IMG/VR virus record: IMGVR_UViG_3300042866_001722
Coordinates: 1 to 37,103 of that record
Direction: 5' to 3' (one strand)
DNA: 37,103 nucleotides
From: a virus
Of the stretch, positions 1 through 37,103 are shown in pieces; the first letter of the stretch is position 1; every line of letters begins with the position of its first letter. The position numbers were made by a program, and so were the translations under genes. The notes beneath the pieces were generated by a model. The model had not been told where the DNA came from. It ran no database searches and saw only the letters and a program-made list of their open reading frames with translations.

Positions 1-127
1 TCGACCAAAAAATAATTTATTTTTTTCCTTGAGCCGTCTGACGGCTGGTGGTAGAAACACCACCCAGATGCAAGGAGTGACCCGCAAAACCATCTCGTTT
101 CCCTCGCAGCTTGCGAAGGAGATTGCG
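1..127. repeat. Terminal direct repeat, left copy
   Basis: These bases are identical to 36977-37103. The repeat holds the last codons and TAA of the RHH gene that starts at 36773, an operator palindrome, and the start of the RHH gene at 68. Since it carries ordinary gene parts that read through from the right end, it is best seen as the overlap of a circular sequence and not as a biological terminal repeat. Confidence 0.93.
32..46. promoter_or_regulatory. Operator-like palindrome, copy 1
   Basis: AGCCGTC-T-GACGGCT is a perfect 7+1+7 palindrome, 22 bases before the ATG of the RHH gene at 68 and just after a T-rich tract. An almost identical palindrome lies at 203-217. RHH repressors typically bind short palindromes near their own promoter, so autoregulation is inferred. 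A second small dyad (GGTGGT/ACCACC) lies at 47-64. Confidence 0.6.
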
Positions 128-241
128 ACTTTAGCCGCAGACGAGCACCGCGATTTTAGCAAGCAAGTCGTTGCGATTTGTGAGGCTCTTTTTTTTGACC
201 CAAGCCGTCAGACGGCTCGCAGCAAGAAGGACAAAAAATGA
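68..241 (+). CDS. Ribbon-helix-helix DNA-binding protein (57 aa)
   Basis: This small basic protein has an Arc/MetJ-like pattern: a short strand (RKTISFP, about residues 6-12), a helix (LAKEIATLA) and a second helix (DFSKQVVAICEAL). It is paralogous to the product of 36773-36991: both read RKTI-FP, then LA-EI, then DF. ATG 68 is chosen; an upstream TTG at 29 lies inside the operator, and GTG 77 is an alternative. The stop overlaps the ATG of the next gene (ATGA), so it is coupled to the AlpA-like gene. Predicted role: transcriptional regulator in the lysogeny-control region, probably acting at the palindromes at 32-46 and 203-217. Its DNA target is inference. Confidence 0.75.
   Translation: MQGVTRKTISFPSQLAKEIATLAADEHRDFSKQVVAICEALFFDPSRQTARSKKDKK
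203..217. promoter_or_regulatory. Operator-like palindrome, copy 2
   Basis: AGCCGTC-A-GACGGCT differs from the 32-46 palindrome only at the centre base and also follows a T-run. It lies inside the 3' coding part of the RHH gene, 21 bases before the AlpA-like gene, so it may separately control that gene or allow looping between two operators. Confidence 0.55.
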
Positions 242-441
242 GCACGACCGACTTCATTATCCGCCCGGAGGAGGCCGCAGCCATGACGGGATACAGCGTC
301 TACATGATCCGCCGCTTTTGCCATCGCGGCGAGTTTTCGGCGTGTATGCCACGCGGCAAGCGCGGCGGGTGGGAAATTCTCAAACCAAGTTTCGAAGCGT
401 GGTGGCAAAGCAAACGCGCTTCATCAGCAAACAGAAAATAA
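238..441 (+). CDS. AlpA/excisionase-type helix-turn-helix protein (67 aa)
   Basis: The layout matches MerR-like winged-helix 'excisionase family' domains: EEAAAMTGYSVYMIRRF forms the helix-turn-helix (residues about 11-27), followed by the basic GEFSACMPRGKRGGW wing and a tail (SFEAWW). Such proteins bind att DNA as recombination directionality factors, or activate transcription as AlpA does. On the circular map the gene lies about 2 kb after the integrase, which supports an excisionase role, but a regulator is equally possible. It overlaps the preceding RHH gene by four bases (ATGA). Confidence 0.72.
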   Translation: MSTTDFIIRPEEAAAMTGYSVYMIRRFCHRGEFSACMPRGKRGGWEILKPSFEAWWQSKRASSANRK

Positions 442-447
442 ACACAC

Positions 448-651
448 ATGGACTACACAACGGTAATACTCGGAACCACGGCCCTCGCCGCCCTCGTCGG
501 CCTCGCGTGGATGGGTGGCTACGAACTCGGACAAGCAAGCGCCAAGCCGCGCCGGGCCACGGTGGCCGAACTAATCAACGAACTCCCACCTCGCCGCCCG
601 AAGTCGGCGAAGAACAAGCGCAAGGCAGCACGGAAGGCGGTGCGCGCATGA
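448..651 (+). CDS. Small single-pass membrane protein (67 aa)
   Basis: The N-terminus is a hydrophobic helix (TVILGTTALAALVGLAWMGGYELG, residues about 4-27), followed by a strongly basic cytoplasmic-type tail rich in Arg/Lys (PKSAKNKRKAARKAVRA). I do not recognise a family. It begins six bases after the AlpA-like gene, and its stop overlaps the next ATG. The basic tail after one membrane helix could contact nucleic acid or membrane lipid; the function is unknown. Confidence 0.62.
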   Translation: MDYTTVILGTTALAALVGLAWMGGYELGQASAKPRRATVAELINELPPRRPKSAKNKRKAARKAVRA

Positions 652-812
652 GCATCCGCCCCACCGTCATCGACAACAACGGAAGCGCCCCGTGCATCCC
701 GCAGCTTGCGCTTCTCGGCGCGATGCGCGCTGCCGCCGAAGGCCGCGAGCCAACGCTGCGCGTTCGCATCAGCAAGGCTCTCGCTGAACTCCGCAAGAAG
801 CTCGCCAAATGA
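648..812 (+). CDS. Small protein of unknown function (54 aa)
   Basis: ATG 648 overlaps the preceding gene by four bases. The product ends in a basic amphipathic helix (LRVRISKALAELRKKLAK). No family is recognised. The start rests on the ATGA overlaps at both ends, the pattern that runs through this early block. Confidence 0.55.
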   Translation: MSIRPTVIDNNGSAPCIPQLALLGAMRAAAEGREPTLRVRISKALAELRKKLAK

Positions 813-916
813 CTCCGACGCCCCCCGACAGCGCTATTGGAGCAATGGCGGTTCTGACCGCAATCGCCGTGCTGCTGGTTCTGGTCGCTGATTGGCTTGC
901 CAGCCTCATCCGATGA
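809..916 (+). CDS. Tiny membrane protein (35 aa)
   Basis: A 36-codon frame between ATG 809 and TGA 914-916 encodes one strong transmembrane helix (about residues 13-33, MAVLTAIAVLLVLVADWLAS) after a short proline-rich start. It overlaps both neighbours by four bases, which is the main reason to accept such a short ORF. Function unknown. Confidence 0.55.
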   Translation: MTPTPPDSAIGAMAVLTAIAVLLVLVADWLASLIR

Positions 917-1254
917 ACGAAGAAGGCATCACAAAAGGTTTTGTCGAGTGTGCGTGGGCCATCCTCGAGCAGGCCGGCGAGGATCTTGCCACGCTTTGCC
1001 GGTGGGGGATCATCACGCCAACGGGCCGCTGTATGCCGTGGCCGCGCTGTATGCGCCGCAACCCGGATGGATCGCTACAGCATCAGTTTTATCCCGTTTC
1101 AACGATGGAGGGGCCGAGCGATCACGCTTTGCTCAAGGAGTTCTACAACAACTCGGAGCAGGGCCAGGTGTGGGCGGATCTTGTCGGCTACAAAATGCCG
1201 ATGCGTGACGTGTGGAGGCAGACTTTGAAGCACAACTGCGGGAGGCAGCCGTGA
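913..1254 (+). CDS. Hypothetical protein with clustered cysteines (113 aa)
   Basis: ATG 913 overlaps the previous stop. The protein has spaced Cys residues in its first half (VECAWAI, LCRWG, GRCMPW, RCMRRN) that could bind metal, and a charged second half. I do not recognise a family. It is coupled to the coiled-coil gene downstream through a GTGA overlap. Confidence 0.6.
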   Translation: MNEEGITKGFVECAWAILEQAGEDLATLCRWGIITPTGRCMPWPRCMRRNPDGSLQHQFYPVSTMEGPSDHALLKEFYNNSEQGQVWADLVGYKMPMRDVWRQTLKHNCGRQP

Positions 1255-1511
1255 GCTACGAAATGGAGATGGAGGATTTTGCCAGGGCAAAAGATGCCGA
1301 GATCACGGCACTGCGCGAGGAGTTGCAGCTTGCCCGCTACAACGTGGAGCGCCTCGAGGCCGAAGTGTCGGATCTTTACCGCGCTGCCCAGGCGGCGACC
1401 CGCGACAACGTCGAACTGCGGAAGCGGCTTCAAGCCTGGGCCGACGAAGCGGATGCCGAGATCCAACTGGCGAAACTGCGGCGGGCCGAAGCGGAGGCTT
1501 GCGAGCTATGA
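1251..1511 (+). CDS. Coiled-coil protein (86 aa)
   Basis: Starts at GTG 1251 inside the previous stop (GTGA). Almost the whole length is a heptad-rich helix (ITALREELQLARYNVERLEA, then further heptads), strongly acidic and Ala-rich, so a rod-like coiled coil is expected. The next gene also encodes a coiled coil; the two may interact. No specific function is recognised. Confidence 0.6.
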   Translation: MSYEMEMEDFARAKDAEITALREELQLARYNVERLEAEVSDLYRAAQAATRDNVELRKRLQAWADEADAEIQLAKLRRAEAEACEL

Positions 1512-2026
1512 ATTTGTGCAACGCACAAGCGGCGTCTTGTAGGGAAGACAACAACAGCGGGGGCGGTGGCACCTTGCGCGGTGCGTTTGATGCCGCCCCC
1601 GCTAATTCCCTGACCGTGGGCGCCGTCGGCTTTGGCCCGGCATGGAGCGACGAGCCGAGCCTGCGCGAGCTTTACGATACGGCCTGCGCGTCGATTGTCC
1701 GCGCCGAGTGCGAGGCCGACGAATTGCGGGCCGAGGTGGCGATGCTGAAGCAGGCCATGCTGCTGCTCGCGCAGGAGCGGGACGATGCCAGGTCGCGTGT
1801 GAAGGTTTTGTCGAAGTGTTGGAGGGAAGCGGAAGAGGAGCGCGACGAGGCGCGGGTTCAATATCGATCGACTCATGCGCTGGCCGAATCGCTGGTCAAA
1901 ACCATTGGCGAACTTAAGTCCGAGCGTGTCGAAATGAAGGCGACGATCAACACCTACCGCGACGAGGCTTGCCGCGAATCGTGCCGCGACAAGGCGGCGG
2001 CGGATGGAGGGTGGGCGAATATATGA
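1508..2026 (+). CDS. Coiled-coil protein (172 aa)
   Basis: ATG 1508 overlaps the previous stop. The first 50 residues are Gly/Ala/Ser-rich and look unstructured; from about residue 50 (SLRELYDTACASIVRAECEA) to the end the sequence is a charged heptad helix. It resembles the many phage early-region coiled-coil proteins with no assigned role. It is translationally coupled to the downstream nuclease-like gene (ATGA). Confidence 0.6.
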   Translation: MNLCNAQAASCREDNNSGGGGTLRGAFDAAPANSLTVGAVGFGPAWSDEPSLRELYDTACASIVRAECEADELRAEVAMLKQAMLLLAQERDDARSRVKVLSKCWREAEEERDEARVQYRSTHALAESLVKTIGELKSERVEMKATINTYRDEACRESCRDKAAADGGWANI

Positions 2027-2403
2027 GCCGCGCACAAAGAGAGAAGGGCAAGAGGGGCGAGCGTCTTTGGCGTGATGTGCTGCGGATGTTCGGCTTCGAG
2101 GCCGAGCGTGCTGGCTACAAGCAGGCGCACCTGGGCAGCGGTGGCGCGGATGTGGAGGACAACTCGGGGCTGTGGTGGGAGGTCAAGTTTGTCGAGGCGC
2201 TCAACGTGCGTCGGGCCTACGAGCAGGCGGCCGCGGCTTGTCCGATCGGCGTGCCGCCGGCCGTGGCGCACAAGACCTCGAGCAAGCCTTGGCTGGTGAC
2301 GATGGCCGGTGAGGATTTTTTGGCACTTTTGCGGAAGCTACGCGAAGCCGAGCGGCTCGCGGCAACCGAAAACAGCGGGACGCCTGGTGCGCCGGATCGC
2401 TGA
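2023..2403 (+). CDS. PD-(D/E)XK nuclease, Holliday-junction-resolvase-like (126 aa)
   Basis: The order of motifs fits the Hjc/VRR-type nuclease fold: an N-terminal basic helix with a Glu (KGKRGERLWRDVL), then GGADVEDNSGLWWEVKF, in which Asp of GADV and E-x-K of WEVKF would be the catalytic D...ExK. Size fits a small resolvase or junction endonuclease acting on recombination or replication intermediates. ATG 2023 overlaps the previous stop; a longer frame upstream is a shadow. Neighbours are a ssDNA-binding candidate and an exonuclease, which supports a recombination role. Archaeal-type resolvase versus another PD-(D/E)XK nuclease cannot be separated by eye. Confidence 0.65.
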   Translation: MSRAQREKGKRGERLWRDVLRMFGFEAERAGYKQAHLGSGGADVEDNSGLWWEVKFVEALNVRRAYEQAAAACPIGVPPAVAHKTSSKPWLVTMAGEDFLALLRKLREAERLAATENSGTPGAPDR

Positions 2404-2437
2404 ACAACTAAGCACCATAAGGAGAAGAAGAACACAC

Positions 2438-2968
2438 ATGGCTAAGATACCACAATCAACGGGCAGCGGCCTCGGCGCGCTGGGGGAACCGCCACCGGCA
2501 GGAACATACCTCGCGGTGTGCGTGGACGTGATCGACAGCTACGGCGTCGACCGCCCGAAATACCAGAGCGAGGAGATGGAGAAGGTGGACGTGACGCGCT
2601 TTGTCTTCGGCGTGAAGACGAAGAGCGGCGCCCTACACAAGCTCGCCACGCGGGAAATGAAGATCACCGGCGGGCCGAAGGCCAACCTGACCAAGTTTCT
2701 CAAAGCCTGGACGGGCGAGAATCCCAAGCCCGGCATGGACACTGAGGAGCTGAAGTGCAAGGGCGCGCAGATCACGGTGACGGCCGAAGAGAGCAGGAAC
2801 GGCAAGACCTACAACAACATCACCGGCATCGCGCCGGTCATGGATGGCCTCGAGGACAAGGTGCCGAAGGCGGAAGCGTTTGCTTCGGTCGGCGGATCGC
2901 CGGCCAAGTCGGATGATTCGGACTTGGAATTTCTCGGGCCGGTCAAAGACAGCAACGATCCGTTCTGA
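2438..2968 (+). CDS. Phage single-stranded-DNA-binding protein candidate (176 aa)
   Basis: A Shine-Dalgarno-like AAGGAG at 2419-2424 precedes ATG 2438. After a flexible Gly/Pro start, the body reads as beta strands (YLAVCVDVIDSYG, TRFVFGVKTKSGAL, AQITVTAEESRNGKTYNNI), as in OB-fold ssDNA-binding proteins of phages. The C-terminus is a disordered acidic tail ending DSNDPF, close to the DDDIPF tip with which bacterial SSB recruits partner proteins. The same SNDPF ending is found on the ATPase at 7212-8441. Context (nucleases, primase, ATPase) agrees with a role in replication and recombination. The OB-fold is judged from pattern only. Confidence 0.62.
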   Translation: MAKIPQSTGSGLGALGEPPPAGTYLAVCVDVIDSYGVDRPKYQSEEMEKVDVTRFVFGVKTKSGALHKLATREMKITGGPKANLTKFLKAWTGENPKPGMDTEELKCKGAQITVTAEESRNGKTYNNITGIAPVMDGLEDKVPKAEAFASVGGSPAKSDDSDLEFLGPVKDSNDPF

Positions 2969-2978
2969 GGAAATACCG

Positions 2979-3764
2979 ATGAACTCAACACTCGAAACGA
3001 TCACGCCAGAAATTGCCGAGCAACTTCTGCTGAAGAACACTCGCAATCGTCAGGTCATCCGCAATCACGTCATCGGATTAGCGGAAGAAATGAAGGCCGG
3101 AAGATGGAAGGTCAACGGAGACACGATTTGCCTTAATGGAGACGTGCTCATCGACGGCCAGCACCGCCTTTTGGCTGTGGTTGAGTCCAAGGTCGCAATA
3201 ACAACATGGGTTGTTCGTGGCGTAGCATCTGACGTGTTCGACACGAAAGATGTTGGCCGTCGCCGAAGCGCAGCGGACACGCTTTCAGTTCATGGCGAGG
3301 TTAATTGCCGCAACTTGGCTGCGTGCTTGATTTTCATTGACCGGTATTTCACTGGTCGCCTTGAAAATCGCGGACACCGTTACAGTAATTCAGAGGTTGA
3401 AGAGTTGCTGAGAAAGTATCCCGAGGCGCGTTATGCAGCACAGCAGTGTGGTCGCAATGGACTATTGCCTCCAAGCGTGCATCGTGGGTTGATCTACTTG
3501 TTTTCACAGGTAGACCAAGAGCAGGCCGCCAAGTTCATGGAGGATACCATGAACGGCGTAAATCTAAGCAGCGATGACCCTGTGTATCGGTTGCGCGAGC
3601 GACTGGTTCAAAACTCGTTGAGCAAAGCAAAGCTAAGTGTTGCAGAAATTGCGGCACTTTGCATCAAGGCCTGGAACTTCCGCAGGTCCGGCAAAAGCTG
3701 TCGCACTCTTAAATGGTGCAGCAGCGGACCGACCAAAGAGACGTTTCCAATTATAGCCGACTAA
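2979..3764 (+). CDS. ParB-like / DGQHR-motif protein (261 aa)
   Basis: Residues about 20-95 carry a ParB/Srx-type N-terminal pattern: NRQVIRNHVIGLAEEMKAG, then the signature LIDGQHRLLAVVES. The DGQHR motif occurs in ParB-like nucleases/CTPases and in DndB/DGQHR-domain proteins; the C-terminal 150 residues are helical and unassigned. It may bind DNA or act as a nucleotide-dependent clamp, but this is inference. ATG 2979 lies ten bases after the previous stop. The gene is visibly richer in A/T and uses different codons from its neighbours, suggesting separate acquisition. Confidence 0.6.
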   Translation: MNSTLETITPEIAEQLLLKNTRNRQVIRNHVIGLAEEMKAGRWKVNGDTICLNGDVLIDGQHRLLAVVESKVAITTWVVRGVASDVFDTKDVGRRRSAADTLSVHGEVNCRNLAACLIFIDRYFTGRLENRGHRYSNSEVEELLRKYPEARYAAQQCGRNGLLPPSVHRGLIYLFSQVDQEQAAKFMEDTMNGVNLSSDDPVYRLRERLVQNSLSKAKLSVAEIAALCIKAWNFRRSGKSCRTLKWCSSGPTKETFPIIAD

Positions 3765-3844
3765 AAATCAGGGGCGGGGAGGCAACGCGGCCAACTTTCG
3801 ACGGGAAGCCGCAGCCCCTCCGCCCCGCAACCCTTGCGATTGCG

Positions 3845-4687
3845 ATGGCTATCCTAACGAAGCCCAGCCTGGGCTCAAGTCACTGGTATTCCTTGGACGG
3901 CAAGCCGTGCCACACGGTGCCGAACAAGGACGGAGATGGAACACGCGCCACGACCATTCGTGATGCGCGCAAGATGGGGCTCTTGCCGTCGGTCACGACG
4001 ATCATCGGCATCCTCGACAAACCGCAGCTCACGAAGTGGAAGATGCGCGAGGCTGCCAAGGCGGCGCTGAGTGTGCCACCACCGCAGGGAGAGGAACCGC
4101 TGGATCGGTTTGCCGATCGGGCCATCGAACACGCGATGAGCCAAGTGGGAGAAGCGGCCGACCTCGGCAGCCGGATTCACACGGCGATCGAGAATCTCAT
4201 GCGCGGCAGCGCGGAGGAAGCGCCGGCCGAGCTTATCCCCTACGTCAAACCCGTCATCACCTGGATGCGGGAGAAGGGTATCCGCGTGACGCACTCGGAG
4301 ATTGTCCTGGTCAATCCGATCCACGGCTTTGCCGGGCGGGTGGACAGTCTCTTCACCTGGGGGCCGGTGGATGCGCCGAATATGGGGATCTTGGATTTTA
4401 AGACCAAGAAGACGAAGCCCGACGAGAAGGTCGAAGCCTATGACGAGCACACGCTGCAACTCGCGGCCTACGCGGCGACGCATTACGGGGCCGAGTATCT
4501 CGACCGCGTGCTGGCGGCGAATCTCTTCATCTCGAGCACCGAACCCGGGCGCCTCGAGGTGGTGAAGCACGACAAGGCGCGGCTGGTGGAGGCTTACCAC
4601 GCTTTCTGCCAGATGTGCGCGGTGTGGCGCTTTCGCAAGGGGTATGATCCGAGGCCGGAGCAATACAGGGAGAGGAGGGCGGCGTGA
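3845..4687 (+). CDS. RecB/Cas4-like PD-(D/E)XK exonuclease (280 aa)
   Basis: The second half has the nuclease core: GSRIHTAIENL (His of the RecB-type motif), GFAGRVDSLF, ILDFKTKK (D-x-K) and QLAAYAATHYG (Q-x-x-x-Y motif). This order is typical of RecB-family and phage recombination exonucleases that resect dsDNA ends. ATG 3845 is preferred over an upstream start overlapping the previous gene. With the ssDNA-binding candidate and the resolvase-like gene upstream it would form a recombination module, although no clear annealase of the Redbeta/Erf type is visible. It ends with a GTGA overlap with the GIY-YIG gene. Confidence 0.75.
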   Translation: MAILTKPSLGSSHWYSLDGKPCHTVPNKDGDGTRATTIRDARKMGLLPSVTTIIGILDKPQLTKWKMREAAKAALSVPPPQGEEPLDRFADRAIEHAMSQVGEAADLGSRIHTAIENLMRGSAEEAPAELIPYVKPVITWMREKGIRVTHSEIVLVNPIHGFAGRVDSLFTWGPVDAPNMGILDFKTKKTKPDEKVEAYDEHTLQLAAYAATHYGAEYLDRVLAANLFISSTEPGRLEVVKHDKARLVEAYHAFCQMCAVWRFRKGYDPRPEQYRERRAA

Positions 4688-5532
4688 GTTATCACGAAAC
4701 TGCAATTCTGGCAAACATTGCCCTAGGAAATTGTTCAGAAGGACGCTCCGCACGACAACCGAGCGGAAACAGCGACTTTGATGAAGTTGTGGATAGATGG
4801 TTTGCCTATCAAGAAAAACAAAGGCGCGAGATGGCTGCCATTTGGGAATCTGTGCCCAAAGATTCTTTGGTCGATTTCCTGCGGATGTGCGCCAAGTCGG
4901 CGCTGCTGAAAATTGACGACACTTACCATAATGGCGCGGGGGGTCGGTCGCACTGGACTTCAATATCAAACAGATTTGCCGATATTGTTGAGAATAAACT
5001 TGAGTTGCTTCAAAGAGTCTGCGCGGCAACGCCACAAGATATTAAAAAGGTCATTGAGTTGCGTGATGAAATATCTCGACTTGACCAACTGCGCGCAGAA
5101 TGGAGGAAGCGTGTTGCCGACGAGCTAAAAGCGGCGAATAGAAAGAAAAAGAACGCGCTTTGTGAGTTTAGGAGGATTCGCCGCGAGTTGGTTCAGCTGT
5201 CAGCAAGGGTTAACCATTATGCTGGAGGCGAAATTCAAAAGTTTGGTTTTCCCCCTATCCCAGAGGAGACCATTCCATTTGATGGCGATGGAACAGGATT
5301 GCCAGCGGCATCTGGCGTATATTTTGCGTGGCGCAATGGCATTGTTGAGTATGTCGGAAGGTCGGTAAATCTTAACGCAAGGTGCAGATCGTCTCATCAT
5401 GCTCTCTGCTGCGGGGATGCGCTTTCTTATGTTCACATTACAAAAAGCGACCTTAATTTTGCTGAATATTTTTACATCGGCGTATTAAGGCCGGTCCGCA
5501 ATTTCGGCAACGGTTGGAAAGGGCAACTATGA
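4684..5532 (+). CDS. GIY-YIG domain protein with long helical N-terminus (282 aa)
   Basis: The last 80 residues carry a GIY-YIG nuclease pattern: SGVYFAWRNGIVEYVGRS (GVY...YVG), a following Arg (NLNARC), and a Glu in NFAEYFYIGVLRPVRNFG. Residues 1-190 are charged and helical, with a coiled-coil stretch (VADELKAANRKKKNALCEF). The single domain could nick or cut DNA as a homing-type or repair endonuclease; the target is unknown. It starts at GTG 4684, overlapping the exonuclease, and is A/T-richer than its flanks, as expected for a mobile homing-type insertion. Confidence 0.65.
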   Translation: MSYHETAILANIALGNCSEGRSARQPSGNSDFDEVVDRWFAYQEKQRREMAAIWESVPKDSLVDFLRMCAKSALLKIDDTYHNGAGGRSHWTSISNRFADIVENKLELLQRVCAATPQDIKKVIELRDEISRLDQLRAEWRKRVADELKAANRKKKNALCEFRRIRRELVQLSARVNHYAGGEIQKFGFPPIPEETIPFDGDGTGLPAASGVYFAWRNGIVEYVGRSVNLNARCRSSHHALCCGDALSYVHITKSDLNFAEYFYIGVLRPVRNFGNGWKGQL

Positions 5533-5726
5533 TTGCCTCCCAACCCACCATCGACAGCGCCATCCTGCGTCTCGCCAAAGAGCGCAACGAGGCGCGCAAT
5601 CTCGCCAAGCAGTTGTTCTGGGCCTTGCCGGCCGGCGGCGGGCACATGGACGAGCAGTCGGTCAATGCGGCTTACTACTCGTTCATCAAAGCGAGCCGGG
5701 AGTGGAAGGAGGGCGGCCATGAGTGA
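5529..5726 (+). CDS. Small helical protein (65 aa)
   Basis: ATG 5529 overlaps the stop of the GIY-YIG gene. The sequence is a charged helix (SAILRLAKERNEARNLAKQL) followed by a Gly-rich turn and another helix. No family is recognised. It overlaps the DUF551-like gene by eight bases. Confidence 0.5.
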   Translation: MIASQPTIDSAILRLAKERNEARNLAKQLFWALPAGGGHMDEQSVNAAYYSFIKASREWKEGGHE

Positions 5727-5928
5727 GTGGATACCGGCCGACAAGGAACTACCCAGCAACCCGCGCTGCGTGCTGGCGACGGACATGGAGTGCCATTTTA
5801 TTGCGATCAACGAGGATCGCATAGATGGCGCTTTGGGTCGTTACCAATGGAGCAACGCGCACACGGGTGACGAGATCGACAGCGTCATCACGCATTGGAT
5901 GGAACTGCCGGAGGTGCCCGTCGTATGA
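5719..5928 (+). CDS. DUF551-like protein (69 aa)
   Basis: The start SEWIPADKELPSNPRCVLAT and the end ITHWMELPEVPVV match the well-known W-I...LP and HWMPLPEPP bookends of the DUF551 family, small proteins frequent in phages of Gram-negative bacteria. Their function is not known. The length fits. ATG 5719 overlaps the preceding gene by eight bases; the next gene overlaps by four. Confidence 0.72.
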   Translation: MSEWIPADKELPSNPRCVLATDMECHFIAINEDRIDGALGRYQWSNAHTGDEIDSVITHWMELPEVPVV

Positions 5929-6128
5929 GCCTCTCGATCCGCCGAAACAAGAACCCGAACCATCACCTGTGGCTTAACAACGGCTCGTGGTGGCTGAACG
6001 TCACGGAACACCGCGAGGACTACACCAAGCAGCGCATCCGCCGGCCGCTCGGCACGAAGGACGTGAACCAGGCGCGGCTGTTGCGGGATGAGTTGTTGGC
6101 CAACTGGAATGCGAAGGAGGCGGCGTAA
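5925..6128 (+). CDS. Stand-alone integrase arm-binding-like domain (67 aa)
   Basis: The sequence (NNGSWWLNVTEHREDYTKQR, then RRPLGTKDVNQARLLRDELL) resembles the three-stranded-sheet plus helix N-terminal domain by which tyrosine recombinases bind arm sites: aromatic strand, R-x-x-LGT, then 'A...RDELL' helix. No catalytic domain follows, so it is a free DNA-binding module or a remnant. The genuine integrase is at 35236. ATGA overlaps on both sides place it in the early operon, not at the att site. The family call is by pattern only. Confidence 0.5.
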   Translation: MSLSIRRNKNPNHHLWLNNGSWWLNVTEHREDYTKQRIRRPLGTKDVNQARLLRDELLANWNAKEAA

Positions 6129-6322
6129 TGGAACAGACCGAAACCATAACCGGGGAACATTGCTGCGTTATGGGAGGCACATTTGTTGGCTTTCGTTGGC
6201 TTCGGGATAAAAGCCTGCCGGGTTATTTCCACGACGATCTGCAACAAGGGCGCGCTTGCTTAGAATGCGGCAAGGTGCATTGGAGCAATGTGCCGATTGT
6301 GGAGGAAGGGAGCGAGGAGTGA
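6128..6322 (+). CDS. Small Cys-containing protein (64 aa)
   Basis: ATG 6128 shares a base with the preceding TAA. Cysteines occur as CC near residue 12 and as CLECGK near residue 44, together with His residues, which could form a metal site. It ends in an acidic tail (VEEGSEE). The family is unknown. It is coupled to the primase by GTGA. Confidence 0.5.
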   Translation: MEQTETITGEHCCVMGGTFVGFRWLRDKSLPGYFHDDLQQGRACLECGKVHWSNVPIVEEGSEE

Positions 6323-7215
6323 CCGACAGCAAATTCCTAGCCTGGTGCCGCAACCCGAACAAGCGCAAGCGGCAGGCGTCCAGCTTGCACGGGCAGATTT
6401 ATGCCTGGGCCTGTATGCTGCGGGATGACGGCATCGGCCACGCCCGCGCCTATCACATCATCCGGCGGATGGTGGACGCGGTGCGGGAGGATAACGGCGG
6501 GCGGTTCACGCCTGACCGCGAGATCCTGTCGGCCATCCAATATGCGTATGAAGTGACGCCGAGCACGGGAACGGCCCGGGTGCGGCCGTGGCCGGTGCCG
6601 AATAAGACTTTGCAGGCAGAGTGCCGCCGGCTGTCCAAACGGCGGGAGTGGTCGCTGGAGAAGCTGCGGGAGGCGTCGGCGCTGGATGCTGCGGAGATGG
6701 AAAAGACCGCGCCTGAGTGGTTCCTTGGCTCATTGTTGGGCGGCAGCGAGGCGCTTGCCTGCGTGGGGCTTGGGGTGGCGAAGTTCGAGACGGCGGCGAT
6801 GTCGGCTTTTGCCGGGCAGTTGCGGATGTGGGAGTTCGTCGTGCCGAACGCGATGTCGGCCCTCGAGGGCAAGCGCAAGTCGGACGGCGAACTTTCCGCG
6901 CACACCCTGGACAACACGGGGCCGCGACAGAACATCGTGGTGGAGTTTGATGACGGTGCCACGCCTGACGAGCAGGCGGCTCGGCATATCTGGCTCTCGG
7001 AGTTCCGCGATCTGCGGATGGTGGTCTTCAGCGGCAGCAAGTCGCTGCATGGCTGGTATCGGGCGACCGATGAGGCCAGTGACCGGAAATTTATGGAGGA
7101 GGCCGTCCGCCTGGGCGGCGACCCGAAGACATGGCTCAAGTCGCAGTTCGTGCGGATGCCGAACGGGCAGCGGGAGAACGGGACAATTCAACGAGTGGAG
7201 TTTTTTGACGCATGA
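6319..7215 (+). CDS. Archaeo-eukaryotic-type primase (298 aa)
   Basis: Three AEP/prim-pol motifs are visible in the C-terminal half: VEFDD (residues 208-212, catalytic acidic pair), SGSKSLHGWY (238-247, the S-x-H nucleotide-binding motif) and RMPN...RVEFFD (279-297). The N-terminal 130 residues are helical and may be regulatory. It would synthesise RNA or DNA primers at phage forks. GTG 6319 (GTGA overlap) is used. The ATPase partner follows immediately with ATGA coupling, so primase and helicase functions, fused in many plasmid and phage proteins, are split here. No DNA polymerase gene is seen in the window. Confidence 0.75.
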   Translation: MTDSKFLAWCRNPNKRKRQASSLHGQIYAWACMLRDDGIGHARAYHIIRRMVDAVREDNGGRFTPDREILSAIQYAYEVTPSTGTARVRPWPVPNKTLQAECRRLSKRREWSLEKLREASALDAAEMEKTAPEWFLGSLLGGSEALACVGLGVAKFETAAMSAFAGQLRMWEFVVPNAMSALEGKRKSDGELSAHTLDNTGPRQNIVVEFDDGATPDEQAARHIWLSEFRDLRMVVFSGSKSLHGWYRATDEASDRKFMEEAVRLGGDPKTWLKSQFVRMPNGQRENGTIQRVEFFDA

Positions 7216-8441
7216 GAAATGTTCACAAAGCACAGCCGGCGGGCTTTCAAGCCTTCAAGGAAACCGAACACATGGACGCGGCGGGCGAGCCGGCCAACGT
7301 CCACAAGCTCGAGGTGGCGGATGACGCGCCGGATTCGGATGCGTTGCCGCCTTGGCTCAAGGGCAACGAGCTTTTCGCGCTGAAGGCACAGACCCCGGGG
7401 CTACTCATCTGCGGGCCGGATGGCGGCGAGGAGGGGGCCATTCTGAGGCAACGGCGGAAGCTGGTGATCGGCGGTTCGTCCAAGATGGGCAAGACGTGGA
7501 CGCTGCTCGATCTGGCGCTGGCCGTGGCCTCGGGGGGCTATTGGCTAGGCAAGTTCAAGTGCGAGCAAGGGGCGGTGCTCTATGTGAACCTCGAGCTCGA
7601 TGGCTCGACGGCCGCGCGCCGCGCCGAGTGGATCGCCACGTTTCGCGGGATCGCGGAGGATGACCGGCTGCCGGCCGAGGTGCATGAGCGGTTCCTGACG
7701 TGGAATCTGCGGGGCAAGTGCTACGACCTGACGATCATGCTGTCGGCGGCGCGCAAACGCCTGGCAGAAGTCCCGGGCGGGCTGCGGCTGATCGTGCTGG
7801 ACCCGATTTACAAGACCTACGGCGGGCGGGACGAGAACGCGGCCGGCGACATGGCCGGGCTGATGCTCGAGCTCGAGCAGTTTGCCGACGAGTGCGGGGC
7901 GGCGATTGCCTTTGCCGCGCACTTCAGCAAGGGCAACCAGGCGGGCAAGGAGGCGATGGACCGGATCTCGGGCAGCGGCGTCATGGCGCGCGACCCGGAT
8001 GCCATCGTGACCTTCACGCCGCACGAGGAGGAGAATTGCTTTGTGCTGGAGGCGAGCTTGCGGGAGTTCGCGCCGATCCCGTCCACGGTCTTTGAGTGGG
8101 CCGCCCCGGTGCTCAACCCGCGCGATGAGCTCGACCCGGGCAAGCTGCGGCAGGCGGGCAAGGCGGCGATCAGCAAGGCGCCCGAGCGGGCCGAGGCTGT
8201 GCGAGCGGCGCTGGCGGCCAATGGTGGCAGTTTGCCGCGCAAGTCGGCCATCACGGCGGCGATCAAGGCCGGTGGCAAGTTCCCGACCGACGGCATGGTC
8301 AGGGCTTGGCAGGCGTCGATTGATCGGCAGCCGCAGACATTGGCCGAGGTGGGCGTTGAGGCCGTGGAAACTGGCCCGAATCAGAGCCCGATTTGGCGGC
8401 TGAAGACGGCCGATAGCAAAGGATCAAATGACCCGTTTTGA
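7212..8441 (+). CDS. RepA-like / AAA_25 replicative ATPase (409 aa)
   Basis: A RecA-fold ATPase of the RSF1010-RepA/AAA_25 kind: Walker A GGSSKMGKT (residues 87-95), Walker B LIVLD (193-197), HFSKG (237-241) and GSGVMARDPD (254-263). It is probably the hexameric fork helicase or a loader. A winged-helix-like C-terminal region (NGGSLPRKSAITAAIKAGGK) is followed by a disordered tail ending SNDPF, the same tip as the ssDNA-binding candidate at 2438-2968. ATG 7212 overlaps the primase stop. The preceding 85 residues have no recognisable domain. Confidence 0.78.
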   Translation: MRNVHKAQPAGFQAFKETEHMDAAGEPANVHKLEVADDAPDSDALPPWLKGNELFALKAQTPGLLICGPDGGEEGAILRQRRKLVIGGSSKMGKTWTLLDLALAVASGGYWLGKFKCEQGAVLYVNLELDGSTAARRAEWIATFRGIAEDDRLPAEVHERFLTWNLRGKCYDLTIMLSAARKRLAEVPGGLRLIVLDPIYKTYGGRDENAAGDMAGLMLELEQFADECGAAIAFAAHFSKGNQAGKEAMDRISGSGVMARDPDAIVTFTPHEEENCFVLEASLREFAPIPSTVFEWAAPVLNPRDELDPGKLRQAGKAAISKAPERAEAVRAALAANGGSLPRKSAITAAIKAGGKFPTDGMVRAWQASIDRQPQTLAEVGVEAVETGPNQSPIWRLKTADSKGSNDPF

Positions 8442-8455
8442 GACACTTTTGCCCG

Positions 8456-8484
8456 CATACACACCCTTAAGGAGAGTGTGTATG
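8456..8484 (+). promoter_or_regulatory. Hairpin with the Shine-Dalgarno in its loop
   Basis: CATACACAC (8456-8464) pairs perfectly with GTGTGTATG (8476-8484). The 11-base loop contains AAGGAG (8469-8474) and the 3' arm ends with the ATG at 8482. In RNA this would expose the ribosome site but bury the start codon, suggesting translational control. In DNA it could instead be an operator. Confidence 0.5.
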
Positions 8485-8580
8485 TATGCGAGCGCCCGAA
8501 AGACCAAGGACGGACGTGCCTTACGTCCCGTCCGCCCAAGGTCTGAAGGGGCAATCGCACAACCGACCAACAGACCATGA
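8482..8580 (+). CDS. Tiny basic protein or leader peptide (32 aa)
   Basis: ATG 8482 has the best Shine-Dalgarno in the early region (AAGGAG, 7-base spacing) and its TGA overlaps the next ATG (8577), which is the pattern of real genes here. The product is Arg/Pro-rich with no hydrophobic part. It may act as a leader that couples translation of the following genes. A frame from ATG 8486 exists but breaks the overlap pattern. Confidence 0.45.
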   Translation: MYASARKTKDGRALRPVRPRSEGAIAQPTNRP

Positions 8581-8771
8581 AAAAAAGGAAAATGAGACTG
8601 GCCGAACTACGAACAGGCCGACCCATCTTGAGCTATGGCCACCCGGCCGAATGGCTGATCGCGGCCGTGGGCCAAGAGGCGGCTGATGCGGCTGTTCTTT
8701 TTGAGGCCAAGTCGGTTGAGACTTGGCCTGATGGGGTGGTGCTGCGGTTGGTTGAGGGGAGGGCGGCTTGA
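8577..8771 (+). CDS. Small protein of unknown function (64 aa)
   Basis: ATG 8577 lies in an ATGA overlap with the leader ORF. A basic start (KKRKMRLAEL) is followed by a compact mixed sequence (AEWLIAAVGQEAADAAVLFE). No family is recognised. The next gene overlaps it with TTGA. Confidence 0.5.
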   Translation: MKKRKMRLAELRTGRPILSYGHPAEWLIAAVGQEAADAAVLFEAKSVETWPDGVVLRLVEGRAA

Positions 8772-8953
8772 GCGAATCCAAGCACTACCTACCGAATGGC
8801 GCCAAAGCGATTTACCCGACGCTGGCAAAAGCCATCGCGGCCCGATGCAAGGTGGCGCGGCAACGCGGTGATCGGTGGCGCTCTCAGCTACGCATTTACC
8901 GGGTGGCGAAGGGATGGTGCTTAACGAAAATGACGAAGGGGCAACTGCTATGA
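8768..8953 (+). CDS. Small basic protein (61 aa)
   Basis: Start TTG 8768 overlaps the previous stop (TTGA). The protein is rich in Lys/Arg (AAIAARCKVARQRGDRWRSQ) and could bind nucleic acid. No family is recognised. Use of TTG is inferred from the coupling pattern only. Confidence 0.45.
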   Translation: MSESKHYLPNGAKAIYPTLAKAIAARCKVARQRGDRWRSQLRIYRVAKGWCLTKMTKGQLL

Positions 8954-9528
8954 TTGACATGAAGAAGGCGCAAAGCATGGGAGGCGACCCCGCAGACCGA
9001 AAAGAGGCCAGCTATTGGCCGACACACGAGGACAGCGTGGAAGACGTGTGGGCCGACGAATGGCTGGAGATGTGCCGGGCCTCGGAGGTGAAGGTTTGCC
9101 CGGATGCCGTGAGCCACGGAAAGGCGGCCCTTACGAAGACGCTCAAGACCAGCGACAAGGACGGGCATAGGCTGGCGCAGCGGGAGGCCATCGTGCGCTT
9201 TCTGCAACAGGCGCGGGAGGTATCGGCCTGTCCTGATCTGCAATACTTCGTCGCTACCTGGCAGGCGGCTTTTGAACTGGAAGACAAGGACGAGGACAAG
9301 ACGCAGACCAGTATTGCCAAGCAGTTCGGCGTCACACGGGCGGCGGTCAGCAAAAGAGTCGTGGAGATACGGAAAGCGGCTAACCCAGCGACCATTGCCC
9401 GAAGCCAGAAGAGCATCGAGGCCAGAAAGACTTATGCGTTGCGCCAACTGATCGTTGGTCAGACGCGAACCAAGATAAACCTAACAACAACACAGAAGGA
9501 GACGGCAGACATATGGGCACAGAACTAA
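8950..9528 (+). CDS. Helix-turn-helix protein, possible late regulator (192 aa)
   Basis: Residues about 115-150 contain a clear helix-turn-helix (TSIAKQFGVTRAAVSKRVVE) of the kind found in sigma-70 region 4 and MarR/Xre-like proteins. The preceding part is helical and acidic (FELEDKDEDKTQ). It is the last regulator-like gene before the packaging genes, so a late-transcription activator is plausible, but there is no direct evidence. ATG 8950 overlaps the previous stop; the C-terminus overlaps the next gene by 16 bases. Confidence 0.6.
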   Translation: MIDMKKAQSMGGDPADRKEASYWPTHEDSVEDVWADEWLEMCRASEVKVCPDAVSHGKAALTKTLKTSDKDGHRLAQREAIVRFLQQAREVSACPDLQYFVATWQAAFELEDKDEDKTQTSIAKQFGVTRAAVSKRVVEIRKAANPATIARSQKSIEARKTYALRQLIVGQTRTKINLTTTQKETADIWAQN

Positions 9529-10001
9529 CAACAGCAGTCAGCGTGGAGCAGTTGCGCGCATTGGCCGAACGCATACGCGAGGCCAAGGTCAGCGCAATCA
9601 AGGAAATGAAGACGGCCATCGAGGCCATGCACGAGGAGGGCACGCTCTTGGTGCAGGCAGAGATGGAGCTAGGTGCGGCCTTTGATGGCTGGGTGGATGG
9701 GCTGGCTGATCATGGCGTTGACCCGATGCAGGCGCGCTATTGCATGAAGGTGGCTAAGAAATACAAAGAGGTGAAGAGCCTGTTTGCTGATCCGAGTGCA
9801 GCCAAGCAGATGGTCTTGCAGAACTTTGCGCCACCGTCAGCGCCTAAGGCTGAGACAGAGCGCGTGGCCGATGTGCCTGCTTACACGATCACGGTGCGCT
9901 TCAACATTGACCCGATGGATGCGGCTTTTCCGCGTGCGCGGTTCTTGGCTGAACCTCAAGTGCGGTCGCTCATACAGGCGGTGCAGGAGCTTGAGGGCTA
10001 A
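9513..10001 (+). CDS. Conserved-looking phage protein of unknown function (162 aa)
   Basis: AAGGAG at about 9496-9501 precedes ATG 9513. The N-terminal two thirds is helical (VEQLRALAERIREAKVSAIK), resembling DUF3102-type phage proteins, and a beta-rich tail follows (AYTITVRFNIDP). It ends four bases into the convergent zinc-ribbon gene, so it is the last gene of the early plus-strand block. Confidence 0.5.
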   Translation: MGTELTTAVSVEQLRALAERIREAKVSAIKEMKTAIEAMHEEGTLLVQAEMELGAAFDGWVDGLADHGVDPMQARYCMKVAKKYKEVKSLFADPSAAKQMVLQNFAPPSAPKAETERVADVPAYTITVRFNIDPMDAAFPRARFLAEPQVRSLIQAVQELEG

Positions 10002-10186
10002 AAGTAACCAACGATCACAGACAGCAGAGCCAACACAAAAGCAGCAACCAAGACTGCCCCAATCAAATGCACGGGGTCTTTCAGAGACATTTGATTGTCT
10101 GGCTTAAAGGCGTGACCGCAATGCGGACAGGCTTTTGCTTTCTTGGACACCGATTGCTTGCACGAAGGGCACGGGAACAGGTTCAT
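9998..10186 (-). CDS. Zinc-ribbon single-pass membrane protein (62 aa)
   Basis: It has two CxxC knuckles (CPSCKQSVSKKAKACPHCG, residues about 6-24) of the zinc-ribbon type, followed by one transmembrane helix (IGAVLVAAFVLALLSVIVGYF). It is the only minus-strand gene in this part and converges with the plus-strand early operon (4-base overlap). Expression in the lysogen and a role at the membrane (for example exclusion) are possible but unproven. ATG at 10186 is chosen; a start 12 bases upstream is an alternative. Confidence 0.68.
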   Translation of the reverse strand: MNLFPCPSCKQSVSKKAKACPHCGHAFKPDNQMSLKDPVHLIGAVLVAAFVLALLSVIVGYF

Positions 10187-10276
10187 GCTCCACAGCATAG
10201 CACACCCGCCCCCCGTTCGGGAGTCTTCTACGGGCATTAGACGCAAGTGCCCGAACCAGACCGATAAATTTCTGCG

Positions 10277-10306
10277 AGCTATAAGCTGACAACAATGCTT
10301 ATAGCT
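10277..10306 (+). promoter_or_regulatory. 10-bp perfect dyad just before the small terminase
   Basis: AGCTATAAGC (10277-10286) and GCTTATAGCT (10297-10306) are perfect inverted repeats around a 10-base loop, ending one base before ATG 10308. A variant CTGACA (10286-10291) lies 22 bases before the ATG. The terminase product begins with a HTH, so this dyad may be its binding site (packaging recognition or autoregulation), or an RNA hairpin limiting translation. Confidence 0.55.
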
Positions 10307-10307
10307 T

Positions 10308-10877
10308 ATGAGTCAGACAGAACTTGCGAAGGCGCTTGGTATCAGCCAGCCCGCCGTTGCTCAGTTGGTAAAGAAGGGGATGCCCACGGGCAGCGTCGAG
10401 GAGGCGCAAAGCTGGCGCACGGCCAATGTGGGCCAGAAGCGAGGGCGCAGAGTTAGCCAGCCGACAACACCCATCGGCCTCTCCGCCCTGCCCGAACTGC
10501 CCGACGATCTCGCCGTCACCGACAAACTTCGCCGCATAGCGGTCAATGACTTTGAGCGGGCCAGCACGATCCAAGAGCGCAGCGCCGCCAGCCGCACGGT
10601 GAAGGACGCCGAAGAAGCCCACGAGATCCGCAAGCGCGACCTCGTGCGCTCCGAGCAAGAGTCGCAAAACCTCATGCACCGCGACCAAGTGCAGACCGTG
10701 ATCGCCGAAGAAGTCGGAAAGCTCCGCGCCTTGTTGGAAGCCATGCCGGGCGCCATCGCAATGGCCGCAAACCCTCACGACCCCGAACTGGCCCGCGATG
10801 CCGTGGCCGACTACTTGGAGCAAGTCTTCTCGACGTTAAGCAACACAGGCAATGCGCTGCGAGTGGATACCCGATAG
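10308..10877 (+). CDS. terS: Terminase small subunit (189 aa)
   Basis: The N-terminus is a helix-turn-helix (MSQTELAKALGISQPAVAQL) as in Nu1-type small terminases, followed by a linker and a long helical region (AVNDFERASTIQERSAASRT) suited to oligomerisation and contact with the large subunit. It lies immediately upstream of, and overlapping by 26 bases, the large terminase gene, which makes the call firm. No Shine-Dalgarno is evident; a perfect dyad ends next to the start. Confidence 0.8.
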   Translation: MSQTELAKALGISQPAVAQLVKKGMPTGSVEEAQSWRTANVGQKRGRRVSQPTTPIGLSALPELPDDLAVTDKLRRIAVNDFERASTIQERSAASRTVKDAEEAHEIRKRDLVRSEQESQNLMHRDQVQTVIAEEVGKLRALLEAMPGAIAMAANPHDPELARDAVADYLEQVFSTLSNTGNALRVDTR

Positions 10878-12624
10878 CCGCGAGAAGGCGCTGGCAATGT
10901 GGCGGGCCCAATGGGTGCCGCATCCGCGCCAAAGCGTGACCGAGTGGGCCGAGGCCAACTTGTCTTTTTCGTCGCGCTTCACATCGTCGCCGGGGCCGTT
11001 CCGCGTCCGCAGTTATCCGTATATGCGCGAATGGCTGGACTGCTTCCACCCGGCCAGCGGCGTCCGCTCGATGGCGCTGCTCTGCGGCGCCCAGGTGGCG
11101 AAAAGCACAGCCATCCAAGTCGGCATGGCCTACCGCCTCGTCCGTGCCCCAGCCCCCGCGCTGTGGGTGCTTGATACCCAAACCAACGCGCAAAGTTTCA
11201 GCGAGTCGCGCTGGCAAGTGATGATTGATGACAACGAGGTGCTGCGCGCCCAACTCCCGCGCAACAAAGACAAGTTCAAGAACCTCGACCAAGCGTTTGC
11301 GCGGATGCATCTCTGGTTCATCGGCAGCAACAGCCCCGGCAACTTGGCTGGACGCTCCATCTCGCTCCTCTGCTTGGATGAGGTCGATAAATACAAAACC
11401 AAAACCAAGCAGGAAGCCGCCGCCGTGCAGCTTGCTGTGCAGCGCGTGGCGTCCTTCCCGATGCATCTCATCGTGATGACCAGCACCCCCACGACTCAGG
11501 AAGGCTCAATCTGGAAGGCATGGCTGGAAGGCGACCAGCGCCGCTTTTGGTTGCCGTGCCCGCATTGCGGCGAGATGACGCTGTTGTCCTGGCCGATGAT
11601 GAAATGGGACGATGACGCCCGCATTGACCAAAACCAATGGGATCTGAAGCGCGTCCGCGAAACCGCCCGCCTTGAGTGCCCGCATTGCAACGGCCACATC
11701 ACAGACGCGCTGAAGACCAAGATGCTGCGCGGAGGGGAATGGCGCGCGGAGAACGCCAACGCATTGCCAGGGCATCGCAGCTACCACTTGTCCGCGCTTT
11801 ATTCAGTTCGCCGCAGCTTCGGCGCGCTGGCCGTGAAATTCCTGCAAGACAAGTCTTCGCTCATGGGCCTGCAAGATTTTGTGAACAGCATCCTCGCCGA
11901 GCCGTGGGAAGATGCCATGACCGGCGAATCCCGCCCGCTTACCGTTGGCGAATACGCGCTGCGCGCCGAACCAGAGGAGGGCACCGCGCGAATCATGGCG
12001 GTGGACGTGCAGCAGGATCATTTTTACTTCGCCTGTCGCGCTTTCGCCAAAGACGGCAGCAGCAAACTCGTGGACGAAGGCCGACTCACCACCTGGGCCG
12101 ACTTGGAATTTAAGGTGCAGGAACTTGGCCTCGACCAGCAACGCAACATCGGCGGCACGATGGCAAAGCTCGTGGTGGTGGACTCAGGTTTCCGCACCGA
12201 CGAGGTGCTGGATGTCTGTCTCCGCAATCGCTACATCCCAGCCAAGGGCGAAGACCGCGCGGACGGCTACGGTGTGAAGTTTGGCAAGACGCTCCGCAAG
12301 GCCATCAGTGTGCTCAAGCCGTATCGGCGCGGATATTTCCTTATGCTGTTCTCGTCGCCCGCCGCGCAGGATGTGCTTGAATGGCTGCGCGGCGGCAAAG
12401 GCCCGGCGTGGACGGTGGCCGCTGACGCCTCCGAGGAATACAAGGCGCACCTCGATGCCCACCGCAAAGTGGTCAAACGCTCCCCGCTCACGGGGCGCGA
12501 GAACTACATCTGGCGGCAGATCGGACGCAGGCCGAACCACATGCTCGATTGCGAACTGATGATTCTGGCGCTGGCCGAATACGGCAACATCATCAAGCCC
12601 AAGCTGGACGAGCCCACAGAGTAA
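10852..12624 (+). CDS. terL: Terminase large subunit, lambda GpA family (590 aa)
   Basis: ATPase and nuclease halves are both visible. The ATPase has a variant Walker A (GAQVAKST, residues 79-86) and Walker B LLCLDEVD (172-179). A zinc-binding insert follows (CPHCG at 236-240 and CPHCN at 276-280), typical of the GpA family. The nuclease part has IMAVDVQ (Asp about 385) and VVVDSG (Asp about 444). It would cut concatemeric DNA and drive packaging into the prohead. GpA-type enzymes are usually associated with cohesive-end packaging, so a cos site is expected. A weak AACCCC/GGGGTT hairpin follows the stop. Confidence 0.92.
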   Translation: MRCEWIPDSREKALAMWRAQWVPHPRQSVTEWAEANLSFSSRFTSSPGPFRVRSYPYMREWLDCFHPASGVRSMALLCGAQVAKSTAIQVGMAYRLVRAPAPALWVLDTQTNAQSFSESRWQVMIDDNEVLRAQLPRNKDKFKNLDQAFARMHLWFIGSNSPGNLAGRSISLLCLDEVDKYKTKTKQEAAAVQLAVQRVASFPMHLIVMTSTPTTQEGSIWKAWLEGDQRRFWLPCPHCGEMTLLSWPMMKWDDDARIDQNQWDLKRVRETARLECPHCNGHITDALKTKMLRGGEWRAENANALPGHRSYHLSALYSVRRSFGALAVKFLQDKSSLMGLQDFVNSILAEPWEDAMTGESRPLTVGEYALRAEPEEGTARIMAVDVQQDHFYFACRAFAKDGSSKLVDEGRLTTWADLEFKVQELGLDQQRNIGGTMAKLVVVDSGFRTDEVLDVCLRNRYIPAKGEDRADGYGVKFGKTLRKAISVLKPYRRGYFLMLFSSPAAQDVLEWLRGGKGPAWTVAADASEEYKAHLDAHRKVVKRSPLTGRENYIWRQIGRRPNHMLDCELMILALAEYGNIIKPKLDEPTE

Positions 12625-12645
12625 AACCCCCAAAATCAAGGGGTT
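12625..12645 (+). terminator. Possible weak terminator after the large terminase
   Basis: AACCCC (12625-12630) and GGGGTT (12640-12645) form a 6-bp stem with a 9-base loop directly after the stop codon. The following sequence is A-rich and not a clear T-run, so termination would be weak. Confidence 0.3.
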
Positions 12646-12688
12646 GGCCCGGGGCAAAAATATTTTCAAAAAAAAGTGATTTTTTCGC

Positions 12689-12716
12689 TTGCATACGCAA
12701 GCCGCTTGCGTATCTT
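12689..12716 (+). promoter_or_regulatory. Late-operon promoter candidate overlapping a dyad
   Basis: TTGCAT (12689-12694), a 16-base spacer and TATCTT (12711-12716) form a plausible sigma-70-type promoter, preceded by an A/T-rich tract at 12655-12685. Between and over these boxes lies a perfect 9-bp inverted repeat, ATACGCAAG (12693-12701) and CTTGCGTAT (12705-12713). A bound protein would block or remodel the promoter. It stands before the head genes. Confidence 0.5.
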
Positions 12717-12722
12717 GGGGGC

Positions 12723-12983
12723 ATGAGCACAACGCTCCTCCAAGGCCAAGCCGCCCAGCCGATCCAAGTGGGCGACATCGTCGAAAACTTCAGCGCCGTT
12801 GTTCGCGTTGATGAAATTCACCCGGAATACGGATTGCGCGTGACCATCGTGCCGTGGGTCAAAAACGGCATCCAGCAAGGTGGCGTTGGCCAACGCTACT
12901 ACGCAGACGCGACCAAGTGCCGCGTCATCTGCGGGTCAGAGCCCGTCTACAAGCACAAGGATGGGCTTGTTTGTTTTGCCTAA
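12723..12983 (+). CDS. Unknown protein at the head of the virion operon (86 aa)
   Basis: ATG 12723 lies seven bases after the -10-like box, so the transcript leader would be very short. The product is beta-rich (VVRVDEIHPEYGLRVTIVPW) and could be a small barrel. No family is recognised. It is the first gene after the promoter with the dyad at 12693-12713 and could regulate or belong to the head. Confidence 0.6.
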   Translation: MSTTLLQGQAAQPIQVGDIVENFSAVVRVDEIHPEYGLRVTIVPWVKNGIQQGGVGQRYYADATKCRVICGSEPVYKHKDGLVCFA

Positions 12984-12989
12984 CAACCC

Positions 12990-13012
12990 GCGCGGGGTTC
13001 CATCCCCCGCGC
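12990..13012 (+). terminator. GC-rich intergenic hairpin
   Basis: GCGCGGGG (12990-12997) and CCCCGCGC (13005-13012) make a strong 8-bp stem with a 7-base loop between two small genes. No T-run follows, so it is more likely an mRNA-stability or pausing hairpin than a true terminator. Confidence 0.4.
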
Positions 13013-13027
13013 AAATCACCGCACACA

Positions 13028-13213
13028 ATGAACATCACCGAAATCGCACACGCTGCCGCAACGTTCAACGCGCAGCACGACTACGATATCGAAGCGGCAC
13101 TAAGCCTGACCTCGATCATTCTTCGCCACGCGCACATTGTGCAGATTGCGCGGACTAAAGCCGCCGATCCGCAACTGGAGCTTCCGATTGAGCTTGCCGA
13201 CGATGCCCGCTAA
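13028..13213 (+). CDS. Small protein of unknown function (61 aa)
   Basis: ATG 13028 follows the GC hairpin. The sequence is helical and acidic at its end (PQLELPIELADDAR). No family is recognised. It overlaps the next ORF by 11 bases. Confidence 0.5.
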   Translation: MNITEIAHAAATFNAQHDYDIEAALSLTSIILRHAHIVQIARTKAADPQLELPIELADDAR

Positions 13214-13406
13214 CATCGCGGGCGTGAAATGCCCGAACTGCAACAAACCCTTGCCGGCCAGTTTCGTGGACACCCGCGCCACTGGCAGCAAGGGCGGCAA
13301 GGTTAAAGGGCCGAGTAAGGCCCGAACAACCGATCAAGCCCGCGCCGCCGTCGAAGCCCGGTGGGCCAAGTATCGCGCCAAGCAAAAGGCCAAGCGCGCC
13401 GATTGA
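13203..13406 (+). CDS. Small basic protein with a CxxC knuckle (67 aa)
   Basis: ATG 13203 gives a start with VKCPNCNKPLPASF (a half zinc knuckle) and then a Lys/Arg-rich tail (GSKGGKVKGPSKARTTDQAR). It may bind nucleic acid. Its TGA is part of the TTGACA element that precedes the next gene. Confidence 0.5.
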   Translation: MPANIAGVKCPNCNKPLPASFVDTRATGSKGGKVKGPSKARTTDQARAAVEARWAKYRAKQKAKRAD

Positions 13407-13408
13407 CA
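13403..13408 (+). promoter_or_regulatory. TTGACA start-proximal element
   Basis: TTGACACC, first T 22 bases before ATG 13425. Member of the recurrent set described in the findings. Confidence 0.6.
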
Positions 13409-13424
13409 CCGCCGCGCGTGAGCA

Positions 13425-13745
13425 ATGTCTCCGCGCTCCTTTGTTTTTTCAGTCTGGGTAGCCAACAACAAAGACGCGACAAAGACAGTCGCGGCGCTTG
13501 AGGCCATCGCCTCCAACAACTTCACCGTCGCCAAGGAGGGCGGGCGCGTTCTTGTCAGCGCCAGCATGGGGGGCAAGAGCTACTCCTACTCGCTCCCGCC
13601 CGACCAGACCGCAGGCACCGTTGCGGATCTGGCCTTCTACTGTTGGAAGGAAATCAAAGACTTGTCCGCCGCCAACTTGGAACTCTGGCTGACACGCAAG
13701 ACCAGCAAGACCGCCATCGCGGCCTTCAACTACCCGCTGCACTGA
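13425..13745 (+). CDS. Head protein of unknown type between terminase and portal (106 aa)
   Basis: The position matches the lambda W gene (head-tail joining), but the sequence (FSVWVANNKDATKTVAALEA) is not recognisably gpW and is longer than that 68-residue protein. It is compact and mixed alpha/beta. It overlaps the portal start by one base (TGATG). Role in head assembly is from context only. Confidence 0.55.
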   Translation: MSPRSFVFSVWVANNKDATKTVAALEAIASNNFTVAKEGGRVLVSASMGGKSYSYSLPPDQTAGTVADLAFYCWKEIKDLSAANLELWLTRKTSKTAIAAFNYPLH

Positions 13746-15238
13746 TGAAACTCGCCGACCGCTGGAAACTTGTGACCAAAGCCTTCAGCCCGAAGGCGCA
13801 AAGCTACGATGCCGCGCGGCCTTCGATTCAGCGTCGATTCCCTTACAACGCCAGCGCAACCGACTCGCACATTGACGTATCCGGCGCCGACCGCGAGCGG
13901 CTGATGAAGTTGAGCCGCTGGGTCTATAACAATATGCCTTTTGTCCGTGGGCTGATTTGCGAGAAGGCCCGATACGCCACAGGCACAGGCATCCGCCCGC
14001 AGGCCCGAAGCGGCGACGAGGCATGGGACAATGCCGCCGAAACTTTCTTTGAACAATGGAGCCGCGTGGCCGACATCCAAGGCCGATACACTTGGCGCGA
14101 GATGCAGCGCATCGCCTCGGTCGCTATCGACCGCGACGGCGAAGTGTTCTTCCGCGCCACCGCGCAATCGACCGGGTATCCCGCGTTGCAACTCATCCTT
14201 GCCCACCGCATCGGCGATGCCCGCTCCTCGATCTACGAGCCGAGCAACCCGACCGCCCGCGAAGGCGCGCAGAACATTATCGACGGCGTGGTGGTCAATC
14301 CGCAGCTACGCCCGATCTTCTACCGCCATTTGGTTGGCGATGGCGTTGACCCCGCGCAGCGTTTTGAGGACATCCCGGCACAGCAACTCATCCACGTTGG
14401 CGAGGCCAGCCAGGGCGACGAACTGCGTTACGTCACGCCGCTCGCCCCGTCCATCAACCACCTCCGCGATGTGTCGGACGCCATCAGCTTTGAGAAAATG
14501 GCGCTCAAAATTTCCTCCTATATCGCCCTCGCCATCAAATCGAGCAACCCGCAGGGGGCCGACTTCTTCGGCGAATCCACCGCCAGCGTCAACGCCCAGG
14601 ACAACAGCGAAGTCACCGTCGAATCCCTCGGCAACGCAGGCGGCGCCATCCCGCGCCTCGGCATGGGCGAGGATCTAATCTCTTGGACAAGCAACCGCCC
14701 TACACAAAACTTCCGCGAGTTCTGCGACCTTCTCCTCCGCGAAGTCTGCCTCAACATCGGCGTCCCCTGGGAATTTGCCGCCCGCCCCGCCGACGCCGGC
14801 GGCGCCGCCCTCCGCGCCGTGCTCGTCCGAGCGCAAAGAACTTTTGAGCAACGCCAAGCCCTGCTCATCGACCGCCTGTGCTCCCGCGTCTATGCGCACG
14901 TCATCACGCTCGGTATGCAGCGCGGCCTAATCCCGCAGAACGAAAATTGGTGGCGAGTCGAATGGCAGCGCCCGGCTGCTGCGTCTGTGGACTACGGACG
15001 CGAAGCACAAGCCAACTTGAACGATGTCCGCGCGGGCCTTCGCACCTACTCGGAAGATTACAGCGAGCGCGGCCTCGAGTGGAAAGACCAACTCCGCCAG
15101 CGCGCCGTCGAGGCCAAGTATCTGGCCGACTTGTCCGCCGAGTTTGGCATCAGCGCCGACAGCATCGCCACTTTCAACCCCAACCCCGCACCGCCGACAA
15201 ACAACGGCAGCGCATTGACACCGCAGCAAGCGCAATGA
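13745..15238 (+). CDS. Portal protein, lambda GpB family (497 aa)
   Basis: The sequence follows the lambda-type portal pattern: RERLMKLSRWVYNNMPFVRG near the start, AWDNAAETFFEQWSR, AHRIGDARSS and DISYEK-like VSDAISFEKMALKISSYIAL in the middle, GVPWEFAARPADAGGAALRA later, and a disordered Pro/Asn tail. It forms the dodecameric ring at the packaging vertex. ATG 13745 is used; the upstream extension of the frame overlaps the preceding gene. The end of the gene carries the TTGACA element of the protease gene. Confidence 0.9.
   Translation: MKLADRWKLVTKAFSPKAQSYDAARPSIQRRFPYNASATDSHIDVSGADRERLMKLSRWVYNNMPFVRGLICEKARYATGTGIRPQARSGDEAWDNAAETFFEQWSRVADIQGRYTWREMQRIASVAIDRDGEVFFRATAQSTGYPALQLILAHRIGDARSSIYEPSNPTAREGAQNIIDGVVVNPQLRPIFYRHLVGDGVDPAQRFEDIPAQQLIHVGEASQGDELRYVTPLAPSINHLRDVSDAISFEKMALKISSYIALAIKSSNPQGADFFGESTASVNAQDNSEVTVESLGNAGGAIPRLGMGEDLISWTSNRPTQNFREFCDLLLREVCLNIGVPWEFAARPADAGGAALRAVLVRAQRTFEQRQALLIDRLCSRVYAHVITLGMQRGLIPQNENWWRVEWQRPAAASVDYGREAQANLNDVRAGLRTYSEDYSERGLEWKDQLRQRAVEAKYLADLSAEFGISADSIATFNPNPAPPTNNGSALTPQQAQ
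15215..15220 (+). promoter_or_regulatory. TTGACA start-proximal element
   Basis: TTGACACC inside the portal 3' end, first T 20 bases before the protease ATG 15235. Confidence 0.55.
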
Positions 15239-16323
15239 GTCGCCACTGGTATGCAATTCAACAGACCGCAGACGGCGAAGCCGAAGTGTCCATTTATGAT
15301 GAGATCGGTTTTGGTGGCGTCACCGCAAAATCCTTTCTTGCCGAACTCAAAAAACTTTCCGGCCAGCGTGTTCACCTCCGCATCAATTCTGTCGGCGGAT
15401 CAGTTGTCGAAGGAGCAGCAATCTACAACGCGCTACGTCGGCACAAAGGCGGCTTAGTCGTTCACATTGATGCACTTGCAGCCTCGATGGCCTCAGTCAT
15501 CGCTATGGCTGGCGACGAGACACTAATCGCCGACAACGCGCTCGTCATGATCCACAACCCGTGGGGCATGACGATGGGCGACGCCGACGAACTCCGCAAA
15601 GAAGCCGACATCCTCGACAAGCTAAAAAACACCCTGGTCAACGCTTACGTCCGCAAGACCGGCATGGAAGCCGAGCAAGTCGCGCAAATGATGGATGACG
15701 AAACGTGGCTCGATGCCACCGAAGCCGTGGCCCTCGGTTTTGCCGACGCCATCGAAGACGGCATCGAAGCCGCCGCCTCCATCACACCCGAAGCCGCCCG
15801 TGCGCGCTTTGACACTTTCCAAAACTCTATGGCCCGCAAAACGACCAAAACCATCAAAGCCGAAGAAGCCGCTCCCGCCGAAGTTGTCGCGGAGCCCATT
15901 GTCGAAGCCCCCGTCGCTGACGAGGCGGTTGACACTTCCTCGGAAGATACAATGAACGCCGAACTTCAAGCGAAGGTTGACGCCCTCCAGGCCGACCTCG
16001 CCGCCAAAGTCGAAGCCGAAGCCGCGCAGGCGCAAGCCAGCGAGGACATCGCCAAGGAACTTGAAACCCTCAAAGCCGAAGTCGAGCGCCTGACCGCCGA
16101 GTCGGCCAGCAAGGACGAGGAGATCACCGCGCTGCTCGCGGCCTCCAAAAGTGCTGGTGAGCAAGCTGCGGCAATCGTCGCTTCTGTTGGTCTTGAGCCC
16201 GTGGCTGTCATGCAGGCCGAGCCCGAACTGACGCCCGCCCAAATCTTCAACAATCTTTCTGGCGCCGAAGCCGTCGAATACTACCGCAACCACAAGCGCG
16301 AGATCATGGCGACTCTCTACTAA
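15235..16323 (+). CDS. Prohead protease (ClpP-like) with C-terminal scaffold (362 aa)
   Basis: Residues 1-190 form a ClpP/S14-type protease: HLRINSVGGSVVEGAAIYNA, catalytic Ser in AASMAS (Ser84) and His in MIHNPWG (His107). After a Pro/Ala/Glu linker, residues 240-325 are a long coiled coil (MNAELQAKVDALQADLAAKV and onward) ending in a small domain, typical of internal scaffolds. The layout copies lambda C/Nu3, where the scaffold is also made alone from an internal start. Two internal ATGs each have a TTGACA at the usual distance. The protease would cut scaffold and itself during capsid maturation. Confidence 0.88.
   Translation: MSRHWYAIQQTADGEAEVSIYDEIGFGGVTAKSFLAELKKLSGQRVHLRINSVGGSVVEGAAIYNALRRHKGGLVVHIDALAASMASVIAMAGDETLIADNALVMIHNPWGMTMGDADELRKEADILDKLKNTLVNAYVRKTGMEAEQVAQMMDDETWLDATEAVALGFADAIEDGIEAAASITPEAARARFDTFQNSMARKTTKTIKAEEAAPAEVVAEPIVEAPVADEAVDTSSEDTMNAELQAKVDALQADLAAKVEAEAAQAQASEDIAKELETLKAEVERLTAESASKDEEITALLAASKSAGEQAAAIVASVGLEPVAVMQAEPELTPAQIFNNLSGAEAVEYYRNHKREIMATLY
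15809..15814 (+). promoter_or_regulatory. TTGACA element before internal start 1
   Basis: TTGACACT within the protease gene, first T 20 bases before the in-frame ATG at 15829. Confidence 0.45.
15829..16323 (+). CDS. Nested scaffold protein, longer form (164 aa)
   Basis: In-frame ATG 15829 (MARKTTKTIKAEEA) starts after the protease domain and would give the linker plus the coiled-coil scaffold. The TTGACA at 15809 is 20 bases ahead. The product would be the Nu3-like scaffold. It is not certain which of the two internal starts is used. Confidence 0.4.
   Translation: MARKTTKTIKAEEAAPAEVVAEPIVEAPVADEAVDTSSEDTMNAELQAKVDALQADLAAKVEAEAAQAQASEDIAKELETLKAEVERLTAESASKDEEITALLAASKSAGEQAAAIVASVGLEPVAVMQAEPELTPAQIFNNLSGAEAVEYYRNHKREIMATLY
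15929..15934 (+). promoter_or_regulatory. TTGACA element before internal start 2
   Basis: TTGACACT, first T 23 bases before the in-frame ATG 15952. A Shine-Dalgarno-like GGAAG at 15942-15946 adds support. Confidence 0.5.
15952..16323 (+). CDS. Nested scaffold protein, shorter form (123 aa)
   Basis: ATG 15952 begins exactly at the coiled coil (MNAELQAKVDALQADLAAKV). GGAAG five bases upstream and TTGACA 23 bases upstream make this the better internal start. The product would be an elongated scaffold filling the prohead and removed by the protease half of the same gene. Scaffold C-termini usually hold the capsid-binding part, here EYYRNHKREIMATLY. Confidence 0.55.
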   Translation: MNAELQAKVDALQADLAAKVEAEAAQAQASEDIAKELETLKAEVERLTAESASKDEEITALLAASKSAGEQAAAIVASVGLEPVAVMQAEPELTPAQIFNNLSGAEAVEYYRNHKREIMATLY

Positions 16324-16327
16324 TTTT

Positions 16328-17224
16328 ATGGCAACCATCAACTCAGCCCTAAACGACAAACTCATCGCGCAAGCCGCGCTTGAGTCCTTCACCGCTGACC
16401 TCGAGCCGCTCTCGATCTTCACGACCTCGTATTCCAACGAAGTCGTGCGTCGTGGCGCGTCCGTCGAGGTTCCGCTCATCGCCAACCTCACCGCGACCAC
16501 CTTCGCTGACTCCTACGAGGCAGACAATGGCACGATGAACAAGGTCACGATCAACGTGGACACCCACCGCATCGTCACTGTTTCGCTCTCCGACATCGAG
16601 TATTCCAAATCCTCGGCTGCGGAGATCACGAAGTTCGCCACCCAGCAGGGCAAAGCCCTCGCGCAGTCGGTGCTGACTTCCTTCTACAACCTCTTCGTCA
16701 CCACGGCTGGCAGCGCCGCGCAGTATAGCGCCACGCTCACCAACCTCTCGGCCTTCACGATCACCAACGCCCGCGCCCTCCGCAAAGCGTTGAGCGACGA
16801 GAAAGCCCCGTTGACCGACCGCGCCCTCATCCTCAACACCACCCTCTACGACAGCCTCCTGTCCCAGAGCGGTCTGTTGGATGCCAGCGCCTTCGGTTCC
16901 CGTGACGTGATCTCGGAAGGCCGCGTGCCCCGCATCTTGGGCATGAACGCCTACGAGTCGCTCATCTTGCCGACCAACAGCATCAGCCTGGCTGCCATGG
17001 CCGTTCACCCGAACGCCGCCGCCATCGCCGTCCGCGCCCTTGAACCGCAGGCGCCCAGCGAGTATCTCGCCGCGACCGTGGTCAACGATCCGCAGAGCGG
17101 TCTTACTTTGGGGTATCGCCGGCATTACAACCCAAGTTCGGGGAAGCATTACGTTTCCTTCGAGTGTGTCTTCGGATGCAGCCGCGCGATCACGGGTGCC
17201 GCGAAATTGGCTCTCGGAGCGTAG
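16328..17224 (+). CDS. Major capsid protein, HK97 fold (298 aa)
   Basis: Directly follows the protease/scaffold by four bases. An extended N-arm is followed by a beta-rich E-loop-like part (ATTFADSYEADNGTMNKVTI), a spine-helix-like segment (SSAAEITKFATQQGKALAQS) and a P-domain (PRILGMNAYESLILPTNSIS); the end has the repeated-strand C-terminus seen in P22-like and HK97-fold coat proteins. It forms the icosahedral shell. A strong intrinsic terminator follows, which would keep capsid mRNA in excess over downstream genes. Exact subfamily is not certain. Confidence 0.82.
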   Translation: MATINSALNDKLIAQAALESFTADLEPLSIFTTSYSNEVVRRGASVEVPLIANLTATTFADSYEADNGTMNKVTINVDTHRIVTVSLSDIEYSKSSAAEITKFATQQGKALAQSVLTSFYNLFVTTAGSAAQYSATLTNLSAFTITNARALRKALSDEKAPLTDRALILNTTLYDSLLSQSGLLDASAFGSRDVISEGRVPRILGMNAYESLILPTNSISLAAMAVHPNAAAIAVRALEPQAPSEYLAATVVNDPQSGLTLGYRRHYNPSSGKHYVSFECVFGCSRAITGAAKLALGA

Positions 17225-17253
17225 TTCGTCTCCATCTCATACGCAACACGGAG

Positions 17254-17277
17254 CCCCCGGCCAACGCCGGGGGTTTT
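17254..17277 (+). terminator. Strong intrinsic terminator after the capsid gene
   Basis: CCCCCGGC (17254-17261), loop CAAC, GCCGGGGG (17266-17273), then TTTT and CGTTTGT. An 8-bp GC stem with a T-run is a classic rho-independent terminator, 30 bases after the capsid stop. Confidence 0.85.
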
Positions 17278-17288
17278 CGTTTGTCCGG

Positions 17289-17294
17289 TTGACA
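17289..17294 (+). promoter_or_regulatory. TTGACA start-proximal element
   Basis: TTGACAGC, first T 23 bases before ATG 17312 of the glycosyltransferase, and only 11 bases after the terminator T-run. Confidence 0.55.
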
Positions 17295-17311
17295 GCGGCG
17301 CACCCGCCGAG

Positions 17312-19099
17312 ATGGAGAAACAAAGCCCGCGCGAGCAGATCGCGCTTTGCGTCATTGTCGGCAACGAACCCAAACGGCTTGACCGTTGCTTGACTCAATT
17401 CGCCCTTGCCGTCAGCGAGATGGTGGTAGTCCACGCCACCGGGGCCGAAGCCAAGAGCATCAAGATTGCCGAAGTGTGCCAGAAGCACGGCGCCAAATAT
17501 GATGTCTATGCCAACGCGCCCGGCAACGAATGGCCGCACGTCGATGACTTCGGCGCCGCCCGCCAGCGGTCCTTCGACCTCGCCAGCAAGCCTTGGGCGC
17601 TGTGGGTGGACGCCGACGATACGCCAGGCCCAAACTTCGCATCCGCCTTGCACGAACTCTTAGAAAAGCACGGCGAGAACTTCGACGCCTTCGCCCTCTA
17701 TCACAACGTGGCCGGGCGCGGCATCGCCCACAACATCCGCGAGCGCCTCGTCCGCCGCGACAAGGGAAAGTGGGTCAATCGCATCCACGAGAATTTCCAA
17801 CTCGACGCCGACGCGCGCATTGCCAAGTGCGACGAGCCAACGGTGGTGCATCTGCCCGACGATGAGCCCAAGCAGGGCAGCAACCGCAATCTGACCATCC
17901 TCGAAAGCATTCCTGAAGCCGAGCGCACCGTCTCCGAGATTTACCATCTGCATGGCGAATACATGGGCCACGGGCGCAAGACCGAAGCGATGGCCCTTGC
18001 CAAGCAAGCCTTGGCCCATCCCGACCTTAAAGCCACCGAAAGATACGAATTGTGCCTCAATATCTGCGAGCTCGCTCGGCCCGAAATCCTGCAAACCGAC
18101 TCACCCGAATACAAAGCCATGATGACGGCTCTGCATTCGGCCTACAAAACGCAGCCCAACCGCCGCGAAGCCTTGGCCCTACTCGGCGCCATGCACCTCG
18201 ACCTCGGCGACATGGTGAGCGCCGAAGCCTATATCCGCAGCATGATGGCCCTTCCGCGCCCGGTGGATAAGCCGTGGACGCACCGCGACGGCCTTTATGG
18301 ATGGGCAGGGGAAGCCCTGTGGACGCAATGGCTCCGCATGGCCGGGCAGCAAGACAAAGCCGACGAGATCGAACGCGCCCGCATCAAAGGCCACAAATAC
18401 AGCATCAGCGTTTGCCACCCGACACGCGCCCGCGCCCATCAAGCGGCCATGACCCGCAAACGCTGGCTCGATGCCGCCGCCAACCCGGAGCGCATCGAAT
18501 ACATCTTTGGCTTTTCTGCCGATGACGAGGAATCGGTCGGCCTGCTCTCGCGCTTCCGCCACGCGCTTTCACCCGCCGGCAACCTTGAGCGCCCCGGCGG
18601 CACCGCCGTCCAGAACTACAACGCCGCCACCAACGCCGCCACCGGGCAAATCATCATCACCGCCCAGGATGATGTCTTCCCGCCGCTCCACTGGGATCTT
18701 GCCATTGAGGAAGCCCTGCGCGCCAAGGTGGACGCACGCCAACCCGCCGTCCTGCAAATCAAAGACGGATACCGCAACGACGATCTCATGGTTACGTTTT
18801 GCGTCACGCGCCCCACGTTCAAGCGTCTCGGCTACGGCGCGCAGAACATCTTGGCCCCTGACTATCCTGGCATCTTCAGCGACACCGAGTTTTCCCTGCG
18901 CGCGGGCAAAAGCGGGCTCCTCGTGCCGTCCGAAATCGTCTTCAAGCACGAGCATCCCTTTTGGAATCCCGCCGTGCCGTCCGACGATACCTACGCGATG
19001 GAGAACTCGGACGAAGCCTACCAGATCGGCGAGCAAATCTTCCGCCGCCGCAACCCGGATCTTGCGCCCAAGCCCGCTGACACCACCCCCACCGCATGA
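17312..19099 (+). CDS. Two-domain glycosyltransferase with helical-repeat linker (595 aa)
   Basis: The N-terminal domain is a GT-A/GT2-type transferase: ALCVIVGNEPKRLDRCL, then WALWVDADDTP (DxD-like, residues 97-105), close to SPBc2/TPR-linked glycosyltransferases. A middle region (about 180-345) is TPR-like (MALAKQALAHPDLKATERYE; ALLGAMHLDLGDMVSAEAYI). The C-terminal part starts YSISVCHPTRAR and carries IIITAQDDVFPPLHWD, a second GT-like centre. It has no signal peptide, so it would act in the cytoplasm, adding sugar to a capsid or tail protein, DNA, or a host glycan. Its place inside the head cassette favours a virion protein. Confidence 0.75.
   Translation: MEKQSPREQIALCVIVGNEPKRLDRCLTQFALAVSEMVVVHATGAEAKSIKIAEVCQKHGAKYDVYANAPGNEWPHVDDFGAARQRSFDLASKPWALWVDADDTPGPNFASALHELLEKHGENFDAFALYHNVAGRGIAHNIRERLVRRDKGKWVNRIHENFQLDADARIAKCDEPTVVHLPDDEPKQGSNRNLTILESIPEAERTVSEIYHLHGEYMGHGRKTEAMALAKQALAHPDLKATERYELCLNICELARPEILQTDSPEYKAMMTALHSAYKTQPNRREALALLGAMHLDLGDMVSAEAYIRSMMALPRPVDKPWTHRDGLYGWAGEALWTQWLRMAGQQDKADEIERARIKGHKYSISVCHPTRARAHQAAMTRKRWLDAAANPERIEYIFGFSADDEESVGLLSRFRHALSPAGNLERPGGTAVQNYNAATNAATGQIIITAQDDVFPPLHWDLAIEEALRAKVDARQPAVLQIKDGYRNDDLMVTFCVTRPTFKRLGYGAQNILAPDYPGIFSDTEFSLRAGKSGLLVPSEIVFKHEHPFWNPAVPSDDTYAMENSDEAYQIGEQIFRRRNPDLAPKPADTTPTA
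19077..19082 (+). promoter_or_regulatory. CTGACA variant start-proximal element
   Basis: CTGACACC at the 3' end of the glycosyltransferase gene, 19 bases before ATG 19096. One mismatch from TTGACACC. Confidence 0.4.
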
Positions 19100-19401
19100 G
19101 TCAGTTTGCCCAGGCTTACACCGCAGCCAGCACCGAAGCAGTCGGCACGATCCGCGACCAGATCGAATACCGCGAGCGCACCTATCTGGCCGTGGTGGGC
19201 GAGGAAACCTACGGCAACCAGCTTGGCGAAGGCGGCTTTGAAGCGGCGAGGGGACTGACCGCTACCGTGCTCAAGGCCGGCGCACCGACCTTCCGCCTCG
19301 GCGGCATCGTCAGATTCCAAGACCGACGCTACCGCATCACCGGCATCGACACCGACACCGCCACCATCGACCTGACCCTGCAAAGCCCTGACAGCAAATG
19401 A
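19096..19401 (+). CDS. Head-tail joining protein candidate (101 aa)
   Basis: Overlaps the glycosyltransferase stop by four bases. Size and pattern (a helical start, then LKAGAPTFRLGGIVRFQDRR and YRITGIDTDTATIDLTLQSP beta strands) match lambda FII-like stoppers that sit under the portal. Position after the capsid gene also fits. It overlaps the next gene by four bases. Confidence 0.6.
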   Translation: MSQFAQAYTAASTEAVGTIRDQIEYRERTYLAVVGEETYGNQLGEGGFEAARGLTATVLKAGAPTFRLGGIVRFQDRRYRITGIDTDTATIDLTLQSPDSK

Positions 19402-19892
19402 GCGCCCCCGCTTACAGCCTAGAAGAGTGCCTCGAGCGCGCCGTCGATACGGTTCTCAGCGCCGACGCCAACCTTGCCACCTGCCGCATCACCTCGGCCG
19501 ACGAGTCCGACGAGGACAGCCTGCCCATGATTGCCATCCGGGCCGAGAAGCTCGATGAGGTTGTCCTTGGGATGCAAACGTGGAACACGCGCATTTCCAT
19601 CACCTTGACCACAGCCGCCGACGAGACGTCTGACGAGGAGCGCAACGAACGCCGTCTGCCCGACCCCGCCGACGATGACGAAGGCGCGGCGGGCTTCAAA
19701 GAGCTTTGGCATGACCTCTGGGGCATCGTGGACGGCCCAAACTTTGTCGCCAACCTCAACGCCACCGACCTGGTGAAAGTCTGGGGCATCGAGTTTGACC
19801 CTGTATCCTATGAAAACGAAACCCGCAGCTTCCGCCGCACCCTCAACCTCCGAGCCTGGTGCAACGAAGCCTACCCGACCCCCGCACCTTGA
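19398..19892 (+). CDS. Tail-completion/terminator protein candidate (164 aa)
   Basis: Helical N-terminus (LEECLERAVDTVLSADANLA), central strands (ISITLTTAADETSDEERNER), and a beta-rich end (GIEFDPVSYENETRSFRRTL) resemble lambda U/Z-class tail terminators of about 130-190 residues. Position between the joining protein and the tail-tube candidate agrees. The following small ORF begins within its 3' end in another frame. Confidence 0.55.
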   Translation: MSAPAYSLEECLERAVDTVLSADANLATCRITSADESDEDSLPMIAIRAEKLDEVVLGMQTWNTRISITLTTAADETSDEERNERRLPDPADDDEGAAGFKELWHDLWGIVDGPNFVANLNATDLVKVWGIEFDPVSYENETRSFRRTLNLRAWCNEAYPTPAP

Positions 19893-20034
19893 TCCCGTTG
19901 ACGGCGTGATCCGCCTGCCAAATTGGCCCGATTGCCTAGCCGACAAAGCCATTGCCGCGTCCATCGAAGGCGCGGTTTACGAAGGCTACGAGCAGGACAA
20001 AGGCCAGCGCGTCGGCATCTACCGCATCCGCTAA
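19810..20034 (+). CDS. Small ORF overlapping the tail-completion gene (74 aa)
   Basis: Frame +1 relative to the preceding gene, which it overlaps by 83 bases if ATG 19810 is used. The last 45 residues (HLDPVDGVIRLPNWPDCLAD and onward) look like real protein, and the first 30, low-complexity residues may not be. A start at GTG 19909 or a ribosomal shift would avoid the overlap. Function unknown. Confidence 0.4.
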   Translation: MKTKPAASAAPSTSEPGATKPTRPPHLDPVDGVIRLPNWPDCLADKAIAASIEGAVYEGYEQDKGQRVGIYRIR

Positions 20035-20035
20035 G

Positions 20036-20041
20036 TTGACA
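20036..20041 (+). promoter_or_regulatory. TTGACA start-proximal element
   Basis: TTGACA 22 bases before ATG 20058 (13 bases before ATG 20049). The preferred distance favours 20058. Confidence 0.55.
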
Positions 20042-20057
20042 TCGCGCCATGTTCATC

Positions 20058-20405
20058 ATGGCAGCGACAATCGTAGGACTCACGAACATCACTTTTGGCG
20101 GCTCGGCGGAAACCGTTGCCGTTTTCACCTCTTTCTCGCAGACCTCTGACAGCGACAAAACCATCGTCGTTGACGAAGACGGCGACCATGTGGCCGTTGC
20201 TTTTCACGGCAAAAAGTCTGTTGCCTCAATGAGTGGCTTCCTGAAAGCCGCCACGCCAACCATCGGCGCGTCAATCACTCTTGCCAACGCCACGTCGGGC
20301 CTTGGCGGCGTCACTGGCACGTTTTTCGTCGATTCCGTGGCCGTGTCCCGCGCCCCGAACGACTTCCAGCAAGTTACGATCGGCGCCAGCAACCACGGCT
20401 TCTAA
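20058..20405 (+). CDS. Tail-tube-like protein candidate (115 aa)
   Basis: Almost all-beta sequence (ATIVGLTNITFGGSAETVAV; VAVAFHGKKSVASMSGFLKA) ending in NDFQQVTIGASNHGF, as in small tail-tube and major tail proteins. The tube subunit is expected at about this place in a lambda-ordered cassette, and no larger tube candidate is seen. ATG 20058 is chosen over 20049 because of the TTGACA distance. The identification is tentative. Confidence 0.5.
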   Translation: MAATIVGLTNITFGGSAETVAVFTSFSQTSDSDKTIVVDEDGDHVAVAFHGKKSVASMSGFLKAATPTIGASITLANATSGLGGVTGTFFVDSVAVSRAPNDFQQVTIGASNHGF

Positions 20406-20408
20406 GCC

Positions 20409-20422
20409 GCGCCGTTAGGCGC
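20409..20422 (+). other. Small perfect hairpin after the tube-like gene
   Basis: GCGCC-GTTA-GGCGC, a 5-bp stem with a tetraloop, between the tube-like gene and the next ORF. No T-run follows. Confidence 0.35.
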
Positions 20423-20439
20423 AACCAGAGATCCAGATT

Positions 20440-20841
20440 ATGCAAGCAGCCTATTACGCTACAACCGACACCAAGGTCGCCTCGTGCCTCTGCACGGTCG
20501 GCGTCCAACTTCGTCAGCAAGACCCCATCAGCCGAGTGGTGCAGAAAGGCCGCGAGGTAGTCCACTACTGGTTCGACTGCGACGGCGCGGCGGGCGTGCC
20601 TACCGGCAAGATCGTGGAGGCCATCTTAGAGAGCCAAGAAGCCTGCGAAGCCCTGCGCGACCAACTGCCCGATCTCCCCGGCGCCCGCGCCGCGCTCTAC
20701 AACCGCGAGATCCTCCTCGATGTGATTTTCAAAAAGACCCGCCGCCTTGTCATGGTCAACCTCCCGCAAGGCGGCGTCATGCTGGCCGACGAAAAACTGA
20801 GCGCCGAAACCAAGCGCCAGGTGGCGCAGTTGGTCATGTAG
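20440..20841 (+). CDS. Tail protein of unknown function (133 aa)
   Basis: Clean ORF with ATG 20440 between the tube-like gene and a terminator. It has two early Cys residues in SCLCTVG and a helical centre (KIVEAILESQEACEALRDQL), ending in a basic helix. No family is recognised. It may be an assembly partner of the tail tube. Confidence 0.55.
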   Translation: MQAAYYATTDTKVASCLCTVGVQLRQQDPISRVVQKGREVVHYWFDCDGAAGVPTGKIVEAILESQEACEALRDQLPDLPGARAALYNREILLDVIFKKTRRLVMVNLPQGGVMLADEKLSAETKRQVAQLVM

Positions 20842-20877
20842 CTTTGGGTGGTTCGTTTCGTTAGTTGTTCCATGTGG

Positions 20878-20911
20878 CAGGGCGGGGCTTCGGCTTCGCC
20901 CTGTTTCTTTT
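20878..20911 (+). terminator. Intrinsic terminator
   Basis: CAGGGCG (20878-20884) and CGCCCTG (20897-20903) form a 7-bp stem followed directly by TTTCTTTT. The T-run runs into the TTGACA that precedes the next gene. Confidence 0.75.
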
Positions 20912-20915
20912 GACA
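20910..20915 (+). promoter_or_regulatory. TTGACA start-proximal element
   Basis: TTGACA, first T 19 bases before ATG 20929, starting at the end of the terminator T-run. Confidence 0.55.
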
Positions 20916-20928
20916 GAAAAGAAAAACT

Positions 20929-21615
20929 ATGAGTTTCCGCACGATAGGATGGTTCGGCCCGCAGTGTCCTCAAAAAATTTTTTCTTATCAGATTATTGAT
21001 CGAATGAAATTGAGCCAAAATTCCGTGGGCGACGATTTTCCTTTGGAGCTTGCCATGAAAATATTCTGGGAGGCTGCGACTTTTCAAATTGTTGGGTCGG
21101 TGACAACACAAAACGGGACAGGAAGCGATGCACTGACCGTGACCAATAACGTAGACCACACATTTGATTGGGGCGCGTGGACGTATAGCCCTCCGAACGG
21201 TTTCGACAGGCCAACAGCAACAAAAGCGCATGAGCTTTTGTGTCGTGATTACCACACTCTCTATGACGCGCAAACATTGAAGACAACAAATGGCGCAAAT
21301 TGGAGCAGCCGTGTGCGGGGTTTCATAAATCGCGCGCCGTTCGCTCCACTTACTTATTCGACTGACACCATAAAAAACATTTATGCGCCGTTTCAGTTTT
21401 TTATAGACAATGCGGGCATTGTTTCTCGTCTTAACGGTATTTTTTTGTCAGCAGTTCGGGACGGAGCCGGACAAACAGAAGCCGAGGGGCCCAAAGCGAC
21501 CATAGAGACTCCGTGGGGAGACTACAGTTGCCCAACTCGCATCGGGACTGCAGTGCAATCCGCTTCCATGACCATCACCGTCACCGCCGCCAATCCGGCC
21601 ACGAGATACGGCTGA
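20929..21615 (+). CDS. A/T-richer insert gene in the tail cassette (228 aa)
   Basis: The protein has no recognised family. It is mostly beta with several aromatic patches (WGAWTYSPPNGFDRPTATKA; YAPFQFFIDNAGIVSRLNGI) and no signal peptide. The gene is clearly richer in A/T than the flanking tail genes and stands behind a terminator, splitting the tail cassette between the tube-like genes and the G/GT chaperones. These are the marks of a late-acquired cargo gene, possibly a virion decoration or an accessory function. Confidence 0.6.
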   Translation: MSFRTIGWFGPQCPQKIFSYQIIDRMKLSQNSVGDDFPLELAMKIFWEAATFQIVGSVTTQNGTGSDALTVTNNVDHTFDWGAWTYSPPNGFDRPTATKAHELLCRDYHTLYDAQTLKTTNGANWSSRVRGFINRAPFAPLTYSTDTIKNIYAPFQFFIDNAGIVSRLNGIFLSAVRDGAGQTEAEGPKATIETPWGDYSCPTRIGTAVQSASMTITVTAANPATRYG

Positions 21616-21617
21616 TT

Positions 21618-21623
21618 TTGACA
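21618..21623 (+). promoter_or_regulatory. TTGACA start-proximal element
   Basis: TTTTGACACC, first T of the hexamer 22 bases before ATG 21640. Confidence 0.6.
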
Positions 21624-21639
21624 CCTCCGCGCGGTCGAT

Positions 21640-22032
21640 ATGGATATCGACCCGGAAAAAAGACAAGGGTTGCTCGAAGCCGCCGCGCTTTCGGGCAACG
21701 AAACCGTCAATGGCCTTAATCTAAGGCCCGTCACCTCGGCCACCTGGAGCCTACTTGCCCGCCTCGGCAACAGCTTCGTCACCGGCCAAAAAGACGAGGA
21801 CTACGCCTGGAGCGTTTATTCGTTCGTGTATCTGCACAGCAAACCGCTGGCCGAGATCCGCCGCAAAGTCGCCACCCTGGACGATCTGCGCGGCGACATT
21901 TACGAGTGGATGGACACCCGCCCGGTGGAAGACGTGTTCAAATTCGTGCCCTACATCACCCGCCAGATCGAGCAAGTCGCCGCCACCATCACGGCCATCG
22001 CGCCATCGGGAGACGCAAGCCCAAAAGCCTGA
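21640..22032 (+). CDS. Tail assembly chaperone G (130 aa)
   Basis: The zero-frame product is helical and acidic, as are lambda G-like chaperones that coat the tape measure during tail assembly. It ends with codons CCA AAA GCC TGA. The heptamer C-CCA-AAA at 22020-22026 is a canonical X-XXY-YYZ slip site, and a -1 shift enters the open frame to 22253. Length and position before the tape measure (one gene between) agree. Confidence 0.78.
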   Translation: MDIDPEKRQGLLEAAALSGNETVNGLNLRPVTSATWSLLARLGNSFVTGQKDEDYAWSVYSFVYLHSKPLAEIRRKVATLDDLRGDIYEWMDTRPVEDVFKFVPYITRQIEQVAATITAIAPSGDASPKA

Positions 22033-22253
22033 CGGCTCGCCCGGCGTGGCAGATTTGCCTCGCGGCGCGGGTCGCCAAATACGGCATCGGGATCGAGCAG
22101 GCCATGTGGGAACTCCCACTGGCCGTGCTTAACCAGTTGCTTGTCTGGGATGATTTGCAACTCGGCATCAAGCCGCGCTGGCTCACCTCGGCCAATTCCG
22201 TCGAGCGCGACATCAACCAGCTTTTGGCCGATGCGCTGACAGCCGCCGGCTAA
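21640..22253 (+). CDS. Tail assembly chaperone GT, -1 frameshift product (204 aa)
   Basis: Translation to AAA (22024-22026), then a one-base backward slip on CCCAAAA, continues as SLTARPAWQICLAARVAKYG to the stop at 22251-22253. The extension is 75 residues, ending ERDINQLLADALTAAG. In lambda the T part binds tail-tube protein. The T part has no plausible ATG of its own in the right place, which supports frameshifting. Efficiency and a downstream stimulatory structure cannot be judged here. Confidence 0.78.
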
Positions 22254-22255
22254 GT

Positions 22256-23017
22256 ATGCCCGCCAAAGTCACGGCCGACCAGCGCGCCATGCAACGCTTT
22301 TCCCAAGCGGTGCAGCAACTCGGCAAAATGAGCGGCCGTCACTTCGAGGCCGTCATCCGTCACGAGTTGGGGTCTATACTCACCTCGGCCGTCCGCAATA
22401 CCAAAAAAGCCACGGTGCAAACCATTCGGGAAAATGCCAGGAAACAGCACGGCGTTGTCCTGTATGATGAGCCATATCAGGGGCCGCAGTCGTATTCGGG
22501 GCAAAAATACAGCAAAAGCCAAGCGGCAAGGCTTACCCAAAGAGCTAATGAAAGGCGTGGCAAAAGCCAAAGCGGCGGACTGGTCTATTATTTGCCAGCC
22601 AGCCGCGAGCCCAAGAAATACCCGAATTGGCTTTGGAAAAAAATCCAAGAAAAACGTGCCAGGCAATTAAGTTATCGCCTCGGCGCGCGCGGGCTGGCTG
22701 CCAAAATGTGGCTGCACATTTCCGACCAGTTGCGCCTCAACGTGCAAGCCCCGGGCTATGTCCGCGCGGCCAAGCACCACAAGCGCGGCGATTTGAGCGG
22801 CATGGTGCAAACCACCCAAGGCGGCACCGGCGCGCAATACCAGGTGGGCTTCGTCAATGGCCTGACCAAGACCAACCCGCACGCCCGCGCCGGATTGGCC
22901 TTCCGCAAAGCACTCAACGCCCGCGCCAACTATTTCCAAAAGTCGGTGCAACTCGCCGCCAAAGGCGTCATCGCCAGTGTCTTCGACCGTTATCCCAACC
23001 TCGGTCGGTATTCTTGA
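22256..23017 (+). CDS. Minor tail protein (253 aa)
   Basis: Begins three bases after the GT stop. Basic and Gln/Lys-rich, with helices at the start (ADQRAMQRFSQAVQQLGKMS) and end (RKALNARANYFQKSVQLAAK), and a central YYLPASREPKKYPNWLWKKI region. It is a positional tail protein resembling HK97-gp10/lambda Z-class tail-joining proteins. Its TGA lies within the next TTGACA. The family is uncertain. Confidence 0.5.
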   Translation: MPAKVTADQRAMQRFSQAVQQLGKMSGRHFEAVIRHELGSILTSAVRNTKKATVQTIRENARKQHGVVLYDEPYQGPQSYSGQKYSKSQAARLTQRANERRGKSQSGGLVYYLPASREPKKYPNWLWKKIQEKRARQLSYRLGARGLAAKMWLHISDQLRLNVQAPGYVRAAKHHKRGDLSGMVQTTQGGTGAQYQVGFVNGLTKTNPHARAGLAFRKALNARANYFQKSVQLAAKGVIASVFDRYPNLGRYS

Positions 23018-23019
23018 CA
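23014..23019 (+). promoter_or_regulatory. TTGACA start-proximal element
   Basis: TTGACACC, first T 19 bases before GTG 23033. Confidence 0.6.
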
Positions 23020-23032
23020 CCCTCTTTTAGCC

Positions 23033-24700
23033 GTGGATTCCTCCATTCGGTTCAACGTCTCGGCTGATACAGCGCAATTCCAAAGCGGAATGCGCCAGAT
23101 CGACGCGACTGCCAAATCCACCGCAGCCGGCATCAAACAAGCGTTCTCCGGCGTGGGAAGCCTGCTTGCCGGCGGCGCCGTCGTGGGGGCGATGACCGGA
23201 CTTCTCAAAAGGATGGATGACATCTCCGACGGCGCGCGCCGCATCGGCATCAGTGCCGAGGAATTTCAGAAAATAGGCAACGCCGCCGAATTGGTCGGAA
23301 CGAACGTCGAGACAGTCAACAAAGCCATGATCCGCGCCGGGGTGGCAGCCAACAAGGCCGCCCGTGAAGGCGGCGACATGGCCGAAGCCTTTGCCCGGGC
23401 CAGCCTCGATCCTGCAAAATTTGCCGCCGCAGGACTAGAAGAACGCATCAAAATGGTGGCCGAGGCGCAACGCGCGGCCAACGGCGATGCCAGGCAAATG
23501 TCCGAACTGTTCGAGGCCATCGGCGTCAAAGCGGCGGGCATTGATTTTTCAGCCCTGGCCGAAGAAATGGGCAACGTCAACGCGGCGTCCAGCGAAACTG
23601 TTGAGGCTTTGGCTCGCGCCAACGACGCATTGGATAAAGCCAAACAAACCGCCGCCGTCTTAGGCGCAACCTTGCTCAAGGCTCTGGTCATCGACCCGGC
23701 GGAACGACTTGGCAGCTTCTTGGGCGGCGCCGGCTTCAAAACGATCAAAGAACTCGAAGAGATTGAACTTCGCGCCAACGCCATCGCCCAACTAACACGC
23801 GAAGGCTTGCTCGGCGGCAACGATGCCGAAGCCGCCCGCCTCATCGCCGAGCGCATGGAGGAAATCCAAAACAAGCTCAAAGGCAACAAGAACATCACCG
23901 CAGGGATCAACGACGATCTGGGCACCGCCAACAACCTGGAGAAAGAAAAAACTTCCCAGCTTGAGCGCCAGCAGCGCCTCCTTGAGCAACAAGAAGCCAA
24001 GCGCAAAGAGTCCATCAAAGACGCCCAGTTCGAGGTCGAACTGATCGAGGCCAAACTCCGTGGCGACAAAGCCCGCGTCGCCGCCCTCGAGGAGCAGCGC
24101 GACTTTGAGCGCGCCCTGGAACAGACCGGCAGCTTCGAAGACGCCGCAAACCTGGCAGCCGCAAAAGCCGCCGAACGCGCGGCCCAAGGCGCCCAATCTT
24201 CTGCCCCATCAAGCGGAGGCGGTCGCATGGCCCCGCCCGCACCGAAAACAGCCCAAGACTACGCGACAGAAATGCGCGCCGCCGCCGCCGCCGGGCGTTT
24301 CAGCGACCGCGCCAGCAGCTTGCAGGAGCGCGGCTTTTACCAAGCCGCCGGGCAGGCGATGGAACGCGCCGACAGGGCCGCGCAAAACGTGCGCGATCGG
24401 GCCGACATTTCCAAATTCCTCAAAGAGCAATACGGCGCGGGGAACATGGGCGAAGCCTACCAAAAATACCGCCGCATGACCGGCATGGATCGCGACAGCC
24501 GCGAAGAATTTGAAAAACGCACCAGAGAAAAGGCGCTGACCGACACCGAGCGACGGGCCAAAGACGAAGAGCGGCGAAGCGGGGAGCAGCCCGCGAGTCG
24601 CGGCGGCGGGGCTGGCAATGACAAGGGCGGTCTAGCTACTGAGGGCACCCTCAAACAAATACTCAACAAAATCCAAGAGCGCCCGATCCTTGTCGCATGA
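23033..24700 (+). CDS. Tail tape measure protein (555 aa)
   Basis: Start GTG 23033. The N-terminus (SSIRFNVSADTAQFQSGMRQ, then 'IDATAKSTAAGIKQAFSGVG') is the standard opening of tape measures; a membrane-active hydrophobic segment follows (VGSLLAGGAVVGAMTGLL), then a long Ala-rich coiled coil up to residue 350 and a charged tail. At roughly 1.5 angstrom per residue the tail would be about 80 nm. It sets tail length and helps DNA entry. Confidence 0.82.
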   Translation: MDSSIRFNVSADTAQFQSGMRQIDATAKSTAAGIKQAFSGVGSLLAGGAVVGAMTGLLKRMDDISDGARRIGISAEEFQKIGNAAELVGTNVETVNKAMIRAGVAANKAAREGGDMAEAFARASLDPAKFAAAGLEERIKMVAEAQRAANGDARQMSELFEAIGVKAAGIDFSALAEEMGNVNAASSETVEALARANDALDKAKQTAAVLGATLLKALVIDPAERLGSFLGGAGFKTIKELEEIELRANAIAQLTREGLLGGNDAEAARLIAERMEEIQNKLKGNKNITAGINDDLGTANNLEKEKTSQLERQQRLLEQQEAKRKESIKDAQFEVELIEAKLRGDKARVAALEEQRDFERALEQTGSFEDAANLAAAKAAERAAQGAQSSAPSSGGGRMAPPAPKTAQDYATEMRAAAAAGRFSDRASSLQERGFYQAAGQAMERADRAAQNVRDRADISKFLKEQYGAGNMGEAYQKYRRMTGMDRDSREEFEKRTREKALTDTERRAKDEERRSGEQPASRGGGAGNDKGGLATEGTLKQILNKIQERPILVA

Positions 24701-24702
24701 CC

Positions 24703-24730
24703 TCTGAAATCTTAAATCTGAAATTTTAAA
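24703..24730 (+). repeat. Tandem A/T-rich 14-mer
   Basis: TCTGAAATCTTAAA and TCTGAAATTTTAAA stand head to tail (one mismatch) in the 39-base gap between tape measure and the next gene. The tract is much A/T-richer than anything near it and may be a promoter region or a small mobile-repeat remnant. Confidence 0.6.
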
Positions 24731-24739
24731 TCGCCCCTC

Positions 24740-25402
24740 ATGCCTGCCACCGTCCAATACAAATCTGGGTATCCCTCCACAGCCCGCGCGTTTGAGACCT
24801 CGGCCAATATCGCTTCCGACGGCCTCGTCACTGGAACAGCTTCCTTCCTCGTGCCCAATTCCGGCTATGGGGCATTTGCCGTCAATTCCGCCTTTAACCA
24901 ATCGCTGATCCCGTCGCTGCAAGGCGCCCAGCTTTCTGGCCTGTTTGTCGAATCTCGCACGACCGAAAAGCGCGGCGGCCTCTGGATCGTGCGGGTCAAC
25001 GTGGTCGGCGCCGTCAATCCCCCGGTGGTCGAACGCAAGGTCGACGTTTCGCCGCGCAGCTTGAACAAATCGGAGGAAGTCATGACAATAATCGAAGACG
25101 AAGAAGAAGTTAGAACTGTTGCCTTTTCTTTTGACTACACCGCACAAACCACATCAGCCTCAACGGTGATGACAAATGGGCAAGCCTTCAACTTTGACGC
25201 CATTGCACCTAATGTGGTTAATGTTTGGAACAGAAGCGGCCGTGGCTTTATCGCAGAGAGCGGCGTGTTGGGGCAAAATCAGGGCGCCCCGATTGGGAGG
25301 CAAGGGATCATCGTCTACCCCAGAGTGCTTTTAAGTGAAACACGCGAAGAGCGGGCCGGCATCGTGCGAATCAACAAAACCGCCCAATTCATTTACGAAT
25401 AG
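24740..25402 (+). CDS. Distal tail or tail-tip protein (220 aa)
   Basis: It is beta-rich, with a long first half (YKSGYPSTARAFETSANIAS; LWIVRVNVVGAVNPPVVERK) and an A/T-richer second half (AFNFDAIAPNVVNVWNRSGR), suggesting a mosaic origin. The place after the tape measure is that of distal tail/hub proteins, but no family signature is seen. It abuts the next gene with TAG-ATG. Confidence 0.5.
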   Translation: MPATVQYKSGYPSTARAFETSANIASDGLVTGTASFLVPNSGYGAFAVNSAFNQSLIPSLQGAQLSGLFVESRTTEKRGGLWIVRVNVVGAVNPPVVERKVDVSPRSLNKSEEVMTIIEDEEEVRTVAFSFDYTAQTTSASTVMTNGQAFNFDAIAPNVVNVWNRSGRGFIAESGVLGQNQGAPIGRQGIIVYPRVLLSETREERAGIVRINKTAQFIYE

Positions 25403-25669
25403 ATGTTACGCAAATTCCGCGACCAACTTTCCGGCGACGGCAGCGACGACGCAACCAAGGCGCCGCCTTTTGTTATTCGCGCCAGCGACTTGGACAAAAA
25501 TTTCGGCCTTTGCTACCCGCTGCCCGTCGAGGGAAACAACGCAGCCTACACCATCGAGCGGCCCTCGGAAGACGGCTTCCGCTTGGTCGGGAACAAAATC
25601 TTTGACGTGTGCGAAAACGGCCGGCCCGCAAAATACCGCTTTTTTGCCCAGCGCCTTCCTAGCTCATAA
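25403..25669 (+). CDS. Small tail-region protein (88 aa)
   Basis: Starts at the base after the previous stop. The order is a charged start (MLRKFRDQLSGDGSDD), then a compact beta part (YTIERPSEDGFRLVGNKIFD) with two Cys residues. No family is recognised. Probably a tail-tip component by context. Confidence 0.5.
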   Translation: MLRKFRDQLSGDGSDDATKAPPFVIRASDLDKNFGLCYPLPVEGNNAAYTIERPSEDGFRLVGNKIFDVCENGRPAKYRFFAQRLPSS

Positions 25670-25672
25670 GTT

Positions 25673-25678
25673 TTGACA
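25673..25678 (+). promoter_or_regulatory. TTGACA start-proximal element
   Basis: TTTTGACACC, first T of the hexamer 19 bases before GTG 25692. Confidence 0.6.
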
Positions 25679-25691
25679 CCAGCGGGAGGAC

Positions 25692-26783
25692 GTGGAAGCC
25701 CGCAAGTTCTACCTCGACACCCAGCGGCGTGCGTTTGTCTCGTCGCCCGGCTCGACCCTTGACGCCTCAGCGCCTTTGTTTTTTGACGAGGACGTTGAGG
25801 CCGTGGAGTTGTTCTTCCTCCGCCCCACCGGCGACCTCAACACGCCCTACGAGTTCCTCGACTATTCATCTAACACCGTAAAATTCGCCGTCGGCACCAC
25901 CACGCCGGCCGCTTTGCAGGCTTCGTGGACAGCCCTGTCCACCACCGTGACCATTGCCGTCACTTCCTTGGTCACCGGCGGAAGCGGCACGGACGAGCAG
26001 CAGCGGGTCACATTGAGCCAACCGCCAATCACGGGCGGCTTCGCCCTCCAGTTGCCTAGCCGCAACGTCACCGTCTCCTCCGTCTCGGCCAACGTCTTCA
26101 CCGCCGCCGACCACGGACTTTATTCCGGCCAATCCGTCAGCCTCACCGCCTTCAGCTTCACCAATTCGGTTGTCGCCAACGGTTCCAGTTACTTCGTCAT
26201 CCGCAACAGCAAGGACACCTTCTCTCTGGCTTTTACCGCCTTCAGCACCACCGGCCTTACGGCATCCGTCACTTCCGGAGGCGGCACCGTCTCGCTTCCT
26301 GCCGTCACCACCGGCCAACTGCGGCACAGCGCCACGCCCCTCGAGGTTCAAGCGGCCCTGGTCGCCGCCGGACTGAGCATCAACGGCGCCCCGCAAATCC
26401 TCGTCACCGGCTCGGCGGGCAGGGAATACGTCCTGACCTTCGCCAACGGCTCGGCCAACCGCGACTACGACAACGTGTCCATCGTCGGCTCCACCCTGCT
26501 CGCCGCCGCCGGGCTGCAAGCCAACGTCAATTTTGCGACCAACGAAATCGCCGCCCTGGTTGCCGCCGGCTCCACCACCGCCAAGCTAGAAATCGAAGTC
26601 AGCGGCAGCGGCAAGCGCCAAACCTACCAGACCTCCTGCACCCTCTCGGCCGATATCGTCAGCAGCGCCAGCCTTACGCCAATCCCCGTCGGGTCTTCCG
26701 GCTACAACATGATCGCCGGCAATGGCGACGTTTACACCATCACCATCGACAACAACGGCGTCCTGACCGCGACCAAGCAATAA
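25692..26783 (+). CDS. Beta-rich tail-tip/fibre protein (363 aa)
   Basis: Start GTG 25692. Nearly all-beta and Ser/Thr/Val/Ala-rich, with internal repeat-like Ig-type segments (VTVSSVSANVFTAADHGLYS; SFTNSVVANGSSYFVIRNSK), a common build for tail-tip and fibre proteins. No signal peptide. A role in host contact is inferred from context. Confidence 0.55.
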   Translation: MEARKFYLDTQRRAFVSSPGSTLDASAPLFFDEDVEAVELFFLRPTGDLNTPYEFLDYSSNTVKFAVGTTTPAALQASWTALSTTVTIAVTSLVTGGSGTDEQQRVTLSQPPITGGFALQLPSRNVTVSSVSANVFTAADHGLYSGQSVSLTAFSFTNSVVANGSSYFVIRNSKDTFSLAFTAFSTTGLTASVTSGGGTVSLPAVTTGQLRHSATPLEVQAALVAAGLSINGAPQILVTGSAGREYVLTFANGSANRDYDNVSIVGSTLLAAAGLQANVNFATNEIAALVAAGSTTAKLEIEVSGSGKRQTYQTSCTLSADIVSSASLTPIPVGSSGYNMIAGNGDVYTITIDNNGVLTATKQ

Positions 26784-26785
26784 CC

Positions 26786-27310
26786 ATGAAACACCTTTTC
26801 CTCACCCTCCTCCTCGCCACCCTCTGCGCGGCCACTGGCTACGGGCAGACGCTTAAAAGCGTGATGATCGACACCAACGGGGTGCAGGTAAATCAGTTTG
26901 GAAGCGGATCAGCCAGCAACACGGCGATTAAGCTCGGCGGAACAAACTGGGGATTTTGGCGGGCAACAGGGCCAGACCGTATTTTGTTGTCTATTGGCGG
27001 GGCTACCGGGGCAACTTTCACATCAAACTCAATTACTACAACAACTTTCAGCGGCAATCTAAGCGGCGGCGTTACGATTGGCGCTGGTCAGAGTATTAGC
27101 TTTGGCGGCGGTGCAAATGTTTCGGGCACCCGCACCAACCTCGGCCTCGGCCTGCCCGCCCTGACCAACACCAGCAACGTCACGGCAATGCGGGCGCTGT
27201 CTGGTTCGACCGACACGAACCACCCGTTCAGCGGATCGGTGTCGGTAGTCGGAACCAACAACACCAACACGCTCGTTTTCTCAAACGGCATTTTGCAAGC
27301 GGTTCAATGA
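26786..27310 (+). CDS. Fibre-like protein with an N-terminal signal peptide (174 aa)
   Basis: The first 21 residues (KHLFLTLLLATLCAATGYGQ after Met) look like a Sec signal peptide with an ATGYGQ cleavage region. The rest is Gly/Ser/Thr/Asn-rich beta sequence with the RTNLGLG module and a TNTLVFSNGILQAVQ ending. These parts resemble phage fibre repeats. A virion protein is normally not exported, so either the protein is secreted/displayed or the leader is a borrowed host adhesin start. The C-terminal end is similar to that of 28074-29213. Confidence 0.6.
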   Translation: MKHLFLTLLLATLCAATGYGQTLKSVMIDTNGVQVNQFGSGSASNTAIKLGGTNWGFWRATGPDRILLSIGGATGATFTSNSITTTTFSGNLSGGVTIGAGQSISFGGGANVSGTRTNLGLGLPALTNTSNVTAMRALSGSTDTNHPFSGSVSVVGTNNTNTLVFSNGILQAVQ

Positions 27311-27489
27311 TCCACGAGCTTTCAGATTTCTTCACCCGCCCAACCGTGGCCGTGGCCTCCTCACTCGGTAGCGTCATCGTCTCGCTGCTTCCGCATTTAG
27401 AGACGGGGATGCGTCTCGGAACCCTTGGATGCGGCCTCGCCATCGCCGTGCTGGCGCTGGGTAAAGCCTGGAGGGACAGGAACAAATGA
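27307..27489 (+). CDS. Small holin-like membrane protein (60 aa)
   Basis: Two hydrophobic segments (PTVAVASSLGSVIVSLL and LGTLGCGLAIAVLALGKAW) separated by a short turn and a basic end (RDRNK) suit a class II holin or antiholin. It overlaps the signal-peptide fibre and the BppU-like gene by four bases each. A second holin candidate is at 31796. Its place inside the fibre genes, not the lysis cassette, is odd. Confidence 0.5.
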   Translation: MIHELSDFFTRPTVAVASSLGSVIVSLLPHLETGMRLGTLGCGLAIAVLALGKAWRDRNK

Positions 27490-27851
27490 GCGCGTGCAAT
27501 TCCTCACAGGCTGATCTTTGTTGGACACGCGGCGACAGCGGACGCCTCGATGTGTCAGTCAAAGACGCGGACGGCACGGCCTACAACTTAACAGGGGCCA
27601 CGCTTTTTCTGACGGTGAAGTCCGCGCTGACCGATGCCGATTCCGCCGCCGTGATTCGCAAGGAAGTCACCTCGCACAGCAACGCGGCGGGCGGGATTTC
27701 CCACTTTGATCTTTTGACCACGGACAACGCCACGGCGGGGACGCGCTACTACGATGTGCAGCTAAAGGACTCGACCAACAAAATCTACACGCTTTTCGGC
27801 GGCTTGTGGAAAGTCCTGTCTGACGTAACGACCCGAACCGCACCGCTCTAA
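27486..27851 (+). CDS. BppU-like baseplate domain protein (121 aa)
   Basis: The pattern WTRGDSGRLDVSVKDADGTA, then LTGATLFLTVKS, matches the N-terminal domain of phage baseplate upper proteins, a beta-sandwich that attaches receptor-binding proteins to the tail. Here it is a single domain. It neighbours short beta proteins and fibres, which supports a host-recognition organelle. Confidence 0.65.
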   Translation: MSACNSSQADLCWTRGDSGRLDVSVKDADGTAYNLTGATLFLTVKSALTDADSAAVIRKEVTSHSNAAGGISHFDLLTTDNATAGTRYYDVQLKDSTNKIYTLFGGLWKVLSDVTTRTAPL

Positions 27852-27855
27852 TGCC

Positions 27856-28077
27856 ATGGCTGACTACACTGTCGAAGTCATCATCCCGCGAGTCGGCCCA
27901 GCGACAGGCTCCGTCTCTTGGGAAAACGTGGCGCAAAAGCCTGTCCTTTCTGGCCCCGGCGCTCCTACCGAAACGGCCAGCAATGGCACGCTTTACATCC
28001 GCACGGATGGTACGCCTTCGACAACCCTCTATGTCCGCGCTGCCGGGGCATGGTCGCCTTTAGCTTCTTACCAATGA
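27856..28077 (+). CDS. Small beta-rich fibre-region protein (73 aa)
   Basis: It has a Val/Ile-rich start (TVEVIIPRVGPATGSVSWEN) like the collagen-type fibre at 29210 (VEVTIPLVGPAGPTG), followed by a short beta domain (TLYIRTDGTPSTTLYVRAAG). This looks like a trimmed fibre base domain. It overlaps the next gene by four bases. Confidence 0.55.
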   Translation: MADYTVEVIIPRVGPATGSVSWENVAQKPVLSGPGAPTETASNGTLYIRTDGTPSTTLYVRAAGAWSPLASYQ

Positions 28078-29213
28078 AACGCTTTGCCGCAGTCTTAATC
28101 GCCGCCGCCGCCTCAGCCCACGCGCAGTTTGCCGTCATGCACACGAATGGTGTGGTGACCAGCCCAACCAACCTAACCATTCAGCAAAGCAACGTGGCAG
28201 GTCTCTCGCAGGCGCTTAATAGTAAGCTCGCCACCAACGGATCGGCGGGCGGACTGACAAACTTTCCTGCCAATTTGTTAAGCCATAGCAACGGAGTCGT
28301 TATCTACACGAACACCAATGTTTTATCTTTTGCAAAAACAATAGAGATCAAAGGGCCAGACACCACCAACATTCCCACCTTGTCTTGGCAAACTTCTGAC
28401 GGAGTGGGGGATGGAAGCATGTTGGCGTTTTCAAGGCGTCACGCGACCAATCTGTGGTTTGGCATCAACCAGACAAATTGGTCTCAAGGGGCGTGGGGTC
28501 AAAACATTCAACCCACTGCGGATGGCAACAACTTTACCAGAAAAAACACCAATTTCGGCTCTGTAAGTCTTGTTTTGGAAAACGAATACAACTTTGAGCA
28601 AAACACCAATAATCCGCCGCGCACCGTTGCCGAAATGTATTTTCGCGTGGACAGCGCCGATGGCGCTCAATTCCGCCCGCTGATGTTTGTCGGAAGCCAA
28701 ACAAACCCAGTTCTTGGCTACGGAGGATCTTATTATCCATTTACCGTTCAAACTACAAATGTGGGATTTAACGCCACACATGCTTTCACCGTGGATTTTG
28801 CCAATCCCGCCGCAGGATCGACTATGCAAATACGCAACATGGCAACTAACAGCGGAACATATGCCCAGCTGGAGTTTATCAACTCAGCCAGCACAATGGC
28901 CTTTTTTGCCAAACAAAATAAATTTGAGATGTATGCAAACCATTCGCCTTCTTTTCATGTGCTTCAATCGGTCACAAACGGCGTGATCATTGGCGGATCT
29001 TTCGCTTCATCTGCCGCCGCTCGGGTTCAACTCGGCGGAGACACCCGCATTGATGGAGCAATTAGTTTCGGCAATACGACCAACGCGGCCACGACCCGCG
29101 CCAACCTCGGCCTCGGCAGTGGGATTACCACTAACGTCACGCTTGTAGATGCTTCGACAAACACCAATGCCATAACCATCAGCAACGGCATTATAACTGG
29201 CTGGACGCAATGA
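28074..29213 (+). CDS. Second fibre-like protein with a signal peptide (379 aa)
   Basis: ATG 28074 opens with KRFAAVLIAAAASAHAQF, a textbook Sec leader with an AHA-Q cleavage site. The mature part is Asn/Thr-rich beta sequence with fibre modules (LSQALNSKLATNGSAGGLTN), and it ends with RANLGLG and AITISNGIITGWTQ, like the first signal-peptide fibre. Middle parts are A/T-richer than their flanks. It would leave the cytoplasm if the leader works. Confidence 0.6.
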   Translation: MKRFAAVLIAAAASAHAQFAVMHTNGVVTSPTNLTIQQSNVAGLSQALNSKLATNGSAGGLTNFPANLLSHSNGVVIYTNTNVLSFAKTIEIKGPDTTNIPTLSWQTSDGVGDGSMLAFSRRHATNLWFGINQTNWSQGAWGQNIQPTADGNNFTRKNTNFGSVSLVLENEYNFEQNTNNPPRTVAEMYFRVDSADGAQFRPLMFVGSQTNPVLGYGGSYYPFTVQTTNVGFNATHAFTVDFANPAAGSTMQIRNMATNSGTYAQLEFINSASTMAFFAKQNKFEMYANHSPSFHVLQSVTNGVIIGGSFASSAAARVQLGGDTRIDGAISFGNTTNAATTRANLGLGSGITTNVTLVDASTNTNAITISNGIITGWTQ

Positions 29214-30010
29214 CCTCCTCCCAATACTACAAAGTCACCGCCTACGTCGGCACGCCACACCGCAATGCGGTCGAGGTGACGATCCCGCTGGTTGGCCCCG
29301 CTGGCCCGACTGGCAGCGTTGGCCCCGTTGGCCCTCAAGGCCCGCAGGGAGTGCCTGGCACCGGGCTGGAAGTCCTGACCACGCAGGGCGATCTTCTCTA
29401 CCAAGGCGCGTCTACCGGGCAGCGCCTCCCCATCGGAACAAGCGGCCAGATCCTGAAAGTCGCCGCCAGCGGCATCCCCGAATGGGGCGCAGCCCCGGCG
29501 TCGGGCGTGTCCTCGGTCAACGGAGCCACGGGGGCAGTGACCATAGGCGCATTTTCATACGGAAGCGGGGGCGGCGGTCTTGTCCCGCAAGCCACGGGCG
29601 GCGATGTGGGCAGATTCTTAAAAGGAGACGCAAGCTGGAGCCTGCCAACAACCAGCGATGTGCAGGGGCTTTCAGACGCGCTCGCCGCAAAGCAAAACAC
29701 AGGCGACTATGTAACCCCGACTCGCGTCGAAACAGACTACTTTGATCGCGGCGGCGACAATGCCGCCACTCGGCCCGGCACTGGCGGTCAAAAACGCTAT
29801 CAAGTAGTTCTTTCCAACGACACGAGGCTCATAGATCAGCGTAGTATCGCGTGGATCACTCCCGCGCCGTCATCGCCAACTGACAACACGACAAATCCCG
29901 CCCTCGGATCGGTGTCCTACGACGGCAATTATCTTTATGTGCTTGTGCAAGCCCCCGGCAGCCAAAGCCGCCGCTGGGGGCGTGTGCCCATGCCTCTCAA
30001 CTGGACTTAA
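29210..30010 (+). CDS. Collagen-like tail fibre protein (266 aa)
   Basis: After a short beta base (VTAYVGTPHRNAVEVTIPL) comes a run of G-x-y repeats (GPAGPTGSVGPVGPQGPQGV), a short trimerising collagen rod, then Gly/Ser-rich beta modules (GDLLYQGASTGQRLPIGTSG) and a distal domain. Fibres of this build bind receptors as trimers. It overlaps the preceding gene by four bases. Confidence 0.72.
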   Translation: MTSSQYYKVTAYVGTPHRNAVEVTIPLVGPAGPTGSVGPVGPQGPQGVPGTGLEVLTTQGDLLYQGASTGQRLPIGTSGQILKVAASGIPEWGAAPASGVSSVNGATGAVTIGAFSYGSGGGGLVPQATGGDVGRFLKGDASWSLPTTSDVQGLSDALAAKQNTGDYVTPTRVETDYFDRGGDNAATRPGTGGQKRYQVVLSNDTRLIDQRSIAWITPAPSSPTDNTTNPALGSVSYDGNYLYVLVQAPGSQSRRWGRVPMPLNWT

Positions 30011-30013
30011 TCT

Positions 30014-31447
30014 ATGGCACTCAACGACATCAAAGTTCCCAAAGAAAACGCGCAGGGCACGTTTGACGAAATTGCCTTGGCCGCGTCCGACCTCAAACTC
30101 GGCACCACCGCCAACCTCCCGCTCAAAACAGGCACAGGCGGCGTCATCGAGGCGGGTTCATTTTCCAACACGGCAGGGAGCTTTTGCGAGGGTAACGATG
30201 CGCGGTTGAGTGACGCGAGGACGCCCACGGCGCACGCTGCAAGTCACGCTTATAACGCCTCTGATCCATTAGAAGCGGCCGGTCTTGCAGCTACGGGCGC
30301 GGATGATGGGTCAATTTTACAGGCGGATGGCACAGGATTGTCTATTTGGGTAGATGGCCCGACTTGGGCTTCGCAAAACGTAGCTACCTCTGACATCGGC
30401 GCCGCCGCCTCTGGCTCCATCACCACATCGGGCCTCACCCAAGCGACCGCAAGAATTTTGGGAAGGACGAGTGCCAGCACGGGCGCCGTCGAGGAGATCA
30501 CAGTCGGATCGGGCTTGAGTCTGTCAGCGGGGGAGCTGTCTTCCACCGTCAGCGCGGGCATCCCTGCAACCCTCCTCGACGCCAAAGGCGACCTCATCGT
30601 GGCCTCGGCAGCGGACACCGTGGCGCGGCTCCCTGTGGGCGGCACGAATGGCCATGTGCTAACGGTTGATTCGGCGGAAACGCTTGGGGTGAAATGGGCA
30701 GCGGCGGCATCGGGCGGCATCTCCGCAGTCGGCGCATCCACCGCCGATGTCTTGAGCGTGTCGGGGTCTGATCTGGTTGCCGATGACCCGAACGCGGATC
30801 GCCTAATTTTCTACGATGACAGCGCCAGTAAACTCACCCACGCCACCGCAGGAAAAGGACTGTCATTCAATGGGACTACGCTAAATAGCGCCCCAGCGTT
30901 CCCCGTCGATCCCATATCGCGTGGCGCAACTTTCATATCTTTTATCGGCCACGCAGTGAGCGGCAACAGTGGTAACATGGTAAACACCTCTGGTGGGTTT
31001 GTTCTGTTTGCACCCGTGTATGTTAGAAAATCTGCCAACTATACAACGTTTTCTTGTGGGGTGGCGGTGGCGGGTTCTGCTGCTTCGCTTGGCAAAATGG
31101 CTCTATACACGATTAACGCGGCAGACGCGCTGCCGAACGCTCTCGTCTGTGAAAGCGGCACCTTTGCGGCGGACTCAACGGGCATAAAACAGCCGACGAT
31201 GGCTTCTACGTTCGTTTCTGAGGGGTGGTATTACATGGCTATTGGAACAAACAGCACGACCAACATGAACCTTTATGGCGACACCATGGCGTTGCTGCGG
31301 GGCGTATTTGGAGGATCGCCCCTTAACGCGCAGTCCTTTCTGCTGGATTTCTCACAAAAGCTCTACGCCGATTTGTGGCCTAATCCGTGGAACGGAACTG
31401 GATCTACATTCCGCAACGCTTTTCACCCCATAACCTCTTTAACCTAA
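30014..31447 (+). CDS. Main tail fibre protein (477 aa)
   Basis: Ala/Gly/Ser/Thr-rich, with recurring fibre signatures: NDARLSDARTPTAHAASHAY, GDLIVASAADTVARLPVG and GHVLTVDSAETLGVKWA. The C-terminal 150 residues (RGATFISFIGHAVSGNSGNM to the end) form a separate globular, probably receptor-binding, domain. The similar DLLYQGASTGQRLP and DLIVASAADTVARLP modules show relation to the preceding fibre. Confidence 0.75.
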   Translation: MALNDIKVPKENAQGTFDEIALAASDLKLGTTANLPLKTGTGGVIEAGSFSNTAGSFCEGNDARLSDARTPTAHAASHAYNASDPLEAAGLAATGADDGSILQADGTGLSIWVDGPTWASQNVATSDIGAAASGSITTSGLTQATARILGRTSASTGAVEEITVGSGLSLSAGELSSTVSAGIPATLLDAKGDLIVASAADTVARLPVGGTNGHVLTVDSAETLGVKWAAAASGGISAVGASTADVLSVSGSDLVADDPNADRLIFYDDSASKLTHATAGKGLSFNGTTLNSAPAFPVDPISRGATFISFIGHAVSGNSGNMVNTSGGFVLFAPVYVRKSANYTTFSCGVAVAGSAASLGKMALYTINAADALPNALVCESGTFAADSTGIKQPTMASTFVSEGWYYMAIGTNSTTNMNLYGDTMALLRGVFGGSPLNAQSFLLDFSQKLYADLWPNPWNGTGSTFRNAFHPITSLT

Positions 31448-31773
31448 TGAAACTTCAACGCTTTGCCCCAGACGGAACGCTGATTTTTGAGCAAGAGTAT
31501 CCCGATTCGCCTGCACCCCAGATCACAGCCGAGGAGGCTGTCAGCCAATACTTCAGCGCCTACCAGATTGCCGCCCTGCAACGTCTTGAGATGGCCCTCC
31601 TTCAAGCAGGCAAGCCCCTCGGCCCGAAGATGACCGCCTGCAAGCAGTGGCTGGAATCCGTCATGCTTGGCTGGGCTATGAATCCAACGCCCGCGCCTGC
31701 GGCCAGCTTCGGCCAGCCTGCGGCGAGCTTTGAAGAGGCCAGCGCCGAGGCCGTCACCGACCTCGCCGGGTAG
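31447..31773 (+). CDS. Fibre-associated small protein (108 aa)
   Basis: ATG 31447 overlaps the previous stop by one base. The first 75 residues look like a compact helical domain (SQYFSAYQIAALQRLEMALL), while the end is low complexity with a repeated ASFGQPAASFEEAS. Location right after the main fibre suggests a fibre assembly chaperone, by context only. Confidence 0.5.
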   Translation: MKLQRFAPDGTLIFEQEYPDSPAPQITAEEAVSQYFSAYQIAALQRLEMALLQAGKPLGPKMTACKQWLESVMLGWAMNPTPAPAASFGQPAASFEEASAEAVTDLAG

Positions 31774-31776
31774 GCT

Positions 31777-31782
31777 TTGACA
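31777..31782 (+). promoter_or_regulatory. TTGACA start-proximal element
   Basis: TTTGACACCCC, first T of the hexamer 19 bases before ATG 31796 of the lysis cassette. GGGGG at 31790-31794 region may add Shine-Dalgarno pairing. Confidence 0.6.
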
Positions 31783-31795
31783 CCCCGCTGGGGGC

Positions 31796-31963
31796 ATGAG
31801 TTACGTCCTCGATCGGCTTACCGAAAACTCCACTTGGCGCGGCTTGGTCATGCTTGCCACCGCCCTCGGCGTGCAACTTGACCCTTCACAGGCTAACGCG
31901 ATTATCGCGGTCGGCTTGGCGCTGGTTGGCCTCATCAACGTATTCCGCAAGCAGGCGAAATAA
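31796..31963 (+). CDS. Holin candidate (55 aa)
   Basis: Sequence VLDRLTENSTWRGLVMLATA then NAIIAVGLALVGLINVFRKQ: two helices, the second clearly membrane-spanning, and a basic tail. This resembles small phage holins found next to amidases. It starts the lysis cassette (TTGACA element), overlaps the lipoprotein gene, and is not in the reading-frame list because it is short. Confidence 0.65.
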   Translation: MSYVLDRLTENSTWRGLVMLATALGVQLDPSQANAIIAVGLALVGLINVFRKQAK

Positions 31964-32100
31964 TGCGTCTCGCATTGCTCGCTGTGGCGCTTCTGCTTTG
32001 CGGCTGCGCGGGGATGAAGCTCGGCGGCGGCTACCGCTTCGATACGAAAGAGTTTTTTCTGCAAATCGAGAAGCCGCTTGAGCCTTCGCTGAAGAAGTGA
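31963..32100 (+). CDS. Small lipoprotein, outer-spanin-like (45 aa)
   Basis: The leader RLALLAVALLLCGCAG contains a lipobox (LCGC, lipidated Cys 14). The mature part is 31 residues (AGMKLGGGYRFDTKEFFLQI...). Its location between holin and amidase is that of an Rz1-type outer-membrane spanin, but no inner-membrane spanin partner is visible. Overlap TAATG with the holin and GTGA with the endolysin. Confidence 0.6.
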   Translation: MRLALLAVALLLCGCAGMKLGGGYRFDTKEFFLQIEKPLEPSLKK

Positions 32101-32738
32101 ACATCCTTTCATGGTTCCAAAAACTCTGGCGCAAGCCATCAAACGCTGGCCGACCGCCGACCTCGCAGAACTCTTCCTCCTCGTTAAGCTCCAACTCGAC
32201 AAGCGAGCCGCGCACCACTCCGAAGGCGGCGGCATCCAAGCCGAAGTCGCCAAGCGCAAGAAAGTATCCCGAAAAGATACTAAATAGCCCGAACGTCAGC
32301 AAAGGCAGGCGCATCAAGCCGCAGGCTATTGTCCTGCATCACACGAGCGGAACCTACGGGGGATCTGTCGCATGGTGCATGAACCCTGCCAGCCGCGTGT
32401 CTTACCATTGCATTGTGGCCCGCGATGGACGGCGCTCCACGCTGGCAGATCCCGATGAAAGAGCTTGGCACGCGGGGGTTTCGTCCTGGCGGGGCAAGCG
32501 TGACCTTAACTCGTGGAGCATCGGCGCTGCGTTTGAAGGAGACACCAACCAGCGGGCGCTGGAAGCGGCAGAAATGGCAAGCATGGCCGAATACCTCGTG
32601 CCGCTCATGCGGAAATACGGACTCACCTTGGCCGACGTGACCGACCACCGCACCGTCAGCCCCGGGCGCAAAGACGATTTGAACCCGACCGAGCTAACGC
32701 GCTTTCGGACGTATCTCGCGGCAGCTTTGGCGGGTTAA
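32097..32738 (+). CDS. N-acetylmuramoyl-L-alanine amidase endolysin (213 aa)
   Basis: Residues about 75-200 form an Amidase_2/PGRP domain: IVLHHTSGTYGG (first zinc His), SYHCIVARDGR, ERAWHAGVSSWRG, GAAFEGDTNQ, and DHRTVSPGRKDDLNP (second zinc His; Asp at the third-ligand/catalytic site). It cuts peptidoglycan stem peptides from glycan. The N-terminal 70 residues are a short hydrophobic-basic start (ILSWFQKLWRK) plus a Ser/Lys-rich linker. GTG 32097 overlaps the lipoprotein stop. Confidence 0.85.
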   Translation: MNILSWFQKLWRKPSNAGRPPTSQNSSSSLSSNSTSEPRTTPKAAASKPKSPSARKYPEKILNSPNVSKGRRIKPQAIVLHHTSGTYGGSVAWCMNPASRVSYHCIVARDGRRSTLADPDERAWHAGVSSWRGKRDLNSWSIGAAFEGDTNQRALEAAEMASMAEYLVPLMRKYGLTLADVTDHRTVSPGRKDDLNPTELTRFRTYLAAALAG

Positions 32739-32742
32739 ATTT

Positions 32743-32819
32743 GGCGGGGTGCCGTAGAGAGCACCGTATGGTGTATCGAGTCGCGGCCCGATGCGGGCTC
32801 AACGCCCGGCCCCGCCCCA
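32743..32819 (+). repeat. tRNA-like hairpin element, copy 1
   Basis: GGCGGGG at the 5' side can pair with CCCCGCC at the 3' side, which is followed by CCA. A T-arm-like GCGGGCTCAACGCCCGG precedes that. The middle (CACC-GTAT-GGTG) does not give a normal anticodon arm, so this is not a proper tRNA. It starts five bases after the endolysin stop. Confidence 0.5.
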
Positions 32820-32983
32820 AACGCATACAATCTGCGCGGTAGTTCAAGGTGCTTGCGCCTGCGGAACCTTTAATAGCGCGGCCAGCTATTCAAGCCATGC
32901 CCTGTTACCGCAAAAAAAGCACCCGCCCTGGTGCGCTGATCTTACGGGAAGCGTGGCGGGTATGTTGCTTGAAATGTGGATAA

Positions 32984-33052
32984 TACCGGAACGTTTTGCA
33001 ACCACAAAAATTTGCGCGGTTCAAGGCGTATCTGGCTGCGCGCATGGCCTAA
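32984..33052 (+). pseudogene. Remnant of a second lysin C-terminus
   Basis: The frame read from 33011 gives FARFKAYLAARMA and a stop, matching the endolysin end TRFRTYLAAALAG. It lies in the same relation to the hairpin element as the real endolysin. An in-frame stop at 32981 cuts off the rest. It is best explained by an old duplication of the endolysin 3' end plus the element. Confidence 0.5.
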
Positions 33053-33056
33053 CTTT

Positions 33057-33112
33057 GGCGGGGTGCCGCCGTAGCGCGGCTCGATGCGGGTTCAATGCCC
33101 GGCCCCGCCCCA
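33057..33112 (+). repeat. tRNA-like hairpin element, copy 2
   Basis: Shares GGCGGGGTGCCG at the start and CGATGCGGG-TTCAA-TGCCCGG plus CCCCGCCCCA at the end with copy 1, but lacks about 20 bases in the middle. Covariation (CTCAACG versus TTCAATG in the loop) suggests a conserved fold. Confidence 0.5.
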
Positions 33113-33195
33113 ATGTCTTATTTAAGCGCATGACGATCTAAACGCGCAAAGTATTCTGGCACAGCTATTTCTTATTTAAGTGATTGCCGCCCCAA

Positions 33196-33231
33196 TGTCG
33201 ATGCCATCGACACATCCTCGAAACGTGTCGA
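33196..33231. other. Overlapping, mutually exclusive dyads
   Basis: TGTCGAT (33196-33202)/ATCGACA (33206-33212) and TCGACAC (33207-33213)/GTGTCGA (33225-33231) are perfect inverted repeats sharing the middle segment, so only one hairpin can form at a time. They could be an RNA switch, a repeated protein-binding site or part of an origin. Confidence 0.45.
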
Positions 33232-33375
33232 AAAAGCAGTCATTCGTATGCACATGGCAGCCGATGTGGATAGAAAGGGCCACAGATAACAAAAAGTGAT
33301 GCGTCTTTGTGACGATCGTTAGGCACTAACCCGGCTACGGCATAGCGATTGAAACAAGATCGGGTATGCAAGGAG

Positions 33376-33392
33376 GGGGGCGATTTGCCCCC
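33376..33392 (-). terminator. Hairpin closing the minus-strand operon
   Basis: GGGGGC (33376-33381) and GCCCCC (33387-33392) with a 5-base loop follow the stop of the last minus-strand gene by four bases. The T-run on the minus strand is weak (CTCCTTGC), so efficiency is uncertain. Confidence 0.5.
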
Positions 33393-33396
33393 GCCC

Positions 33397-33549
33397 TTAG
33401 CGCCATCCCAAAGCAATCGCCATGAACCCCGCGTTTGCGCAGGCATAAAACAGGAAGCACGTTCCGAGGGCTGGCTGTCCTTGGCTCCAGAATCCGTAAG
33501 CCGTCCAGAGATAGCAGACGGTGGTGATGACGAGGGGCCAGAAGGTCAC
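33397..33549 (-). CDS. Small two-helix membrane protein (50 aa)
   Basis: GTG at 33549 overlaps the stop of the HELTH gene (GTGA). Sequence: TFWPLVITTVCYLWTAYGFW, then about SQGQPALG, then TCFLFYACANAGFMAIALGW; two membrane helices with a short loop, ending in Arg. It belongs to the common type of tiny phage membrane proteins. It is too short for usual gene finders. In this operon it might be the membrane effector or anchor. Confidence 0.65.
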   Translation of the reverse strand: MTFWPLVITTVCYLWTAYGFWSQGQPALGTCFLFYACANAGFMAIALGWR

Positions 33550-33890
33550 GATGCCTTGTGCCTCCCGATGCTGATTTTGCCCTCATTGCATCTCGTCGCC
33601 GCCCACCGAACCACCGCACAGACCAGCCGCTCCAAGTCCCGAACGTGCGTCTCGTCAGTCGGCGGGATGCAGGCGTGCGTTAATTCGTGCGTGACGATGC
33701 CGAGAAGGTCGCCTTTCACCGCTTCGGGATTCAGCCACACGGTGCGCTTCTTGTAGTGGCACAGGCCGTCGAGCTTTTCCTTGTCGGGCGGACGCTCTAC
33801 CCGCACGCGCCACCATTGGCCGTCGAGCTTGAAGCGCATTGTCGGGGCTGGTTTCTTGCGCTTGCGCGGGGCTGTGGCGGGCTTTTTCAT
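33546..33890 (-). CDS. HELTH metallopeptidase-like protein, SprT-type (114 aa)
   Basis: HELTH at residues 68-72 is a zincin HExxH motif, followed by Glu80 in PPTDETHV which could be the third ligand. The N-terminal half is very basic (KKPATAPRKRKKPAP) with a beta part (WWRVRVERPP...KKRTVWLNPE), like minimal SprT/WLM-type peptidases that act on DNA-bound proteins. ATG at 33890 overlaps the HTH gene. Substrate unknown. Confidence 0.65.
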   Translation of the reverse strand: MKKPATAPRKRKKPAPTMRFKLDGQWWRVRVERPPDKEKLDGLCHYKKRTVWLNPEAVKGDLLGIVTHELTHACIPPTDETHVRDLERLVCAVVRWAATRCNEGKISIGRHKAS

Positions 33891-34153
33891 TTTAGCTTGT
33901 AGTGCCGCAGTGCCAAAACCCTCTGGCCGCACTGAACGCGATACATGGCCGTCTCGCAGCGGCCATCGTCGGCGGCTCGGCGGATGAGCTTTGCCATGTG
34001 GCTTTCCGACTTGCCGAGGAGCGTGGCTATCTCGCTCATCCGCAGCCAACCGGAGGGAACCTCGTCGGTGGCGGCCTGCGTGGATAGGGCCGCACACCAT
34101 TTGGCGAGATCAGCGTCGGGAGTCACATTCTTTGCTGACTTTTTGTGACTCAT
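33887..34153 (-). CDS. Helix-turn-helix protein (88 aa)
   Basis: LRMSEIATLLGKSESHMAKL (residues about 37-56) is a clear helix-turn-helix, followed by a wing-like basic segment (YRVQCGQRVLALRHYKLK). It overlaps both neighbours by four bases. It is likely the operon's DNA-binding regulator or a targeting subunit for the HELTH protein. Confidence 0.65.
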   Translation of the reverse strand: MSHKKSAKNVTPDADLAKWCAALSTQAATDEVPSGWLRMSEIATLLGKSESHMAKLIRRAADDGRCETAMYRVQCGQRVLALRHYKLK

Positions 34154-34884
34154 AGCGGCAAGCGGTAATGGGGGGAAAGGGTCTCCAACCGCACCACGGT
34201 CAAATCATCGGAATATTCAAACCAGCACAGGCCGTGGGCCCAACCGAGGGTCTGCCGGCGAGTCTGGGCATAGCCGACATCGAGGCGGATGCCGCAGCCG
34301 ATGTTGTAGCCGACCACCGGGCGCTGAGTGCGGCCCTGTTCCTGGGCAACGCGATGGGTGTGGCCGAACACGCAGGACATGCCTAGAGCCTCGGCATGGT
34401 CGCGGGCCGCGCTGACGTTATACATCACGCCGTGCAGGAAAAGGGCGTTGCCGAGCTTCACGCAGGCCGAGGGCCGCAGGCCGTCGTAGGGGATCAGCTT
34501 GGCCTTCATCTCCTTGGCTGCGTCGGAGATCCGACCGAGGACGTTGCCGGCGGCGTAGCTGACCACCGCATTGCCGCTGTGGGCCAGGCTTACCAGCCGA
34601 TGTTCGTGGTTTCCGAGCAGAATGTGGGTCGGTTCCAACTCGCGCAGAAAGGACAGCCCGGCGAGAAGGTCATCGGCCATGCTCTCGGCGCGGTCGGGAT
34701 CGTCAGGCTTGGCCGAGGACCGCAGCGCAGCCATGTCGGTGAAGTCTCCGAGATGCAGCACCGTGTCGGGCTTCCACTTCTCCCGCATCTTGAGCATCGC
34801 GGCGAGGGCTTTTGGATCGGCTTCGTGGCCGTGTGTGCAAGAAACCGCCAGACCTCGGCGGAATTTTCGGGTAACGCTCGCCAC
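34150..34884 (-). CDS. Calcineurin-like metallophosphoesterase (244 aa)
   Basis: Motifs in order: CTHGH (residues 16-20), GDFTD (46-50), GNHEHR (91-96), LHG (150-152) and GHTHR (174-178), the metal-binding set of the family. The first motif lacks the usual Asp (D-x-H is C-T-H here), which could alter the metal site or the reaction. Such enzymes cut phosphodiesters, nucleotides or DNA ends. GTG 34884 is preceded by TTGACA 20 bases upstream on the minus strand. First gene of the minus-strand operon. Confidence 0.78.
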   Translation of the reverse strand: MASVTRKFRRGLAVSCTHGHEADPKALAAMLKMREKWKPDTVLHLGDFTDMAALRSSAKPDDPDRAESMADDLLAGLSFLRELEPTHILLGNHEHRLVSLAHSGNAVVSYAAGNVLGRISDAAKEMKAKLIPYDGLRPSACVKLGNALFLHGVMYNVSAARDHAEALGMSCVFGHTHRVAQEQGRTQRPVVGYNIGCGIRLDVGYAQTRRQTLGWAHGLCWFEYSDDLTVVRLETLSPHYRLPL

Positions 34885-34898
34885 GAAGCGGCGCTGTA

Positions 34899-34904
34899 TG
34901 TCAA
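34899..34904 (-). promoter_or_regulatory. TTGACA start-proximal element, minus strand
   Basis: TTGACA on the minus strand with its first T 20 bases before the GTG of the metallophosphoesterase. It shows the element is not limited to the late plus-strand operon. Confidence 0.55.
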
Positions 34905-34915
34905 AGTCAGCATCG

Positions 34916-34947
34916 TCATTTTGAGATCTGCGAGATCATTAAAATGA
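34916..34947. promoter_or_regulatory. Nested dyad upstream of the minus-strand operon
   Basis: TCATTTT (34916-34922)/AAAATGA (34941-34947) encloses GATCT (34925-34929)/AGATC (34933-34937). Twelve potential pairs within 32 bases, 12 bases upstream of the minus-strand TTGACA. A good operator candidate for the accessory operon. The rest of 34948-35058 shows no gene. Confidence 0.5.
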
Positions 34948-35058
34948 GCAAACGCGGTTTTCTCTCTGACCAAAACACTCGATTCAAAAAACGGTGAGGC
35001 TGTGGCAAATGCTGGCAATTGCCTTGTAAGTCGTTGAAAAGACTTGCCGGGCGTTCAT

Positions 35059-35114
35059 CTCGAAATCGAGCGGAGAGCAATCTCCCATGGGTTCAAATCC
35101 CATCCCTTCCGCCA
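35059..35114 (+). other. attP: 3' part of a tRNA-Ser(CGA) gene
   Basis: In order: anticodon loop CTCGAAA (35059-35065), 3' anticodon stem TCGAG, variable arm GGAGA-GCAA-TCTCC (35072-35085), T-arm ATGGG-TTCAAAT-CCCAT (35087-35103), acceptor CCCTTCC, discriminator G and CCA (35112-35114). The 5' half is missing: TTCAT before the loop cannot pair with TCGAG. This is the expected attP identity segment of a phage that integrates at the anticodon loop and restores the host tRNA. Confidence 0.85.
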
Positions 35115-35127
35115 CCTTTTTCTCTGT

Positions 35128-35187
35128 AAAAGCCGCACAAGCTCAGACACTTACGCCGCTCCGGTGTCTTTGCTTGTCGCGGCTTTT
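35128..35187. terminator. Long stem-loop between attP and integrase
   Basis: AAAAGCCGC (35128-35136)/GCGGCTTTT (35179-35187), ACAAGC (35137-35142)/GCTTGT (35172-35177) and AGACAC (35145-35150)/GTGTCT (35164-35169) stack into about 21 pairs with a 13-base loop. A-run before and T-run after make it a possible bidirectional terminator. In the prophage it would stop transcription passing from the tRNA into the phage. Confidence 0.65.
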
Positions 35188-35220
35188 CGTTTGCCAAAGT
35201 TGGCAGCAAAGTGTAGGTTT

Positions 35221-35238
35221 TTGGCAATCTTGGCAATG
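35221..35238 (+). repeat. Tandem TTGGCAAT repeats, possible arm sites
   Basis: TTGGCAATC and TTGGCAATG stand in tandem at the integrase start, with another TTGGCA at 35200-35205 and an inverted TGCCAA at 35192-35197. They may be arm-type sites for the integrase or excisionase. Confidence 0.4.
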
Positions 35239-36246
35239 AGGAGCAACAATAACCCCGTAAGATTCCGAGTGCGCCGGGCGGAATGGAACAAGACAACACC
35301 TTGGTGCTGCGACTTCTTTGCCCACGGTAAGAGGGTGCGAAAGTTCTTCGCTGCGGAGGAATTAGCCTGGGCGGAGGGCGCAAGGCTGGTTGCCCAAGTG
35401 ACCGAGAAAGGCACGGCCTCGCTCAATGCTCCGATCGGGGGACTGACTGTCGCTCGTGCCGTTCGGATGTGGGTCAATGAGCAGGAACCGCGCAGCGACT
35501 CGCATCGCCAGAAGATCGAGATCTTTGAGCGAGCCTTCCCCAAGGCGTTCAATGGCCCCGTGGGCTACATCGAGGCGGCAGCTTTGCGGCGATGGGTGAA
35601 GAGCAGATCGGCCAACGCGATTACACAGGCCATGTATTTCAGGTATGCAAAAATGTTTTTTGGCTACCTAACGGCAAACCGCCTCATCGAGCACAACCCG
35701 ATGGAGGCCGTCCCCGCGCCACGCGGCAGATCAACCAAGAACATCCTGACGCCGCACCAGATGAAGGCGCTGTTGAAGTTGGAAATGCCCGACTATCTGA
35801 TGGCACTGATGCTGCTTGGTGGATTTGCAGGAATCCGAACCGAAGAGGTGTGTCGGATGAGTTGGGAAAACATCAACGCCGCCACGGGCCAGATCCATGT
35901 GCCCCCCGACGCGATCAAACAAAGCCCTGGCGGATTCGACCAGCGCATCACCGATTTTACCGAGCCATTGAAGCGGCGGGCCAAGTTTTTCAAGGGCAGG
36001 CAAGGGCGGATCATTCCTGTGGCTTCGGAAACCTTGCACACGTTGCGAAGGAAGGTTGTCGCTCCGGTGCTCAAAACGTGGCCCGACAACTGCCTGCGGC
36101 ACAGCTTCGCCACCTACCATTTGGCGCGCTGCAAGTCGGCGCCCGTAACGGCCTTCCAAATGGGGCACACCAGCTCGCACCTTGTTCAATCGGTCTATGC
36201 CGTGCCGGCGGCGCTGGCAGATTGGAAGGCGTGGTGGGCATTGTGA
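35236..36246 (+). CDS. int: Tyrosine integrase (336 aa)
   Basis: The N-terminal part (RFRVRRAEWNKTTPWCCDFF, KRVRKFFAAEELAWAEGARL) is an arm-binding-like domain, the middle a SAM-like core-binding domain, and the end the catalytic domain: Arg in GIRTEE (about residue 200), the box NCLRHSFATYHLA (Asn replaces the usual His of H-x-x-R), His in MGHTSS and Tyr in QSVYAV. The next-door attP confirms a site-specific integrase. ATG 35236 is chosen since the frame upstream runs through the terminator hairpin and attP. Confidence 0.88.
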   Translation: MRSNNNPVRFRVRRAEWNKTTPWCCDFFAHGKRVRKFFAAEELAWAEGARLVAQVTEKGTASLNAPIGGLTVARAVRMWVNEQEPRSDSHRQKIEIFERAFPKAFNGPVGYIEAAALRRWVKSRSANAITQAMYFRYAKMFFGYLTANRLIEHNPMEAVPAPRGRSTKNILTPHQMKALLKLEMPDYLMALMLLGGFAGIRTEEVCRMSWENINAATGQIHVPPDAIKQSPGGFDQRITDFTEPLKRRAKFFKGRQGRIIPVASETLHTLRRKVVAPVLKTWPDNCLRHSFATYHLARCKSAPVTAFQMGHTSSHLVQSVYAVPAALADWKAWWAL

Positions 36247-36279
36247 CCCAGACAAATGTGTGCAAGTGTTGGCATTGCG

Positions 36280-36453
36280 ATGCCTAACCAGCGCGACCCC
36301 TCGTTAAAGCGCACCACCATCACGGTGGACGAGGAGCTCTACCGCTGGGCAATTCAGGAAGCAAGGCGCCGGGGCATCAACGATTTCAGCACCTTCGTCC
36401 GCACGCTTATTGCCGCCGAAAGAAAAAACAAAAGTCATGAAAAAGACCGTTGA
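36280..36453 (+). CDS. Ribbon-helix-helix protein (57 aa)
   Basis: A strand KRTTITVDEELYRWAIQEAR followed by FSTFVRTLIAAERK is a typical RHH (CopG/Arc) order. The length fits. ATG 36280 is preferred over 36256. It follows the integrase by 33 bases and overlaps the next RHH gene by 17 bases. Confidence 0.72.
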   Translation: MPNQRDPSLKRTTITVDEELYRWAIQEARRRGINDFSTFVRTLIAAERKNKSHEKDR

Positions 36454-36610
36454 AATCTCACCGGAGGCCGTGGCTGAACTCGACGCCGCTCGCGGCAACA
36501 TTTCGCGCAGTAAATATCTGGACACGCTATTAAAAAAGTCTCAAGGTGTCACACTTCCTCACACGCAGGGCGCCGACTGCCCCAAACGCCGGAAAAAACC
36601 GAAACGATAG
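36437..36610 (+). CDS. Ribbon-helix-helix-like small protein (57 aa)
   Basis: KKTVEISPEAVAELDAARGN (strand and helix) and ISRSKYLDTLLKKS (second helix) follow the RHH layout. The end is very basic (PKRRKKPKR). It overlaps the gene before it by 17 bases. A 7-bp dyad (36608-36626) covers its stop codon. Confidence 0.62.
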   Translation: MKKTVEISPEAVAELDAARGNISRSKYLDTLLKKSQGVTLPHTQGADCPKRRKKPKR

Positions 36611-36626
36611 GACAGCCGATGTCCTA
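36608..36626. promoter_or_regulatory. Dyad TAGGACA/TGTCCTA
   Basis: TAGGACA (36608-36614), 5-base loop, TGTCCTA (36620-36626). It lies between two groups of RHH genes, 22 bases before the next ATG. Operator or short hairpin. Confidence 0.45.
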
Positions 36627-36648
36627 CCCCCTATGAAAGACTCCCCAC

Positions 36649-36852
36649 ATGGAAAATCTGGCTATTGCGTGCATATTCTACGTTGCTGAAAAGGAAGGAA
36701 TTACGCCCGAGGAAGTGCTATGGGCACTTGTCCCCATACCAAACCGTCATATAGTGTCTGACACTTGCAGGCATGAAGAAGCAGCAGAAACCGCGAGACA
36801 GAGCAGCCAACCGGATACGGAAGACCATTCCGTTTCCCGATGCGTTGGCTGA
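36649..36852 (+). CDS. Doubtful small ORF (67 aa)
   Basis: ATG 36649. The first 30 residues (ENLAIACIFYVAEKEGITPE) could be a small helical protein, but the last third overlaps the RHH gene at 36773 by 80 bases in another frame and has low-complexity composition. Possibly only the start is meaningful. Confidence 0.3.
   Translation: MENLAIACIFYVAEKEGITPEEVLWALVPIPNRHIVSDTCRHEEAAETARQSSQPDTEDHSVSRCVG
36728..36755 (+). promoter_or_regulatory. Promoter candidate for the RHH pair
   Basis: TTGTCC (36728-36733), 16-base spacer, TATAGT (36750-36755). The operator palindrome at 36753-36765 overlaps its -10 box, so the regulator would block polymerase directly. Confidence 0.5.
36753..36765. promoter_or_regulatory. 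Operator-like palindrome AGTGTC-T-GACACT
   Basis: A perfect 6+1+6 palindrome eight bases before the ATG at 36773. It shares the GTCTGAC centre with the AGCCGTCTGACGGCT palindrome before the paralogous RHH gene, so the two regulators may recognise related but distinct sites. Confidence 0.58.
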
Positions 36853-36991
36853 CGAGATCCAGGCTATTGCGGACGAGAAATACAAGGGCGACTTCACACG
36901 CGCCGTGCTCGAAGAGATGGCGCGGCGGTTCCCCACGGCGCGAGAGTTTTTGCGGACGAACACCACGTCCAAATTCTCGACCAAAAAATAA
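36773..36991 (+). CDS. Ribbon-helix-helix DNA-binding protein (72 aa)
   Basis: NRIRKTIPFPDALADEIQAI then YKGDFTRAVLEEMARRF gives the strand-helix-helix of RHH regulators. It is a paralogue of the protein starting at 68 (37044), which follows it directly on the circular map. A basic leader (KKQQKPRDRAANR) precedes the domain. The promoter and overlapping palindrome upstream suggest autoregulation. Confidence 0.75.
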   Translation: MKKQQKPRDRAANRIRKTIPFPDALADEIQAIADEKYKGDFTRAVLEEMARRFPTAREFLRTNTTSKFSTKK

Positions 36992-37103
36992 TTTATTTTT
37001 TTCCTTGAGCCGTCTGACGGCTGGTGGTAGAAACACCACCCAGATGCAAGGAGTGACCCGCAAAACCATCTCGTTTCCCTCGCAGCTTGCGAAGGAGATT
37101 GCG
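36977..37103. repeat. Terminal direct repeat, right copy
   Basis: Exact 127-base copy of the window start. The RHH gene at 36773 ends in it (TAA at 36989-36991) and a second copy of the gene at 68 begins in it (ATG at 37044) and runs off the end. 127 is a common maximum assembly k-mer, which fits an assembly overlap of a circular or circularly permuted genome. Confidence 0.93.
37044..37103 (+). CDS. Partial second copy of the RHH gene at 68
   Basis: Same sequence as 68-127, cut by the window end. It is an artefact of the 127-base overlap. Confidence 0.85.
   Translation, partial: MQGVTRKTISFPSQLAKEIA

What the first reader, a model, noticed from the sequence alone, without database searches (positions are those of the whole stretch)
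26786..29213. Two fibre-like proteins with Sec signal peptides
The products at 26786 and 28074 begin with clear leaders (cleavage near ATGYGQ and SAHAQ), followed by fibre-type repeats, and share C-terminal modules (RTNLGLG/RANLGLG and F/I-SNGI). Tail fibres assemble in the cytoplasm, so export signals are unexpected. They may be secreted or surface-exposed phage products that change adhesion or block superinfection, or fibre parts joined to host adhesin starts.
Basis: partly seen in the sequence, partly recalled or inferred. Interest (0 to 1): 0.7.

Follow-up and report, generated by a model that had tools for sequence, protein, structure and literature searches.

The report
Phage tail-fibre proteins with export signals
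Two tail-fibre-like proteins of an uncultured phage really do start with bacterial export signals, and so does every complete relative found in dozens of other environmental phages, so these viruses probably send fibre proteins out of the host cytoplasm, although tail fibres are normally built inside it.

Summary
ORFs 26786-27310 (A) and 28074-29213 (B) start with Sec-type leaders (MKHLFLTLLLATLCAATGYG|Q, MKRFAAVLIAAAASAHA|Q). They belong to a mosaic fibre family found in many IMG/VR contigs. Among 54 complete relatives picked out only by C-terminal motifs, 54 carry a leader and 54 have Gln after the predicted cut; the crude caller fires on 63/543 control ORFs (14/543 with Gln). Leader ATGs sit against the upstream stop codon. 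B is 91% identical over 312 aa to a protein with an unrelated leader, so leaders are swapped but not lost. Mature parts are almost Cys-free (5/22,548 residues; leaderless fibres 82/22,375). All this favours genuine export and SPase I cleavage; no experiment or SignalP run supports it yet. Leadered genes usually follow a leaderless protein with a C-terminal cap. In 5/31 relatives the cap of f8 and gene A are missing together, in at least two independent events. My favoured mechanism is an exported distal fibre that joins its virion base around lysis; off-virion receptor masking is nearly as likely. A host-adhesin origin is not supported. Host: probably Verrucomicrobiota (capsid protein alone). 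No such fibres in 50,697 phage records or two genome scans.

The parts
26786..26845 (+). Sec leader of fibre A: MKHLFLTLLLATLCAATGYG, predicted SPase I cut before Gln
   Evidence: 54/54 complete relatives have a leader and Gln after the predicted cut
26846..27310 (+). Fibre A mature part: short conserved N-terminus (QTLKSVMIDTNG), variable middle, C-terminal module
   Evidence: AF2 mean pLDDT 60, last ~25 residues about 90
27128..27307 (+). C-terminal module of A (RTNLGLG...ALTNT...TNHPFSG...TLVFSNGILQAVQ), shared with fibres that carry other leaders
28074..28124 (+). Sec leader of fibre B: MKRFAAVLIAAAASAHA, predicted cut before Gln
28074..28265 (+). Leader plus N-terminus of B, 81% identical to L011 (donor 1 of the mosaic)
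   Evidence: L011, residues 1-64
28281..29213 (+). Body of B, 91-92% identical to L002/L003 proteins that carry an unrelated leader (MKKLALTLIFGILGVGVYG); ends ISNGIITGWTQ
25692..26783 (+). f8: leaderless tail-tip/proximal fibre-type protein directly upstream of A
   Evidence: phrog_10909 major tail protein, E 5.7e-5
26661..26780 (+). C-terminal cap of f8 (SSASLTP...VYTITIDNNGVLTATKQ); missing in the 5 relatives that lack A at this place
27307..27489 (+). f9: 60-aa protein with two hydrophobic stretches (holin-like by inspection), overlaps the end of A
27486..27851 (+). f0/f16: BppU_N-like protein; relatives match 'L-shaped tail fiber protein assembly'
27856..28077 (+). Tiny leaderless base protein (N-terminus like the fibre at 29210, cap LYIRTDG..TTLYVRA..WSPL) directly upstream of B
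   Evidence: inspection
29210..30010 (+). Leaderless collagen-like tail fibre
30014..31447 (+). f2: leaderless tail/fibre protein

Best explanation
A and B belong to a family of phage fibre proteins made as Sec preproteins. Inferred step 1 (strongly supported by sequence, not shown at the bench): they are exported and cut by signal peptidase I before Gln. Inferred step 2 (moderate): each is the distal half of a two-part fibre whose base is a leaderless protein encoded directly upstream (f8 for A, the 72-aa protein for B). The base ends in a small cap that docks the conserved mature N-terminus of the exported part, in the proximal-to-distal gene order known from other phage fibres such as T4 (from memory). 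Inferred step 3 (speculative): base and exported part meet only when the cell opens at lysis, so the variable adhesive part is kept apart from cytoplasmic assembly. My confidence in export alone is about 0.85; the figure below is for the whole chain.
For: Leader in 54/54 complete members found by C-terminal motif, with Gln after the predicted cut in all; -1 is G/A in 53/54. Controls 63/543 and 14/543; leaderless tail families 1/122 at their starts. Start ATGs abut upstream stops. Unrelated leaders on near-identical bodies (B versus L002, 91% over 312 aa, leaders 26%). Mature parts almost Cys-free, 5/22,548 against 82/22,375 residues in leaderless f2 fibres of the same loci. Starting from f8, which was not chosen for leaders, 26/31 loci have a leadered ORF starting -12 to +34 nt from the f8 match end, bodies largely different. 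In the other 5, f8 stops before its cap and A is absent; the f8 tree forces at least two events. Most other leadered fibres follow a capped base protein (f4, f5 or 72-aa). Fibre nature: SU10 tail fibre 7z47 E 8e-7, PHROG tail fibres down to E 3e-6, neighbours tape measure, BppU_N-like, tail-fibre assembly.
Against: No virion proteome, localisation or SignalP run. I know of no tailed phage that exports a virion fibre. f8 cap and A are adjacent, so one deletion can remove both; only two events are seen. A is dispensable (four contigs of 33-37 kb lack A/C-type matches). AF2 models are too poor to show docking. Low Cys may partly reflect shared ancestry and simple composition.
Confidence: 0.35

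Rival explanations
1. Exported off-virion receptor-masking protein: A and B accumulate in the envelope, bind the receptor that the virion fibres use, and prevent superinfection and loss of progeny on debris, working like T5 Llp.
For: Export signals as above. The family is accessory and its bodies vary, as expected for matched receptor binding. Llp is a periplasmic lipoprotein that blocks FhuA (PMC9586334).
Against: Fibres of up to ~925 aa are far larger than Llp-type proteins. No lipobox at the predicted cut. Does not explain why the f8 cap is absent with A or the pairing with capped base proteins. Surface receptors would also need passage through the outer membrane.
Confidence: 0.3
2. The hydrophobic N-terminus is not an export signal but an uncleaved anchor by which the fibre sits in the virion or in the membrane.
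For: A conserved hydrophobic N-terminus is compatible with an anchor; AF2 makes it a helix.
Against: Gln after a small residue in 54/54 has no obvious reason to exist without cleavage. Leaders of unrelated sequence replace one another. Cys depletion of the mature part.
Confidence: 0.1
3. Secreted adhesin or lysogenic-conversion factor that changes host adhesion.
For: Export plus fibre-like variable parts.
Against: Encoded in the middle of the tail operon with stop/start overlaps, not as a separately expressed moron. No prophage relatives in two scans of 84,980 genomes, so no sign of expression from lysogens.
Confidence: 0.1
4. Ordinary cytoplasmic tail fibres whose leaders are chance hydrophobic starts or assembly chimaeras.
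For: Tail fibres are normally assembled in the cytoplasm; the fibre module itself is ordinary.
Against: Universal retention over dozens of separately assembled contigs, Gln rule, start positions and control rates.
Confidence: 0.05

Closest known systems
Tail fibre of Escherichia phage SU10 (PDB 7z47) and PHROG tail-fibre families 5481, 1591, 10316, 11393
   Same: R-T-N-L-G-L-G type repeats, location among tail genes.
   Different: A and B themselves have no hit; the family here carries Sec leaders and almost no Cys.
Q-rule genes of Porphyromonas gingivalis phages (PMC10367356)
   Same: Phage proteins with Sec/SPase I leaders that expose Gln after cleavage.
   Different: Those five genes are of unknown function and are not described as fibres. 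Here the leadered proteins are fibre-like, tail-operon encoded and spread over unrelated phage types. The Q-rule is described for Bacteroidetes (PMC5837995); this host is probably Verrucomicrobiota.
T5 Llp (PMC9586334); phi80/N15 Cor (from memory)
   Same: Lytic-phage protein sent to the periplasm.
   Different: Llp is a small lipoprotein, not fibre-like; no lipobox here.
PblA/PblB of Streptococcus phages (PMC4508584 listed, not read; details from memory)
   Same: Phage tail-type proteins acting at the cell surface.
   Different: From memory, they lack Sec leaders.
Verrucomicrobia phage P8625
   Same: Best capsid match (29.6%) and similar order terminase-portal-protease-capsid-tape measure-fibre.
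   Different: SignalP found no signal peptide in any P8625 protein (PMC4642752); its fibre gp22 is leaderless.

Membership tests
Sec/SPase I substrates | Positive n-region, hydrophobic core, small residues at -3 and -1 | tested here: met
   50/54 with net charge +1 or +2 in the first 8 residues, -1 is G/A in 53/54, -3 mostly S/V/A/G
Sec/SPase I substrates | Leader is at the true translation start | tested here: met
   leader ATG -14 to +16 nt from the upstream stop in 66/67; by sequence only
Sec/SPase I substrates | Actual export and cleavage | not testable with these tools
   needs a bench assay; Cys depletion is indirect
Q-rule proteins (Gln at +1) | Gln directly after the cut | tested here: met
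   54/54; pyroglutamate not testable
Phage tail fibres | Profile match to known tail fibres | tested here: inconclusive
   A and B none; B none in PDB; long relatives E 8e-7 and 3e-6
Phage tail fibres | Encoded among tail/fibre genes | tested here: met
Phage tail fibres | Part of the virion | not testable with these tools
   no proteome
Llp/Cor-type receptor blockers | Lipobox with Cys at +1 | tested here: not met
   residue after the predicted cut is Gln in 54/54
Host adhesins | Related genes in bacterial genomes | tested here: not met
   none confirmed in 84,980 genomes at the sensitivity of these pattern scans

The most novel reading that the evidence does not exclude
Tailed phages in at least two unrelated virion groups export the adhesive half of their tail fibres through the host Sec pathway and attach it to the virion outside the cytoplasm, around lysis: a two-compartment route of tail-fibre assembly.
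Probability: 0.3. Interest if true: 0.85.

Novelty: new variant of a known kind. Interest (0 to 1): 0.62.

Why it matters
If the leaders work as they look, tail-fibre proteins are not always confined to the cytoplasm: a widespread uncultured phage group either builds its adhesion apparatus in two compartments or floods the envelope with copies of fibre-like proteins. Either would change how receptor-binding proteins, superinfection exclusion and progeny release are annotated in these phages, and it makes the question 'which phage fibres leave the cell before the virion does' testable with simple leader fusions.

Tried and rejected
Start after the leader: rejected by stop/start overlap. Chimaera or chance: rejected. 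Host adhesin start: no relative in two genome scans, though these scans use short degenerate patterns (1-2 each) and can miss distant relatives. Fold comparison: AF2 gave pLDDT 41 (B) and 60 (A), so no fold search was run. Pfam/PHROG on A and B: nothing. Cultured phages: no tblastn match for B-, C- or A-type fibres in 50,697 records. Host by portal and terminase of the second phage group: no match. Correlation between f8 cap type and mature N-terminus type of A: seen, but it follows the f8 tree, so not counted as co-evolution. Literature search found no exported tail fibres, within an open-access library only.

Full report
What is there. The window is a tailed-phage genome from IMG/VR. Its first 100 bases recur at 36977, consistent with a direct terminal repeat of about 127 bp. 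Terminase, portal, protease, capsid, tape measure and amidase genes are recognisable. The capsid protein is closest to Verrucomicrobia phage P8625 (29.6%), whose gene order is similar; the host assignment rests on that alone. The order around the finding is: tape measure, 24740, 25403, f8 (25692), A (26786), a 60-aa protein with two hydrophobic stretches (27307), a BppU_N-like protein (27486), a 72-aa protein (27856), B (28074), a collagen-like fibre (29210), f2 (30014), then the amidase at 32097.

Are the leaders real? A begins MKHLFLTLLLATLCAATGYG|QT and B begins MKRFAAVLIAAAASAHA|QF. Searches of IMG/VR with A and B, then with alignments of them, brought relatives from several dozen contigs. 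To avoid circularity I picked proteins only by C-terminal motifs: of 59 distinct ones, 54 were not cut by a contig end, and 54 of 54 carry a leader with Gln after the predicted cut. Some of the loci had been fetched with patterns that touch the leader; the scan used no leader pattern and gives the same answer. The residue before the cut is G or A in 53 of 54. The same crude caller fires on 63 of 543 other ORFs when any in-frame start on either strand is allowed (14 with Gln), and on 1 of 122 starts of leaderless tail families. The leader ATG lies -14 to +16 nt from the upstream stop codon in 66 of 67 cases, the last being at a contig edge. The caller is a rule set of mine, not SignalP, and the proteins are related, so P values are only indicative.

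Leaders are exchanged but not lost. B is a mosaic: residues 1-64 resemble L011 (81%), residues from about 70 on are 91% identical to L002. L002 carries a leader only 26% identical to that of B, and both are Sec-like. Other pairs show the same: C-terminal stretches up to 97% identical behind leaders 11-30% identical. This is what selection for an export signal as such would leave.

Mature parts avoid cysteine: 5 in 22,548 residues, against 82 in 22,375 for the leaderless f2 fibres of the same loci; 60 of 65 leadered proteins have none, against 1 of 32 f2 proteins. That fits life in an oxidising compartment, although shared ancestry and simple composition may contribute (another leaderless family, f11, is Cys-free).

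Gln at +1 is the Bacteroidetes 'Q-rule' (PMC5837995), and five P. gingivalis phage genes of unknown function follow it (PMC10367356). Whether Verrucomicrobiota follow it I could not test.

Fibre nature. A and B have no Pfam or PHROG match, but a profile of their long relatives matches the SU10 tail fibre (7z47, E 8e-7; phage name from memory, the record says 'Putative tail fiber'), and single relatives match PHROG tail fibres down to E 3e-6. Two phage groups carry the module: one with f8 behind the tape measure, another with the module between terminase and a large protein that I take for the portal by position. In both the leadered proteins stand among leaderless fibre proteins.

Link to the virion. 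Starting from f8, which was not selected for leaders, 26 of 31 loci have a leadered ORF starting -12 to +34 nt from the end of the f8 match; in one of them (L221) it is cut by the contig end. The proteins differ widely beyond the N-terminus (median 40% identity against 31% for shuffled sequence). In the remaining five (L220, L239, L241, L242, L244) f8 ends at ...SADII or ...PDIIP, without its 40-residue cap, and A is missing. The f8 tree forces at least two such events. Four of these contigs (33-37 kb) have no A- or C-type match anywhere; the fifth has a B-type protein further on. So A is accessory, and cap and A come or go together. Because they are adjacent, a single deletion could explain each event; that both events share nearly the same boundaries suggests that the cap is only kept with A. 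Most other leadered fibres also follow a capped small or fibre-type protein (f4, f5, the 72-aa protein).

Mechanism. Export with cleavage is the part I hold at about 0.85. What the exported fibre then does is open. The proximal-to-distal gene order and the cap link favour a two-part fibre whose distal part is exported and joins its base around lysis (0.35 for the whole chain). Off-virion receptor masking, working like T5 Llp (PMC9586334), is nearly as likely (0.30). An uncleaved anchor, a secreted adhesin and chance are less likely.

Novelty. No A-, B- or C-type fibre was found in the 50,697 records of the phage collection, and none in two pattern scans of 84,980 genomes. The closest cultured relative, P8625, has no signal peptides at all (PMC4642752). 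The fibre family is a known kind of thing; universal Sec leaders on it are, as far as this library shows, undescribed.

Noticed in passing
window 1-127 and 36977-37103: The first 100 bases recur at 36977, consistent with a direct terminal repeat of about 127 bp, so the contig is probably a complete, terminally redundant genome.
   Followed up: partly
window 17312-19099: A 595-aa protein right after the capsid gene matches PHROG glycosyltransferases (E 1.7e-16).
   Followed up: no
L036 14667, L053 14564, L220 10341, L236 about 9440: Small lipoproteins (..GCASMPQM / GCATMPDM..) in the lysis region, o-spanin-like by inspection, which would imply a host with an outer membrane.
   Followed up: no
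L005, L010, L014, L016, L017, L025, L029, L030, L034: A second phage group carries its fibre module, with two leadered fibres, between the terminase and a 758-aa protein (portal by position); terminase and that protein match no phage record by tblastn.
   Followed up: partly
L014 7557-9797, L016 7482-9755, L030 6688-9558, L031 6250-9525: The 71-aa protein f5 upstream of B-type fibres is replaced in some phages by 746-1091-aa proteins that keep its N-terminus, tailspike-like by inspection.
   Followed up: no
L047 10780-10983, L053 10765, L220 6974-7174, L228 8426-8629: The gene f9 behind A (two hydrophobic stretches) is replaced in some phages by an unrelated 66-67-aa protein with one hydrophobic stretch.
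   Followed up: no
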